Part shown: positions 1-51,235 of the stretch, piece by piece
How positions within the stretch are numbered: position 1 is the first letter of the stretch
Layout of the letters: each line of letters opens with the position of its first letter
DNA from: a bacterium BMS3Abin02
GTDB lineage: Bacteria; Actinomycetota; Acidimicrobiia; Spongiisociales; UBA4744
Length of the DNA: 51,235 bases
Assembly: GCA_002897675.1 (NCBI GenBank)
Contig: BDSU01000014.1
Location: forward strand, 1 to 51,235
Reading direction: 5' to 3'
Translations under genes and position numbers: made by a program
The notes under the pieces: generated by a model
The model's database searches: none
Told to the model about the DNA's origin: nothing
The model's input: only the letters and a program-made list of their open reading frames with translations

Positions 1-76
1 CGGCGCAGCCGGAGCCAGACCCCTCAGACAGAAGTGCCGAGTCTTCGAGGCGATGGGGGTGTGTGAAGAGCCTCTA

Positions 77-190
77 CCCCATCGACCTCGGCTCGTTCCT
101 CACCTCGGCCACTTCCCCTGCGAGGGGAAGCAAAGACACCCCATCGACCTCGGCCAAAGCCCCGAGGCCACTTCCCCTGCAAGGGGAAGC
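77..190. repeat. Intergenic repeat family A, two copies
   Basis: Two head-to-tail units, read as CCCCATCGACCTCGG... followed by a short hairpin (TTCCCCT, 3-nt loop, AGGGGAA). The same unit recurs at 12866-12925, 16574-16824 and 19413-19590. It lies past the 3' end of the metal ATPase gene. Bases 1-76 and 191-255 show no gene that I can support. Confidence 0.8.
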
Positions 191-255
191 AAGAAAGACG
201 GGTCGGTCTTCTCTCGGAGTCTGCCCGTGACGCGAAGCAAGAACAGCCCTGTGGC

Positions 256-2586
256 CTACCGGGCGGGCGCTTCGGATTGATCGATGCTCGGAAGGCGGAG
301 CCCTTTGAGGAGGAGGGCGTTGGTGGCGACGATGAAGCTGGAACCGGACATGGAGAGTGCTGCCCACTCGGGTCGCAGGACCCATCCGAGGGATGGCTCG
401 AGGAGGCCGGCAGCGATGGGCAGGGCAATGACGTTGTATCCGATGGCCCAGGCGAGGTTCTGGCGCATCTTGCGAACGGTGCCGCGTCCGATCCGAACGG
501 CGACGGGAACGTCGAGCGGATCGGAACGCATGAGGACCAGGTCGGCAGTCTCGATCGCCACGTCGGTGCCGGCGCCGATCGCGATCCCGAGGTCGGCCTT
601 GGCCAGGGCGGGTGCGTCGTTGACCCCGTCCCCGACCATGGCCACCTTCTTGCCCTGTGCCTGCAGTTCGGCGACCTTGTTGGCCTTGTCCTCGGGGAGG
701 ACTTCGGCGATGACGGTATCGATGCCGAGCTGGGAGGCGATCCGGTCTGCAGTCGCCTGATTGTCGCCGGTCAACATGACCACCTCGATGCCGAGCGCAT
801 GGAGGTCACGGACCGCCTGCGCCGAGGTCTCCCGGATCGCATCGGCGATTCCGATGACCGCCACGGCGGTTCCGTCGATCGCGGCGACAACGGCGGTGCG
901 CCCACCGGCGGCGATCTCGGATCGCCGGGCGGCCAGGTTGCCCAACTGTACGGCTTCGCGCTCCATCAGACGGCTGTTGCCGACGACGACCCGGCGGCCG
1001 TCGACGGTGGCGATGGCGCCGTGCCCGGGGACGTTCTCGAACGCCTCGGCTCTGGCCGGTTCGACGCCCTGACTGTTCGCGTACCGGACGACGGCTTCGG
1101 CGAGGGGGTGCTCGGATTCCCTCTCCACCGCGGCGACGAGACGGAGCACGTCACTGGGATCTCCATCTGTGACGAGGTCGGTGACCTCTGGTTCGCCCTT
1201 CGTGAGCGTGCCGGTCTTGTCCATCACGATCGTGTCGATGCGGGCGGAGGTCTCCAGGGCAGTGGCGTTCTTGAACAACACGCCGTGCTTGGCGCCGAGC
1301 CCGGTGCCGACCATCACCGCGGTCGGGGTGGCCAGCCCCAGCGCGTCGGGACAGGTGATCACCACGACAGTGATCGCGAACAACAATGCCGTTGTGAACG
1401 CCGCCCCCGACAGGCTCCAGCCGACCAGGGTGAGCCCACCGCCGATGAGGGCAACGAATACCAGCCAGAACGCGGCACGGTCGGCGATCCGCTGACCGGG
1501 CGCCTTCGAGTTCTGTGCTTCTTGGACGAGCTTGACGATCTGGGCGAGAGCAGTTTCGGATCCGACCCTCGTGGCTCGGACCCGGAGGGTTCCGTTGGTG
1601 TTGATGGTGGCTCCAACGACGTCGCTCCCCACCTCTTTGTGGACGGGGAGGCTCTCGCCGGTCACCATCGACTCGTCGACGTCGGACTCGCCATCCTCGA
1701 CCACACCGTCGACGGGGATCCGGGCGCCGGGACGCACCAACAGGAGGTCACCGACAACGATCGCCGAGGTGGCCACCTCGAGCTCCTCGCCGTCACGGAT
1801 CACGACGGCCATGGCAGGGGCCAGGTTCATCAGCGTTCGGATTGCGTCGTTCGCACCGCCCCTGGCTCGCATCTCGAACCAGTGGCCCAGCAGCACGAAC
1901 ACGGCCAGCATCACTGCCGCCTCGTAGAACACCTCGCCGCCGCCGGTGAGGGTGACCACCAGCGAGTAGAGCCACCCGGCGCCGATGCCGACCGACACGA
2001 GCACCATCATGTCCAAGGTGCGGCGACGCAACGCCCCGACGGCACCTTCGAAGAAGATCCACGCCGACCAGAAGATCACCGGCAGGCTGAGCAGCAGCTC
2101 GAACACGTCGTTGCGCAACCCGAACGGAGTCCCAACGTTGAAGCCGAACACGTCGCGGCCCAGCGACGACCACAGAATGATCGGGATGGAGAAGATCAAC
2201 GCCACCAGGAACCGGTTGCGCATATCGCGGACCATCACATCCATCGACATCTCGCCGTGGCTGCCATGGCCCATGGCTGCGTGCGGAGACCGCTCCTCAT
2301 CGGGTTCCGCCTGTGGGGGTTCGACGGAGCAGACGTGCCTGGGGACCGATTCGCCGGCACAGTGATAGCCGCATTCGACCACCTGCTCTCGCAGCTCTTC
2401 GGCGCTCGTCACCGTCGGATCGAAGGTCACCGTGGCCGTCTGGGATACGGGGTTGGCATCCACCTCGAGGACGCCGATCAACCGGGCGAGACGGGACTCC
2501 ACTTTGAGCTTCTCGGAGGCGAACTGCATCCCCCCGACCTGGAGTGTCACCGTCTCGCGACGAGATGAGGTCTGTGTGGTCGTCAT
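256..2586 (-). CDS. P1B-type heavy-metal (copper-like) ATPase with CPD motif
   Basis: A 776-residue membrane P-type ATPase that should export a heavy metal, probably copper or a related ion. It has an N-terminal HMA-like fold (about 13-80) in which the usual GMTCASC loop reads GMQFASE, so the metal-binding cysteines are gone. A Met/His-rich stretch (about 100-116) follows, then the transmembrane segments, the actuator TGES loop, the phosphorylation site D456-KTGT and the GDGVNDAP hinge. The transmembrane metal site reads C412-P-D414 instead of CPC or CPH. The ATG overlaps the GAPDH stop codon (ATGA) and follows GAGGAG, so the two genes are translationally coupled. The family is certain; copper specificity is inferred from the shared promoter with copA. 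Confidence 0.92.
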
Positions 2587-3764
2587 GAGCGGTTCTCCTC
2601 GCTGGTCGGCTCCTCGGCCCCTTTGAATCCTACGGCAGCGAACTCGGCATGGCGGGCTCGAACCGCCGCCAGTGCCGGATGCTCCATGTCGTCACCGCCG
2701 ACATGGTCGATCGGCAGTGTTGTCGCAGGGAGGAACGAGGTGGTGATTCCCAGCGCCCGGTCGGTGGCCTCGATCGACGCCGTCGCGTCGGGTCGCCCGG
2801 CAAGGGCACGGATGGCGTCGATGTTCTCGGGTATGACGATCGCCTCGTTGTGCACCTGATAGGTCAGATACACCTCATGTTCGTCGCTTGCGAGAGCGTC
2901 ATCCCACACCGCGACCTCCCACATGTCGGCGCGGGGACGGTCGAGGTCGCGCATCAGCTCGACCACCGAGTTGAGCGCCACCAGACCGTCGCCGGATCGG
3001 ATGAGCGCGATGCGCGGCTCGTCGAAGAGGGCGTCACGTAGTTCGGCGACCGTCACCGGGCGGGTCGTCTCCACCATGGCGAAATGGATGTGGGACAGGT
3101 TGAAGGGGCCGGCGGCGGCCATCGTGGTGAGATCCACATCCGGGAGCACCTTGCGGGCGTCGGGACCCTGGTGGCTCGGCACCCGCATCTCGGGAATCAC
3201 GGTGTTGATCATCCCCGTATCGTGGGACTCCCATGGGTCCGTTCCACGCCGCAACACAACCACCCGGGCTCGCTTCACCCAGCCATTCCGGTGGAGGGCA
3301 TGCAGCACGCGGGACATGCCGGTCGTGTTGCACGACACCACCCGAGTGAGCCGACGCCCGACAGCACCGTCGTAGTTGACCTGGGCGACGAACGAATAGC
3401 CGGTGAGGTCGTGGGATTCACCACCCTGCAAGATCGCCTTCACGCCCGCCTCCTCATAGACGGCCTGATTGGCGGCCCCGACCCCCTTGGGGGTGCAGTC
3501 GACGATCACATCCACCTGGCCCAGCAGGTCGGACAGGGTTCCGACGACGGGAATGCCGCCGGCTTCCATCTCCGGGCGTCGATCGGAAAGTGACGCGAAT
3601 ATCGGATAGCCGCGTTCCGCCGCGACCTTGACCCGATAGCCGAAGCCCACATCGGCGACCCCGACCAACTGCATGTCGTCCTGGAGCGCAACCGCGTCTG
3701 CGACCCGCTTGCCGATCACCCCATAGCCGTTCACCCCGACCCGGATACGATCTTCGAATTGCAT
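2583..3764 (-). CDS. Type II (archaeal-type) glyceraldehyde-3-phosphate dehydrogenase
   Basis: Oxidises glyceraldehyde 3-phosphate to 1,3-bisphosphoglycerate in central carbon metabolism. The 393-residue protein matches the archaeal class rather than ordinary bacterial GapA. It has the Rossmann start [16 protein letters not shown], the catalytic motif SCNTTG with Cys at about residue 145, and a C-terminal half with [13 protein letters not shown] typical of type II enzymes. The ATG follows GAGGAGA at good spacing. It is the first gene of a two-gene unit with the CPD-type metal ATPase and lies about 30 bp after a MerR-like promoter. Copper is known to poison GapA in other bacteria, so a metal-tolerant replacement enzyme is a reasonable inference. 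Confidence 0.92.
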
Positions 3765-3796
3765 TGTGTATCTCCTCGTAATGTCGTCTGCACACC

Positions 3797-3828
3797 GTTC
3801 TACACCTTCTAGTCGGATAGAATGTCAA
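3797..3828 (-). promoter_or_regulatory. MerR-family-type metal-responsive promoter/operator
   Basis: On the minus strand: -35 TTGACA (3828-3823), a 20-bp spacer carrying the imperfect dyad CATTCTAT/CTAGAAGG, and -10 TAGAAC (3802-3797). An overlong spacer with a centred dyad is the hallmark of CueR/ZntR/MerR promoters. A nearly identical copy precedes copA at 12805-12836, with the same spacing. No merR-like gene is in this window. The rest of the 3765-4130 gap shows no supportable gene. Confidence 0.75.
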
Positions 3829-4130
3829 GCTGATCGTCGCAACGGCAATCGGGGCTGCGTTCCGCCGGCCGGCCACTTTGGTGACCCCACCGACGAGACT
3901 CCCCGAAGCCGGCGCCGTGTCACGGCACCCACCGCCCGATCTCCGCTTCGTATCGCCCAACACTCACCCGGTCCGGGCGCGGGTCGACGGGCGGTCTCGG
4001 GGCCCTCACCGCTCTGGATGACGACCGTCCCGAACGGCGCTCGATGCCCGTAGACACCTCGACTGCCGTCTCCTCCTCGGGACCGACTACGACTCCCCCG
4101 TCACCGAGACAGGCTGCGACCGGCCCCTCA

Positions 4131-5273
4131 TCATGAACTCTGCCTGCTCGTCCCGTGGGTGCACCAGACACAGTCGCACGTCATCGTATGGCAGGCGCGG
4201 TCCCGGTGGTTGAGGCGCGTGTGTGTGAACCAGGGCATCGCGGCTCGGGCGAGCCCGGACTTGAGGACGTTCGGCGCCCAATGGCGGCGAATGCGTCGCC
4301 GCAGATCCGAAGACGCGGCACCCTTTCTGAGCAACAGCGGGACGACGCCGCCGGGAAGCCGCTCGAACAGCAATCGGTTGAACAAGGCTGCTTCACGGCC
4401 GGCACGGAAGAAGTCGCGGGCCACTTCGTCGTAGCTGAAACCTTCGAGAAGCGAACGGGCGGCGAGAGCACCGGATTCCATGGCATACCACATCCCGAAC
4501 CCCCACTCGGGGTCTTGCAGGCCCGCCGCCTCCCCGACGAAGAGGCGGCCCGCCTCGTCGCTGAATCCGGTCACTCCGAAGACGGCGCCATAGCCCGTGA
4601 AAGGCCGGGCGTCACCGAGGTCGAGACCAGGCACGAGACGGGTGAACGTCTCGACGGTCTTCCCGCGAGCCTCCTTCCATCTCTGCTGGTTGCGGAACAG
4701 GCACGTGGCCAGCGTGGCCCGCCCATCCCAGACCAGCAGGTACGCGTACCCGGCCGGGGCAAGGTCCTCCGAGATGACACAATGCGCCTGATCCTCCAGG
4801 GTCGTGGGGAACACATATCCGGTGGCGATGCCGTCGGCGAAGCGGGGCCCGATCGCCACGATGTCGCCTCGTCGCGCCTGTTCTGCCGGCCGGCCCAGCA
4901 GCACCTCGACGCCCGCACCACGCGCCTGCTCCAGCAGGGCCCGGTCCAGGGAGCCGTCTTCGGGGCCCCGCCTCACCAGGTAGAAGAGCGGTTCGGCAGA
5001 TCGGGCCACCGTCGGCCTCAATGCCCGGTCGTAGAACGTGACCTCATGGAATGGCCGATGTGCGAACGTCGGCTCGACCGCCAGGCGGGCGAGGCGGTCC
5101 AGGGCGTCGGTCGGTGACGACCAGTTCTCCAACCCCTGGGAGTCGCCGGAGAAGCGGTGGCCGACCGTCGTCGCCTTCTCATACACCCGTACCTGCCGCC
5201 CGGCACGCGCAAGCGTGGCCGCTGCCACGAGCCCGGAGGGGCCCGCCCCGATCACCGTATGGTCGGGTGACAT
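4131..5273 (-). CDS. FAD-dependent oxidoreductase with Cys-rich C-terminal tail
   Basis: A 380-residue flavoprotein of the geranylgeranyl-reductase/FAD-monooxygenase-like superfamily. The N terminus has the dinucleotide-binding loop VIGAGPSGLVAA. A later segment, GRLFVGEAAGLQDPEWGFG, is the second FAD contact typical of the group. The last 30 residues contain CX4C-X-CX2C followed by TH, which could bind zinc or an iron-sulfur cluster. I start at the ATG at 5273, which has GGAGGG 9 nt upstream; an upstream in-frame GTG at 5303 adds ten unlikely residues. The substrate is unknown. It is encoded upstream of the GAPDH operon but separated from it by a promoter. Confidence 0.8.
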   Translation of the reverse strand: MSPDHTVIGAGPSGLVAAATLARAGRQVRVYEKATTVGHRFSGDSQGLENWSSPTDALDRLARLAVEPTFAHRPFHEVTFYDRALRPTVARSAEPLFYLVRRGPEDGSLDRALLEQARGAGVEVLLGRPAEQARRGDIVAIGPRFADGIATGYVFPTTLEDQAHCVISEDLAPAGYAYLLVWDGRATLATCLFRNQQRWKEARGKTVETFTRLVPGLDLGDARPFTGYGAVFGVTGFSDEAGRLFVGEAAGLQDPEWGFGMWYAMESGALAARSLLEGFSYDEVARDFFRAGREAALFNRLLFERLPGGVVPLLLRKGAASSDLRRRIRRHWAPNVLKSGLARAAMPWFTHTRLNHRDRACHTMTCDCVWCTHGTSRQSS

Positions 5274-5349
5274 CGTCCCGCGCCCTCCCGTGTTCGCCGG
5301 CACCCGATGCGCATCGAAGACGGATCACACGTTGCACTGCTCTCAACGG

Positions 5350-6723
5350 TCATGAGGGTGCTCCGACCGACTCGGGTAGGAGCATCCCGGCGGCGGTCAT
5401 GGCATCGATGACTCGTCCGATGGCGATGGCGACCGCCTGGATGCGCCATTCGCCGGCGGAGGTCCCGGCGATGAGGTTCCATGTCGTCTCGAGCCGCTGC
5501 AGGACCCGGTCCCGCTCGTCGGCTTCGGGCCAGGACATCCTTTGGTGGTTTTGGACCCATTCGTAGTACGAGGAGATCACACCTCCGGCGTTGGCGACGA
5601 TGTCGGGGACGACCGCCACGCCCTTGTCGGCGAGGGTTGCCTCGGCGTCCGGTGTGGTCGGCCCGTTGGCGCCCTCCACCACGAGGCGGGCCGAGAGCCG
5701 GGTCGCCACGTCCTGGTCGAGTGTGCCTTCCATCGCTGCCGGGATGACGATGTCGCACGGCACGGTCAATGCACTCGTGTCGAGCGTGTCTGCTCCGGGA
5801 AACTCGGCGAGGCGGTGACCCCGGTCGATCCACTCGATGAGTCCTCGCAGGTCGAGTCCTGCCTCGGCGTGAACGGCGCCGGTCACATCGCCGACCGAAA
5901 CGATCGTGGCGCCACGGTCGACCAGCTCCACGGCGGCCCAGCGTCCCACCGACCCGAACCCCTCCACCGCAACCCGAGCGTCCTCGAGAGTTTCTCCGAG
6001 ATGTCGGTAGGCGAGATCGGCGACGTGTGCCACGCCGACGCCGGTGGCTTTCGCGCGAAAAGCGGTTCCCCCCAGAATCGGCGGCTTGCCGGTGACGAGA
6101 CGGAGGTCGCCCCTGCCGGCCTCCGTCGCGGCTCGAAGGACCCAACCCATCACCGCGGAGTTCGTCCCGAGATCGGGCGCAAGCACATCGGTGTCGGGTC
6201 CGATCACCGGCAGCATCCCAACGGTGTAGTGATGGGTGAGATCCCGCAGCTCACGGGTGGACAGCTTGGCGGGGTCGCACGGCACCCCGCCCTTGGCGCC
6301 CCCGAACGGCAAGTCGGCCAGCGCGGTCTTCCAGGTCATCAGGCGGGCCAGGGCGGTCACTTCGGCGGCATCCACGTCGGGGTGATAGCGAATCCCGCCC
6401 TTGGCCGGTCCCAACGCCATCGAATGTTGTACCCGATAGCCGGTAAACACCTCGAGTGAGCCGTCGTCCCGCTCGAGAGGGATCTCCACCTCGACGCTGC
6501 GAGCGGCACAGTGCAGCACGCACGTCACCGCCGCGTCCAGCCCCAACGCTTCCGTCGCCCGTTGGAACCGCTCAGCCTCCCAATCGAGGAGACCCCCGCC
6601 GTGAGCCGTCTCGCTTGTTGCCGCACCATGACGGTGTTGTGAGTTGCGGCACCGCTCGCCCTCTGCACCACACCCCTCTTCGTCGGAGATGACCGGTGAT
6701 CTCGGTTCGGTGGTGATATGCAT
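5350..6723 (-). CDS. Glu/Leu/Phe/Val dehydrogenase (glutamate dehydrogenase type)
   Basis: A 457-residue cytosolic NAD(P)-dependent amino-acid dehydrogenase, probably for glutamate. Visible family motifs are the substrate/catalytic segment GPAKGGIRYHPDV, the catalytic Lys segment LPFGGAKGGV, the dinucleotide fold GFGSVGRWAA and the C-terminal PDIVANAGGV. The first 45 residues are a Cys/His-containing extension absent from typical members; they may be real or may mean that translation starts later. The ATG follows AGAGGAGA at 8 nt spacing, which favours the long form. It is transcribed divergently from the UbiB-family gene. Confidence 0.9.
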   Translation of the reverse strand: MHITTEPRSPVISDEEGCGAEGERCRNSQHRHGAATSETAHGGGLLDWEAERFQRATEALGLDAAVTCVLHCAARSVEVEIPLERDDGSLEVFTGYRVQHSMALGPAKGGIRYHPDVDAAEVTALARLMTWKTALADLPFGGAKGGVPCDPAKLSTRELRDLTHHYTVGMLPVIGPDTDVLAPDLGTNSAVMGWVLRAATEAGRGDLRLVTGKPPILGGTAFRAKATGVGVAHVADLAYRHLGETLEDARVAVEGFGSVGRWAAVELVDRGATIVSVGDVTGAVHAEAGLDLRGLIEWIDRGHRLAEFPGADTLDTSALTVPCDIVIPAAMEGTLDQDVATRLSARLVVEGANGPTTPDAEATLADKGVAVVPDIVANAGGVISSYYEWVQNHQRMSWPEADERDRVLQRLETTWNLIAGTSAGEWRIQAVAIAIGRVIDAMTAAGMLLPESVGAPS

Positions 6724-6846
6724 CGAGGTCTCCTCTCACAAACCTATCAGAGTGGGCCGGAGCGCCGACCGGTCGTGCGGTCGAGCTGCACCCGCTTCTG
6801 TTCCTGCAGGCGGATCATGTCAGGATCGAGCCATATCGGGTTCTGT

Positions 6847-6869
6847 TCGATCATGATTCTGATGATCGA
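6847..6869. promoter_or_regulatory. Inverted repeat in the gdh-ubiB divergent region
   Basis: Perfect 8-bp arms TCGATCAT and ATGATCGA are separated by 7 bp, 124 bp before the dehydrogenase start. It could be an operator for either divergent gene. The surrounding 6724-7195 stretch (about 470 bp) contains short open frames on both strands but nothing I can support as a gene. Confidence 0.35.
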
Positions 6870-7195
6870 GGACACCGAGACCCGCATCTGGTTCAAGAGC
6901 CTACGCCCTCCACCCGACTGGAAGGTCAAGGGGTATGTGGCCGGCGGGTGATGTCGGTGCGTATCAGGTACGGCGACGTCGGGTCGATCCGAGATCTCGG
7001 GGCGAGAGTGGCCTCCATCGGTCCCAGAAGGGTCGCTGCGCTCCCCGGGGGGTACGGGGAAGCCGGAAGGAGGCCGGCGCGTCCGCGGGTTCGTGGTTGA
7101 GGAACCGCCGTATTACGGCAAGAATCGCTGCCTCAGAGAGCCGAACGGGATGCCACAATGATGAGCAGGCCCCGACCGAAAGGACATGGAGAGGC

Positions 7196-8905
7196 ATGCC
7201 TCTTCTGAACGTACGATGGCAGCGGCACAACGAGCCGTGGAACCGGCGGCGGCAGTGGAGACGCGAACGCCAGATCGTCGGCGCTCTCGTTCGCCACGGG
7301 GTCGGTTTGACGCTGGCCCGGACCAAGATGGGATGGTTGCTGCCGTTCCAGTGGGGACTATTGAGCCACCCGCGTCGTGACGCACCCTATTCGGGGCCGG
7401 AACATCTGCGGATGGCGTTCGAGGATCTCGGCCCGACCTTCATCAAGCTGGCGCAGATCCTCAGCACCCGAGGCGATCTGATCGGACCCGACTACGCATC
7501 GGAACTCGCCCGACTCCAGAGCGACGTACCGCAGATTCCGTTCCCCGACATGGTCCGGGTCCTCGAAGCCGAGCTCCCGGTGCCTCCCGACGACGTATTC
7601 GCAACGTTCGACACCGAACCCATTGGATCTGCTTCCATCGGGCAGGTCTACCGGGCGACGCTGCACAGTGGCGAGGCCGTCGTCGTCAAGATCCAAAAGC
7701 CGGGAGTGCGCACAACGGTCGAGATGGACCTCACCATCCTGCGCCGCTGGATCCATCGCCACACCTCCCGGGACTCCTCGGCGACGTTCTACGACATCGA
7801 GGGCTTCTTCGAGGAGTTCGCCTTCACGTTGCGCAACGAGCTCGACTACACCATCGAAGGCGACAACGCCGACCGTATCAGAGAGATCCACCGCGGCGAC
7901 GCCGACGTGTTCATCCCGAAGATCTATTGGGACTATTCGACGGCTCGGGTGCTCGTCATGGACGAGGTTCGGGGCACCGCCTTCGCCGACGCCGCCCTCG
8001 ACACCAGCCTGACGCCCGATGATCGTCATCGCCTCGCCGCGGTGGCGCTGCACACCTCCCTCACCCAGATCTTCCGGGAGGGCTTCTTTCATGCGGACCC
8101 TCATCCCGGCAACTTCGTCATCGTGGAAGGCCACAAGATCGGACTCCTCGACTTCGGCATGGTCGGCACACTCTCCGAACGCCAACGCGATCACTTCATC
8201 GACCTCGCCTACTCGATGAGCTCGAGAGACACGGAAGGGATGCTCGATGCCCTCTGGGCCCTGGGCGCCACCGAACCCGAGGCCCAACGACGAGGTGTGG
8301 CCAGGGACTTCGACCACCTGTTCTATCGGGTCGGTGACAAGTCCTTCGAGGAACTCGCCGCCGCCGACATGGTCGGTGAGCTGATGCGGATCGCCTATCG
8401 GCATCAACTTCAATTCCCGCCCAACCTGGCGCTCCTGTTCAAAGTGATCGCCATGCTCGAAAGTGCAGCCGTGCTCGTCGACCCGGGGTTCCTGCTCTTC
8501 CAGGCTCTCGAAACCGAAGTGGCGGCGCTCCTCAAAGAGAGAGCGTCGCCGGCGAAGGTGGGGCGCCGCGTCGGCGAGAACGCACTCGACATGGTCAGAC
8601 TCTTCGAGGGTCTCCCCCATCGAGCGGACAGGCTTCTCCAGCGACTCGAGACCGGAGACCTCGAATTCGCGACTCGACACGACGGCCTGGAGCGGGAGGC
8701 GAGGAGGCTCCGCCGTGCCGTCAACCGGCTGACGCTGGGAATCGCCGTCACCGTGTTCCTCGTCGCGGCCGGTGTCTACGTGCTCGCTGCCGAAGTGGCC
8801 GAGCCCGGATCGGGCCGGCTCATATACCTCCAGGTCCTCCTCACCGCCGGCGGAGTCTTCCTTGCCGTGCTCGCCGCCCGGATCTGGTGGACACGAAACC
8901 GCTGA
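7196..8905 (+). CDS. ABC1/UbiB-family atypical kinase-like protein
   Basis: A 569-residue protein of the UbiB/ADCK family, which supports isoprenoid-quinone biosynthesis or quinone and lipid distribution by an ATPase-like activity. Family signatures are the N-terminal KLGQ-like motif GPTFIKLAQILSTR, the Ala-rich nucleotide loop GSASIGQVYRA, the catalytic segment HADPHPGNF and the metal-binding LLDFGMVG. Two hydrophobic segments close the C terminus (about 520-560), as in UbiB. I start at ATG 7196 because homology begins there and AAAGGA lies 11 nt upstream; the frame is open further upstream. As this organism makes menaquinone, a menaquinone-related role is likely. Confidence 0.88.
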   Translation: MPLLNVRWQRHNEPWNRRRQWRRERQIVGALVRHGVGLTLARTKMGWLLPFQWGLLSHPRRDAPYSGPEHLRMAFEDLGPTFIKLAQILSTRGDLIGPDYASELARLQSDVPQIPFPDMVRVLEAELPVPPDDVFATFDTEPIGSASIGQVYRATLHSGEAVVVKIQKPGVRTTVEMDLTILRRWIHRHTSRDSSATFYDIEGFFEEFAFTLRNELDYTIEGDNADRIREIHRGDADVFIPKIYWDYSTARVLVMDEVRGTAFADAALDTSLTPDDRHRLAAVALHTSLTQIFREGFFHADPHPGNFVIVEGHKIGLLDFGMVGTLSERQRDHFIDLAYSMSSRDTEGMLDALWALGATEPEAQRRGVARDFDHLFYRVGDKSFEELAAADMVGELMRIAYRHQLQFPPNLALLFKVIAMLESAAVLVDPGFLLFQALETEVAALLKERASPAKVGRRVGENALDMVRLFEGLPHRADRLLQRLETGDLEFATRHDGLEREARRLRRAVNRLTLGIAVTVFLVAAGVYVLAAEVAEPGSGRLIYLQVLLTAGGVFLAVLAARIWWTRNR

Positions 8906-9011
8906 ACATCCACCCGTCCGGTCACTTTACGCCCGCGCCCGATGAAGGCTGCCGCGTTCATCGGAACATGAGAGTGCACAATGGGCGAACCTCGGCCGTT
9001 CCGGCAGGCGT

Positions 9012-9551
9012 TCAACCAGGGGAAACGCCGGCATCGGCGGTCGTGATCTTTTCACGAGACGCCTGACCAAGCAGCAGGAGCGCAGAGGCGACGACAAAGA
9101 CGTCGGCCAGGTTGAACGTCATCCCGCCGAACGACAACCAGTCCACGACCGCATTCGGTGGGAAACCTGGCCGCTGGAGGTACCGATCGAGCAGGTTCCC
9201 CACCGCTCCGCCGCTCAACAGCGCAAACACGATCGACTCGTAGGTGTCCCTCCGCCAGACCGCGCGTACGGCCACGGCGACGACCGCCAGCACGACCAAC
9301 GTGAGTAGCCAGGTCGGTAGCTCGATCAGCCCCAAGAGGATCCCTCGGTTCGCGACCAGGCGAAGGTGCAGGATCCCCACATGGGCGGGCCCCGACGCGA
9401 GGACTGTCTCTGCGACGGCCTTGGTCACCTGGTCGAGTGTCACCGCGCCCGCTGCGACCGCCAAGGCCACGAGCCCGACACGCCACCTGCTCGCCGAACC
9501 CGACTTGTCGCCACCCTCGGAGACGGTACGGTCGACCGGCGCGGTGGACAT
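9012..9551 (-). CDS. Lipoprotein signal peptidase II (LspA)
   Basis: Membrane aspartyl protease that removes signal peptides from prolipoproteins. The 179-residue protein has the LspA layout: TLDQVTK in the first membrane segment, GGAVGNLLDR with the first catalytic Asp and TFNLADVF with the second. The usual N-x-GaaFg motif reads NRGILLG, a small departure. The ATG at 9551 follows GAGGGGA; the frame is open 26 codons further upstream. It lies 276 bp after the cupredoxin gene on the same strand. LspA copies accompany several metal-resistance operons, but this could equally be the only housekeeping copy. The 9552-9827 gap shows no gene. Confidence 0.88.
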   Translation of the reverse strand: MSTAPVDRTVSEGGDKSGSASRWRVGLVALAVAAGAVTLDQVTKAVAETVLASGPAHVGILHLRLVANRGILLGLIELPTWLLTLVVLAVVAVAVRAVWRRDTYESIVFALLSGGAVGNLLDRYLQRPGFPPNAVVDWLSFGGMTFNLADVFVVASALLLLGQASREKITTADAGVSPG

Positions 9552-9827
9552 CAGCGTCCCCTCTCGTGTTGCACGTCTGGCCGACCTGCCATCCGTGAGC
9601 GCCACGATGTCGCCGCAGGCGACCGGCACGTCACGAATACGGCCAACGGACTATCCGCCATCGTCGGCGGGTTCCGACGGTGGGAGTCTCGGCCGTGTCA
9701 CTCCGCGAGTTGCCTGTGTCGTCCCGCCGAACGCGCGTTTCGCCGAGGAGCGGTGAGTCCTCCGGTGGGCACCAGGAAAGGGCCATCTCCCACTCGGAGG
9801 CGGAGCGTCGTTTCGGTTCCGTGGTTT

Positions 9828-10202
9828 TCATGTTGCGATGACCTTTCCCCGGAGCATGCCCATCTGACACGCGAAGCCGTACTCGCCGGGTTCGGCGGGA
9901 GTGAATTCGACCGGCACATCGGTGCCGGTAGGCAGGTCGGCCGACAAGCCGAACGCATCGAACACGACACGTTCCGAGCACGGGTCGGCCTCGCGGCGCT
10001 CGAACACCAACCGTACGGGGCGGCCCGCCCGAACCCGGATCGTGTCCGGTGAGTAACCGCCCTTGACGACCACTCTGGTTTCTTGCATGCCACCTGCCGT
10101 CACCGCGACGGCCGTGCCGGGGCTGGACGAGAGCCAGAAGTACCAGACGATCAGTCCGATGAGCCCGAGTCCGGCCAGGTTTACGATAATGACATCCATC
10201 AC
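9828..10202 (-). CDS. Membrane-anchored cupredoxin-domain protein
   Basis: A 124-residue protein with one N-terminal transmembrane segment (about 5-26) and a cupredoxin-like domain outside the membrane. Possible copper ligands are Cys in [11 protein letters not shown] and the C-terminal CQMGM cluster, as in small cupredoxins encoded beside CopA. Its ATG overlaps the copA stop codon (ATGA), so it is co-translated. A role as copper acceptor or chaperone on the outer face of the membrane is inferred from this position. Confidence 0.82.
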
Positions 10203-12748
10203 ACTGCCTCCTTTACGAGGGATGGCCGCCAGCGCCGCAGCCGGTTGGCGTTGGAGACCACCGTCACCGACGAGAACGCCATGGCGGCCCCGGCGAGGAG
10301 CGGGCTCAGCAGCAGCCCGAAGAACGGAAAGAACACTCCGGCGGCGATCGGTATCCCGAGCGAGTTGTACGCGAACGCCCCGACCAGGTTTTGGTGGATG
10401 TTGCGCATCGTCGCCTGTGACAGCTCGATGGCGGTCACCACTCCGGTCAGGCTTCCCTTCACGAGGGTGATGTCGCCGGATTCCATGGCAACGTCCGTGC
10501 CGGTGCCCATCGCCAGGCCCACATCTGCCTGAGCGAGGGCCGGTGCGTCGTTGATGCCGTCACCCACCATGGCGACGACCTTGCCTTCGGCCTGCAACAT
10601 GCTGACCTCGTTGGCTTTGTCCTCGGGGAGGACCTCGGCAAGGATCCGATCGATCCCCACCGAGGCGCCAATGGCACGTGCGGTGCGGGCGTTATCGCCG
10701 GTCAGCATCACGACCTCGAGGCCGAGCCTGTGCATCCGGCGGATCGCAGCGACCGAGTCGTCCTTGATGGTGTCCGCCACCGCGATGACCCCGCCGAGCT
10801 CGCCGTCGACGCCGACCACCATGGCGGTCTTGCCTTCGCCGGAGAGACGTTCCAGAACGGCTTTGGCGGCTCCGGCTCCCACCTCCTGATCGGCCATGAA
10901 CTTGAGGTTTCCGAGGGTGACATGTCGCCCGTCGACGGTCGCGGTGATGCCGTGGCCGGGTGTTGCCAGGAACGCCTCGGGGTCACTGAGGCTGAGCTGC
11001 CGAGTCTGGGCGCCGGCGACGATCGCCTCGCCGAGAGGATGCTCCGAGGCTCGTTCAGCCGAAGCGGCCAACGCCAGCAGCGTGTCCTCGTCGACCGATC
11101 CGAGGGTGATCACGTCGGTGAGCGAAGGCTCGCCGAGGGTCACGGTCCCGGTCTTGTCGAGTACGACCGTGGTGATCCGATGGGCGGTTTCCAGCGCGTC
11201 GCCGGACTTGATCAGGATGCCGTTCTCGGCGCCTTTGCCGATCCCGACCATCAATGACGTCGGCGTCGCCAGCCCCAAGGCGCAGGGGCACGCGATGACC
11301 AGCACGGTGACGGTGGTAATCACGGCATACAGCAGCGCGGGGGAAGGACCGAACGTGTACCAGACCATGAACGTCAACACGGCGACGATCATCACCGAAG
11401 GGACGAAATAGCTCGCCACCTTGTCCACCGTGCGCTGGATCGGTGCCTTTGAACCCTGGGCGTCGCGGACCATCTGGATGATGTGGGACAGCATCGTGTC
11501 CTTGCCCACACGGGTGGCCTCGAACCGGAAGCTGCCGGTCTTGTTGATGGTGGCCCCGATGACCGGGTCACCCTGTGTCTTTTCGACCGGGATCGGTTCG
11601 CCGGTGACCATCGACTCGTCGACCACGGATGCGCCGCCGAGTACCTGGCCGTCGACAGGGATCTTCTCCCCGGGCCGAACCACGATCGTGTCGCCGACAA
11701 CGACATCCTCGATCGGAATGTCGGCCTCGACGCCGGCACGGAGCACTCGGGCGGTCTTGGCCTGCATGCCGATCAGCTTCTTCAGCGCCTCCGACGTCTT
11801 GGCGCGGGCACGGATCTCGAGTGCCATCCCCAGGACCACCAGGGCGGTGACCACGGCGGTGACATCGAAGAACACGTCACGAAGCCGCTCCTCCGGAAAG
11901 AGCCCCGGGAAGAGCAGCGCCGCCGTCGAATAGAGCCACGCTGCAGAGATGCCGGTGGCGATCAGCGTGTACATGTTCGCCGAGCGGTGCTTGAGCGCCG
12001 ACCACGCCCCGGTGAAGAACTGCGAGCCCGCCCACAGCAGCACCGGTATCGTCACCAGCGCCATCGCACCCCAGATGAGGTTCAGCGCCGTTGAGCCTTT
12101 CGCCGGGATACCCGGGAACAGCTCCGGATACGAGAAGTACATGACCGGGAGGGCAATGATCGCCGCGAACCAGAACTTACGCAGCAGCGTTCGATACAAG
12201 CGCTCTCTCGCTTCGGTTTCCGCGTCCGAGTCGTCGGCCTCGGTGACGGGTCGCGCCGAGTAACCGGCGTCGGCCACGACGGCGGTGAGCACATCGACGG
12301 AGACCGTATCCACATCAACGGTCGCTTCTTCGGTGGCGAAGTTCACCCGGGCATCGACAACACCTGGCGTCGATGCCAGCGCCCGCTCGATCGTCGCCAC
12401 ACACGACGCACAGGTCATCCCCTCGATCGCCAGGTGGACCGTTTCACGACCACCGGACCGATGCCGATGGCCGGCGAGGTCGTCTTCTTCCTCGTCTTCC
12501 TCCTCGTCCTCGTCGCTGTTGCCGTGCCCGACGTACTGGCCGGGGTCGGCAACGAACGCGCTCCGGCAGTGCTCGGAGCAGAACGCGACATCCGGATAGC
12601 CGTCCACGGTGAGCGACTTCGCACTCACCTTCATCCCGCACACCGGATCCCTCATCGACTTGTCGCTTCTCGTCGCGTTCGTCTGATGCCGCGTCTCATG
12701 TTGCATCTGATCTCGCATTGTCTGCTCCATTCTCATCGGATACGTCAC
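10199..12748 (-). CDS. Copper-exporting P1B-1 ATPase CopA with N-terminal YHS domain
   Basis: Pumps Cu(I) out of the cytoplasm. The 849-residue protein has, in order, a YHS metal-binding domain (DPVCGMKV...FCSEHC, about 33-75), an acidic Asp/Glu linker, an HMA domain with intact GMTCASC (about 107-175), the membrane domain with C487-P-C489, the phosphorylation site D531-KTGT and GDGINDAP. The chosen GTG start has GGAGA 8 nt upstream, held in a hairpin loop; ATG codons 12 and 18 nt further in are alternatives. It is the first gene of the copA-cupredoxin unit behind a MerR-type promoter. Confidence 0.95.
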
Positions 12749-12769
12749 GGCCTGACTCTCCGTCAGGCC
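12749..12769 (-). promoter_or_regulatory. Hairpin presenting the copA ribosome-binding site in its loop
   Basis: Perfect 8-bp arms GGCCTGAC and GTCAGGCC enclose the loop GGAGA and abut the GTG start of copA. The loop is the only good Shine-Dalgarno match, at normal spacing (8 nt). The stem may simply present the site or may tune translation. Confidence 0.55.
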
Positions 12770-12804
12770 GTTCCGCTCCCGACCAGTTGATTCCTGATGA
12801 CACG

Positions 12805-12836
12805 ACGGTACACCTTCCAGTCGGCTAGAAAGTCAA
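12805..12836 (-). promoter_or_regulatory. MerR-family-type promoter of the copA operon
   Basis: Minus strand: -35 TTGACT (12836-12831), 20-bp spacer with the dyad CTTTCTAG/CTGGAAGG, -10 TACCGT (12810-12805). About 24 of 28 core positions agree with the promoter before the GAPDH-ATPase operon, so one regulator probably controls both. Confidence 0.78.
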
Positions 12837-12865
12837 GTCCCTCTTTTCCGTGCCTCGTGCACACA

Positions 12866-12925
12866 CCCCCATCGACCTCGGCTCGTTCCTCGCCTCGGCC
12901 ACTTCCCCCTGAAGGGAGAAGGAAA
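12866..12925. repeat. Intergenic repeat family A, one copy
   Basis: A single unit (CCCCATCGACCTCGGCTCG... CACTTCCCCCT...) between the copA promoter and the 3' end of the DUF4015-like gene. Confidence 0.75.
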
Positions 12926-12938
12926 GAGGAGACCGCCA

Positions 12939-14438
12939 CTACCCCTCGGCCGGGAGCAACGCTCCTTCAGTGTGACGCGAGCCGGCGTTCCACAGCATCC
13001 ATCCGAGGCCGTAGCCCTCCACCGCATCGATTTCCGCCCGCACGCTCGCAGCTCCGTAGTTGAAATCGGCGATCCAAGGACGCATGATCGTGGTCGGCCC
13101 GATGCGGGATGTCCCATCGGCGAGCGCCCTGTCGACCACCGCGAATGGATGATCCGCGGGCTTGTCGTAGCCCATCCACCCGTCGCTGTAGTGGTCCGGG
13201 TAGATCATCGGCGAAAGAGCGTCCACCTCCGCCCCGATCTCCTCGGGACGCTGACCGATCCCCTGATCGTTCCGTGTCGACAACACGATGGCGAAGACGT
13301 CGGCGGAAACGGCACACCCGAGCGGATGGAGGGCCTCCCTGGCTTCGGCGAGGAACGTGCCGATCGCTTCGAGACGCGCCTCTTGTCCGTCCGATCCGAC
13401 GTACACGCCATCTCCATCGAGTGACATTGCAGCGGTCAGGCCTGTCGGGAATCTCACGTAGTCGAACTGAATCTCGTCGATACCCGCTTTGCAGGCCTCG
13501 ATGGCGACGTCGATGTTGTAGCGGCGGGCGGCGGGATCGGTCGGATCGAGAAACGCCTGGCTGCCCTGCCGGTACGGCTTCGATCCTCGCAGGATCGCCA
13601 GATCGGTGCGTTCCTTGGCAACGACCGGATCCTCGAAAGAAACGACCCTGCCGATCGCGTACAGGCCTCGCGCGTGAATGGCGCCGATGGCGTCATCCAA
13701 CGCATACGAGCCGCTCACGGCACCGACGTCGAGGGCGAGGGGAACCTCGGATCGATGGGCGATCAACCCCGATTCGTCCTTGATGTCGAGGACCACCGCG
13801 TTGATCTCGGTCCGGTCGGCGAGGTCGAGGAACGGTCCCCACAGGTCCCTGCCGGGCAGCCACATGGTCGCGTGGATGGCGCGTACGATGCGAGGCTCGA
13901 GGGCGATCTCGAGTGGCGTCTCTGCTCCATCCCATTCGACTTCGACCGGCAGCCATGCCGGCCGTTCGACGGTCACCGTCCCCGGTACGGCGGGCAACAG
14001 TTCGAAGGTCCCGTCGGCCCCGGTCGTCGTGCCGAGGTCACCCAGACGAACGGTGGCGTCCGAGAGCGCGTCGCCCGACGCGGTGGCGACGCGACCCCGG
14101 AACACAACGGGCACGAGTCGCACCCGAACGGGCGTCTCCGGAGGTTCGGGCACGCTCAGCGACGTCGGATAGTACCCATCGGCGGAAACGGTGACCGTCA
14201 CCGGGAACTCGTTCCGCAGGACTCCGAACTCTTCCCCGTCCGCGACGGACTCCCCGGCGATGGTGATGTCCGCACGGGAGATCGTGCTCCCTGCGGTGTC
14301 GAGAACCAGGACCGAAACCGGTATCGGCTTTGGTCTGGGGAGTACCTTCTTGCCAACCGTGACGATGGACGCGCACGCTGCCGTGAATACGGCAAAGGTG
14401 ATGACGATCACCCAGAGGCGAGAAGAGGAACCCGGCAC
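12939..14438 (-). CDS. Putative glycoside hydrolase-like lipoprotein (DUF4015 family)
   Basis: A 499-residue exported protein. It begins with a hydrophobic stretch ending in the lipobox TAAC, so it is probably a surface lipoprotein. Two beta-rich carboxypeptidase-regulatory-like segments follow (about 45-170). The C-terminal 330 residues form a TIM-barrel-like domain of the DUF4015 type, with FDYVRFPTG, SADVFAIV, LSPMIYPDHY and MRPWIADF. The catalytic role and substrate are not established for the family. The GTG start lies exactly 6 nt after a TACCCT box, so I read the mRNA as leaderless; a TTG 30 nt upstream is the alternative. Confidence 0.82.
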   Translation of the reverse strand: MPGSSSRLWVIVITFAVFTAACASIVTVGKKVLPRPKPIPVSVLVLDTAGSTISRADITIAGESVADGEEFGVLRNEFPVTVTVSADGYYPTSLSVPEPPETPVRVRLVPVVFRGRVATASGDALSDATVRLGDLGTTTGADGTFELLPAVPGTVTVERPAWLPVEVEWDGAETPLEIALEPRIVRAIHATMWLPGRDLWGPFLDLADRTEINAVVLDIKDESGLIAHRSEVPLALDVGAVSGSYALDDAIGAIHARGLYAIGRVVSFEDPVVAKERTDLAILRGSKPYRQGSQAFLDPTDPAARRYNIDVAIEACKAGIDEIQFDYVRFPTGLTAAMSLDGDGVYVGSDGQEARLEAIGTFLAEAREALHPLGCAVSADVFAIVLSTRNDQGIGQRPEEIGAEVDALSPMIYPDHYSDGWMGYDKPADHPFAVVDRALADGTSRIGPTTIMRPWIADFNYGAASVRAEIDAVEGYGLGWMLWNAGSRHTEGALLPAEG

Positions 14439-14444
14439 GCAGGA

Positions 14445-14450
14445 AGGGTA
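14445..14450 (-). promoter_or_regulatory. Leaderless -10 box of the DUF4015-like gene
   Basis: TACCCT on the minus strand, 6 nt before the GTG start. Spacing matches other TANNNT boxes in this window. Confidence 0.5.
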
Positions 14451-14481
14451 CCCCGACCCGAACGTCAAGCGACAGTTCCCA

Positions 14482-14510
14482 TTGAGCGTGTCGGTCTCTC
14501 GTGGTACCTT
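14482..14510 (+). promoter_or_regulatory. Sigma70-type promoter of the sigma-factor gene
   Basis: -35 TTGAGC (14482-14487), 17-bp spacer, -10 TACCTT (14505-14510). Transcription should begin about 30 nt before the GTG start. Confidence 0.6.
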
Positions 14511-14546
14511 GAGTTCGTTCTGGAAACGTCAGGGGGACCAGAAGCT

Positions 14547-15479
14547 GTGGCGAAAACACGACGAACGTCTGTGCCGATCTACGACACGGTCGGGATGTAT
14601 CTGGAAGAAGTCTCGTCTCACGATCTGCTCACTGCAGAAGACGAGGTGCGGCTCTCGCGTGCGATGGAAGCCGGCCGCAAGGCGCAGCACCGCCTCGACG
14701 ACGACGAGCCGCTGACCCCGGAGCAACGCGCCCACCTGTACCGCCTCGTCCACGAGGGGGCCGAGGCCAAGATGACGTTCATCCGCTGCAACCTCCGTCT
14801 GGTCATCTCCATCGCCAAACGGTACGCAGGAAGAGGGTTGGACCTCCTCGACCTGATCCAGGAAGGCAATCTCGGGCTCATCAGGGCGGTCGAGAAGTTC
14901 GACTGGCGCAAGGGATTCAAGTTCTCCACCTATGCCACGTGGTGGATTCGCCAGGCGATCACCCGGGGACTCGGCAATCAGGCTCGAACGATCCGGCTCC
15001 CCGTTCACATGGTCGACGTCGTACGCACCGTCCAGGAGACCGAGCAGACCCTCACCGAAGTCCTGCACCGACATCCCACCCCTGACGAGATTGCGCAAGC
15101 CAGCGGTCTCGAGCTGGACCGTGTCGCCGCCGCCGCGGCCGCCCCCGGCGACACCGTATCGCTGGATCGGCCGGTTGGTGACGACGGCGATGCCGAACTC
15201 CGCGATTTCGTCGAGGACGGCACCTCTCCGGACCCGTTCGGCCACGTCGTCAGGATCATGCGAAGGATCTACCTGCGTGACGCTCTGCGCATCCTCGACG
15301 AGCCCGAGCGCCAAGTGCTGATCCTGCGCTACGGACTCGACGACGGCATCCCACGCACCTTGTCCGACGTCGGCAAACTCTTGAACCTCACCAGGGAACG
15401 GATCCGCCAGATCGAGGGGAGAGCGCTGTCGAAGCTACGCCATCCTTCCTGCGACCTCGACCTGGCGGCGCTGCTCTGA
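14547..15479 (+). CDS. RNA polymerase sigma factor, RpoD/SigA family
   Basis: A 310-residue primary-like (group 1 short form or group 2) sigma-70 factor. Region 1.2 is seen in YDTVGMYLEEVSSHDLLT. Region 2 holds NLRLVISIAKRYAGRG and LIQEGNLGLIRAVEKFD, then the -10-binding segment with YATWWIRQAI. Region 4 ends with the helix-turn-helix LTRERIRQIEGRALSKLRHP. It lacks the long acidic N-terminal extension of large SigA proteins. The GTG start has AGGGGGA 10 nt upstream and a promoter just before that. Whether this is the housekeeping factor cannot be decided from the window. Confidence 0.92.
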   Translation: MAKTRRTSVPIYDTVGMYLEEVSSHDLLTAEDEVRLSRAMEAGRKAQHRLDDDEPLTPEQRAHLYRLVHEGAEAKMTFIRCNLRLVISIAKRYAGRGLDLLDLIQEGNLGLIRAVEKFDWRKGFKFSTYATWWIRQAITRGLGNQARTIRLPVHMVDVVRTVQETEQTLTEVLHRHPTPDEIAQASGLELDRVAAAAAAPGDTVSLDRPVGDDGDAELRDFVEDGTSPDPFGHVVRIMRRIYLRDALRILDEPERQVLILRYGLDDGIPRTLSDVGKLLNLTRERIRQIEGRALSKLRHPSCDLDLAALL

Positions 15480-15507
15480 TCCGCGGCGCCTCACTCCGCT
15501 TCTTCGA

Positions 15508-15513
15508 TACAAT
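15508..15513 (+). promoter_or_regulatory. Leaderless -10 box of the GlsB-like gene
   Basis: TACAAT followed by exactly 6 nt and then the ATG at 15520. There is no Shine-Dalgarno sequence before this start. Confidence 0.55.
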
Positions 15514-15519
15514 GCGCCG

Positions 15520-15792
15520 ATGCTGGGCCTGATCTTTCCGTTCAACCTGCTCTGGGCGCTCTTCATCGCCTCGATCGCCGGTGCCATCGGTGCACGACTG
15601 GCCGGCCGTCGTGGAATGGGATGTCTGACCTCGATCGTTCTCGGATTCATCGGGGCCCTGCTGGGCGGCTGGCTGGCGTCGAAACTCGGACTGCCGCTCG
15701 GACCGACCGCAGGTGGCCTTCCGGTGATCTGGGCGATCATCGGGGCTGCACTGTTCGTCGCCGTCCTCAGTCTGCTGTCGGGGAAGAAATGA
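15520..15792 (+). CDS. GlsB/YeaQ/YmgE-type small stress membrane protein
   Basis: A 90-residue, Gly-rich integral membrane protein with three hydrophobic segments. It belongs to the transglycosylase-associated (GlsB/YeaQ/YmgE) family, whose members accumulate under stress; the molecular function is not known. The first segment carries the family-like ASIAGAIGARLAGRRGMGC and the middle one GFIGALLGGWLA. It appears to be translated from a leaderless mRNA. The AMP nucleosidase gene follows after 1 nt, so the two form an operon. Confidence 0.82.
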   Translation: MLGLIFPFNLLWALFIASIAGAIGARLAGRRGMGCLTSIVLGFIGALLGGWLASKLGLPLGPTAGGLPVIWAIIGAALFVAVLSLLSGKK

Positions 15793-15793
15793 C

Positions 15794-16573
15794 ATGGGAT
15801 CACTCGACAAGCTGAGCATCGCGAAGAGCTGGCTGCCCCGCTACACCGGAATGCCGCTCGAAGGATTCGGCGACTATGTCCTGGTGACGAACTTCCGCAC
15901 CTACGTCGAGCGATTCGCAGATCGCTTCGGATGCACCATCAGAGGAACGGACCACGCCATGCAGGCCGCCACCAACCACGATGGACTCACGATCGTCAAC
16001 TTCGGCATCGGCACGGCGAACGCCGCCACGATCATGGATCTGCTCATCGCTGTCGATCCGAAAGGCGTTCTGTTCCTCGGCAAATGTGGCGGGCTGAAAC
16101 ACTCGACGGAGATCGGACATTTCGTCCTCCCGATCGCGGCGATCAGGGGCGAAGGCACATCCAACGACTACTTCCCGCCCGAGGTGCCGGCGCTGCCTTC
16201 GTTCAAGCTGCACAAGTTCGTCTCCGACAAGCTCACCGAGCATGGCTACGAGTACCGCACCGGCGTCGTGTACACCACGAACCGCCGTGTCTGGGAGCAT
16301 GACGACAAGTTCCTCGCCCGTCTCCACGAGTTGACTGCACTCGCCATCGACATGGAGACCGCAACGCTGTTCATCGTCGGCCACGCCAACCAGATCGCCC
16401 GCGGCGCCCTCCTGCTCGTGTCCGATGTTCCGATCACTCCGGAGGGAGTCAAGACCGAGGAGAGTGACCAGGAAGTCACTCGCAACTGGACGGACATCCA
16501 CCTGAGCCTGGGGATCGAAGCCATGACCGAGATCGCCGTCAAAGGCGAGCCGATCAAGCACTTCACCTTCTGA
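15794..16573 (+). CDS. AMP nucleosidase, short form
   Basis: Cleaves AMP to adenine and ribose 5-phosphate and so controls the adenylate pool. The 259-residue protein corresponds to the catalytic phosphorylase-like domain alone, as in the short bacterial enzymes, without the N-terminal regulatory domain of E. coli Amn. Visible motifs are the phosphate/ribose-binding loop NFGIGTANAA, FLGKCGGL and the purine-site segment IDMETATLF. It starts directly after the GlsB-like gene with GGGGAAG upstream. Confidence 0.85.
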   Translation: MGSLDKLSIAKSWLPRYTGMPLEGFGDYVLVTNFRTYVERFADRFGCTIRGTDHAMQAATNHDGLTIVNFGIGTANAATIMDLLIAVDPKGVLFLGKCGGLKHSTEIGHFVLPIAAIRGEGTSNDYFPPEVPALPSFKLHKFVSDKLTEHGYEYRTGVVYTTNRRVWEHDDKFLARLHELTALAIDMETATLFIVGHANQIARGALLLVSDVPITPEGVKTEESDQEVTRNWTDIHLSLGIEAMTEIAVKGEPIKHFTF

Positions 16574-16824
16574 GCTTCCTTCCCCCTCACAAAAGTGGCC
16601 GAAGCGAGGAACGAGCCGAGGTCGATGGGGGTGGTGGGAAGGACGAAGGCGCTCTACCCCATCCCCCTCGCTGCGCTCGGGTACTTCCCCTGCTAGGGGA
16701 AGGAAAGAAACAGCGAGGAACGAGCCGAGGTCGACTCCTTCCTTCCCCCTCAGGGGGAAGTGGCCGAGGCGAGGAACGAGCCGAGGTCGATGGGGGTGTC
16801 CTCTTTCCTCTTTCCTCACCCCAT
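16574..16824. repeat. Intergenic repeat family A, several partial and full copies
   Basis: Three or more degenerate units containing GTGGCCGAGGCGAGGAACG and the hairpin TTCCCCCT/AGGGGGAA fill the space between two convergent genes. A variant block (16660-16720) has CCCCTGCTAGGGG. No gene is visible here. Confidence 0.8.
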
Positions 16825-16853
16825 GCCGTCGACAACGTGAATGACTGCGGCTG

Positions 16854-17711
16854 CTACCCGAGTGAACACCCTGCGCCGTAGCCGGCGGCGTCCGGGAGGA
16901 CACCGAGGGATGCGAGAACGGCGGCGACCTTACGCTGCCCGGAAGCTGAGAACTGTGCACGGGAGAGGAGCGCGGCAGGGTCTTCGGAGGACCAGTCTTG
17001 GCCGTCGGCCTGGTCGCTGTACGCGCCGGAGATCGCTGCCTGCGGCGGAAACCAGAGTGCAGAAACCCAGCGCGCCGCGTCGAGCATGGCATTCTCGGGT
17101 GCGTCCTCGGACGCCATGACGGTGAGCAGGCCCAGCATCGCCATGCCGTGGTTGCAGTCGGGGAACGATGTCGGGTTGTCGCAGCAAGGGCGATACACGG
17201 CGTCGGCGACGGCTTCGAGCCGTGCTTGCTGGGTTGGTGACAGAGTCACGAGGGGGATCGACGCGTACAGCTCCGCCCCGGGACGTGTGCCGACCGTCCA
17301 GCCGCCGGTTGCCGCGAACCGTCCGATGTCGCCGCTCGACGCCATGCGTCCGGAGGTGAGGACAGGGTTGTCGTTGGCAAGTCCCGCCGCCCAGAGGAAG
17401 TTCAGCAGAAACCCGGCCGAGGAGGCGTCGACAATGAACTGGCCATCGAAGGTTCCATCGAGGATACGTTGTTCGTCCGCGGTCAGTGACCGCCCACCGG
17501 TTGTCGCCATCGTGAACCGCTCAGGGTCGATCACTCCTGCGGCAACGAGTCGAGGTCCGAGGTCGCCGAAGGTGATGGGTACGGCGTATGCGACAGGGAG
17601 TCCGGTGGCGGTCGTGACGGGGGCGGATCGCTCCCATCGAGCCGGCGGCGCCGGAGCGGACACCGCCGCGACGATCGCACCAACGACCATCAGCACGGCG
17701 TAGCCGGCCAT
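16854..17711 (-). CDS. Exported protein of unknown function with CC...DCNH motif
   Basis: I do not recognise this family. The 285-residue product has an N-terminal hydrophobic segment (MAGYAVLMVVGAIVAAV), so it is probably secreted or membrane-anchored. The most conserved-looking part is YRPCCDNPTSFPDCNHGMA (around 180-200). It carries three closely spaced cysteines and a histidine, which suggests a metal or heme site. The remainder is Ala-rich and mostly helical. The start is uncertain: the ATG at 17711 has no clear ribosome site, and the frame is open to 17837. It lies downstream of sufB on the same strand. Confidence 0.6.
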   Translation of the reverse strand: MAGYAVLMVVGAIVAAVSAPAPPARWERSAPVTTATGLPVAYAVPITFGDLGPRLVAAGVIDPERFTMATTGGRSLTADEQRILDGTFDGQFIVDASSAGFLLNFLWAAGLANDNPVLTSGRMASSGDIGRFAATGGWTVGTRPGAELYASIPLVTLSPTQQARLEAVADAVYRPCCDNPTSFPDCNHGMAMLGLLTVMASEDAPENAMLDAARWVSALWFPPQAAISGAYSDQADGQDWSSEDPAALLSRAQFSASGQRKVAAVLASLGVLPDAAGYGAGCSLG

Positions 17712-17841
17712 GCGGTCTCGTATTCGGTGGCTTGGCCGCGATGTCGTGTGTCTGATCGTCTGCCGTCCCGGGTTGGGTTGTGCGCGCACTGGTTGTGAGT
17801 GTATGCGGGTCTGCGGCCGAAAGTGTAGGCCGGCCACCCAA

Positions 17842-17896
17842 CCCGTTCTCGTGACGCTTGGGCAGGATCATTCCGGCGAAACGTCACGAAAACGGG
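17842..17896. repeat. 55-bp interspersed palindrome, family B, copy 1
   Basis: 15-bp terminal arms CCCGTTCTCGTGACG and CGTCACGAAAACGGG (14 of 15 paired) surround a 25-bp centre. The same 55-bp element occurs at 24656-24710 and in degenerate form at 45669-45715. This copy lies just downstream of sufB. Confidence 0.85.
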
Positions 17897-17919
17897 AATG
17901 GACTTGAGCGGGCGGCCCT

Positions 17920-19332
17920 TCAGCCGACGGCGCCGGCCTCGGCCATGTTCAGCTCGATGAGGCGATTCAGCTCGACGGCATACTCCATGGGGAGTTCCTT
18001 CACGATCGGCTCGATGAACCCTGCGACGATCATCGACGTCGCCTGCTCCTCACTGAGACCGCGGCTCATCAGGTAGAACAACTGATCCTCACCGACCTTC
18101 GAGACCGTCGCCTCGTGGCCGATCTGGGCGTCGGCTTCCTCGATCTCCATGTAGGGATACGTATCCGAGCGCGAGTCTTTGTCCAGAATCAACGCGTCGC
18201 ATCGCACGAACGACCTGGTCTTGTGTGCTCCGGGTTCCACACGGACCAGGCCACGATACCCGGCACGACCGCCACCCTTGGAAATCGACTTCGACACGAT
18301 CGTCGAGGTGGTATTCGATGCGGCGTGCACCATCTTTGCTCCGGCGTCCAGATGCTGGCCCTCACCGGCAAAAGCGATCGAGAGCACCTCCCCGTGGGCA
18401 CCTTTGCCCATCATCCAGACGGCCGGGTACTTCATGGTGAGGCGGGATCCCAAGTTGCCATCGACCCATTCCATGGTTGCGTTCTCGTACGCGACGGCAC
18501 GCTTGGTGACGAGGTTGAAGACGTTGCGCGACCAGTTCTGGATCGTCGTGTAGCGGCAGCGGCCGCCTCGTTTGATGACGATCTCCACCACGGCCGCGTG
18601 CAACGAATCCTTCGAGTAGACCGGCGCCGAACAGCCCTCGACGTAGTGCACGAAGGCATCCTCGTCGACGATGATCAGAGTCCGCTCGAACTGTCCCATG
18701 CTCTCGGCGTTGATGCGAAAGTAGGCCTGCAGCGGCTGGTCGAGATGTACCCCTGGTGGGATGTAGATGAACGAACCGCCGGACCACACCGCAGAGTTGA
18801 GGGCGGCAAACTTGTTGTCGTTGGGGGGGATCACCGTTCCGAAGTACTCGCGAACGATATCCGGATGCTCCTGGAGGGCCGTGTCCATGTCGGAGAAGAA
18901 CACGCCTCGCTTCGCGAGGTCCTCCCGGTTGCGGTGATAGACGACTTCGGAGTCGTATTGGGCGCTCACACCGGCGAGGTACTTGCGCTCGGCTTCGGGG
19001 ATGCCGAGCTTCTCGTAGGTCTCCTGAATCGACTCGGGCACCATGTCCCAGTCCTCGACGGTGCCCTCTGTCGGCTTCACGTAGTAGTACATGCCGTCGA
19101 AATCGATCTCGTCGAGGAAACCACCACCACCCCAAGTCGGCAGCGGCCTGCGAAGGAAGCGCTTGTACGCCTTGAGACGGAACTGGAGCATCCACTCCGG
19201 CTCGTCCTTCATGGCCGACATCTCGCGGATGATGTCCTCGTCGAGGCCCTTGCGCGCCTTGAAGACCGTCGTCTCCTCCGAGTCGTGCCACCCGAGCGAA
19301 TACGCTCCGAGGTCGAGATCAACTGTGGACAT
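17920..19332 (-). CDS. Fe-S cluster assembly scaffold SufB
   Basis: Scaffold subunit of the SufBCD complex that builds iron-sulfur clusters in the cytosol. The 470-residue protein is full length and keeps the core helix segment [10 protein letters not shown] with the Cys used for sulfur transfer, the [14 protein letters not shown] stretch and the C-terminal [20 protein letters not shown] start at the ATG at 19332, after AAAGGTGGGAA. No sufC, sufD, sufS or sufU is adjacent, which is unusual. A palindrome overlapping the probable promoter suggests repression by an iron-sulfur-sensing regulator. Confidence 0.95.
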
Positions 19333-19345
19333 GGTTCCCACCTTT

Positions 19346-19372
19346 TGCACTACGACGGTAGTGCATATTATC
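19346..19372 (-). promoter_or_regulatory. sufB operator palindrome and -10 box
   Basis: Perfect 8-bp arms TGCACTAC and GTAGTGCA with a 4-bp centre (19346-19365) start 13 bp before the sufB ATG. The -10-like GATAAT lies at 19372-19367. A repressor bound here would cover the transcription start. A SufR- or Rrf2-type regulator is a plausible binder, by inference only. Confidence 0.6.
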
Positions 19373-19412
19373 ACGGGCCGGGACTCGCAGGTTACTCGGC
19401 CTCATGCTTCCC

Positions 19413-19590
19413 AGGGGAAGTGGCCGAGGTGAGGAACGAGCCGAGGACGATGGGGTCTCTTTCCTTCCCCTCGCAGGGGAAGTGGCCGAGGTGAGGAACG
19501 AGCCGAGGACGATGGGGTCTCTTTCCTTCCCCTCGCAGGGGAAGTGGCCGAGGCGAGGAACGAGCCGAGGACGATGGGGTAGAGAATCCT
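19413..19590. repeat. Intergenic repeat family A, three tandem 62-bp units
   Basis: Units begin at 19413, 19475 and 19537 and differ by only a few bases. Each holds AGGGGAAGTGGCCGAGG and ends in TTCCTTCCCCTCGC, so neighbouring units form a TTCCCCT/AGGGGAA hairpin. The rest of the 19373-19660 gap shows no gene. Confidence 0.88.
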
Positions 19591-19660
19591 CGCACCACCA
19601 TCGGGTTCGTCGCCTGCGCTCCTCACCCACTTCCCCCTCGAGAGCAAAGCCCCGATGTGG

Positions 19661-21442
19661 CTATTGCGTCCCAACCCCTTGTTTCCACACGTCGTTGAGG
19701 TGAGCGTAGGCACCCCCCACCTTCAACAGCTCTTCGTGGCTGCCCTCTTCGACGATCCGACCGCCATCTATCACGATGACCCGGTCGGCACGCTCCGCAG
19801 TGCGCAGCCGGTGCGCGATCACGATCGCCGTGCGGTCCTTCAACAGATGATCGAGTGCGGCCTCGACGATGCCCTCGGTCTCGGGGTCCAGGTTGGACGT
19901 CGCCTCGTCGAGCACGATCACCGCCGGGTCCGCGACGAGCGCCCGGGCGAGCGCCACCAGCTGGCGTTCTCCCGACGACAACCTGCTCCCCCGCTCGCGC
20001 ACGTCCGTATCGAGGCGTTCGGGCAGGCTCCTCACCCAGCTCGCGATCCCGACCGTCTCGCAGATCCGCCACAGTGTCTCGTCGTCGATGCCCGGCCGGG
20101 CGAACGCGAGATTGTCTCGCAACGATCCTGCGAACAGGAACCCCTCCTGTGGGACCATGGCGATGCTGCGCCGCAGTTCTTCATAGTCGAGGTCTCGAAG
20201 ATCCACACCGTCGAGGGTGATGCGGCCCTTCGTCGGGTCGTAGAAGCGGATGGCGAGCTTGGCAACCGTGGACTTGCCCGCGCCGGTCTCACCGACGATC
20301 GCCAGCCGCTCTCCACACCGCAGACGCAGGTTCACGTCATGGAGCACCGGCAGGTCCGGGTCGTACCCGAACGTGACGTTCTCGAACGCGACCTCGCCAC
20401 ACGCTCCATCGGGCAGGTGGACCGGCTCGGGCGCTTCGGCCAGGTCGGGTTCGGTGTCCAGGATCCCGAACAGCTTCGACAGCGCGGCGAGCGCCGCCTG
20501 CAACAGGTTGTAGACGTTGGAGAGCTGCACGATCGGGTCGAAGAAGTACCCCAGGTAGAGCAGGAACGCGACGAGGGAGCCGAAACTCAGCTCGCCGGTG
20601 AGTACCCGGCGAGCACCGACCAACAACACGAGGCCGGTCCCGACGGTGGCGATGAAATCGACGGACGGGAAGTAGGAGGCGATCGCCTTCGCCGCCTGCA
20701 GGTTGGCCTCGAAGTACTTTTGGTTCACGCGCCCGAACTCGATGGCCTGGCGGCGCTCCTGCGTGTACGCCTGCACCACCCGGACACCGGAGATCCCTTC
20801 CTGCAGCGTCCCCAGGACGCGACCGATCTGCTCCCTGATCGCCTCGTACGCCCTGTTCGCGTACTTGCGGAAGACCACCGACACGGCGACGAGGGCCGGC
20901 AGCAGGGCGAGCACCGTCCATGCCAACGTCGTGTCGATCAGGAACATCGCGATCGTCACGCCGACCACCATGAGCCCACTCGTGATCACCGAGATCGCCC
21001 CCTGGTCGACGAACGCGGTCAAGGCTTCGACATCGGACGTCATCCTCGAAACCAGCACACCAACCTTCGACCGGGTGAAGAAAGCGATGTCGAGGCTCAT
21101 CATGTGACGAAACAATCGCACCCGCAGGTCGCGCAGATATCGCTCGCCGACGGCGGCCACCTGGTAGACGGAGAAACGTTGCGTGAAGTACTGCGCCACC
21201 AAGACGCCGAGATACACACCGGTGGCAAGCAGAATGACCCGCACGTCGCCCGCCATGACGCCACCGTCGATCCCCGAACGCATGATCAGCGGGACCGCCA
21301 GCCTCGCGAGCGTGGCGAGGACCGTGAGCAGCAGTGCCCACACCGTTGCTCCGAGCAGTGGCCGGCCATATCGCGCCGCCCTGACGAGCAACCTGAACGG
21401 GCGATCGACCTCATGCTCCCCGCCGTAGCGTGAGTACATCAT
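19661..21442 (-). CDS. ABC exporter half-transporter, canonical Walker B subunit
   Basis: A 593-residue fused membrane-ATPase protein of the type IV (multidrug/lipid) exporter class. Six membrane segments occupy about 30-320. The nucleotide domain has Walker A GETGAGKS, a divergent signature LSSGERQ and Walker B VIVLDEAT with the catalytic Glu. The gene overlaps the upstream half-transporter by 4 bp, so the products should form a heterodimer. The partner has the opposite defects, giving one active and one degenerate ATP site. The substrate is unknown. Confidence 0.92.
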   Translation of the reverse strand: MMYSRYGGEHEVDRPFRLLVRAARYGRPLLGATVWALLLTVLATLARLAVPLIMRSGIDGGVMAGDVRVILLATGVYLGVLVAQYFTQRFSVYQVAAVGERYLRDLRVRLFRHMMSLDIAFFTRSKVGVLVSRMTSDVEALTAFVDQGAISVITSGLMVVGVTIAMFLIDTTLAWTVLALLPALVAVSVVFRKYANRAYEAIREQIGRVLGTLQEGISGVRVVQAYTQERRQAIEFGRVNQKYFEANLQAAKAIASYFPSVDFIATVGTGLVLLVGARRVLTGELSFGSLVAFLLYLGYFFDPIVQLSNVYNLLQAALAALSKLFGILDTEPDLAEAPEPVHLPDGACGEVAFENVTFGYDPDLPVLHDVNLRLRCGERLAIVGETGAGKSTVAKLAIRFYDPTKGRITLDGVDLRDLDYEELRRSIAMVPQEGFLFAGSLRDNLAFARPGIDDETLWRICETVGIASWVRSLPERLDTDVRERGSRLSSGERQLVALARALVADPAVIVLDEATSNLDPETEGIVEAALDHLLKDRTAIVIAHRLRTAERADRVIVIDGGRIVEEGSHEELLKVGGAYAHLNDVWKQGVGTQ

Positions 21443-23205
21443 GGCGCCGTGCCCTTCGGTATCACGCCGGTCTCGGCCAGCACTTCGCGATATCGGGGCG
21501 ACTCCGCGAGGAGCTGCTCGTGTGTCCCCGATGCGACGATCTCGCCGTCGTCGAGCAGCACCACCCGATCGGCCAGTGTCAAACTGGAGGTGCGGTGGGC
21601 GATGATGATCGTCGTCCGGCCTGCCATCACCTCCTCGAGCGCCTGCCTGATCTCCATCTCGGTGACGGCGTCGACCGATGAGGTGGCATCGTCGAGGATC
21701 AGGACTCGCGGGTCCCGCAGGATCGCCCGCGCCAGCGCGATCCGCTGGCGCTGTCCGCCGCTGAGGCTATAGCCGCGCTCTCCCACGACGGTGTCGTAGC
21801 CGTCGGGGAGCCGGCAGATGAACTCATTCGCCTGCGCGAGGCGAGCCGCCAACCTGACCTGCTCATCCGTCGCGTCGGGAGCGCCAAACGCGATGTTCTC
21901 GGCGATGCTCGCCGAGAACAGAAACGGCTCCTCGAATACGAGCGCCACCTGGCTGCGAAGGTCGTCGATCCGCAACGTGCTGATGTCGGTGCCGTCGAGC
22001 AAGATCGAGCCGCTGTCGGGATCGTAGAAGCGGGGCAGGAGGTAGGCGAAGGTCGTCTTTCCCGATCCGGTCGATCCGACGAGTGCGACCGATGTGCCGG
22101 CGGGGATCGTGAGGTCGACGTCGCGAAGCACGGCGGAGCCGTCCGGGTAGGCGAACGAGACATGCGAGAAGCGCAGCGCACCTTGCCCGTCCGGCAGAGG
22201 TGCCGGTCTTTCGGGAGTCTGGATGTCCGGCCCGGTCTTGAGTAGCTCAGTCACCCTCGACGCGGCGGCGGCCGACCGGGGAAGCTCGGCGAAGAACCAG
22301 CCGGTGATCCGTAGCGGGAACATCAGCACGGCCATGTACTGGGTGAATGCGACGAAGTCGCCCAGCGTCATCACCCCCGAGACGACGCGGGTCCCACCGA
22401 CCGCGAGGACCGCCGCCGTCCCCAGGGCCGGAATCATCTCGAACATCGGCACGTACACGGACCGCAGGCGCAGCATCTCCATCGTCCGTCCAAAGATCCG
22501 ATCGGCGCTGCGACTCAGACGGTCGACGACCTGCTCCTCCTGCCCATAGGACTTCACGACCCTCACCCCGGCCACGACCTCTTCGACGACCCTGGAGAGA
22601 TCGGCGAGTTTCTGCTGCACATCCCAGGACACCCCCAGAATCCGGCCGGCGTAGCGATTGGCGAGCAGGTACAGCGCCGGCACCGACAGGGACGCGATGA
22701 CTCCGAGCACGGGGTCGAGCGCGATGAGAGCGACAATGACGATCACCGTGAGGGCGACGTTCGCGATCGTGATCGGCATCATGGCGAAGATCAGGCGGAC
22801 CTGCGACAGATCCGACGACGCTCTCGCCATCAACTCGCCGGTCGAGACCCTGTCGTGAAAACTGAACGCGAGGCGCTGGACGTGTTCGAACAGGCGGTTC
22901 CTCAGGTCGGTCTCGGCCCGGTACGAGAGACTGAACGCAAAGAAGCGGCGGCCACCGATCCCGAGCGCCTTGAGAAACCCTGCGGCGACGATCAGCCAGA
23001 ACAGCGGCACGAGGAGATCGGACTGCTTGCCTTCGATGACACGGTCCACGACGAGTTTCGTCAGGTACGGCACAACCGCCACCATCGACATCCACAGCAG
23101 GGCACTGCCGATCGAGAGTGCCGACGCCTTGCGGTACTGCAACAGTGTCCGGCCGAGGAGGCTCAGCCCGGTCTTCACCGCCGGGTCGCGCAGCGTTGAG
23201 CTCAT
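21439..23205 (-). CDS. ABC exporter half-transporter, Asp-substituted Walker B subunit
   Basis: A 588-residue partner of the preceding exporter, with six membrane segments (about 25-320) and a C-terminal ATPase. Walker A is GSTGSGKT and the signature is a perfect LSGGQRQ. Walker B reads VLILDDAT, with Asp in place of the catalytic Glu. This matches the degenerate-site subunit of heterodimeric exporters such as BmrCD and TM287/288. The start codon overlaps the yihY-like stop (ATGA). It could move drugs, lipids or peptides; nothing here decides which. Confidence 0.92.
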   Translation of the reverse strand: MSSTLRDPAVKTGLSLLGRTLLQYRKASALSIGSALLWMSMVAVVPYLTKLVVDRVIEGKQSDLLVPLFWLIVAAGFLKALGIGGRRFFAFSLSYRAETDLRNRLFEHVQRLAFSFHDRVSTGELMARASSDLSQVRLIFAMMPITIANVALTVIVIVALIALDPVLGVIASLSVPALYLLANRYAGRILGVSWDVQQKLADLSRVVEEVVAGVRVVKSYGQEEQVVDRLSRSADRIFGRTMEMLRLRSVYVPMFEMIPALGTAAVLAVGGTRVVSGVMTLGDFVAFTQYMAVLMFPLRITGWFFAELPRSAAAASRVTELLKTGPDIQTPERPAPLPDGQGALRFSHVSFAYPDGSAVLRDVDLTIPAGTSVALVGSTGSGKTTFAYLLPRFYDPDSGSILLDGTDISTLRIDDLRSQVALVFEEPFLFSASIAENIAFGAPDATDEQVRLAARLAQANEFICRLPDGYDTVVGERGYSLSGGQRQRIALARAILRDPRVLILDDATSSVDAVTEMEIRQALEEVMAGRTTIIIAHRTSSLTLADRVVLLDDGEIVASGTHEQLLAESPRYREVLAETGVIPKGTAP

Positions 23206-24107
23206 CCGGCATGCTCCGCTTCTTCCGGGTCAAGATCCGGCTCATCCGCTTCGTCGGGGTCCGGATCCGGCACCGGGCGGCCGAACCGGCGGGCAAGCGC
23301 CGCGGCGATGGACGCGGATACGATGACGACGTAGGCGATCACGTAGAGCCACAGCAGCAACACGGCAAGGGTGAACACCGCGAACGTTGCTCCCGGCGCA
23401 CCGCCCCGCCAGTCGATGAACGCCTGGAACGCCAGCGAGAATCCGACGATGCCGCCCGCGGCGAGCGGGGAAGCCAGTGCGATCCCGGGAAGCCGGCGTG
23501 GGGGACCGTACCGGTAGAAGAGCCACAGGAACACGAGGATCCCGAGCGCCGCTATCGGGACGCGCAAAGCGCTCCAGACCGCGTGGATCCCACCGATCCC
23601 GGTCGTCTCCTCGAGGCGGTCGGCGATCACCCCACCGGCAGGGATGAGCACCATCGTGAGGGCGAAGACGACGGCTCCCCCGACGGTGAGTCCCATGGCG
23701 ATGAGGCGGACCTTCCACCATGGGCGGTCTTCGTCGAGCTCCTCGATTTGCAGCAGCACCCGGATCAGCGTGATCACGCCTCGCGAAGCGGACCAGCCGG
23801 CAATGAAGAGGCTGACCGCAATGAAGACTCCCCGGCTCTCGGGGAGCAATACGGCGACGCTGCTCAGCACCTGGGCGACCGTTTTCGCCATGTCGGCCGG
23901 CAGCAGGCCGGTGAGTGCATCTTCGGTGGCCTTGGCGTCCTTGCCGAGCAGCGACGCGACGATCAGAAGGACCGCCGCGACCGGAACGAGCGCGAAGAAG
24001 AGGTTGTAGGCGACCGCGGCGGCGAGTACCCCCGGTCCGGCGGCGTTGAACTGCTTCCAGAAGCGCACGACGGGCTGGCGTTCGACACGGTCGAGGATTG
24101 GCTTCAC
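23202..24107 (-). CDS. YihY/BrkB-family membrane protein
   Basis: A 301-residue integral membrane protein with about six hydrophobic segments and the family's early AAAVAYNLFFALVP and GPPRRLPGIALASPLAAG segments. The C-terminal tail (about 275-301) is very acidic, rich in Asp, Glu and Pro. Members have been proposed as transporters, but the function is unsettled. The GTG start lies 6 nt after a TAACCT box, which points to a leaderless transcript. It is the first gene of a three-gene unit with the ABC exporter. Confidence 0.85.
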   Translation of the reverse strand: MKPILDRVERQPVVRFWKQFNAAGPGVLAAAVAYNLFFALVPVAAVLLIVASLLGKDAKATEDALTGLLPADMAKTVAQVLSSVAVLLPESRGVFIAVSLFIAGWSASRGVITLIRVLLQIEELDEDRPWWKVRLIAMGLTVGGAVVFALTMVLIPAGGVIADRLEETTGIGGIHAVWSALRVPIAALGILVFLWLFYRYGPPRRLPGIALASPLAAGGIVGFSLAFQAFIDWRGGAPGATFAVFTLAVLLLWLYVIAYVVIVSASIAAALARRFGRPVPDPDPDEADEPDLDPEEAEHAG

Positions 24108-24113
24108 CCCGCC

Positions 24114-24119
24114 AGGTTA
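24114..24119 (-). promoter_or_regulatory. Leaderless -10 box of the yihY-ABC operon
   Basis: TAACCT on the minus strand, followed by 6 nt and the GTG start. Confidence 0.5.
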
Positions 24120-24197
24120 GGGCACCCGATTCCTGTCAAAGTCCCAGTCTCGTCAATGGAAGCCGCAACTGGTGCTGCCGGCATTGACGAGAAACCC

Positions 24198-24638
24198 TCA
24201 GGCCTGGACGCGCTCCCGCACCCGGAACGAGATCCGGTGTACCTCGGCACCGTCGATGGACACGACGAACGAATAGCCACCGGCTCGCGGGAAGACCAAC
24301 CCATTGATCGTGAGCGCACGAACGACCCCCACGTCGGCGCCGTCCGGAAGTCCTGGAGGGTGCCCTGCACGAAACGTCTGGGTGATCGACTTGCCACCGA
24401 ACGCGCTGCGCCCGTCCTCGTCCAGCAGATCCACGGACAGCCGGAACTCCCGATCGACCGAACTCCACGGCACCCTGATCCGCACTCCGATCCCAAGGCT
24501 CGGGTGTCGTGCGGGAAAGCGGGAAGCAAACAGCGTGTCCCAACCACCCCCCAGAACGTACAGCTTGCCGCCGACCGCCTGGACCGCGTCGGCGAGGATG
24601 GCCACTTCGATTTCGGGTTTCGGACCGTACAGCGTCAT
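24198..24638 (-). CDS. Small conserved protein, DUF6941-like
   Basis: A 146-residue soluble protein that I place tentatively in the DUF6941-type group because of its opening PKPEIEVAILADAVQ and KLYVLGGGWDTLF, a beta-rich layout and length. It has no catalytic motif, signal peptide or membrane segment that I can see. No function is known. The ATG sits 6 nt after TAGGCT, again the leaderless pattern. It is divergent from treS. Confidence 0.7.
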   Translation of the reverse strand: MTLYGPKPEIEVAILADAVQAVGGKLYVLGGGWDTLFASRFPARHPSLGIGVRIRVPWSSVDREFRLSVDLLDEDGRSAFGGKSITQTFRAGHPPGLPDGADVGVVRALTINGLVFPRAGGYSFVVSIDGAEVHRISFRVRERVQA

Positions 24639-24644
24639 GCCCCA

Positions 24645-24650
24645 AGCCTA
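24645..24650 (-). promoter_or_regulatory. Leaderless -10 box of the DUF6941-like gene
   Basis: TAGGCT on the minus strand, 6 nt before the ATG. The same hexamer precedes the divergent treS gene. Confidence 0.5.
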
Positions 24651-24655
24651 AGCTT

Positions 24656-24710
24656 CCCGTTCTCGTGACGCTCGGGTGGGATCATTCCCGCGAAACGTCA
24701 CGAGAATGGG
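24656..24710. repeat. 55-bp interspersed palindrome, family B, copy 2
   Basis: Arms CCCGTTCTCGTGACG and CGTCACGAGAATGGG (14 of 15 paired) with the inner palindromic GGGATCATTCCC. Equal in length to copy 1 at 17842. It separates the divergent DUF6941-like and treS promoters. Confidence 0.85.
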
Positions 24711-24753
24711 GGAATGTGGCGCGATTGCCGTGATCCCGCCCCGCAGTGTCACC

Positions 24754-24759
24754 TAGGCT
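24754..24759 (+). promoter_or_regulatory. Leaderless -10 box of treS
   Basis: TAGGCT followed by 7 nt and the ATG at 24767. No Shine-Dalgarno sequence is present. Confidence 0.5.
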
Positions 24760-24766
24760 CCACCCG

Positions 24767-26380
24767 ATGGACTGGTACAAGGACGCGATCGTCTATGAGA
24801 CGCACATCCGATCCTTTCGAGACGCGGACGGGAACGGGTTCGGCGACTTCACCGGGCTGACCTCCAAACTCGACTACCTCTGCGATCTCGGCATCACGGC
24901 CATCTGGCTGCTGCCCTTCTACCCGTCCCCGCTCAGAGACGACGGGTACGACGTCTCCGACTTCAGGTCGGTTCATCCCCGCTACGGGACCCTGGACGAC
25001 TTCCGCGGCTTCCTCGACCAGGCCCACCGAAGAGACCTGCGGGTCATCACCGAACTGATCGTCAACCACACCTCGGATCGGCATCCCTGGTTCCAGCGGG
25101 CCCGCCGCGCAGCGCCCGGGTCGGCCGAACGTGACTTCTACGTGTGGAGTGACACGCCGGATCGCTACCGCGACGCACGCATCATCTTCACCGACACCGA
25201 GACGTCGAACTGGACGTGGGACCCGGTGGCGGGCGCCTACTACTGGCACCGCTTCTTCTCCCATCAGCCCGACCTCAACTACGACAATCCGACGGTGCGA
25301 GCCGAGGTCCTCGCGATCATGGACTTCTGGCTCGACATGGGTGTCGACGGTCTGCGACTCGACGCCGTCCCCTACCTGTATGAACGCGAAGGCACCAACT
25401 GCGAGAACCTTCCCGAGACGCACACGGAGCTCAAAGTCATTCGCGCACACCTGGATACCGGCTACGAGGACCGCATACTCGTCGCCGAGGCGAACCAATG
25501 GCCCGAAGACGCGGCAGCGTATTTCGGCGACGGCGACGAGTCCCACATGAACTACCACTTCCCCCTGATGCCCCGCCTGTTCCTGGCCCTCGCTCGTGGT
25601 GACCGCACACCGATCGAATGGATCCTCGATCGCACACCCGCGATCCCGCCATCGGCGCAGTGGGGGATCTTCGTGCGCAACCACGACGAACTCACCCTCG
25701 AGATGGTCACCGACGAGGAACGCGCCGAGATGTACGGCTGCTACGCGAAGGATCCGAAGGCCAAGCTGAACGTCGGCATTCGCCGCCGCCTCGCCCCCCT
25801 GCTCGGAAACGACCCGCGCAAACTGCGCCTGATGCTCTCGCTGCTGTTCGGCCTGCCCGGCACCCCGTTTCTCTACTACGGCGACGAGATCGGCATGGGA
25901 GACGACCTCGACCTTCCCGACCGCGACGGCCTCCGCACACCGATGCAGTGGGACGACGGCCCCAACGCCGGGTTCTCCGACGCCGACCCTTCTGCGCTCT
26001 ACACGCCTGTCATCGACGATCCCGAATACGGCTACCGGACACTGAACGTCGCCGAGAGCCTCGACGACCACTCGTCGCTGCTCAACTGGACGAGGAAGGC
26101 CATCGCGGTGCGCCGGCGCCATCCCGCCTTCGGGAGGGGCGACGTCGAGTGGCTTCGGCCCGCCGATCCGGCACTGCTCGCGTATGTGCTCACCTACGAG
26201 GACGACGCCGTGCTGGCCGTGGCAAATCTCTCCGACCGCACGACGACGATGCCTCTTCCCCAGCCCGGTACCGACCTGATCACCGGCGAGCCGACAGGCG
26301 CCGGTGATCTCTCTCTTCCCCCGTACGGCACCCGGTGGCTGTCGGTCATTCGGCCTCCGGAGGACGACGAAGCCGCTTGA
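24767..26380 (+). CDS. Trehalose synthase / maltose alpha-D-glucosyltransferase (GH13)
   Basis: Interconverts maltose and trehalose, a compatible solute and carbon store. The 537-residue protein has the GH13 barrel from DAIVYETHIRSFRDADG onward, the catalytic nucleophile D199 in DGLRLDA, the acid/base E241 in VAEANQWPED and the transition-state Asp in RNHDEL. The sequence FLYYGDEIGMGD and the following domain match TreS rather than alpha-amylase. It lacks a fused maltokinase. The 3' end overlaps arfB on the other strand by 35 bp. Confidence 0.9.
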   Translation: MDWYKDAIVYETHIRSFRDADGNGFGDFTGLTSKLDYLCDLGITAIWLLPFYPSPLRDDGYDVSDFRSVHPRYGTLDDFRGFLDQAHRRDLRVITELIVNHTSDRHPWFQRARRAAPGSAERDFYVWSDTPDRYRDARIIFTDTETSNWTWDPVAGAYYWHRFFSHQPDLNYDNPTVRAEVLAIMDFWLDMGVDGLRLDAVPYLYEREGTNCENLPETHTELKVIRAHLDTGYEDRILVAEANQWPEDAAAYFGDGDESHMNYHFPLMPRLFLALARGDRTPIEWILDRTPAIPPSAQWGIFVRNHDELTLEMVTDEERAEMYGCYAKDPKAKLNVGIRRRLAPLLGNDPRKLRLMLSLLFGLPGTPFLYYGDEIGMGDDLDLPDRDGLRTPMQWDDGPNAGFSDADPSALYTPVIDDPEYGYRTLNVAESLDDHSSLLNWTRKAIAVRRRHPAFGRGDVEWLRPADPALLAYVLTYEDDAVLAVANLSDRTTTMPLPQPGTDLITGEPTGAGDLSLPPYGTRWLSVIRPPEDDEAA

Positions 26381-26774
26381 CCGCTCCCCGGGCCCGCTTG
26401 GCCTCGAGCCTGCGGCGCCGGGCCCCGCCGGACGGTTTGGTCGGTCGACGCGACTTGGGCTCGGTCATCGCGTCTCGAAGCAGGTCGGCGAGCCTGCGCC
26501 TGGCCATCTGCCGGTTCCGCCACTGTGAGCGCGACTCGTCCACCGCGACGGTAACGACGCCGGAGCGGGCTCGACGCCCGAGACGAGCCAGCATGCGCTG
26601 CTTCGTCTCCGCTCCGACAGCCTCCGATGCCCCCAGGTCGAAGCTGAGCTCGGCACGGGTACGTGACCGGTTGGCGTGCTGGCCGCCGGGACCGCCGGAC
26701 GTCTCGAAACGCCACACCAGCTCATCACCGGGAATCACGAAATCGGCATCGACGCGAAGCGGTTCCTCGCTCAT
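26346..26774 (-). CDS. Alternative ribosome-rescue factor ArfB (class I release-factor-like)
   Basis: A 142-residue peptidyl-tRNA hydrolase that frees stalled ribosomes. The catalytic loop reads GGPGGQHAN. The C terminus is strongly basic (RRPTKPSGGARRRR...KRARG), as needed for entry into the mRNA channel of stalled ribosomes. The ATG overlaps the menE stop (ATGA), so arfB is translated with menE. It is convergent with treS and overlaps its end. Confidence 0.88.
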   Translation of the reverse strand: MSEEPLRVDADFVIPGDELVWRFETSGGPGGQHANRSRTRAELSFDLGASEAVGAETKQRMLARLGRRARSGVVTVAVDESRSQWRNRQMARRRLADLLRDAMTEPKSRRPTKPSGGARRRRLEAKRARGAVKRLRRPPEAE

Positions 26775-28096
26775 CGCCCCTCCAGCGCCCGCCGGTCGAC
26801 CTTGCCCATCGCAGAACGCGCCACGCTGTCGACGAGGTGCCACACTTTCGGCACCTTGTACCCCGCGAGCCGCGCCCGCGCCCACACACGCAACGCATCC
26901 TCATCGATGCCGTCGACGACGACCGCCGCGTGCAGCGTGGCGCCCCACCGCGGATCATCGGCTCCCCACACCGCGGCGTCGGACACGGCCGGATGCGCCA
27001 GCAGGACCCGTTCGACCTCGACCGGGTACACGTTCTCTCCCCCGGTCACGACCATGTCGTCGACGCGCCCCAGCACCGTCAGGTTCCCCTCCTGGTCGAG
27101 GATGCCGAGATCGCCGGTGCGGTACGGGCCGGAACGTGCCTGTGCGCCCCGGTAGCCCGGCGAGATCATCGGACCGTCGACCGCGATCTCGCCCACCGCT
27201 CCCCGCTCGAGACTCACGCCGTTCTGGTCGATGATGCGCAGATCCACCGATGGCAGCGGCCGCACGGTGGCTTCGCCCGGCCGGCCCGTGGCGATCTGTG
27301 CCGCCGTCTCGGTGGCACCGTAGGTGGGCACGGCGGGGATACCGGCCGCTCGTGCTTCGTCGAGCAGTCCCGGTGGGAGCGGGCCCCCTCCCACGAGCAC
27401 CGTCGAAAGGCCCGGGAACGGCCCTCCGACGTGTTCGAGGATCCGGGTCAGCATGGTCGGTACGAGCGACGCGAACCGGACTTCGTGCAGCAGCGTCGCC
27501 ACGCGTCGTGATTCGAACTCTGGTTCCAGCACGACGGTCCCGCCGACGTGGGCCGATCGGATGAGGATCGAGAGCCCGCCGACGTGATGGAGCGGAAGCA
27601 CGCAAAGCCACCGGTCCCCTCGTCGAAGGTTCAAGAACGCAGCGGAGGCATCGGCTGCCGCGGTGAGGTTCCGTCGGGTCAGCACGACCCCCTTCGGATG
27701 CCCGGTCGTCCCCGACGTGGGGACCACCGCATAGGGATCGTCCGGCCCCGCGCCGGTCGCCTCGACCGGTGGTCCGTCGAGCTCCGCCGGGTCACCGACG
27801 AGAAGACCGACGTCGAGCCGGTCACACAGATCGTCGACCTCCCCCCGAGTGAGCCGCGCGTTGATCGGAACGAGAATGCCGCCGGCACGGGGAACGGCAA
27901 GCATCGTCACCACCGTCCCGACGTCCGACGAGGCCGCGACACCCACGAGTTGGCCGCGGCGGATCCGTGGGGCGAGCCCACCTGCGACACGACGCACCAT
28001 CTGCTCGACCCGGGAGTAGGAGAACGTCCGATCCGGTGTGACCAGGAACGGCACATCGGGGTTGCGCTCCGCGTGTTCTGTCGGCCAGTCTTCCAC
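26771..28096 (-). CDS. o-Succinylbenzoate-CoA ligase MenE
   Basis: Activates o-succinylbenzoate with CoA for menaquinone synthesis. The 441-residue protein is an ANL-superfamily enzyme with the P-loop TSGTTGHPKGV, PTYGATETA, YRTGDLG and the C-terminal AMGKVDRR catalytic Lys. The MenE assignment rests on size and on its divergent neighbours menB and menA. I place the start at GTG 28096, 7 nt after TACTGT, in leaderless fashion; GTG 28102 and a TTG at 28138 overlapping menB are alternatives. Confidence 0.87.
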   Translation of the reverse strand: MEDWPTEHAERNPDVPFLVTPDRTFSYSRVEQMVRRVAGGLAPRIRRGQLVGVAASSDVGTVVTMLAVPRAGGILVPINARLTRGEVDDLCDRLDVGLLVGDPAELDGPPVEATGAGPDDPYAVVPTSGTTGHPKGVVLTRRNLTAAADASAAFLNLRRGDRWLCVLPLHHVGGLSILIRSAHVGGTVVLEPEFESRRVATLLHEVRFASLVPTMLTRILEHVGGPFPGLSTVLVGGGPLPPGLLDEARAAGIPAVPTYGATETAAQIATGRPGEATVRPLPSVDLRIIDQNGVSLERGAVGEIAVDGPMISPGYRGAQARSGPYRTGDLGILDQEGNLTVLGRVDDMVVTGGENVYPVEVERVLLAHPAVSDAAVWGADDPRWGATLHAAVVVDGIDEDALRVWARARLAGYKVPKVWHLVDSVARSAMGKVDRRALEGR

Positions 28097-28103
28097 GCTC
28101 ACT

Positions 28104-28109
28104 ACAGTA
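28104..28109 (-). promoter_or_regulatory. Leaderless -10 box of menE
   Basis: TACTGT on the minus strand, 7 nt before GTG 28096, inside the short menE-menB divergent space. Confidence 0.4.
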
Positions 28110-28131
28110 CCGGGCAAGCAATGGAGGCTCG

Positions 28132-29031
28132 ATGACAAACGGCGTCTCGGAGCTGTTCGATCCGTCCGCTTGGAGGCCGGTCGACGAGTTCACGTTCAGC
28201 GACATCACCTATCACCGGGCCGTCGACCGGGGCACGGTCCGCATCGCGTTCGACCGACCGGAGGTGCGCAACGCGTTCCGGCCACACACCGTCGACGAGC
28301 TCTACGCCGCCCTTGACCATGCCCGCATGACCAGTGACGTGGGCACGGTGCTGCTCACGGGCAACGGGCCGTCCCCGAAGGACGGCGGATGGGCGTTCTG
28401 CTCGGGCGGCGACCAACGGATCCGCGGCGCCGACGGCTACCGGTATGAAGGCGAAAGCGGGATCGACCCTGCCCGTCTCGGACGGCTGCACATCCTCGAG
28501 GTGCAGCGACTCATCCGCTTCATGCCGAAGGTCGTCATCGCCGTCGTGCCCGGATGGGCGGTCGGCGGCGGCCACAGCCTCCACGTCGTCTGTGATCTCA
28601 CGATCGCGTCGAAAGAGCACGCCATCTTCAAACAGACAGACGCAGACGTTGCCTCGTTCGACGGCGGGTACGGATCGGCGCTGCTCGCCCGTCAGGTCGG
28701 ACAGAAGAAAGTGCGCGAGATCTTCTTCCTCGGCCGTAGCTACTCGGCCGATGAGGCAGTGGCGATAGGGGCGGTCAACGTGTCCGTCCCTCACGCCGAA
28801 CTCGAGTTCGTCGCGCTCGAATGGGCAGCCGAGATCAACGCGAAGAGCCCGACGTCCATCCGGATGCTCAAGTACGCGCTCAACCTCCCCGACGACGGGC
28901 TCGTCGGCCAGCAACTCTTCGCGGGCGAGGCCACCAGACTGGCCTACGGGACCGAGGAGGCCGAAGAAGGTCGGGACGCATTCCTCGAGAAACGCGAACC
29001 GGATTGGTCCCGCTTCCCCCATCACTTCTGA
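28132..29031 (+). CDS. 1,4-Dihydroxy-2-naphthoyl-CoA synthase MenB
   Basis: Closes the second ring of the naphthoquinone from o-succinylbenzoyl-CoA. The 299-residue crotonase-fold protein shows the MenB signatures GDQRIRG after CSGG, the oxyanion segment GWAVGGGHSLHV and FDGGYGSALLARQVG, and ends in KREPDWSRFP. GGAGG lies 4 nt before the ATG. menA follows after 1 nt, making a menBA operon divergent from menE. Confidence 0.95.
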   Translation: MTNGVSELFDPSAWRPVDEFTFSDITYHRAVDRGTVRIAFDRPEVRNAFRPHTVDELYAALDHARMTSDVGTVLLTGNGPSPKDGGWAFCSGGDQRIRGADGYRYEGESGIDPARLGRLHILEVQRLIRFMPKVVIAVVPGWAVGGGHSLHVVCDLTIASKEHAIFKQTDADVASFDGGYGSALLARQVGQKKVREIFFLGRSYSADEAVAIGAVNVSVPHAELEFVALEWAAEINAKSPTSIRMLKYALNLPDDGLVGQQLFAGEATRLAYGTEEAEEGRDAFLEKREPDWSRFPHHF

Positions 29032-29032
29032 G

Positions 29033-29929
29033 ATGACCCTGGATCCCACGACGAGAAGCGGCGCCTGGTACCTGGCGTCGCGACCGCACACCCTGCCGGC
29101 GGCCCTCGCGCCCGTGGCGGTCGCCGCGGGACTCGCCATCGGCGACGGCGTCTTCAGTTGGGGACCGCTGCTCGCCACGGCGGTCGGCGCTCTCGCCATC
29201 CAGGTGGCGGCGAACTTCACGAACGATCTCTCGGATGCGCGCAAGGGCGCGGACGGCGACGACCGGATCGGTCCGCAACGCGCCGTCGCGTCCGGCCTGC
29301 TCAGTGAGCGTTCCATGGAGCTCGGCACCTGGGTGGCGTTCGGTGTCGCGACGGCCGCAGGGGTCTATCTCCTGGCGATCGCAGGGTGGGTGATCGTGAT
29401 CGTCGGGGTTGCTTCGATCCTCGCCACCCTCGGCTACGTCGGCGGGCCGAAACCCTACGGGTACCGGGGCCTCGGCGAGGTGTTCGTGTTCGTATTCTTC
29501 GGTCTCGTCGCGACCGTCGTGTCCCGCTTCGTGTACGACCGTGTGGCACCGCTGGACGCCTGGCTCCTGGCGATCCCGATGGGGTTCCTGGTCACCGCCA
29601 TCCTGGTGGCGAACAACGTCAGAGACATCGACACGGACCGGCGCGCCGGCAAGCGCACCCTTGCGGTGATCGTGGGGCGAGATCACACGAGGATTCTCTT
29701 CGACGTGCTCGTGTGGGGATCGTTCGCCCTGCTCGGCGTGTTCGCGCTCGCCGGATGGACACCGGCCTGGACGGCTCTTGCGCTCGTCACCGCTCCCCTC
29801 GCGATCCCGGTGACCAGAACCATCCATCGCGAGACCTCGGGGCCTGCGTTGATCGGCGTGCTGAAGGGAGTGGCCCGTCTCGACCTTGTGTTCGGCGTTC
29901 TGGTGGCCATTGGCGCCGCAATCGGCTGA
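29033..29929 (+). CDS. 1,4-Dihydroxy-2-naphthoate prenyltransferase MenA
   Basis: Attaches the isoprenoid tail to 1,4-dihydroxy-2-naphthoate at the membrane. The 298-residue UbiA-superfamily protein has about eight membrane segments and both Asp-rich motifs: NFTNDLSDARKG (about 63) and NNVRDIDTDRRAGKRT (about 190). It starts 1 nt after the menB stop. It lies directly upstream of the multiheme cytochrome genes, whose electrons probably come from menaquinol. Confidence 0.93.
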   Translation: MTLDPTTRSGAWYLASRPHTLPAALAPVAVAAGLAIGDGVFSWGPLLATAVGALAIQVAANFTNDLSDARKGADGDDRIGPQRAVASGLLSERSMELGTWVAFGVATAAGVYLLAIAGWVIVIVGVASILATLGYVGGPKPYGYRGLGEVFVFVFFGLVATVVSRFVYDRVAPLDAWLLAIPMGFLVTAILVANNVRDIDTDRRAGKRTLAVIVGRDHTRILFDVLVWGSFALLGVFALAGWTPAWTALALVTAPLAIPVTRTIHRETSGPALIGVLKGVARLDLVFGVLVAIGAAIG

Positions 29930-30000
29930 CCGGACGTCCCTGAGCGCCACACCCTGGACTGCTCGGCCACGACGAGCCCGGGACAAACTTGTCGAAACTA

Positions 30001-30014
30001 TGGCCGAAAGACCC
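30001..30014. promoter_or_regulatory. DosR-box-like motif before the decaheme gene
   Basis: Minus-strand reading GGGTCTTTCGGCCA, which shares 12 of 14 bases with the box before the octaheme gene. It ends 69 nt before the decaheme ATG. Matches the mycobacterial DosR consensus GGGACTWWAGTCCC only moderately. Confidence 0.5.
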
Positions 30015-30083
30015 TATTCAAGATCAGCCCGCCACATCACACTGAATCCTGAAACGTTATATCGCTTGCGTGGAGGCAACGTG

Positions 30084-32240
30084 ATGACCCGATTGAGATA
30101 CGTCGTGGTCGGCGTTCTCGGATTGTTCCTCGTTCTGTTGGCCGCAGGGTGCGACAACAAGGGCGCCGAGCCGACTACGACAACGAGTCCACCACAGACG
30201 ACGACCACTACCACCACCACTACCGCACCACCGGCCGTCGAGCCGGTCGTGGAAATCCCATTCCTTGCCGATTGGCAGGGATCCGGCCACGCCGATGCGA
30301 GTGCCCAGGCTTTCAATCACTGGAACGATGACGACCCTGCGGTCATCCCCACGAGCTGCGCGAAGTGTCACAGCACACCGGGCTTCCAGGACTACGTTGG
30401 CGCGGACGGCACCGCATTCGGAACCGTCGATGCAGACGCTGCGATCGGAACGACGGTGGAGTGCGTCGCCTGCCACAACGACGCGACCCTGAAACTCGAC
30501 CATGTGACGATGCCTTCCGGTGTCGAGATCACCGGCCTCGGCGCCGAGGCGCGATGCATGACCTGTCATCAGGGCCGGGCATGGAAGGGCACGGTCGACG
30601 AAGCCGTTCAGGGAATCGATGAGGACACGGTCTCCGAAGACCTCGGCTTCATCAACATTCACTACTTCGCGGCGGCAGCGACCAAGTACGGGACGGTGAC
30701 GAAGGGCGGCTATGAATACGACGGCAAGTCGTACGATGCGGTCTTCACACATGTCGAGGGGTATGCGACGTGTATCCAGTGCCACGATCAGCACACGCTC
30801 GAACTCAAGGTCGACGAGTGCTCGACGTGCCACGCGGGAGTGTCGTCGGTCGAAGACCTCGAGAACGTCCGGATGGCCGGCTCGGAGGTCGACTACGACG
30901 GCGATGGCGACATCACCGAAGGCATCGCCTTCGAGATCCAGGGGTTGCAGGAGAAGCTGTACGCGGCAATCCAGGCATACGCTTCGTCCAAAGCCGGCAC
31001 ACCGATCGTCTACGCCGCAGAGTCGTACCCGTACTTCTTCGTCGACACGAACGCGAACGGTGACGCCGACGGAGAGGAAGCCTCCTACGGCAACAAGTAT
31101 GCGAGCTGGACCCCGCGGCTCCTGAAGGCGGCTTACAACTATCAGGTCTCCATCAAGGATCCCGGCGCGTACGCCCACGGCGGCAAGTACATCATCGAGC
31201 TGCTCATCGACTCGACGGACGACCTGAACTCGGTGTTGTCATCGCCGATCGCCATGACCGACGTGCATCGCATCGACGCCGGCCACTTCGCAGGATCCGA
31301 AGCTGCGTTCCGCCACTGGGACAAAGACGGTGAGGTCGCGGCGTCGTGCAGCAAGTGCCACTCGGCGACCGGCCTGCCGCTCTTCTTCAAAGAAGGCGTC
31401 ACGATCGCGCAGCCGCTTTCCAACGGCCTCCTGTGCTCGACCTGCCACAGCGATCTGTCGACGTTCGATCGATACGAGGTTGCTTCGGTGACCTTCCCGA
31501 GTGGAGCGAAGATCGACAGCGGCAGCAACAACATGAATCTGTGCATGACCTGTCACCAAGGCAGGGAGTCGACCGTGTCGGTCGACAAGCTGATCGGCGA
31601 CACGAAGGCCGATGTGGTGAGCGACTCGCTCCGGTTCCTGAACGTGCACTACTTCGCGGCCGGAGCGACGATCTTCGGAGACCAGGCAAAGGGCGCCTAC
31701 GAGTACACGGGCAAGACCTACGTCGGCTACAACGAGGATCACCCGCTGAACCAGTGCACCCAATGCCACGATCAGCACGCCCTGGAAGTCCAGGTCGACA
31801 AATGCTCGGCGTGTCACGGTACGGTCGCCAACGAGGACGACCTGCACGCCATCCGCATGTCCAGCGTCGACTACGACGGTGACGGCGACACGACCGAAGG
31901 CATGTGGGACGAGATCCAAACCATGCGGGACGATCTGCTGGCCGCCATCCAGGCCTACGCGGCCAAGACGGCGGGGGCCGAAGCGATCGTCTACGACCCG
32001 GGCTCGTACCCGTACTACTTCGTCGACACCAACGGCGATGGAGTGGCCGGTGCCGACGAGGCGAACTACGGGAACCGCTACGGCACATGGACACCCCGCC
32101 TGTTGCGGGCCGCGTACAACTATCAGTACGCGACCAAGGATCCGGGCGGGTTCGCCCACAACGGCGAATACATCGTCCAGACCCTGTACGACAGCATCAA
32201 GGATGTCGGCGGCGATGTCTCGGGAATGACCCGACCGTAG
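30084..32240 (+). CDS. Decaheme c-type cytochrome lipoprotein (two pentaheme modules)
   Basis: A 718-residue surface electron-transfer protein. A signal peptide ends in the lipobox LAAGC, then a Thr-rich linker. Ten CXXCH heme sites start near residues 92, 127, 158, 230, 246 and 422, 451, 487, 558, 574. The second five repeat the first at a constant offset of 324-330 residues, so the gene arose by internal duplication. Each module also has two Ca-binding-like Asp loops (DYDGDGD and DTNANGD or DTNGDG). The ATG follows GGAGG by 7 nt. I know no named family with this exact layout. It should sit outside the membrane and pass electrons to or from a partner such as the octaheme protein encoded next. 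Confidence 0.88.
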   Translation: MTRLRYVVVGVLGLFLVLLAAGCDNKGAEPTTTTSPPQTTTTTTTTTAPPAVEPVVEIPFLADWQGSGHADASAQAFNHWNDDDPAVIPTSCAKCHSTPGFQDYVGADGTAFGTVDADAAIGTTVECVACHNDATLKLDHVTMPSGVEITGLGAEARCMTCHQGRAWKGTVDEAVQGIDEDTVSEDLGFINIHYFAAAATKYGTVTKGGYEYDGKSYDAVFTHVEGYATCIQCHDQHTLELKVDECSTCHAGVSSVEDLENVRMAGSEVDYDGDGDITEGIAFEIQGLQEKLYAAIQAYASSKAGTPIVYAAESYPYFFVDTNANGDADGEEASYGNKYASWTPRLLKAAYNYQVSIKDPGAYAHGGKYIIELLIDSTDDLNSVLSSPIAMTDVHRIDAGHFAGSEAAFRHWDKDGEVAASCSKCHSATGLPLFFKEGVTIAQPLSNGLLCSTCHSDLSTFDRYEVASVTFPSGAKIDSGSNNMNLCMTCHQGRESTVSVDKLIGDTKADVVSDSLRFLNVHYFAAGATIFGDQAKGAYEYTGKTYVGYNEDHPLNQCTQCHDQHALEVQVDKCSACHGTVANEDDLHAIRMSSVDYDGDGDTTEGMWDEIQTMRDDLLAAIQAYAAKTAGAEAIVYDPGSYPYYFVDTNGDGVAGADEANYGNRYGTWTPRLLRAAYNYQYATKDPGGFAHNGEYIVQTLYDSIKDVGGDVSGMTRP

Positions 32241-32259
32241 GAACCGCAACCCAAACCGG

Positions 32260-32287
32260 AGGGGGCCCGACGCAAGTCGGGCCCCCT
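32260..32287 (+). terminator. Intrinsic terminator-like hairpin after the decaheme gene
   Basis: Perfect 12-bp stem (AGGGGGCCCGAC paired with GTCGGGCCCCCT) closed by a GCAA tetraloop, 20 nt after the stop codon. There is no T tract, so termination may be partial. Confidence 0.75.
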
Positions 32288-32398
32288 CTCGTCATGGGAC
32301 ACCGTGATCCACATGACGTCTTTCTCATCCGACGCTTATGCTCATGCTTGCCCTATATCAGCACTCCTGATGTTCTTCTCTTGTGCACCGCCATGAAT

Positions 32399-32412
32399 GG
32401 GACTTTCGGCCC
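32399..32412. promoter_or_regulatory. DosR-box-like motif before the octaheme gene
   Basis: GGGACTTTCGGCCC, 12 of 14 matches to the mycobacterial DosR consensus. It ends 66 nt before the ATG and is the best of the four boxes in the window. Confidence 0.6.
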
Positions 32413-32478
32413 TATTCCAACAGGGGGTCGGCAAGGGAGTATCTCTTGCAGTTGGCAGATCGAAAGGAGGGGTCGATC

Positions 32479-33672
32479 ATGAGACGATCTCTACTGCTGC
32501 TGGTAGTCGTTTTTGCAATGATTCTCGCCGCGTGTGTTGGACCGGCCGGACCCGTAGGTCCAGCCGGACCAGAGGGTCCCCAAGGACCTGCCGGCCCGGC
32601 CGGACCCGCCGGACCCGCGGCCGCCACCGTGGCCATCGGCGCCGAGTACGTGGGAACTCAGACGTGTGCCGGGTGCCACCCGGACACCGCCGAGAAGTTC
32701 CTCAAGTCGGGACACCCGTACAAGCTGAACAAGGTGGTCGACGGACAACCGCCGACGTACCCGTTCACAGAGATCACCGAGGTCCCTGATGGATACACGT
32801 GGAACGACATCACGTACGTGATCGGTGGGTACAACTGGAAGGCCCGTTTCATCGGGCTCGATGGTTTCATCATCACCGGCGACGAGAACGCCAAAACGCA
32901 GTACAACTTGCCGAACCCGACCATCGGGCTCGGAGGCGACTGGGTGGCATACCACGCCGGTCAGCAGAAGGCCTACGACTGCGGTCCTTGTCACACGACG
33001 GGATACAAGCCGGAAGGCCATCAGGACGGACTCGACGGAATCATCGGAACCTGGGCGGAGCCCGGGATCCAGTGTGAAGAGTGCCACGGCCCTGGAAGCA
33101 ACCATGTGGCGGATCCGTATGGAGTCGCGATGAAGGTCGATGTGTCATCCCAGGCGTGCACTTCGTGTCACCGCCGCGGGTCGACCCTGACGATCGACGC
33201 CAAAGGAGGATTCATCAAGCACCACGAGCAGGGCGAGGAGCTGTTGCAGACAAAGCATGAGTCCCTCAGCTGTGTCACGTGCCATGATCCGCACACAGGC
33301 GTCATCGCTCTGCGCAAGGCCGGAGAGGATTTCGCAGCGAACTTCCCCTGCCAAACCTGTCATGAGGAACAGGCCGACTATCAGAAGTCGACGGTCATGT
33401 CGGGCTTCGTCGCCTGCATCGACTGCCACATGCCACGGATCGTCAAGTCCGCGGTTGGTGATCCCGCTGCATGGACCGGCGATATCCGAACGCACTTGTT
33501 CGCCATCGACCCGAACCTGGCCAACCAGTTCTCCGAGGATGGCTCGGTGGCCAATTCGGCGATCACGCTGGATTGGGCCTGTAAGTCGTGTCACCGTGAC
33601 GGCGGCACGGCAACCGTCAAGACGGACGAGGAACTCAAGGCAACGGCCGAGGGATATCACTCCAAACCGTAG
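32479..33672 (+). CDS. Octaheme c-type cytochrome lipoprotein with collagen-like tether
   Basis: A 397-residue exported cytochrome. The signal peptide ends in the lipobox LAAC and is followed at once by nine Gly-Pro-X triplets, a short collagen-like rod, before the heme domain. Eight CXXCH sites begin near residues 63, 168, 199, 227, 265, 291, 313 and 368. Their arrangement recalls cytochrome c554/NrfA-like multiheme folds, but I see no established catalytic motif, so an electron carrier is the safer reading. AAAGGAGG lies 8 nt before the ATG. It has its own regulatory box and is separated from the decaheme gene by a terminator. Confidence 0.87.
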   Translation: MRRSLLLLVVVFAMILAACVGPAGPVGPAGPEGPQGPAGPAGPAGPAAATVAIGAEYVGTQTCAGCHPDTAEKFLKSGHPYKLNKVVDGQPPTYPFTEITEVPDGYTWNDITYVIGGYNWKARFIGLDGFIITGDENAKTQYNLPNPTIGLGGDWVAYHAGQQKAYDCGPCHTTGYKPEGHQDGLDGIIGTWAEPGIQCEECHGPGSNHVADPYGVAMKVDVSSQACTSCHRRGSTLTIDAKGGFIKHHEQGEELLQTKHESLSCVTCHDPHTGVIALRKAGEDFAANFPCQTCHEEQADYQKSTVMSGFVACIDCHMPRIVKSAVGDPAAWTGDIRTHLFAIDPNLANQFSEDGSVANSAITLDWACKSCHRDGGTATVKTDEELKATAEGYHSKP

Positions 33673-33696
33673 AACGACTGTGATACCAGCAGCTCG

Positions 33697-33723
33697 AGAG
33701 GCCCGGGCAACCCCCGGGCCTCT
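33697..33723 (+). terminator. Terminator-like hairpin after the octaheme gene
   Basis: 11-bp stem AGAGGCCCGGG paired with CCCGGGCCTCT, loop CAACC, followed by a short T-rich run. Confidence 0.75.
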
Positions 33724-33846
33724 TCGTTCCCCCGCCTCCCCCGCCCGCTACGCTCGACCAGAGGAGTCAGGAGACCTTGGAGCCTCCGGCGCGCAGTGTC
33801 TCGCCGACCGCGGACACACACCTCTTCGATGACGGGAGCCCAGACG

Positions 33847-34191
33847 GTGAACGACATGGACATCGCCCGAACGCTGCAAGAGCGCAAACAGGTCCTCGAG
33901 GCAGAGCTGGCACGCCTCGTCGAGCCCCCCGTCGCCGGAACGAATCTGTCCTTCGGAAAACGGATCGGAGACGGAACCACCGAAGCCGTCGAACGCATCA
34001 ACACGACGGCGGCGGCACGTTCTCTCGCCGCCTCCCTGACCGCCACCGACCGGGCGCTCACCAAACTCGACGAGGGCACCTACGGCATCTGTGACGTGTG
34101 TGGCGAGCCCATACCGCCGGAACGACTCGAAGCCCGACCTACGACGGCGACGTGTGTCGACTGCAGCCGACAGGGAACCGCCAACGGCTGA
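33847..34191 (+). CDS. DksA/TraR-type C4 zinc-finger protein
   Basis: A 114-residue protein with an N-terminal coiled-coil-like helix pair and the C-terminal four-Cys zinc finger CDVCGEPI...CVDC. Family members bind RNA polymerase in the secondary channel and alter transcription, often in the stringent response. I prefer the GTG start at 33847, with GGGAG 8 nt upstream; ATG 33829 and ATG 33856 are alternatives. Its position after the cytochromes may be coincidental. Confidence 0.82.
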   Translation: MNDMDIARTLQERKQVLEAELARLVEPPVAGTNLSFGKRIGDGTTEAVERINTTAAARSLAASLTATDRALTKLDEGTYGICDVCGEPIPPERLEARPTTATCVDCSRQGTANG

Positions 34192-34366
34192 CGGCTCACC
34201 GGGCTCGCTTCGGCCACCGTTCCTCGTACCTCGTAGCGCGGTCCCGTGTCGGAACGGCGTCGCGAGGCCGGGGTCGCCGAAGTGCCCGCCGCAACGACCT
34301 CCTCCGTCCATGGCGGAACACCTTCGGCACCTTCTCCGCCGCTGTCGCGGTCCCTCCCAAGAACCC

Positions 34367-34452
34367 CTCCGCCCTCGGCCGAAACCCCGAGGCCACCTCC
34401 CAAGACCCCCTCCGCCCTCGGCCAAAACCCCGAGGCCACCTCCCCCAACGCT
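34367..34452. repeat. Two 43-bp direct repeats with internal hairpin
   Basis: CTCCGCCCTCGGCC begins copies at 34367 and 34410. Each holds CCTCGG/CCGAGG arms around an A-rich loop. A related block occurs at 151-175 inside family A. Confidence 0.75.
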
Positions 34453-34460
34453 CGCCAAAG

Positions 34461-34604
34461 CCCTCGCTGGGGGAGGGAATGTTTGCCGGCCCTCGCCGGG
34501 GGAGGGAATGTTTGCCGGCCCTCGCTGGGGGAGGGAATGTTTGCCGGCCCTCGCCGGGGGAGGGAATGTTTGCCGGCCCTCGCCGGGGGAGGGAATGCTG
34601 ACTG
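34461..34604. repeat. 29-bp tandem repeat, about five copies
   Basis: Units begin at 34461, 34490, 34519, 34548 and 34577. They alternate CGCTGGGGGAGGG and CGCCGGGGGAGGG and share AATGTTTGCCGGC. The period is not a multiple of three, so it is non-coding. The 34192-34651 gap holds this array and the 43-bp repeats but no gene. Confidence 0.92.
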
Positions 34605-34651
34605 GGCCTGCCGGGGGAGGAGACGGGCCCGCCAGAGCTCATCACTCTTGG

Positions 34652-35791
34652 TCAGACGGCCGGTAGCGGCACGGCCCGCCCTTCGGCGGCGCTCGTGAGG
34701 GCAGCGGCGAAGATCCGGTGGCCGGTCAACGCCTCTTCGGGGGTGGCACAACCGAATCGGTCGCCCAGCCGGCCTGCCCTCTCGGTGAAGAATGCCGCCC
34801 ACATCTGTAGCAGGGCGTCAGGAAACCCGAACTCGAAGATGGATCCCGTGATGGTGGCGAAGACGGAAACGTGTCCGGGCTGGACCTCTTCCCATACCTG
34901 CCGGCCCGCCGGGTCGATGCGGAAGCGGCGCAAGATCTGGGGTGATCGAGTCGAGAAGGACACCCCGCCCTCCATACCCAGCACTTCGAACGCCCAGGTG
35001 TTGGAGTGGCCGGGAGCGATTCGCTTGGTCTCGAGATGAAGTGGGAACGAGCCGTCGGCGGAATCGATGGTGCAGACGAGGGAGGCGTTGTCGATGGTGT
35101 CACAGAGGACCGGCTCGCCGTCCGGTCCAGGCCGGTGAGTGACGATGTCCTGAAGGGTTGCGTACACCGAGGAGGGAACCCACCCGAGCCGGAGGGGAAC
35201 ATGGGCGACGTGCATGCCGAGGTCTCCCATGACTCCGATCTCGCCACACGTGGCGACCTTGCGCTTCCAATTGATCGGCTTGTCCCGGTTCATGTCGGAT
35301 GAGTGAAGCAGCGCTGCGCGCGCCTCGATGATCTGGCCGAGACGACCCGAGGCGACCTCGGCCATCGCCATCTGCGCGCCAGGGAAGAACGGCAACTCCG
35401 ACGAGCACCGCGAGAAGGCGTGCGCGTCTTCTACGGCAGCAACGATGGACTGCGCCGCCGGGAGATCGATGCCGAACGGCTTCTCCCCGAAGAGGTCGAT
35501 GCCCGCCTCGAGGACGTCCCGGTAGATGGCGCCGTGAAGGACGTGTGGGACCGCGACATACACGACGTCCACGCCGGCCTCGAGAAGCCGTCTGTGGTCA
35601 TCGGTGGTCATCTCCACCGTGTCGATCCGGTCGAACCAGGCTCTCCGCTCGGTGTCGATGTCGCAGACGGCGACGAGGCGGGGAACCACGGGAACGTCGA
35701 GGAGCGCCATCCAGCGCCCGAAGGCCGCTGCGGCCTCGCGGCCCATCAATCCGCCACCGATGATCCCGACGCGTACTTGTTGCGCCATCAT
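34652..35791 (-). CDS. Gfo/Idh/MocA-family oxidoreductase
   Basis: A 379-residue NAD(P)-dependent sugar or polyol dehydrogenase. The Rossmann loop is VGIIGGGLMGREAA, and the family's EKPFG motif carries the catalytic-site Lys at about residue 104. GDLGMHVAHVPL is the helix with the substrate-binding His. It is the last gene of an operon with a class I aldolase and a PfkB kinase; the 4-bp overlap with the aldolase gene implies coupled translation. The substrate is unknown; inositol- or sulfosugar-like pathways use the same trio of enzymes. Confidence 0.85.
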   Translation of the reverse strand: MMAQQVRVGIIGGGLMGREAAAAFGRWMALLDVPVVPRLVAVCDIDTERRAWFDRIDTVEMTTDDHRRLLEAGVDVVYVAVPHVLHGAIYRDVLEAGIDLFGEKPFGIDLPAAQSIVAAVEDAHAFSRCSSELPFFPGAQMAMAEVASGRLGQIIEARAALLHSSDMNRDKPINWKRKVATCGEIGVMGDLGMHVAHVPLRLGWVPSSVYATLQDIVTHRPGPDGEPVLCDTIDNASLVCTIDSADGSFPLHLETKRIAPGHSNTWAFEVLGMEGGVSFSTRSPQILRRFRIDPAGRQVWEEVQPGHVSVFATITGSIFEFGFPDALLQMWAAFFTERAGRLGDRFGCATPEEALTGHRIFAAALTSAAEGRAVPLPAV

Positions 35792-36618
35792 GCCGCCTCG
35801 AGATGCTCGACGGCCTCCTCAGGGGTCCAACCCTGATGGAGTATCCCCATCAGCGCCTGTGTGATGGCGGCGGGTTTCGGATGCTGGATGATGTTCCGGC
35901 CGTACACGACCCCCGCCGCACCCTGTTCCAGGACGGCGGCGGTCCGCCGGAAGAGCTCGGCGGATTCGATCTTGCCGCCTCCGCGAACGAGAACGGGGAT
36001 CGGTGCGCACGCCTCGATCACGTCCCCATAGCGGTCCGCCGGGTCGCTGGGATCCGCCTTCACGACATCTGCTCCCAGTTCGACTGCCTGACGGGCGAGA
36101 GCCCTGATCCGGCCCACGTCGTGGATTCCCGTGTAGGCGCCTCCGTCGCGGCGCATCGCCAGCGGCTCGACCATGAGCGGCATCGCCGCCTGGTCGCAGG
36201 CGGCTCGCAGCGCCATTACGTTGCGGACGCAGGCACGGTGAAGTTCGGGGCAACCGTCGATGTCGAGGAGGTTCACGACCACGCAGGCGGCGTCGAGTCG
36301 AATGGCCTGGCTCACCGCGTCCTCGATCAGCTCGGAGAACGGACGGTCGGGCACCTCGGAACCGTAGATGTCGGCGACGTCGGTCCGAAGCACGAGCGCC
36401 GGGCGCGGGCGGACGGGCATCGACTGGAGGATCCGCGCCTGCCCGGGGGAAAGCTGGATGGCGTCGGGTGCAGCCTCGACAAGGGTTGCGACGACGCTCG
36501 GCATGTGCGCGATGCCTCGAAGGAAGCTCGGCTCGTTGAAAAAGCCATGGTCGACGGCAACGTCCAGGCAACGCTTGGAGACCGGATCGAACAGTCGGTG
36601 CATTCGCGGGCCACTCAT
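35788..36618 (-). CDS. Class I aldolase (DhnA/LacD/FbaB-like)
   Basis: A 276-residue Schiff-base aldolase. The DVAVDHGFF opening and QLSPGQARIL segment match the DhnA/LacD-type barrel. VVKADPSDPADRY contains the probable Schiff-base Lys, and VLVRGGGK is the phosphate-binding loop. It overlaps both neighbours by 4 bp (ATGA). It should cleave the phosphorylated sugar made by the adjacent kinase. The exact substrate cannot be told from sequence. Confidence 0.82.
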   Translation of the reverse strand: MSGPRMHRLFDPVSKRCLDVAVDHGFFNEPSFLRGIAHMPSVVATLVEAAPDAIQLSPGQARILQSMPVRPRPALVLRTDVADIYGSEVPDRPFSELIEDAVSQAIRLDAACVVVNLLDIDGCPELHRACVRNVMALRAACDQAAMPLMVEPLAMRRDGGAYTGIHDVGRIRALARQAVELGADVVKADPSDPADRYGDVIEACAPIPVLVRGGGKIESAELFRRTAAVLEQGAAGVVYGRNIIQHPKPAAITQALMGILHQGWTPEEAVEHLEAA

Positions 36619-37547
36619 CTCCTTGGCACCTCCAACCCGGCCATACGCCAGGCTTCGTCGGGATCGTTCAGTCCGGCAAATGTCACGCTGGTCGTGGCTG
36701 CCAGGGCGCCGAGGGCGGCACCCAGCCGGACGGCTTGTGGCGATGGTAGGCCCCGCAAAAGGCCGATGAGGACGCCGGCCGTGAAGGCATCCCCTGCGCC
36801 GGTGCTGTCGACCGAGTCGACCTCGATCGCGGCTATGTGGCCACGCGTCTCGTCACAGTCGAACCAGCAGCCGTTGACCCCGTCGGTGATGACGGCCAAC
36901 CGTACTCCTCTCCGTCTCAGCTCGGCGGCGCCGGCGTCGGGTGAGGACTTGCCCGTGATCGCCTGTGCCTCGGCCAGGCTGGGACAGAACAGGTCGGTGT
37001 GGGCGAGGGCCGCGTTCACCAGGTCCCACTCGTTCGTGGCGTTGTAGACGACATCGAGACTGGTCTGCATCCCGTTCTGTTTGGCGTGGGCGAAGAGCTG
37101 TGCAAGGGGCTCACCGTCGAGTGCCGGAAGTACCAGGGCTCCCCCGACATGGAGGAACCGCCCTTTCATCCGCCGGCGAACATGCTCGGCAGTGAGGAAC
37201 CGGTTGGCCCCGATCTGGTGGAAGATCGTGCGTTCGCCGGCGGTGTCGACCAGGATGGCCGACGAGGAGGTGTTGGCATCGACCTCCACCCACTGGGCTT
37301 CGAGTCTGTCGCTGTCTGCCGATCGGCGCAGAACCTTGCCGAAGAGGTCGGCGCCGATCGGAGCGATCAGCGTCGTGTCGACTCCCATGCCGGCGAGTGC
37401 CTTGGCGGTGCGCAGCGCACACCCGCCTTCCACCAGCGTCAAGTCGTCGACCAGTTGAAGGAGGCCGAGTGGCAAGGGGTGGTGGACGGTCCGCACAACG
37501 ACGTCGCACACCGCTATGCCGGCGCAGGTCACATCGACCGAGGTCAT
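36615..37547 (-). CDS. PfkB-family carbohydrate kinase
   Basis: A 310-residue ribokinase-type sugar kinase. The Gly-rich LVEGGCALRTAKALAGMG loop lies near the N terminus. The catalytic motif DSTGAGDAFTAG, with the base Asp and anion hole, is near residue 250. The ATG at 37547 has AGGGA about 7 nt upstream. It is the first gene of the kinase-aldolase-dehydrogenase operon. No transporter or regulator is adjacent. The 37548-37776 gap carries short repeats of GGTACC type but no gene. Confidence 0.87.
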   Translation of the reverse strand: MTSVDVTCAGIAVCDVVVRTVHHPLPLGLLQLVDDLTLVEGGCALRTAKALAGMGVDTTLIAPIGADLFGKVLRRSADSDRLEAQWVEVDANTSSSAILVDTAGERTIFHQIGANRFLTAEHVRRRMKGRFLHVGGALVLPALDGEPLAQLFAHAKQNGMQTSLDVVYNATNEWDLVNAALAHTDLFCPSLAEAQAITGKSSPDAGAAELRRRGVRLAVITDGVNGCWFDCDETRGHIAAIEVDSVDSTGAGDAFTAGVLIGLLRGLPSPQAVRLGAALGALAATTSVTFAGLNDPDEAWRMAGLEVPRR

Positions 37548-37707
37548 GACATGTCCCTGGAAATGCCGTCGGCGGCACTGCCGTCGATCGGGCGGTCGCG
37601 GTACCGGGTACCTGGTGCCTGGTACCTCGTGGTTCGCACCGCGCGGCATCGACGCAAGGTCGCGCGGCGCGTGTAGCCGTTCCCACGGACAACCGATGAC
37701 CGATGAC

Positions 37708-37795
37708 CGACGACTCTCACCACCCCTGGGCCGGGGAGAAGGCGGTCACCGACGAGAGCGGCATCCCCGACGACTCTCAATACCCCTGGGCCGGA
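37708..37795. repeat. 28-bp direct repeat at the 3' end of the heptaheme gene
   Basis: Copies at 37708-37735 and 37768-37795 match at 26 of 28 positions. The second spans the last codons and stop of the cytochrome gene. Confidence 0.7.
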
Positions 37796-39309
37796 GTGTG
37801 GCACTGCGTGCACTTGATGTTCTGCCACACCTTTCCGATGTCGACAGGATGCTTGAAGTCGAGACCGGCCACACTGCTCTCGAGGTCGGCGATGTCGTCC
37901 GAAGGACCCTGGGCGGCGATCGTATGGCACGAGTCGCACGTGGACGAGATCTGTGCCCCCTCGCTGCTCTTGAGATCCGAGAAGTGACACCGGAAACAGC
38001 CGTCGTTGACGAAGTGGCTGAGGTTGTCCTCACGGGCCCGGTAATCGGTCTTCATCTCCGGGAAGAAGTTGGTGTCGTAGATGCGCACCAGCGCGTCGGC
38101 GGCGTCGTCGACCTCGCGCTGATTCACGTCGTCCGCGAACTGGCTCGCATAGTAGGCCAGGAGTCCGGACCGAATCGCCTCGTCTGCCTCTGTCTTGGTG
38201 TCGTACGGTGCGTTGAGCAGGTTCAGGCCTTGCCAACGGATGAACGGGAGGTCCTTGGAGATCGTGCCCTTGGTCATCTCGAGGTTGATCGCCGTCGCCG
38301 GAGGGAGGAAGTCGTGACTGGGCCGGTTGTGGCAGTCCATGCAGTCCAAGATACGAACCTCGACATCGGGCGAATCCGGATCGACCGCCACATCGGGGCG
38401 CTCGAAGACGGTGACTTCTCCCGTCTCACCGTCCGTGAAACGCACCCAGGCCATCTGCTGGCGCTTCTCGTCGGTTGCCACGTATTCGATCTTGTTCTCG
38501 CCGAGCATGTGCCAGTGGATGCCTTCCAGTTTGCCGGTCCGGGGGTTCCCTCCACCCACCTTCATGAGCAGACTGATCGTCCACGGCGAGTTCGCCTCGT
38601 CGGTGCGGTAGTAGGTCTTCGTGATGAGTTTCTCGCCATAGAACTGATCGGGCCAGTGACACCCTTCACAGGTCTGCTGAGCAGGTCGCAGACTCCTCAC
38701 CGGTGTCGGTATGGGACGGTCGTACGAGTTGGTCATCACCGCCACCACCTGACGGATGCCGTCGATCTTGGAGCGGACGAAGAACGATGCGCCGGGGCCG
38801 ATGTGACACTCTGCGCAGGCGACGCGAGCGTGGGGGGACTCCTGATAGGTGACCCACTGCGGGTTCATCACCGTGTGGCACGCCTCACCGCAGAACGATG
38901 CGGAGTCGGTGACTTCGTACCCTTTGAAGCCACCCCAGGCGACCGTGCCGAGCAGCATCGCGGTGAGGATGCCGAACAGCGCGAGGGAGCGCATGTACCG
39001 GGGGTTCGATGGCTCGAACCGGAGATTGAACCGGACGTGTTCTCCTCGCCGACGAGCCCGGACGACCTGGATGCGAAAGGCAAGCAAGAAAAGGATCGCT
39101 CCGAGCAGGACCACCACGGGCAGACCGATGAACGTGACGAGTCCTCGATACGGGTTGCTGACAGGTGAGCTCAGGTCGACGAATGCCAGGATGGCGAACC
39201 CGAGCATTCCGGCGACGACGAGCGCGCCGCCGACCGCGGCCAGGGGATGGCGGTAGAGGCTCCTGCGCTCGCGCGACTCGGCGCTCGTTTCGCTCTCCTT
39301 GTCACTCAC
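37777..39309 (-). CDS. NapC/NirT-family heptaheme cytochrome c (menaquinol dehydrogenase type)
   Basis: A 510-residue membrane protein expected to oxidise menaquinol and pass electrons to other cytochromes. Three hydrophobic segments lie in the first 135 residues. The first heme site is CGEACHTVM (CX3CH with a nearby Met), followed by CAECHIGPGASF, CEGCH, CMDCH, CFRCH, CDSCH and CTQCH. NapC/NirT proteins with this CX3CH first site occur in other phyla. I start at GTG 39309 because GGAGGGA lies 6 nt upstream. A DosR-like box stands 61 nt before it. Confidence 0.88.
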   Translation of the reverse strand: MSDKESETSAESRERRSLYRHPLAAVGGALVVAGMLGFAILAFVDLSSPVSNPYRGLVTFIGLPVVVLLGAILFLLAFRIQVVRARRRGEHVRFNLRFEPSNPRYMRSLALFGILTAMLLGTVAWGGFKGYEVTDSASFCGEACHTVMNPQWVTYQESPHARVACAECHIGPGASFFVRSKIDGIRQVVAVMTNSYDRPIPTPVRSLRPAQQTCEGCHWPDQFYGEKLITKTYYRTDEANSPWTISLLMKVGGGNPRTGKLEGIHWHMLGENKIEYVATDEKRQQMAWVRFTDGETGEVTVFERPDVAVDPDSPDVEVRILDCMDCHNRPSHDFLPPATAINLEMTKGTISKDLPFIRWQGLNLLNAPYDTKTEADEAIRSGLLAYYASQFADDVNQREVDDAADALVRIYDTNFFPEMKTDYRAREDNLSHFVNDGCFRCHFSDLKSSEGAQISSTCDSCHTIAAQGPSDDIADLESSVAGLDFKHPVDIGKVWQNIKCTQCHTPAQGY

Positions 39310-39370
39310 GCTCGATCCCTCCTCAACCGCTCTCACCTCAACGCTAGCCGATCCGCCCTCACCGCCTTCA

Positions 39371-39384
39371 GGGCTGATGGTCCC
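39371..39384. promoter_or_regulatory. DosR-box-like motif before the heptaheme gene
   Basis: Minus-strand GGGACCATCAGCCC, 11 of 14 matches to the box before the octaheme gene. It lies 61 nt before the GTG start and 24 nt before the -10-like TAGCGT (39346-39341). Confidence 0.55.
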
Positions 39385-39409
39385 TAATTGTCGGGCCTTA
39401 TTCCTCGAA

Positions 39410-40690
39410 TCAACCTTCCGGTGCTCCGGCCGCGATCCATGCCTTCACCAACGCCAGATCCTCGTCCGTGAACTTGGCGAAATGCGACCCGCCCCCCACC
39501 TTGACGATCACATGACTCGCATCCGCATCACCGGCCACAAACCCGGGCTCACCACTATCACCCCCGGCCAACAACCCCGCATACGACGTAACGTCCAAAC
39601 CAGACGCCGGCGCATCCCCACCGTGACACGACCCGCACGTCGCCTTGAACACCGCCGCCACCCCCGAATTCCATGTCACGCCGGCAGAAACCGCCGTGGT
39701 CGAGGTTGCCGGAGCCGCCGTGGTCGAGGTTGCCGGAGCGGTCGTGGTCGCCGATGCGGCCGTCGTCGTCGGAGCCGCCGTGGTCGAGGTTGCCGGAGCC
39801 GTCGTGGTCGCCGGCGCGGTCGAAGTCGTCGTCGGGAGCGGTGTATAGATGGGGCCGACGAGCGGCGGAGGCACAATGGTCGTGATCGCCGTCTGCTCGA
39901 ATGTCACGAACTCATAGATGCCCATCAACATCACGGCTGCCAGGACGGCGAAGACGGGCCAATACCTGAGCGCTCGATTACGGCGTAACTCGGGATCGAT
40001 CTCGACCTCGTCCCTTCCCGCGTCGATCGCGGCCAGTTCGAGCGGATGGAGCTCTTCCATCTGGGCACGCGGCAGATACCCGGTGAAGATCGAAGGGTTG
40101 AAGTGCCGCCAGTGCACGTCGTAGGAGTGCCAGACGATGATGGCGAGCACGGCGAGGACGGCCTCCCAACCATGGGCCGCCTTGGCCGCCGGCACGAAGA
40201 TCCCCGGGAGTGACCGGGTGGTGGCGATCGGATTCCAAAGCATGAAGCCGGTCACTGCCATCAGGAGGGTGCCCCACACGAGCGACCAGTACTCCATCTT
40301 CTCGCCGACCGTATAGCGGCCCTCAGGAGGCGGGCTGGAGGTCACACCGAGGTTGAACCTGATCCAGCCCCACGCGGCCAGAAGGTCCGCCTTCCCCGGA
40401 ATCAACGCATGAGGTCTGCGAAGCACGAACCGCTTGTAGCCCAGCACACCGAGGTGGTACACGAGAGAGAGCAGCAGAATGGTTGCGAGAATGTGGTGGA
40501 TTCTGCGCGTGTAGTCGATGCCGCCGAAGAGCCCGATGATCCAGTCCGAGAACCAACGGTCGGCGTATTTCTGCACGAGCCCGCTTATCGCGAGGCCGGT
40601 GAACGTGATGATCTGGACGGCGTGCTCGAGCCGGTCCGACACCGTGAACCTCAAGACTCTTTCGTCGGGATGCGTCATCGTCTCAGCCAC
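39410..40690 (-). CDS. Diheme cytochrome b fused to a monoheme cytochrome c domain
   Basis: A 426-residue membrane protein. The first 290 residues hold about five membrane segments with the His ligands of a formate-dehydrogenase-gamma/CbcL-like cytochrome b (RLEHAVQ, RIHHILA, VYHLGV, VWHSYDVHWRH). A long Ala/Thr/Pro linker (about 285-340) leads to a C-terminal domain with one CGSCHGG heme site and the late residues typical of small class I cytochromes. This would carry electrons from menaquinol across the membrane to the outside. The GTG start has GAGAGGG upstream and overlaps the nonaheme gene by 8 bp. Confidence 0.85.
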   Translation of the reverse strand: MAETMTHPDERVLRFTVSDRLEHAVQIITFTGLAISGLVQKYADRWFSDWIIGLFGGIDYTRRIHHILATILLLSLVYHLGVLGYKRFVLRRPHALIPGKADLLAAWGWIRFNLGVTSSPPPEGRYTVGEKMEYWSLVWGTLLMAVTGFMLWNPIATTRSLPGIFVPAAKAAHGWEAVLAVLAIIVWHSYDVHWRHFNPSIFTGYLPRAQMEELHPLELAAIDAGRDEVEIDPELRRNRALRYWPVFAVLAAVMLMGIYEFVTFEQTAITTIVPPPLVGPIYTPLPTTTSTAPATTTAPATSTTAAPTTTAASATTTAPATSTTAAPATSTTAVSAGVTWNSGVAAVFKATCGSCHGGDAPASGLDVTSYAGLLAGGDSGEPGFVAGDADASHVIVKVGGGSHFAKFTDEDLALVKAWIAAGAPEG

Positions 40691-41783
40691 GCCGGCGCCC
40701 TCTCAGGCGGGCGGCAAGCCTTCTCCGCACGTCGAGTAGCACGGCAAGCAGCATCGCGCCGATCACGGTCGGTATGAGAATCTTGTAGAAGGTGTTCACC
40801 CAGTACACGAGCGGCGCCTCGGTGGGGCTCGGCGCATAGTGACTCAGCCACGCGTCGGGGAAGTTCGTGGTGGCATCCGGATGACACCGCCGGCACGTGG
40901 CGAGCAGGTTCTTCTTGTACACGGAGCTGTCCACATCGGCGGGCGCCTTGATGTCATGAACGCCATGACAATCGACACACACCGGCTTGTTCGTCTGCTG
41001 GCCGGGAGCGAGCTTCTCGAAGAGGACGACCGTTGTGCCGTGAAAGTCCGACAGGTACGAGCTGAACACGTTCGTGGAGATGTCGTACTTGTCCATCAGG
41101 GCCTTGTCGGCATGACAGGCCGCACAGATCTGCGGCGAGAAGAGTCGAAACGGCGAGTTGACATGAGGGCCCTTCACGTCATGAACGCCGTGGCAGTCCG
41201 TGCAGGTCGGGACATCGGGGTTGCCGGTCGTGAGCGCCTCCCCGTGCACACTTTCCTCGTAGGCGTCGTAGATCTCCGAATGGCACTTCCTGCACATCAG
41301 CGGAATGCTGGTTCGAGGCTTCCCGGGCGGTTGGACGTCGTGGGAGCCGTGGCAGTCGGTACACACGGCTGCCTCCATGACGCCGTCTGCGCGTGCGCGC
41401 TCGTGATCACTGTCACGAGTCTGCGTGTACTCGGGGTAGTGGCACGTCAAACATGCCGTGTACATCTGCACCGTGAAGTCCCGGCGGCTCTTGGCGGTGA
41501 TCGGATCGTGCGGATACGTGGTGATGGCCGTGTGACAGAGAACACACGCCACATCCAGTTTTCCATGAACCGAATCGGCGTATGCGTCGCCGTCGACGGC
41601 AACGCCGAGCGTCTCGCCCGAGGGCAACGATATCTCCGCCGTGCTTCCCTCGTGACAGGAGAGACAGTAGGAGTTGTCCCACCGCGGGTCGGTCTGTGCA
41701 GACGCCCGAGACTGGCCGGCGATCAGAATCGTCGCGCCGATGATCAGCGCACCGAGTACGGCGATCCTTCCAAATCTATGCAT
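40683..41783 (-). CDS. Nonaheme c-type cytochrome with C-terminal membrane anchor
   Basis: A 366-residue exported cytochrome. A signal peptide (about 1-30) precedes nine CXXCH sites: CLSCH, CVLCH, CLTCH, CTDCH, CRKCH, CTDCH, CAACH, CVDCH and CRRCH. The repeated CTDCHGSHDV/CTDCHGVHDV units suggest growth by small duplications. A hydrophobic anchor and a basic tail end the protein. It shares an operon with the cytochrome b-c fusion, so the pair probably forms a membrane complex in which this subunit accepts electrons outside. The ATG at 41783 is 12 nt after GGAGGGGA; upstream in-frame starts exist. Confidence 0.87.
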   Translation of the reverse strand: MHRFGRIAVLGALIIGATILIAGQSRASAQTDPRWDNSYCLSCHEGSTAEISLPSGETLGVAVDGDAYADSVHGKLDVACVLCHTAITTYPHDPITAKSRRDFTVQMYTACLTCHYPEYTQTRDSDHERARADGVMEAAVCTDCHGSHDVQPPGKPRTSIPLMCRKCHSEIYDAYEESVHGEALTTGNPDVPTCTDCHGVHDVKGPHVNSPFRLFSPQICAACHADKALMDKYDISTNVFSSYLSDFHGTTVVLFEKLAPGQQTNKPVCVDCHGVHDIKAPADVDSSVYKKNLLATCRRCHPDATTNFPDAWLSHYAPSPTEAPLVYWVNTFYKILIPTVIGAMLLAVLLDVRRRLAARLRGRRRG

Positions 41784-41846
41784 GCGTGTGCCGTCTCCCC
41801 TCCGCATCACGACACACACTCTAGATCTGGGACCCTCCGTTTCCTC

Positions 41847-41860
41847 AGGACCATTGGCCC
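41847..41860. promoter_or_regulatory. DosR-box-like motif before the nonaheme operon
   Basis: Plus-strand AGGACCATTGGCCC, 11 of 14 matches to the heptaheme-gene box. It lies 63 nt before the ATG and 23 nt before the -10-like TAGAGT (41823-41818). Confidence 0.5.
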
Positions 41861-41890
41861 CTTACTGGCCACAAAAGACCCTTCTCCCTC

Positions 41891-43195
41891 TCAGAGCCCG
41901 GCCAGGACTTCTTTCAATGAGGGGCCCTCGACGATCTCGATTCCGTAGGTGACCCGCGTTCCCGGCATGTCGAGATCCAGCAGCGGAAGCAGGTTGACGG
42001 GCGTCGCAACGACCACCACGTCGGGGTTGGCCCGCTTGATGGTTTCTGCGAGTTCGGCCCGTTGCTCTTGTCCGTAGCCCATCGCCGGGAGCAGTGGCCC
42101 GATGTGCGTGAACTTGTCGAACGTGCCGGCGATCGAACCGACGGCGAAGGGACGGGGGTCGATCAACTCGGCCGCCCCGTGGTCTCTGGAGGCGATGACG
42201 CCGGCACCGTAGGCCATGCTGCCGTGGGTCAGCGTGGGCCCATCCTCGATGACCAGCACGCGCCTGCCCGCGATGAGGTCCGGGTCGGCAACCGTGATCG
42301 GCGAGTTGGCCTCGAGGACGATGGCGCCCGGGTTCGCCTCCCTCACGTTGGCGAGCACGACGGCGACGTTCTCCTTCTTCGCAGTGCCGACCTTGTTGAT
42401 CACCACCACATCGGCGCGCCGCAGATTGGCCTCGCCCGGCCAGTATTGCAGTTCATGCCCCGGGCGGTGCGGGTCGACGACGCAGATATGCAGGTCGGGC
42501 CGGTAGAAGGGCAGATCGTTGTTTCCACCGTCCCAGAGGATGACATCGGCCTCCTGCTCGGCGAGGCGCAAGATCGCTTCGTAATCGACCCCGGCAAAGA
42601 TGACGCCCCCCTGCTCGATGTACGGTTCGTACTCCTCGCGTTCTTCGATCGAGCAATCCGCATCGACGAGGTCCTGAGTGCTCTCGAACCGCTGAACCGC
42701 CTGCCTGGCGAGATCGCCATAGGGCATGGGGTGACGGATCGCGGCGACACGTCTCCCCGCATCGTTGAGCGTATGCCACACGGCACGGCTGGTCGGAGAC
42801 TTCCCCGCGCCCGTTCTGGTGGCCGTCACGGCAACGACGGGCAGGTTCGAAAGGATCATCGTCTGCGCGCCGGGAAGCTCGTAGGAGGCGCCCGCCGCCA
42901 CGGCGCGGGCGGCGAGGTGCATCACGTGCTCGTGCGTGACGTCCGAATAGGAGAAGACGACCCGATCGACGTTGTAGGCGGCGATCAGGCGTTCCAGTTC
43001 CTCCTCGGCAACGATCGGGATCCCGTCCGGATACCGCTCACCGGCCAGCGAGGCGGGATACTTCCTGCCGTCGATGTTCGGGATCTGCGTGGCGGTGAAC
43101 GCCACGACCTCATAGTCGGGATCGTCGCGGTACAAGACGTTGAAGTTGTGAAAGTCCCGTCCGGCGGCTCCCAGAATCAGTACCCGTTCGCTCAT
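41891..43195 (-). CDS. Cyclic 2,3-diphosphoglycerate synthetase-like P-loop protein
   Basis: A 434-residue protein like the methanogen enzyme that cyclises 2,3-diphosphoglycerate. Similar bacterial proteins exist, but their role is untested. An N-terminal Rossmann-like start (VLILGAAGRDFHNFN) precedes the Walker A motif ATRTGAGKS at about 140 and ILWDGGNNDLPF, a Walker B-like segment. The ATG has GGAGG 5 nt upstream. It could make a compatible solute or act as a different P-loop enzyme. Confidence 0.75.
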   Translation of the reverse strand: MSERVLILGAAGRDFHNFNVLYRDDPDYEVVAFTATQIPNIDGRKYPASLAGERYPDGIPIVAEEELERLIAAYNVDRVVFSYSDVTHEHVMHLAARAVAAGASYELPGAQTMILSNLPVVAVTATRTGAGKSPTSRAVWHTLNDAGRRVAAIRHPMPYGDLARQAVQRFESTQDLVDADCSIEEREEYEPYIEQGGVIFAGVDYEAILRLAEQEADVILWDGGNNDLPFYRPDLHICVVDPHRPGHELQYWPGEANLRRADVVVINKVGTAKKENVAVVLANVREANPGAIVLEANSPITVADPDLIAGRRVLVIEDGPTLTHGSMAYGAGVIASRDHGAAELIDPRPFAVGSIAGTFDKFTHIGPLLPAMGYGQEQRAELAETIKRANPDVVVVATPVNLLPLLDLDMPGTRVTYGIEIVEGPSLKEVLAGL

Positions 43196-43252
43196 CAGGA
43201 CCTCCGTGACAGCAGTCCCGCCATTCTCGCCGGATCGGGGAAACGCTCCCAA

Positions 43253-44005
43253 TCAACCGAGGAACTGCTCGATCTCGAAAGCGACTCTGCGGGGGTCCTC
43301 TCCGACGATGGCGTGTCCTGCGCCCTCGACGACGACGAGACGGCCTCCCGTGGCGGCGGCCACCCGTTCGCCGATCGCGAGATACTGCGGGTCCCGGTCG
43401 CCGGCCATGAAGAGCACCGGCATCTCGAGCTCCTCGAGCCGATCCCCGTACCACGGCTGCGCCCCCTGACCCATCCCCCGCATGGCGCCGGCGATGCCTC
43501 GAGCGGTGTTCTCCAACCGAAGCCCCAGGTCCTCTTCGAGCCACGCGGCTCTCCTTCGACGAAGACCCTCGAAGATCGGCCGGCTCATCCACCGCTCGAG
43601 GAAGGGGCCCAGGCCTTCACGCTCGATGCTGCGCGCCAGTGCCTCGTCACCGGCCCGGCGGGCAAGGCGACGTTCCTCGTCGGCGATCCCGATTCCCGCA
43701 GAGATCAGGATGAGGTGTGAGACCGCCTCCGGATGTTCGAGCGCGACACCGAGCGCGATACGTCCGCCTTGCGAGTAGCCGAGGAGCGGTCTGCCGGCGG
43801 TCACGGCGGCGACCGCCGCGACCGCTGCGGGAAAGGTTGCCGGCAACGCTGCAGCGCTCCCGTGACCGGGGAGGTCCGGAGCCAGGATCTCACGTCCCAC
43901 GAGCGCCGCCAGCTCGGCGAACATGCCCCCATGCTGCGTGAAGCCGTGCAGCGCCACGATGGCAGGTGGTGGACCGGCGAATCTTCGGACGGGGAGTCCC
44001 TCCAT
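43253..44005 (-). CDS. MenH-like alpha/beta hydrolase
   Basis: A 250-residue alpha/beta hydrolase probably removing pyruvate to form 2-succinyl-6-hydroxy-2,4-cyclohexadiene-1-carboxylate in menaquinone synthesis. It has the oxyanion LHGFTQHGG, the nucleophile elbow GYSQGGR, the acid in AGDRDPQY and the base His in GAGHAI. The MenH call rests on these motifs and on its place next to menD. Its start lies only about 20 bp from that of divergent menD. Confidence 0.8.
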   Translation of the reverse strand: MEGLPVRRFAGPPPAIVALHGFTQHGGMFAELAALVGREILAPDLPGHGSAAALPATFPAAVAAVAAVTAGRPLLGYSQGGRIALGVALEHPEAVSHLILISAGIGIADEERRLARRAGDEALARSIEREGLGPFLERWMSRPIFEGLRRRRAAWLEEDLGLRLENTARGIAGAMRGMGQGAQPWYGDRLEELEMPVLFMAGDRDPQYLAIGERVAAATGGRLVVVEGAGHAIVGEDPRRVAFEIEQFLG

Positions 44006-44025
44006 GAGCTGTATTGTTGCTGCTC

Positions 44026-45663
44026 GTGAGCAACTCCGCCTACAGAGCAGCTGCCCTGCTTGTCGCCACCCTCGCCCGTCTCGGCCTCAGGCATGCGTGC
44101 CTCACACCAGGATCGAGGAACACGCCCCTGTCACTCGCGTTCGCAGAACACCCCGACGTGACCGATTGGATACATCACGACGAGCGGTCTTCGTCCTTCT
44201 TCGCCCTTGGGCTTGCCAAGGCGACGCGAAGGCCCGTCGCCGTCGTGACCACCTCCGGGACCGCCGCGGCGGAGCTCTCCCCCGCCGCCGTGGAAGCCCG
44301 CTATGGAACGGTGCCCCTCCTGCTGATCACTGCGGATCGTCCCCCGGAACATCGCGGTATCGGTGCTCCCCAAACGATCGATCAGGTCGGCATGTTCGGG
44401 AAGATGGTGCGCCGGTCGGCCGACGCGATGCTCACCGAGCTGGGCTCGGGCGAGATCACCGAGCTCGCCGTCACGACCTGGAACGGGGCCGTTCGCCGCC
44501 CGGGCGGCCCGGTCCATCTCAATCTCGGCTTCAGGGAGCCGTTCGTTCCCACCGATCTCACCGTGCCTGAGATCGACATGCTCGCCGATGCTCCCACGCG
44601 ACGGACACTCGACGCAGATTCATTGCGGGCGGCAGCGGCGATGCTGTCGGGCAAGCGGACGCTCATCGCTGCCGGCCCCTTCGATGAGCCGGGCTTTGTG
44701 GACGCCGTCACTCGACTGGCGGACGAGACCGGCTGGCCGATCCTGGCCGATCCGCTCAGCCAGTTGCGCGCAGGCCCCCACGATCGATCACATGTGGTCA
44801 GCACCGGCGATGCACTCTTCCACAGAGGCCGGATCCCCGGGCTGCCGGAGGCAGTCCTGCGTTTCGGGGCACCGCCGACCTCCAGGGCGTTCACCACCTG
44901 GCTGGAGGACCATCCACACGTCCCGCAGGTCGTGGTGGACGAGGTCGACGGACGAGATCCTTCCCAGACGGCACGGCTGATGGTCGCCGCCGATCCCGTC
45001 GGGTTCGCCGAAGCCCTGTCCGTCGAGCCTGCGGCTATCGGCTGGACCGAGGCATGGACAGATGCCGACAGAAACGCCCGTCGTGCGCTGGCCGGGATGC
45101 CGTTCCCGTCCGAGCCGGCCGTCGTGCAGACCCTGGCCGAACGACTCCCGGCACACTCGAATCTCTATGTGGCCTCCTCGATGCCCATCAGAGATGTCGA
45201 CCTGTTCTTCCCCTGCGTCGACCGGCCGGTCCGGATGCTGGCGAATCGCGGCGCCAACGGGATCGATGGGCTCGTCTCCTCCGGCCTGGGCGCCTCCGCC
45301 ACCGGCACGGCGACGTTTGTCCTCGCAGGCGATTTGTCCGCGTTGCACGACCTGGGGGCGCTTGCAGCTGCTGCACGGCTTCGTCTCCCGGTCACGATCG
45401 TCGTCGTGAACAACGACGGCGGCGGCATCTTCTCGTTTCTTCCGCAGTCGAAGCTGCCGCGGCATTTCGAGCGGGTGTTCTCGACCCCTCACGGTCTGTC
45501 CTTCGTACCCGTCGCCCAGGCGTTGGGCCTGCCCGCGGTCGGGGTCGATCGGCACGATCAGTTCGTTTCGGCGCTCGATGAACCCGGACCGTTGCTCATC
45601 GAAGTGACGACCGACCGTGATGCGAACGTCCGGCTTCACGACGAGGCGCTCGGGAGGGTCTAG
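44026..45663 (+). CDS. SEPHCHC synthase MenD (thiamine diphosphate enzyme)
   Basis: Makes 2-succinyl-5-enolpyruvyl-6-hydroxy-3-cyclohexene-1-carboxylate from isochorismate and 2-oxoglutarate. The 545-residue protein has LTPGSRNTPLSLAF near the N terminus, TTSGTAAAELSPAV-like binding of the diphosphate cofactor partner domain, and the ThDP motif segment VNNDGGGIFSFLPQ near residue 465. I start at GTG 44026 because homology begins there and a TATTGT hexamer ends 8 nt upstream; TTG codons at 44014 and 44017 are alternatives. It is divergent from menH. Confidence 0.92.
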   Translation: MSNSAYRAAALLVATLARLGLRHACLTPGSRNTPLSLAFAEHPDVTDWIHHDERSSSFFALGLAKATRRPVAVVTTSGTAAAELSPAAVEARYGTVPLLLITADRPPEHRGIGAPQTIDQVGMFGKMVRRSADAMLTELGSGEITELAVTTWNGAVRRPGGPVHLNLGFREPFVPTDLTVPEIDMLADAPTRRTLDADSLRAAAAMLSGKRTLIAAGPFDEPGFVDAVTRLADETGWPILADPLSQLRAGPHDRSHVVSTGDALFHRGRIPGLPEAVLRFGAPPTSRAFTTWLEDHPHVPQVVVDEVDGRDPSQTARLMVAADPVGFAEALSVEPAAIGWTEAWTDADRNARRALAGMPFPSEPAVVQTLAERLPAHSNLYVASSMPIRDVDLFFPCVDRPVRMLANRGANGIDGLVSSGLGASATGTATFVLAGDLSALHDLGALAAAARLRLPVTIVVVNNDGGGIFSFLPQSKLPRHFERVFSTPHGLSFVPVAQALGLPAVGVDRHDQFVSALDEPGPLLIEVTTDRDANVRLHDEALGRV

Positions 45664-45668
45664 TCCCG

Positions 45669-45715
45669 CGTTCTCGTGACGTCCCGTGGGGATGGTCCCA
45701 GTCAACCGTCACAAG
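45669..45715. repeat. Interspersed palindrome, family B, degenerate copy 3
   Basis: CGTTCTCGTGACG on the left and CCGTCACAAGG on the right, with inner GGGGATGGTCCC. It fills the space between the convergent menD and menF genes and could act as a two-way terminator there. Confidence 0.65.
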
Positions 45716-46911
45716 GGATCGGTTTGGAGGATGTCGAGCAGCGCGCGTAGTTTCGCTTCCGTTTCCGCCACTTCGGCTGCCGCGTCCGAGTCCCGCACGA
45801 TCCCGGCGCCCGCGTACACGCGTGCCCCATGGTTCTGCAGAAGGGCGCAGCGCAACGCAACGGCCGCTTCCCCATCGCCGGAGGCGTCGGTCCATCCGAC
45901 ACCTCCCGCGTACCAACCACGATCGAGCGTTTCGACGTCTCGGATGAAGGAAAGGGCGGCAGCGGTGGGTGTACCGCAAACCGCAGGGGTCGGGTGCAGC
46001 GCCATGGCGAGTTGGACCACTCCCATCGGCCTGGCGAGCAGACCACGGATCTCCGTCCCCAGGTGCTGGATATTGGCGACCCGCACGACCGTCGGCCGAG
46101 TGGGAACCGACATCTCCGACGTCAGCGGCCTGAGCAGACGGACGATCTCGTCGACGACGAACTGATGTTCGCTTCGATCCTTCGCACTCCCGAGAAGCGC
46201 ACGCGCCGACTTCGCATCGTCGATCGAACCGCTGCCACGCACCGCACTGCCCGCCAGCGGAAACGATCGGATCGATTCGCCCCGCCGCTCGACGAGCAGC
46301 TCTGGACTGGCGCCCACGAACGCACTCCCGTTCTCCGCCCACCCGTACGTGAACGCGTCCGGAAACCGTTCCCGAAGCAAGGCGACGACGTCGAACGGTC
46401 GGACCTCGTCGAATGCCAGCGTCACCGACCGCGCCAGCACCACCTTGGACAGGAGCCCGGAGCCGATCGTCTCTCGTGCCCGTTCGACCATTGCCGCCCA
46501 CACGTCGGACTCGGGATCCCTGGCCGTCACCCGTCCGGCCGGCGCCGGGGTTTCTCCCGGATGTTCGAGCCGGCTGAGCATCGCCGGCATCTCCTCCTGC
46601 CCCGGAGCGACATGAAGCCGACCTCCTGCCTCTCCCTTGACCAGGGTCACCGCCGGCAGGACAACGCTTCCGGCCCTCCTGGAACCGTCGAACGGAAACG
46701 CGAAGAAGAGCCTTCCCTCAGAGGGAGGCCGGGCCAAGAGATCGTCGCTGCGCCAGGCCACACCGACCCCGACCGCCTCCTCCCGGCGTCCGAAGTAGAA
46801 GACGGGAAAGCCGGCCCGCGACGCGGAACGAGCGAGATCGATCGGCTGCACCGCACATGGCACCGACAGGCCCGCCGTCAAACCGGTCGCGACATCGTTG
46901 GGAAAAAGCAT
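45709..46911 (-). CDS. Isochorismate synthase MenF
   Basis: Converts chorismate to isochorismate, the first step of menaquinone synthesis. The 400-residue chorismate-binding enzyme has SKVVLARS, the conserved FPLAGSAVRG loop, HQFVVDEI with a metal-binding Glu, HPTPAVCGTP and the C-terminal YAGAGIV. The ATG lies 10 nt after the stop of the upstream alpha/beta hydrolase, so they are probably co-transcribed. A TAGACT hexamer 7 nt before it could also serve as a leaderless promoter. Confidence 0.9.
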   Translation of the reverse strand: MLFPNDVATGLTAGLSVPCAVQPIDLARSASRAGFPVFYFGRREEAVGVGVAWRSDDLLARPPSEGRLFFAFPFDGSRRAGSVVLPAVTLVKGEAGGRLHVAPGQEEMPAMLSRLEHPGETPAPAGRVTARDPESDVWAAMVERARETIGSGLLSKVVLARSVTLAFDEVRPFDVVALLRERFPDAFTYGWAENGSAFVGASPELLVERRGESIRSFPLAGSAVRGSGSIDDAKSARALLGSAKDRSEHQFVVDEIVRLLRPLTSEMSVPTRPTVVRVANIQHLGTEIRGLLARPMGVVQLAMALHPTPAVCGTPTAAALSFIRDVETLDRGWYAGGVGWTDASGDGEAAVALRCALLQNHGARVYAGAGIVRDSDAAAEVAETEAKLRALLDILQTDPL

Positions 46912-46921
46912 GGAACCGAGT

Positions 46922-47710
46922 CTACGAAGCCAGGAACGACACGATCTGCGCTGCGACGAGACCCGGCCGCTCCATGGGGGCGAAATGCGAAGTGCTCGGC
47001 AGTATCTCGTACCGTGCGTTCGGAATCAGCGCAGTGAACTCGGCGATGTAGGCGGCCGTGAATGCGGCGGACTGCTCGCCGGCAAGCACCAGAACCGGCA
47101 GGTCCAGCTCCCCCAGGCGCGCGTAGACGCCGTGAGTGATGCCGCCGCGGTACATCTCCGCCTCGACCTCCGGCCGGCACTTCAGCCGCCAGACACCGTC
47201 TCTCTCGACAAGACCTCCGCGCACGTAGGCTTCGAGTGCACGCCGATCCCAGGATGCGAACGGTCTGCGGTAATGTTCGACCGCCTCATCGAAGCTCGTG
47301 AATCCGTCCCTACGCCGCAAGGCGCCCTCGATGAGCAGAAGCAGTTCCTTCCTCCCAAGCGCGGGCGGGAAGATCACCGGCTCGATCAGAACGAGGCCGG
47401 CGAACCTGCCGGGAGTAAGCAACTCGGCCATGGCGAGCGCGGTCCCACCCATCGAATGCCCGACGCCGACGACCGGCCCGGAGATCCCCGAGATGACCTC
47501 GAGGGCGTGCCTGGCGAGATCCCACCAGTCAGCCGGAACGAGAGTGGGCCCGGCGTCGCCGTGTCCCGGTGCATCCCAGGCGATGATCGATCGGTCCTCT
47601 CCGGCGGAACGCAGCTCGGCGATCACGGGCGCCCAGATCTCCTTACAGAACCCCGTAGCGTGGGCGAGGGCGAGCCAGCCGCGCCCCGATGCAGGCCAAC
47701 GCTCAGTCAA
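46922..47710 (-). CDS. Alpha/beta hydrolase
   Basis: A 262-residue hydrolase with the oxyanion segment HATGFCKEIW, the nucleophile elbow GHSMGG and the catalytic His in STSHFAPMERP. The acid position (LAGEQSA) has Glu where Asp is usual. The substrate is unknown. It overlaps the CBS-BON gene by 4 bp and is followed by menF, so it may serve either function. Confidence 0.82.
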   Translation of the reverse strand: MTERWPASGRGWLALAHATGFCKEIWAPVIAELRSAGEDRSIIAWDAPGHGDAGPTLVPADWWDLARHALEVISGISGPVVGVGHSMGGTALAMAELLTPGRFAGLVLIEPVIFPPALGRKELLLLIEGALRRRDGFTSFDEAVEHYRRPFASWDRRALEAYVRGGLVERDGVWRLKCRPEVEAEMYRGGITHGVYARLGELDLPVLVLAGEQSAAFTAAYIAEFTALIPNARYEILPSTSHFAPMERPGLVAAQIVSFLAS

Positions 47711-48342
47711 GCGTCGTCCACGTCGAAGGTGATGTGTGATACGACCCTGACAACCCCGTCGATGCGCCGAATCAGCTCCTCCAACAGGCGGGCGTCGGTC
47801 GCCGTCGGCACTGCGCCCGAGACTTCGACGACCCCGTCCTTGACCGTCACGTCGATGCTGTCGGCCTCGAGGAGCAGCACCCTTCGGATGATGTCCTCGC
47901 GGATCTCGTCCTCGATGACGTCGTCCGGACGAGTGAACACGGCCACGACATCTGCCCGGCTGATGATCCCGATCAGCTTGCCCTCGGCGCCCACGACCGG
48001 CAGCCGCTTGACATGATGGTGCGCCATGACACGAGCCGCTTCGGTGACGCTCGCTTCAGGAAAGATCACGACGGGATCCCTGGTCATCACCTCGCCCACC
48101 GTCTCCGCGTCGACGACGGAGTCACGGTCTTTGAGCATCGCGTCGAGCAACCGTCGCCGTGAACGGTCGGCTTCGCGCTCGAGGAAGTCGGCTTCGGTGA
48201 TGATTCCGACGAGTTCGCCTGATTCGCCGAGGACCGGCAGGCCGCTGACACCTGATCGCACCATCGTGCGAGCGGCTTCCTTCAGCGAGGCCGAAGGGCT
48301 CGTCGTCAGTACATCCATGGTCATGATGTCGAGCACCCTCAT
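47707..48342 (-). CDS. Two CBS domains plus BON domain protein
   Basis: A 211-residue soluble protein. Two CBS motifs (about 7-60 and 80-135; DIMTMDVLTT and EVMTRDPVVI starts) should sense an adenine nucleotide. A BON domain (about 145-208) follows, usually linked to membrane or lipid association. It overlaps the universal stress protein gene by 4 bp. In mycobacteria the CBS protein Hrp1 is in the DosR regulon, which fits the neighbours here. Confidence 0.88.
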   Translation of the reverse strand: MRVLDIMTMDVLTTSPSASLKEAARTMVRSGVSGLPVLGESGELVGIITEADFLEREADRSRRRLLDAMLKDRDSVVDAETVGEVMTRDPVVIFPEASVTEAARVMAHHHVKRLPVVGAEGKLIGIISRADVVAVFTRPDDVIEDEIREDIIRRVLLLEADSIDVTVKDGVVEVSGAVPTATDARLLEELIRRIDGVVRVVSHITFDVDDA

Positions 48343-48770
48343 TCGAACGGTGCTTTCACGACCAGAACATCACACGGCGAGATGTGCACGATCCTGTGAC
48401 TCGTGCTGCCCAACACCAGCGCTGCGAGCTCGCCCCTCCCCCGGGAGCCGACAACGATCAGGTCCGCCTTCACCTTCTTCGCGTACTCGACGATCGCGTC
48501 CGCCGGGTACCCATCCAGGTCGACTCGCTCCATGTCCACCGGCGCTCCTTCGATCACTGGGTCGATGACGTTCCACACCATCTGCCGTTGCGCCTGCTCC
48601 AGCGATGCGAGGTCGGTGGGCACCTGGCTCAGGGCGCCGAGGAGGCTGCTGGGAATGTGCATCACGTGCACCACGTGCAGCTGTGCGCCCCACGCATCGG
48701 CGAACTGGATCGCCCTCCGAAGCGCCACGATCGAACGATCGGATCCGTCCGCTCCAACAACGATGATCAT
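48339..48770 (-). CDS. Universal stress protein (UspA family)
   Basis: A 143-residue single-domain Usp. It has the beta1 start IIVVGADGSDRS and the ATP-binding motif VGSRGRGELAALVLGSTSH (G-2X-G-9X-G(S/T)), so it probably binds ATP. I use the ATG at 48770, with GGGAG 10 nt upstream; a GTG 18 nt earlier is an alternative. It starts 2 nt after the response regulator stop and overlaps the CBS-BON gene, forming a four-gene unit with the alpha/beta hydrolase. Confidence 0.9.
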   Translation of the reverse strand: MIIVVGADGSDRSIVALRRAIQFADAWGAQLHVVHVMHIPSSLLGALSQVPTDLASLEQAQRQMVWNVIDPVIEGAPVDMERVDLDGYPADAIVEYAKKVKADLIVVGSRGRGELAALVLGSTSHRIVHISPCDVLVVKAPFE

Positions 48771-48772
48771 GA

Positions 48773-49441
48773 CTATGCATCTCCCCACTGCTCGGGCGCG
48801 TATTCCCGCTCCCGTTTGGCCGCCAGGCGAGCCGAGAACGCGGCCGCTTCCGTCCGCCGGCTCATCCCGAGTTTGTTGAGCAGGTTCGAGACGTAGTTCT
48901 TGACCGTCTTCTCGGCCAGGAACAGCTCCTCTGCGATCTCCCTGTTCGTGAGACCGTTCGAGATCAGATCCAGGATCTTGCGCTCCTGCGGTGAGAGGCG
49001 CGCGATCAGCGGGTCGGTCGGCTCGTCGCCTCGGATCCTACGAAAGACCTGCTCGGTCATCGTCGGATCGAGCAGCGACTCTCCTGCCCCGACCCGACGG
49101 ATACTGTCGATGAGTTGACGCGCGTCGACCCTCTTGAGCACGTAGCCGGCCGCCCCGGCAACGATCGAGGCGAACAGCGCCTCCTCGTCGGCGAACGACG
49201 TCAGCATCAGAACGCGTACGTCGGGCCACCGCGCCCTGATCTCTCGGCACGCTTCGATCCCGGTTCCGTCGGGGAGGCGAACATCCATCACCACCACTTC
49301 GGGGGAGTCGTATCCAACCCTCCGGATGGCCTCTTCGACCGTCCCGGCCTCGCCCACCACTTCGAGACCTTCCTCGCCTCCGAGGAGCATGACGAGGCCC
49401 TTCCTCACGATCTCATGGTCATCGACGATCAGGATCCGCAA
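48773..49441 (-). CDS. DevR/DosR-type NarL-family response regulator
   Basis: A 222-residue DNA-binding regulator. The receiver domain has Asp pairs at 8-9 and the phosphorylated Asp in VVMDVRLPDGTGIE near 54. The C-terminal LuxR helix-turn-helix contains LTNREIAEELFLAEKTVKNY, and the recognition-helix stretch EKTVKNYVS agrees with mycobacterial DosR as I remember it. The start is TTG, 8 nt after GGAGGA. It is divergent from the histidine kinase gene and first in an operon with the stress protein. It probably responds to low oxygen, NO or redox state. Confidence 0.88.
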   Translation of the reverse strand: MRILIVDDHEIVRKGLVMLLGGEEGLEVVGEAGTVEEAIRRVGYDSPEVVVMDVRLPDGTGIEACREIRARWPDVRVLMLTSFADEEALFASIVAGAAGYVLKRVDARQLIDSIRRVGAGESLLDPTMTEQVFRRIRGDEPTDPLIARLSPQERKILDLISNGLTNREIAEELFLAEKTVKNYVSNLLNKLGMSRRTEAAAFSARLAAKREREYAPEQWGDA

Positions 49442-49591
49442 TCTGCATTCCTCCTCACCGCCTAAGGCTACCGGGTGATCGTTCTTGTCGCTGTCACATC
49501 AGCGGCCGGCAGCCGGCGGTCAACAGCCGGTGGGAGCCGCGACGCCCGCCCCACGGTCCGGGTATCCGATACCGGGTACCCGGGACGCCAC

Positions 49592-49597
49592 TACCCT
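49592..49597 (+). promoter_or_regulatory. Leaderless -10 box of the DevS-like kinase
   Basis: TACCCT followed by exactly 6 nt and GTG 49604. A direct repeat of GGGTACC/GGGTATCC type lies just upstream. Confidence 0.5.
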
Positions 49598-49603
49598 GTG
49601 TCC

Positions 49604-50719
49604 GTGGACCGATCGATGATCCCCGCCTCACGCCTCGCCGATCTGATCGGTGCCGCAGCAGCGGTGACCGGACAGACCGAGCTGACGGCAGTGCTGGAGA
49701 CCGTCGTCGCAACGGCAAAGGATCTCACCGGTGCACCGTTCGGCGCACTCGGCGTCGTCAGTGAGAAAGGGCAGCTGATCCAGTTCGTCCATCAGGGCGT
49801 CCCGGAGGAGGTGGTCGAGATGATCGGCGGCCCGCCGCAAGGCAAAGGATTGCTTGGCGCGGTCACGTGGCAGCCCGATCCGATCCGTCTCGACCATGCT
49901 CAGGCACATCCGCGAGCGAGTGGGTTCCCCGATCACCACCCGCAGTTCGAAGGCTTCCTCGGCACATCGATCCGCATCGGCGACGACGTCTTCGGCAATC
50001 TCTACCTGGGAGCATCCGACGGCGGCTTCACCGAACAGGACGAGACGCTGATTCGCGCACTGGCCCTCATCGCGGGGTCCGCCATCTCCACGATCCGGCT
50101 CCAGGCGCGTCTCCGCAGGGCGGCAGTCCTCGAGGACCGCCAGCGTATCGCGCGCGATCTGCACGACTCCATCATCCAGGATCTGTTCGCCGTCGGGCTG
50201 TCGCTCCAGGCGTTGACCTCCAAACTGCCCGACCAGGAGATGCGGACGAGCCTCGAAGAGGCGGCGTCGCATCTCGATGCATCGATCACCTCGTTGCGGC
50301 GGTTCATCTTCGACCTCCGCCCCGCGCCGTTGGGCGCACACAACCTCAAGGACGAACTCTCCGAGCTCCTCGGACGGCTCGCCGTACCGTACGAGGCGAG
50401 CATCGGGATCGGCGTCACCGGGCAGGTCGACGACCTGCCCGGCGAGATCGTCGAAGATACCCTCCAAATCATCCGGGAGGCGGTGAGCAACGCGTTGCGG
50501 CACTCCGGAGCGGACGTCGTGAGCGTCTCGGTGAGCCGCGGCATCGATCGGCTGGTCCTCGCGGTTTCCGATCGCGGGAAGGGCTTCGATCTCGATACCG
50601 TCACGCGGGGAATGGGTCTCGAGAACATCCAGAGTCGTGCCGAAGCGGCGGGCGGAGAAGCCGACATCAGCAGTCGTCCCGGCGCGGGGACGACGATCCG
50701 AGTCGTACTTCCGCTGTAG
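49604..50719 (+). CDS. GAF-domain sensor histidine kinase, DevS/DosT-like
   Basis: A 371-residue cytosolic kinase. One GAF domain (about 20-165) has RLDHAQAHPRASGFPDHHPQ; its H111-H112-P segment corresponds to the heme-ligand region of mycobacterial DosS/DosT. A HisKA_3 dimerisation helix with phospho-acceptor H187 (RIARDLHDSIIQDL) and an HATPase domain (NALRHSGA, DRGKGFD) follow. It has one GAF domain rather than two. A heme-based gas sensor that phosphorylates the divergent DevR-like protein is the likely role; heme binding is inferred. Confidence 0.85.
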   Translation: MDRSMIPASRLADLIGAAAAVTGQTELTAVLETVVATAKDLTGAPFGALGVVSEKGQLIQFVHQGVPEEVVEMIGGPPQGKGLLGAVTWQPDPIRLDHAQAHPRASGFPDHHPQFEGFLGTSIRIGDDVFGNLYLGASDGGFTEQDETLIRALALIAGSAISTIRLQARLRRAAVLEDRQRIARDLHDSIIQDLFAVGLSLQALTSKLPDQEMRTSLEEAASHLDASITSLRRFIFDLRPAPLGAHNLKDELSELLGRLAVPYEASIGIGVTGQVDDLPGEIVEDTLQIIREAVSNALRHSGADVVSVSVSRGIDRLVLAVSDRGKGFDLDTVTRGMGLENIQSRAEAAGGEADISSRPGAGTTIRVVLPL

Positions 50720-50783
50720 GCGGGCAGACCGCGCACGTCTTCTTGCGGAGAGTACGATTGCCCTGAAGCTCTCAAAGGACGCC

Positions 50784-51041
50784 ATGCAGCTCGATGAACA
50801 ATCCCAGAACACCGTCGTCCCACGGCTTCGCCGCATCGAAGGCCAGGTGGCCGGGATCATCCGCATGATCGAGGACGGTCGCGAATGCATCGAGATCCTC
50901 ACTCAGGTGGCCGCCGCCTCGAAAGCTCTCGACAAGGTCGGATTCAAGCTTCTCGCCGCCAACCTCGCACGCTGCGTCCGTGACAATGGAGAGTTCGAAG
51001 ACACGGCTTCTCTGGAAAAGCTCTTCATGACCCTCGCCTGA
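50784..51041 (+). CDS. CsoR/FrmR-family repressor lacking the His ligand (CstR-like)
   Basis: An 85-residue all-helical DNA-binding repressor. In CsoR the Cu(I) ligands are C-H-C; here the positions are C35, N60 and C64, so the His is replaced by Asn. Two Cys without His is the pattern of the persulfide sensor CstR. Thus thiol or sulfane-sulfur sensing is as likely as copper sensing. AAAGGA lies just before the ATG, and TACGAT (50753-50758) may be its -10 box. It is the only classic metalloregulator-like gene in the window. Confidence 0.85.
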   Translation: MQLDEQSQNTVVPRLRRIEGQVAGIIRMIEDGRECIEILTQVAAASKALDKVGFKLLAANLARCVRDNGEFEDTASLEKLFMTLA

Positions 51042-51116
51042 GAAGATCGGCGGGCTCGCTTCGCCCCGCCGCGGACGGCAACGATATCGGCACCGCTATC
51101 CTGGCTTCCGACTCGA

Positions 51117-51167
51117 CCGGACATCGCCTGTCGCGTGCCATGACATGTCCGGCAGTCCCCGGTCGAG
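51117..51167. promoter_or_regulatory. Nested inverted repeats before the PFOR-like gene
   Basis: CCGGACAT pairs with ATGTCCGG (51117-51124, 51145-51152), and CTCGACCGG pairs with CCGGTCGAG (51112-51120, 51159-51167). These alternative stems could be an operator or a leader structure. Confidence 0.4.
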
Positions 51168-51193
51168 ACGCTGCATGATGAGGAGGCCAAGAC

Positions 51194-51235
51194 GTGGAGC
51201 ACGAAGTTGCGACACTCGACGGCAATGAGGCTGCC
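51194..51235 (+). CDS. Start of a pyruvate:ferredoxin oxidoreductase-like gene (partial)
   Basis: Only 14 codons are present before the window ends. GTG is preceded by AGGAGG at 7 nt. The visible ATLDGNEAA matches the start of NifJ-type pyruvate:ferredoxin (flavodoxin) oxidoreductases, which usually begin with a TMDGN-AAA-like segment. Such an enzyme would suit low-oxygen metabolism. The call rests on very few residues. Confidence 0.5.
   Translation, partial: MEHEVATLDGNEAA

Follow-up and report, generated by a model that had tools for sequence, protein, structure and literature searches.

Analysis of a 51,235-nucleotide stretch of the genome of the bacterium BMS3Abin02, hereafter referred to as the window, revealed a gene that probably encodes a lipid-anchored octaheme electron-transfer cytochrome, supplied with electrons from quinol through neighbouring gene products and carried on a collagen-like stalk that has been under selection. 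The lipobox, the tether with its unbroken Gly phase, the hemes, the fold group and the gene neighbourhood were all established from the sequence.

The coding sequence starts at an ATG at 32479, with an AGGAGG-like ribosome-binding site upstream, and its product opens with the signal peptide, lipobox and cysteine typical of bacterial lipoproteins (MRRSLLLLVVVFAMILAAC). One residue separates the LAAC lipobox from the repeat GPAGPVGPAGPEGPQGPAGPAGPAGPA, which a short Ala/Val-rich joint connects to a domain carrying eight CxxCH motifs. The preliminary description had reported an octaheme cytochrome with nine uninterrupted Gly-Pro-X triplets between lipobox and heme domain, and this was exact. The gene contains the following features:

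32479–33672, + strand: coding sequence of the lipid-anchored octaheme c-type cytochrome, 397 aa (reading of the open reading frame; orthologues)
32479–32532, + strand: signal peptide, residues 1–18 (direct reading; kept in orthologues)
32533–32535, + strand: lipobox cysteine C19 (LAAC), predicted lipidation site (direct reading)
32539–32619, + strand: nine Gly-Pro-X triplets, collagen-like tether, residues 21–47
32665–32679, + strand: heme motif 1, CAGCH, residue 63
32980–32994, + strand: heme motif 2, CGPCH, residue 168, at the position of the active-site heme in OcwA and MccA
33073–33087, + strand: heme motif 3, CEECH, residue 199
33157–33171, + strand: heme motif 4, CTSCH, residue 227
33271–33285, + strand: heme motif 5, CVTCH, residue 265
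33349–33363, + strand: heme motif 6, CQTCH, residue 291
33415–33429, + strand: heme motif 7, CIDCH, residue 313
33580–33594, + strand: heme motif 8, CKSCH, residue 368

The tether is an uninterrupted Gly-X-Y repeat of nine triplets and is thus collagen-like; it reads GPA, GPV, GPA, GPE and GPQ followed by four further GPA triplets. With the same 27 residues in random order, the probability of all nine Gly falling in a given phase was P = 2e-7. Across the nine 9-base units, positions 1 and 2 of every Gly and Pro codon were invariant while third bases and X/Y residues varied, which shows that the tether is not a young DNA repeat. The Pfam Collagen model (PF01391) scored 18.9 bits against the protein, under its gathering cut-off of 27.2, because nine triplets make a short run; the tethers of seven orthologues passed this cut-off. 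Besides this tether, the BMS3Abin02 genome contained no other sense-strand collagen-like stretch of note.

Structure prediction for the mature protein as a monomer (AlphaFold) gave a mean pLDDT of 80.8, with the tether below 50 and thus no confident structure there. The closest structural matches of the model were OcwA (PDB 6i5b; Z 17.8 over 281 residues), MccA (Z 16.5) and OmhA (Z 15.2), followed by NrfA, HAO and the octaheme nitrite reductases at Z of about 5–7, to which a real but distant kinship may exist. Sequence matches to OcwA and OmhA had E values of 1e-10 to 1e-11. Motif-by-motif alignment with OcwA placed the eight hemes at OcwA positions 1–4 and 6–9, and among the eight CxxCH motifs there was no counterpart of OcwA heme 5. 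Moreover, the model showed no C-terminal three-helix bundle, having no helix longer than 10 residues and approximately 25 residues after heme 8. The CX15CH motif of MccA heme 2 was absent as well, all eight motifs being CxxCH and the sole cysteine outside them being C19. The NCBIfam model for the OmcA/MtrC family (TIGR03507) scored 21.1 bits of the 209.3 required, and the protein has eight hemes rather than ten. As judged from the predicted structure and the alignments, the heme domain is a member of the OcwA/OmhA/MccA fold group, with OcwA as its best match. Since it lacks heme 5 and the C-terminal bundle and has CxxCH at heme 2, it represents an uncharacterised branch of this group and is an orthologue of neither OcwA nor MccA.

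Within this fold group, OcwA of Thermincola potens, which has been characterised as a terminal reductase at the cell surface of this Gram-positive bacterium (PMC6703420), resembles the octaheme protein in fold, sequence, hemes 1–4 and 6–9, extracytoplasmic location and Gram-positive host, but differs in its nine hemes, its C-terminal three-helix bundle and its occurrence as monomer and dimer. The recombinant mature OcwA begins with EKPAD, and a collagen-like tether is not mentioned for it. The octaheme sulfite reductase MccA/SirA (PDB 4rkm, 4rkn) shares the fold group, the eight hemes and the absence of OcwA heme 5, the heme set at OcwA positions 1–4 and 6–9 having also been found in MccA (PMC6703420); MccA has CX15CH at heme 2 and copper in its active site, whereas the octaheme protein has eight CxxCH motifs and no spare cysteine. 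The undecaheme cytochrome OmhA of Carboxydothermus ferrireducens (PDB 6qvm) is similar in heme-domain fold and sequence (Z 15.2), but it has eleven hemes and is secreted and associated with the S-layer. To our knowledge, OmhA carries no Gly-X-Y tether.

Homologues of the octaheme protein were found in Chloroflexota, Actinomycetota, Bacteroidota, Pseudomonadota and one contig labelled Bathyarchaeota, and the nearest named actinomycetotal relative was labelled Acidimicrobiaceae. They were rare, occurring in 5/149 close relatives, 2/396 genomes of the phylum and 8/400 sampled Chloroflexota genomes, counts that include the own or query genome. An unbroken Gly-X-Y run of 5–16 triplets was present in 16 of the 25 homologues on the tree, with hosts in Chloroflexota, Actinomycetota and the one contig labelled archaeal. 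These runs begin within a few residues of the membrane anchor, which was present in all 15 of the Gly-X-Y homologues whose available sequence includes the N-terminus, as a lipobox or, in L005, apparently as an uncleaved hydrophobic segment. The 16 tethers together contain 178 triplets, with Pro at X in 121 and at Y in 27, and with Y mostly Ala, Gln or Pro. While X, Y and run length drift among them, length changes come in whole triplets, and no homologue linker had an internally interrupted run.

Phylogenetic analysis based on the heme domain only showed that the Gly-X-Y label requires two changes on the tree, a number reached in 0 of 500 shuffles. Two changes fit one gain of the tether and one loss, in the in-clade homologue L010, which combines an A/P/Q-rich linker lacking periodicity with the absence of the lipobox cysteine. 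Homologues outside the clade had short acidic linkers, another domain or almost no linker; the linkers are ordinary in every homologue at greater distance (Bacteroidota, Pseudomonadota, other Actinomycetota and Chloroflexota). Replacement of the triplets by ordinary linker, which the preliminary description had set against its own proposal, was therefore found at the edge of the family only, in L010 and the distant homologues, and 16 homologues keep Gly-X-Y. Its idea of a rod holding the hemes at a fixed distance from the membrane received no support from the tether lengths: orthologue tethers range from 5 to 16 triplets, and thus no single distance is conserved.

Codon comparison revealed how the repeat has been kept. 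The orthologue of the congener G001 is 93% identical, and 5 of its 9 tether Gly codons have changed, all synonymously, together with three X/Y residues. All four Gly codons are used in homologue tethers, and pairwise comparison of 70 aligned codons gave 41 synonymous and 0 nonsynonymous Gly changes, the zero being partly built in by the definition of tethers as Gly-X-Y runs and by their in-phase alignment. The argument for Gly conservation is based, rather, on the finding that no run is broken internally. The Gly-X-Y clade retains its run across phyla at about 45–65% protein identity. On these sequence patterns, namely a strict Gly at every third residue, Pro favoured at X and persistence through deep divergence, we regard the tether as a selected collagen-like stalk between anchor and hemes; the preliminary interpretation is thus partly supported.

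Individual loci showed peculiarities. L005 (1541–2767, on a 3.2 kb contig labelled Candidatus Bathyarchaeota) has no lipobox cysteine and starts with an apparently uncleaved hydrophobic segment followed by eleven Gly-X-Y triplets. L046, from the same genome, combines a similar hydrophobic segment with Gly-X-Y and two CxxCH motifs. One orthologue (L026 and L027; genome G003, contig C26, 72558–73747) is split into two frames at residue 117, and an ambiguous base at the join indicates either an assembly fault or a broken gene.

The preliminary description had proposed a search for other cytochromes with Gly-X-Y tethers, and such tethers were found on lipoproteins with an MtrC/MtrF domain and on six-heme lipoproteins. 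A DNA pattern (lipobox, Cys, x, (GPx)2, G) run over 365 Chloroflexota genomes gave 79 matches, most of them due to chance, since a reversed control pattern also matched often. Four of the 79, all of which were read, were lipoproteins, and three of these four were multiheme cytochromes (two six-heme proteins and one octaheme orthologue). A search with the MtrC/MtrF domain PF22113 gave 19 cytochrome lipoproteins, of which two belong to Chloroflexota and the remainder to the order of a Vibrio genome; behind the cysteine, 17/19 had at least 3 Gly-X-Y triplets and 10/19 at least 5. Both lipoprotein counts (4 and 19) are small, the 19 comprise cytochromes only, and the heme-free lipoproteins at the loci examined were too few for a control. 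MtrC-like lipoprotein cytochromes with 12–14 triplets were present in the genomes of relatives (L034, L042, L043, L048), and MtrC/OmcA-type lipoproteins carry similar tethers of 3–7 triplets. Gly-X-Y tethers are thus a recurrent feature of surface multiheme cytochromes, spanning at least two heme architectures and several phyla. The strongest collagen matches, at about 60 loci in the two sampled groups, were long, heme-free collagen-like proteins or other repeats; as no cytochromes were among them, the short tethers form a class separate from long collagen-like proteins.

A second cytochrome family with the tether is formed by L159 and L161, Chloroflexota six-heme lipoproteins with eight Gly-X-Y triplets, and L127 and L128 are similar six-heme proteins. 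L153, an 837-residue MtrC-type decaheme lipoprotein from the order of a Vibrio genome, has twelve Gly-X-Y triplets (GAQGPQGEQGPQGEQGEQGEPGEPG), a tether as long as those of Chloroflexota.

Similar arrangements in known proteins differ in several respects. The decaheme lipoproteins OmcA and MtrC share surface location, lipidation and a Gly-X-Y run directly behind the lipobox cysteine, but they have another heme-domain architecture, fewer triplets and often Pro at Y, and MtrC, unlike the octaheme protein, sits on an outer-membrane porin. Proteins of the Scl1 type, a prokaryotic collagen-like protein with 50 triplets in its M1 form (PMC8968730), have uninterrupted Gly-X-Y like the octaheme tether, although they are far longer, have trimerisation domains and adhesin-type roles and lack hemes. 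Geobacter PgcA is likewise a lipoprotein multiheme cytochrome with tripeptide repeats, but its PTX or PAX repeats lack Gly, lie between hemes and have been proposed to bind minerals (PMC5732950).

How the stalk works can be read in three ways. The first, to which we give about an even chance, is that it acts as an extended spacer made of a single chain, mostly uncharged and resistant to proteases, with Gly-X-Y serving for composition only and no oligomer being formed. This agrees with the 3–7 triplets on MtrC/OmcA-type lipoproteins and with MtrC being reported as a monomer in soluble form and as one subunit of the MtrCAB complex (PMC7198977), as well as with the unconserved tether length (5–16 triplets), the other linker types in relatives and the comparable Thr/Pro linker of the neighbouring cytochrome. 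However, composition explains neither why Gly is invariant in 16 linkers while X and Y change freely nor why length changes by whole triplets.

The second reading, whose chance we put slightly below even, is that the tether forms a true collagen triple helix, which would trimerise the cytochrome at the membrane, bring together 24 hemes and replace the missing C-terminal bundle. In its favour, HAO is a 24-heme trimer. The strict Gly phase without internal break in 16 homologues, in which X and Y vary, points in this direction, as do the preference for Pro right after Gly (X 121/178 versus Y 27/178), which is characteristic of triple helices and unlike generic linkers, the length of up to 16 triplets and the seven orthologue tethers above the Pfam Collagen cut-off. 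Also in favour, the octaheme model is without the long C-terminal helices that usually provide the main oligomer contacts in the superfamily (PMC6703420). Against this reading, a run of nine triplets composed largely of GPA, with neither hydroxyproline nor a known domain for trimerisation, would have only marginal stability, and the tether length is variable, the L025 orthologue having only 5 triplets. In addition, OcwA is a mixture of monomer and dimer (PMC6703420), and MtrC is a monomer (PMC7198977) in a family whose members have comparable short tethers.

The third, a neutral and functionless product of DNA slippage in GC-rich sequence, is very improbable and was rejected on the codon evidence: GPA-rich repeats do arise readily at high GC and run length does vary, but third codon positions have diversified around fixed first and second Gly/Pro positions, four Gly codons are used, and one clade has kept the run across phyla at about 45–65% protein identity. 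Frame-shifted or decayed tether repeats were absent among the orthologues, apart from the different linker of L010. Returning to the selected stalk, it is possible, if on balance doubtful, that surface multiheme cytochrome lipoproteins of several unrelated heme families and phyla have come to share Gly-X-Y stalks as a convergent module, the longer ones forming triple helices that cluster the cytochromes as trimers (24 hemes in the present case).

The genes surrounding the octaheme gene encode further candidate electron carriers:

30084–32240, + strand: decaheme lipoprotein whose lipobox is followed by an ordinary Thr/Pro-rich linker, a contrast at the same locus to the collagen-like tether
37777–39336, − strand: NapC/NrfH-like membrane multiheme cytochrome with 6 CxxCH, candidate quinol-side partner
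39410–40690, − strand: cytochrome b561/formate-dehydrogenase-gamma-like membrane protein with a PSCyt1 domain
40683–41819, − strand: nonaheme cytochrome, with a homologue directly behind the octaheme gene in L008

The octaheme gene follows the decaheme lipoprotein gene in both BMS3Abin02 and G001, where a 95% identical copy of the decaheme adjoins the octaheme orthologue. As this decaheme has a Thr/Pro linker and the decaheme neighbour of the L012 orthologue a Pro/Thr linker, both linker kinds are used by these cells. The NapC/NrfH-like, b561-type and nonaheme genes lie approximately 4 kb downstream on the opposite strand, whereas in the Chloroflexota locus L008 their homologues follow directly after the octaheme gene. 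Variants of this set adjoin the octaheme orthologue in L007, L009, L010 and L011, with a 14-heme homologue of the nonaheme cytochrome behind the octaheme gene in L007. This recurring gene set suggests a quinol-linked electron path with the octaheme lipoprotein as its outermost known member.

From these data we infer the direction of electron flow, the substrate side and the function of the stalk. The protein would be a c-type cytochrome anchored as a lipoprotein to the outer face of the cytoplasmic membrane in a Gram-positive-type host. Electrons would most likely leave the quinol pool by way of the NapC/NrfH-like, b561-type and nonaheme cytochromes, reach the octaheme domain and continue to an acceptor in or beyond the cell wall; alternatively, they would enter from a donor and run in the reverse direction. 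The Gly-X-Y stalk would space the heme domain several nm off the membrane, within reach of neighbouring cytochromes; nine triplets would measure about 7.7 nm as a triple helix, by arithmetic from the standard rise. The homologues beside the Chloroflexota orthologues favour such a path, although in the window the genes of the set lie on two strands and are separated by about 4 kb. Such a job can be done without a collagen-like tether, because the decaheme neighbour uses a Thr/Pro-rich linker and distant homologues short acidic ones.

The individual parts of this protein are known. Their combination, and in particular the way it recurs on surface multiheme cytochromes, appears to be undescribed in the open-access literature, where we found no published description of collagen-like multiheme cytochromes in a search that covered few subscription papers. 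The finding bears on how surface cytochromes of single-membrane bacteria keep a working distance from membrane and wall, and the recurrent stalks offer a testable case of collagen-like sequence spacing, and possibly trimerising, surface multiheme cytochromes. If trimers form, collagen-like sequence would gain a new role in electron transfer, and clustered trimers would allow electrons to be exchanged laterally at the membrane or within the wall. If they do not, selection would have favoured collagen-like sequence as a spacer of one chain, and this in turn would alter the reading of such repeats.

Two further observations were made in the window. The decaheme lipoprotein (30084–32240) consists of two similar halves (GHADASAQAFNHW... 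and GHFAGSEAAFRHW...), an apparent internal duplication. Between a DksA-like gene and position 34652, a short direct-repeat array (34200–34650), apparently non-coding, translates in several frames of both strands into a repeated motif (AGKHSLPRRGPANIPSP...).
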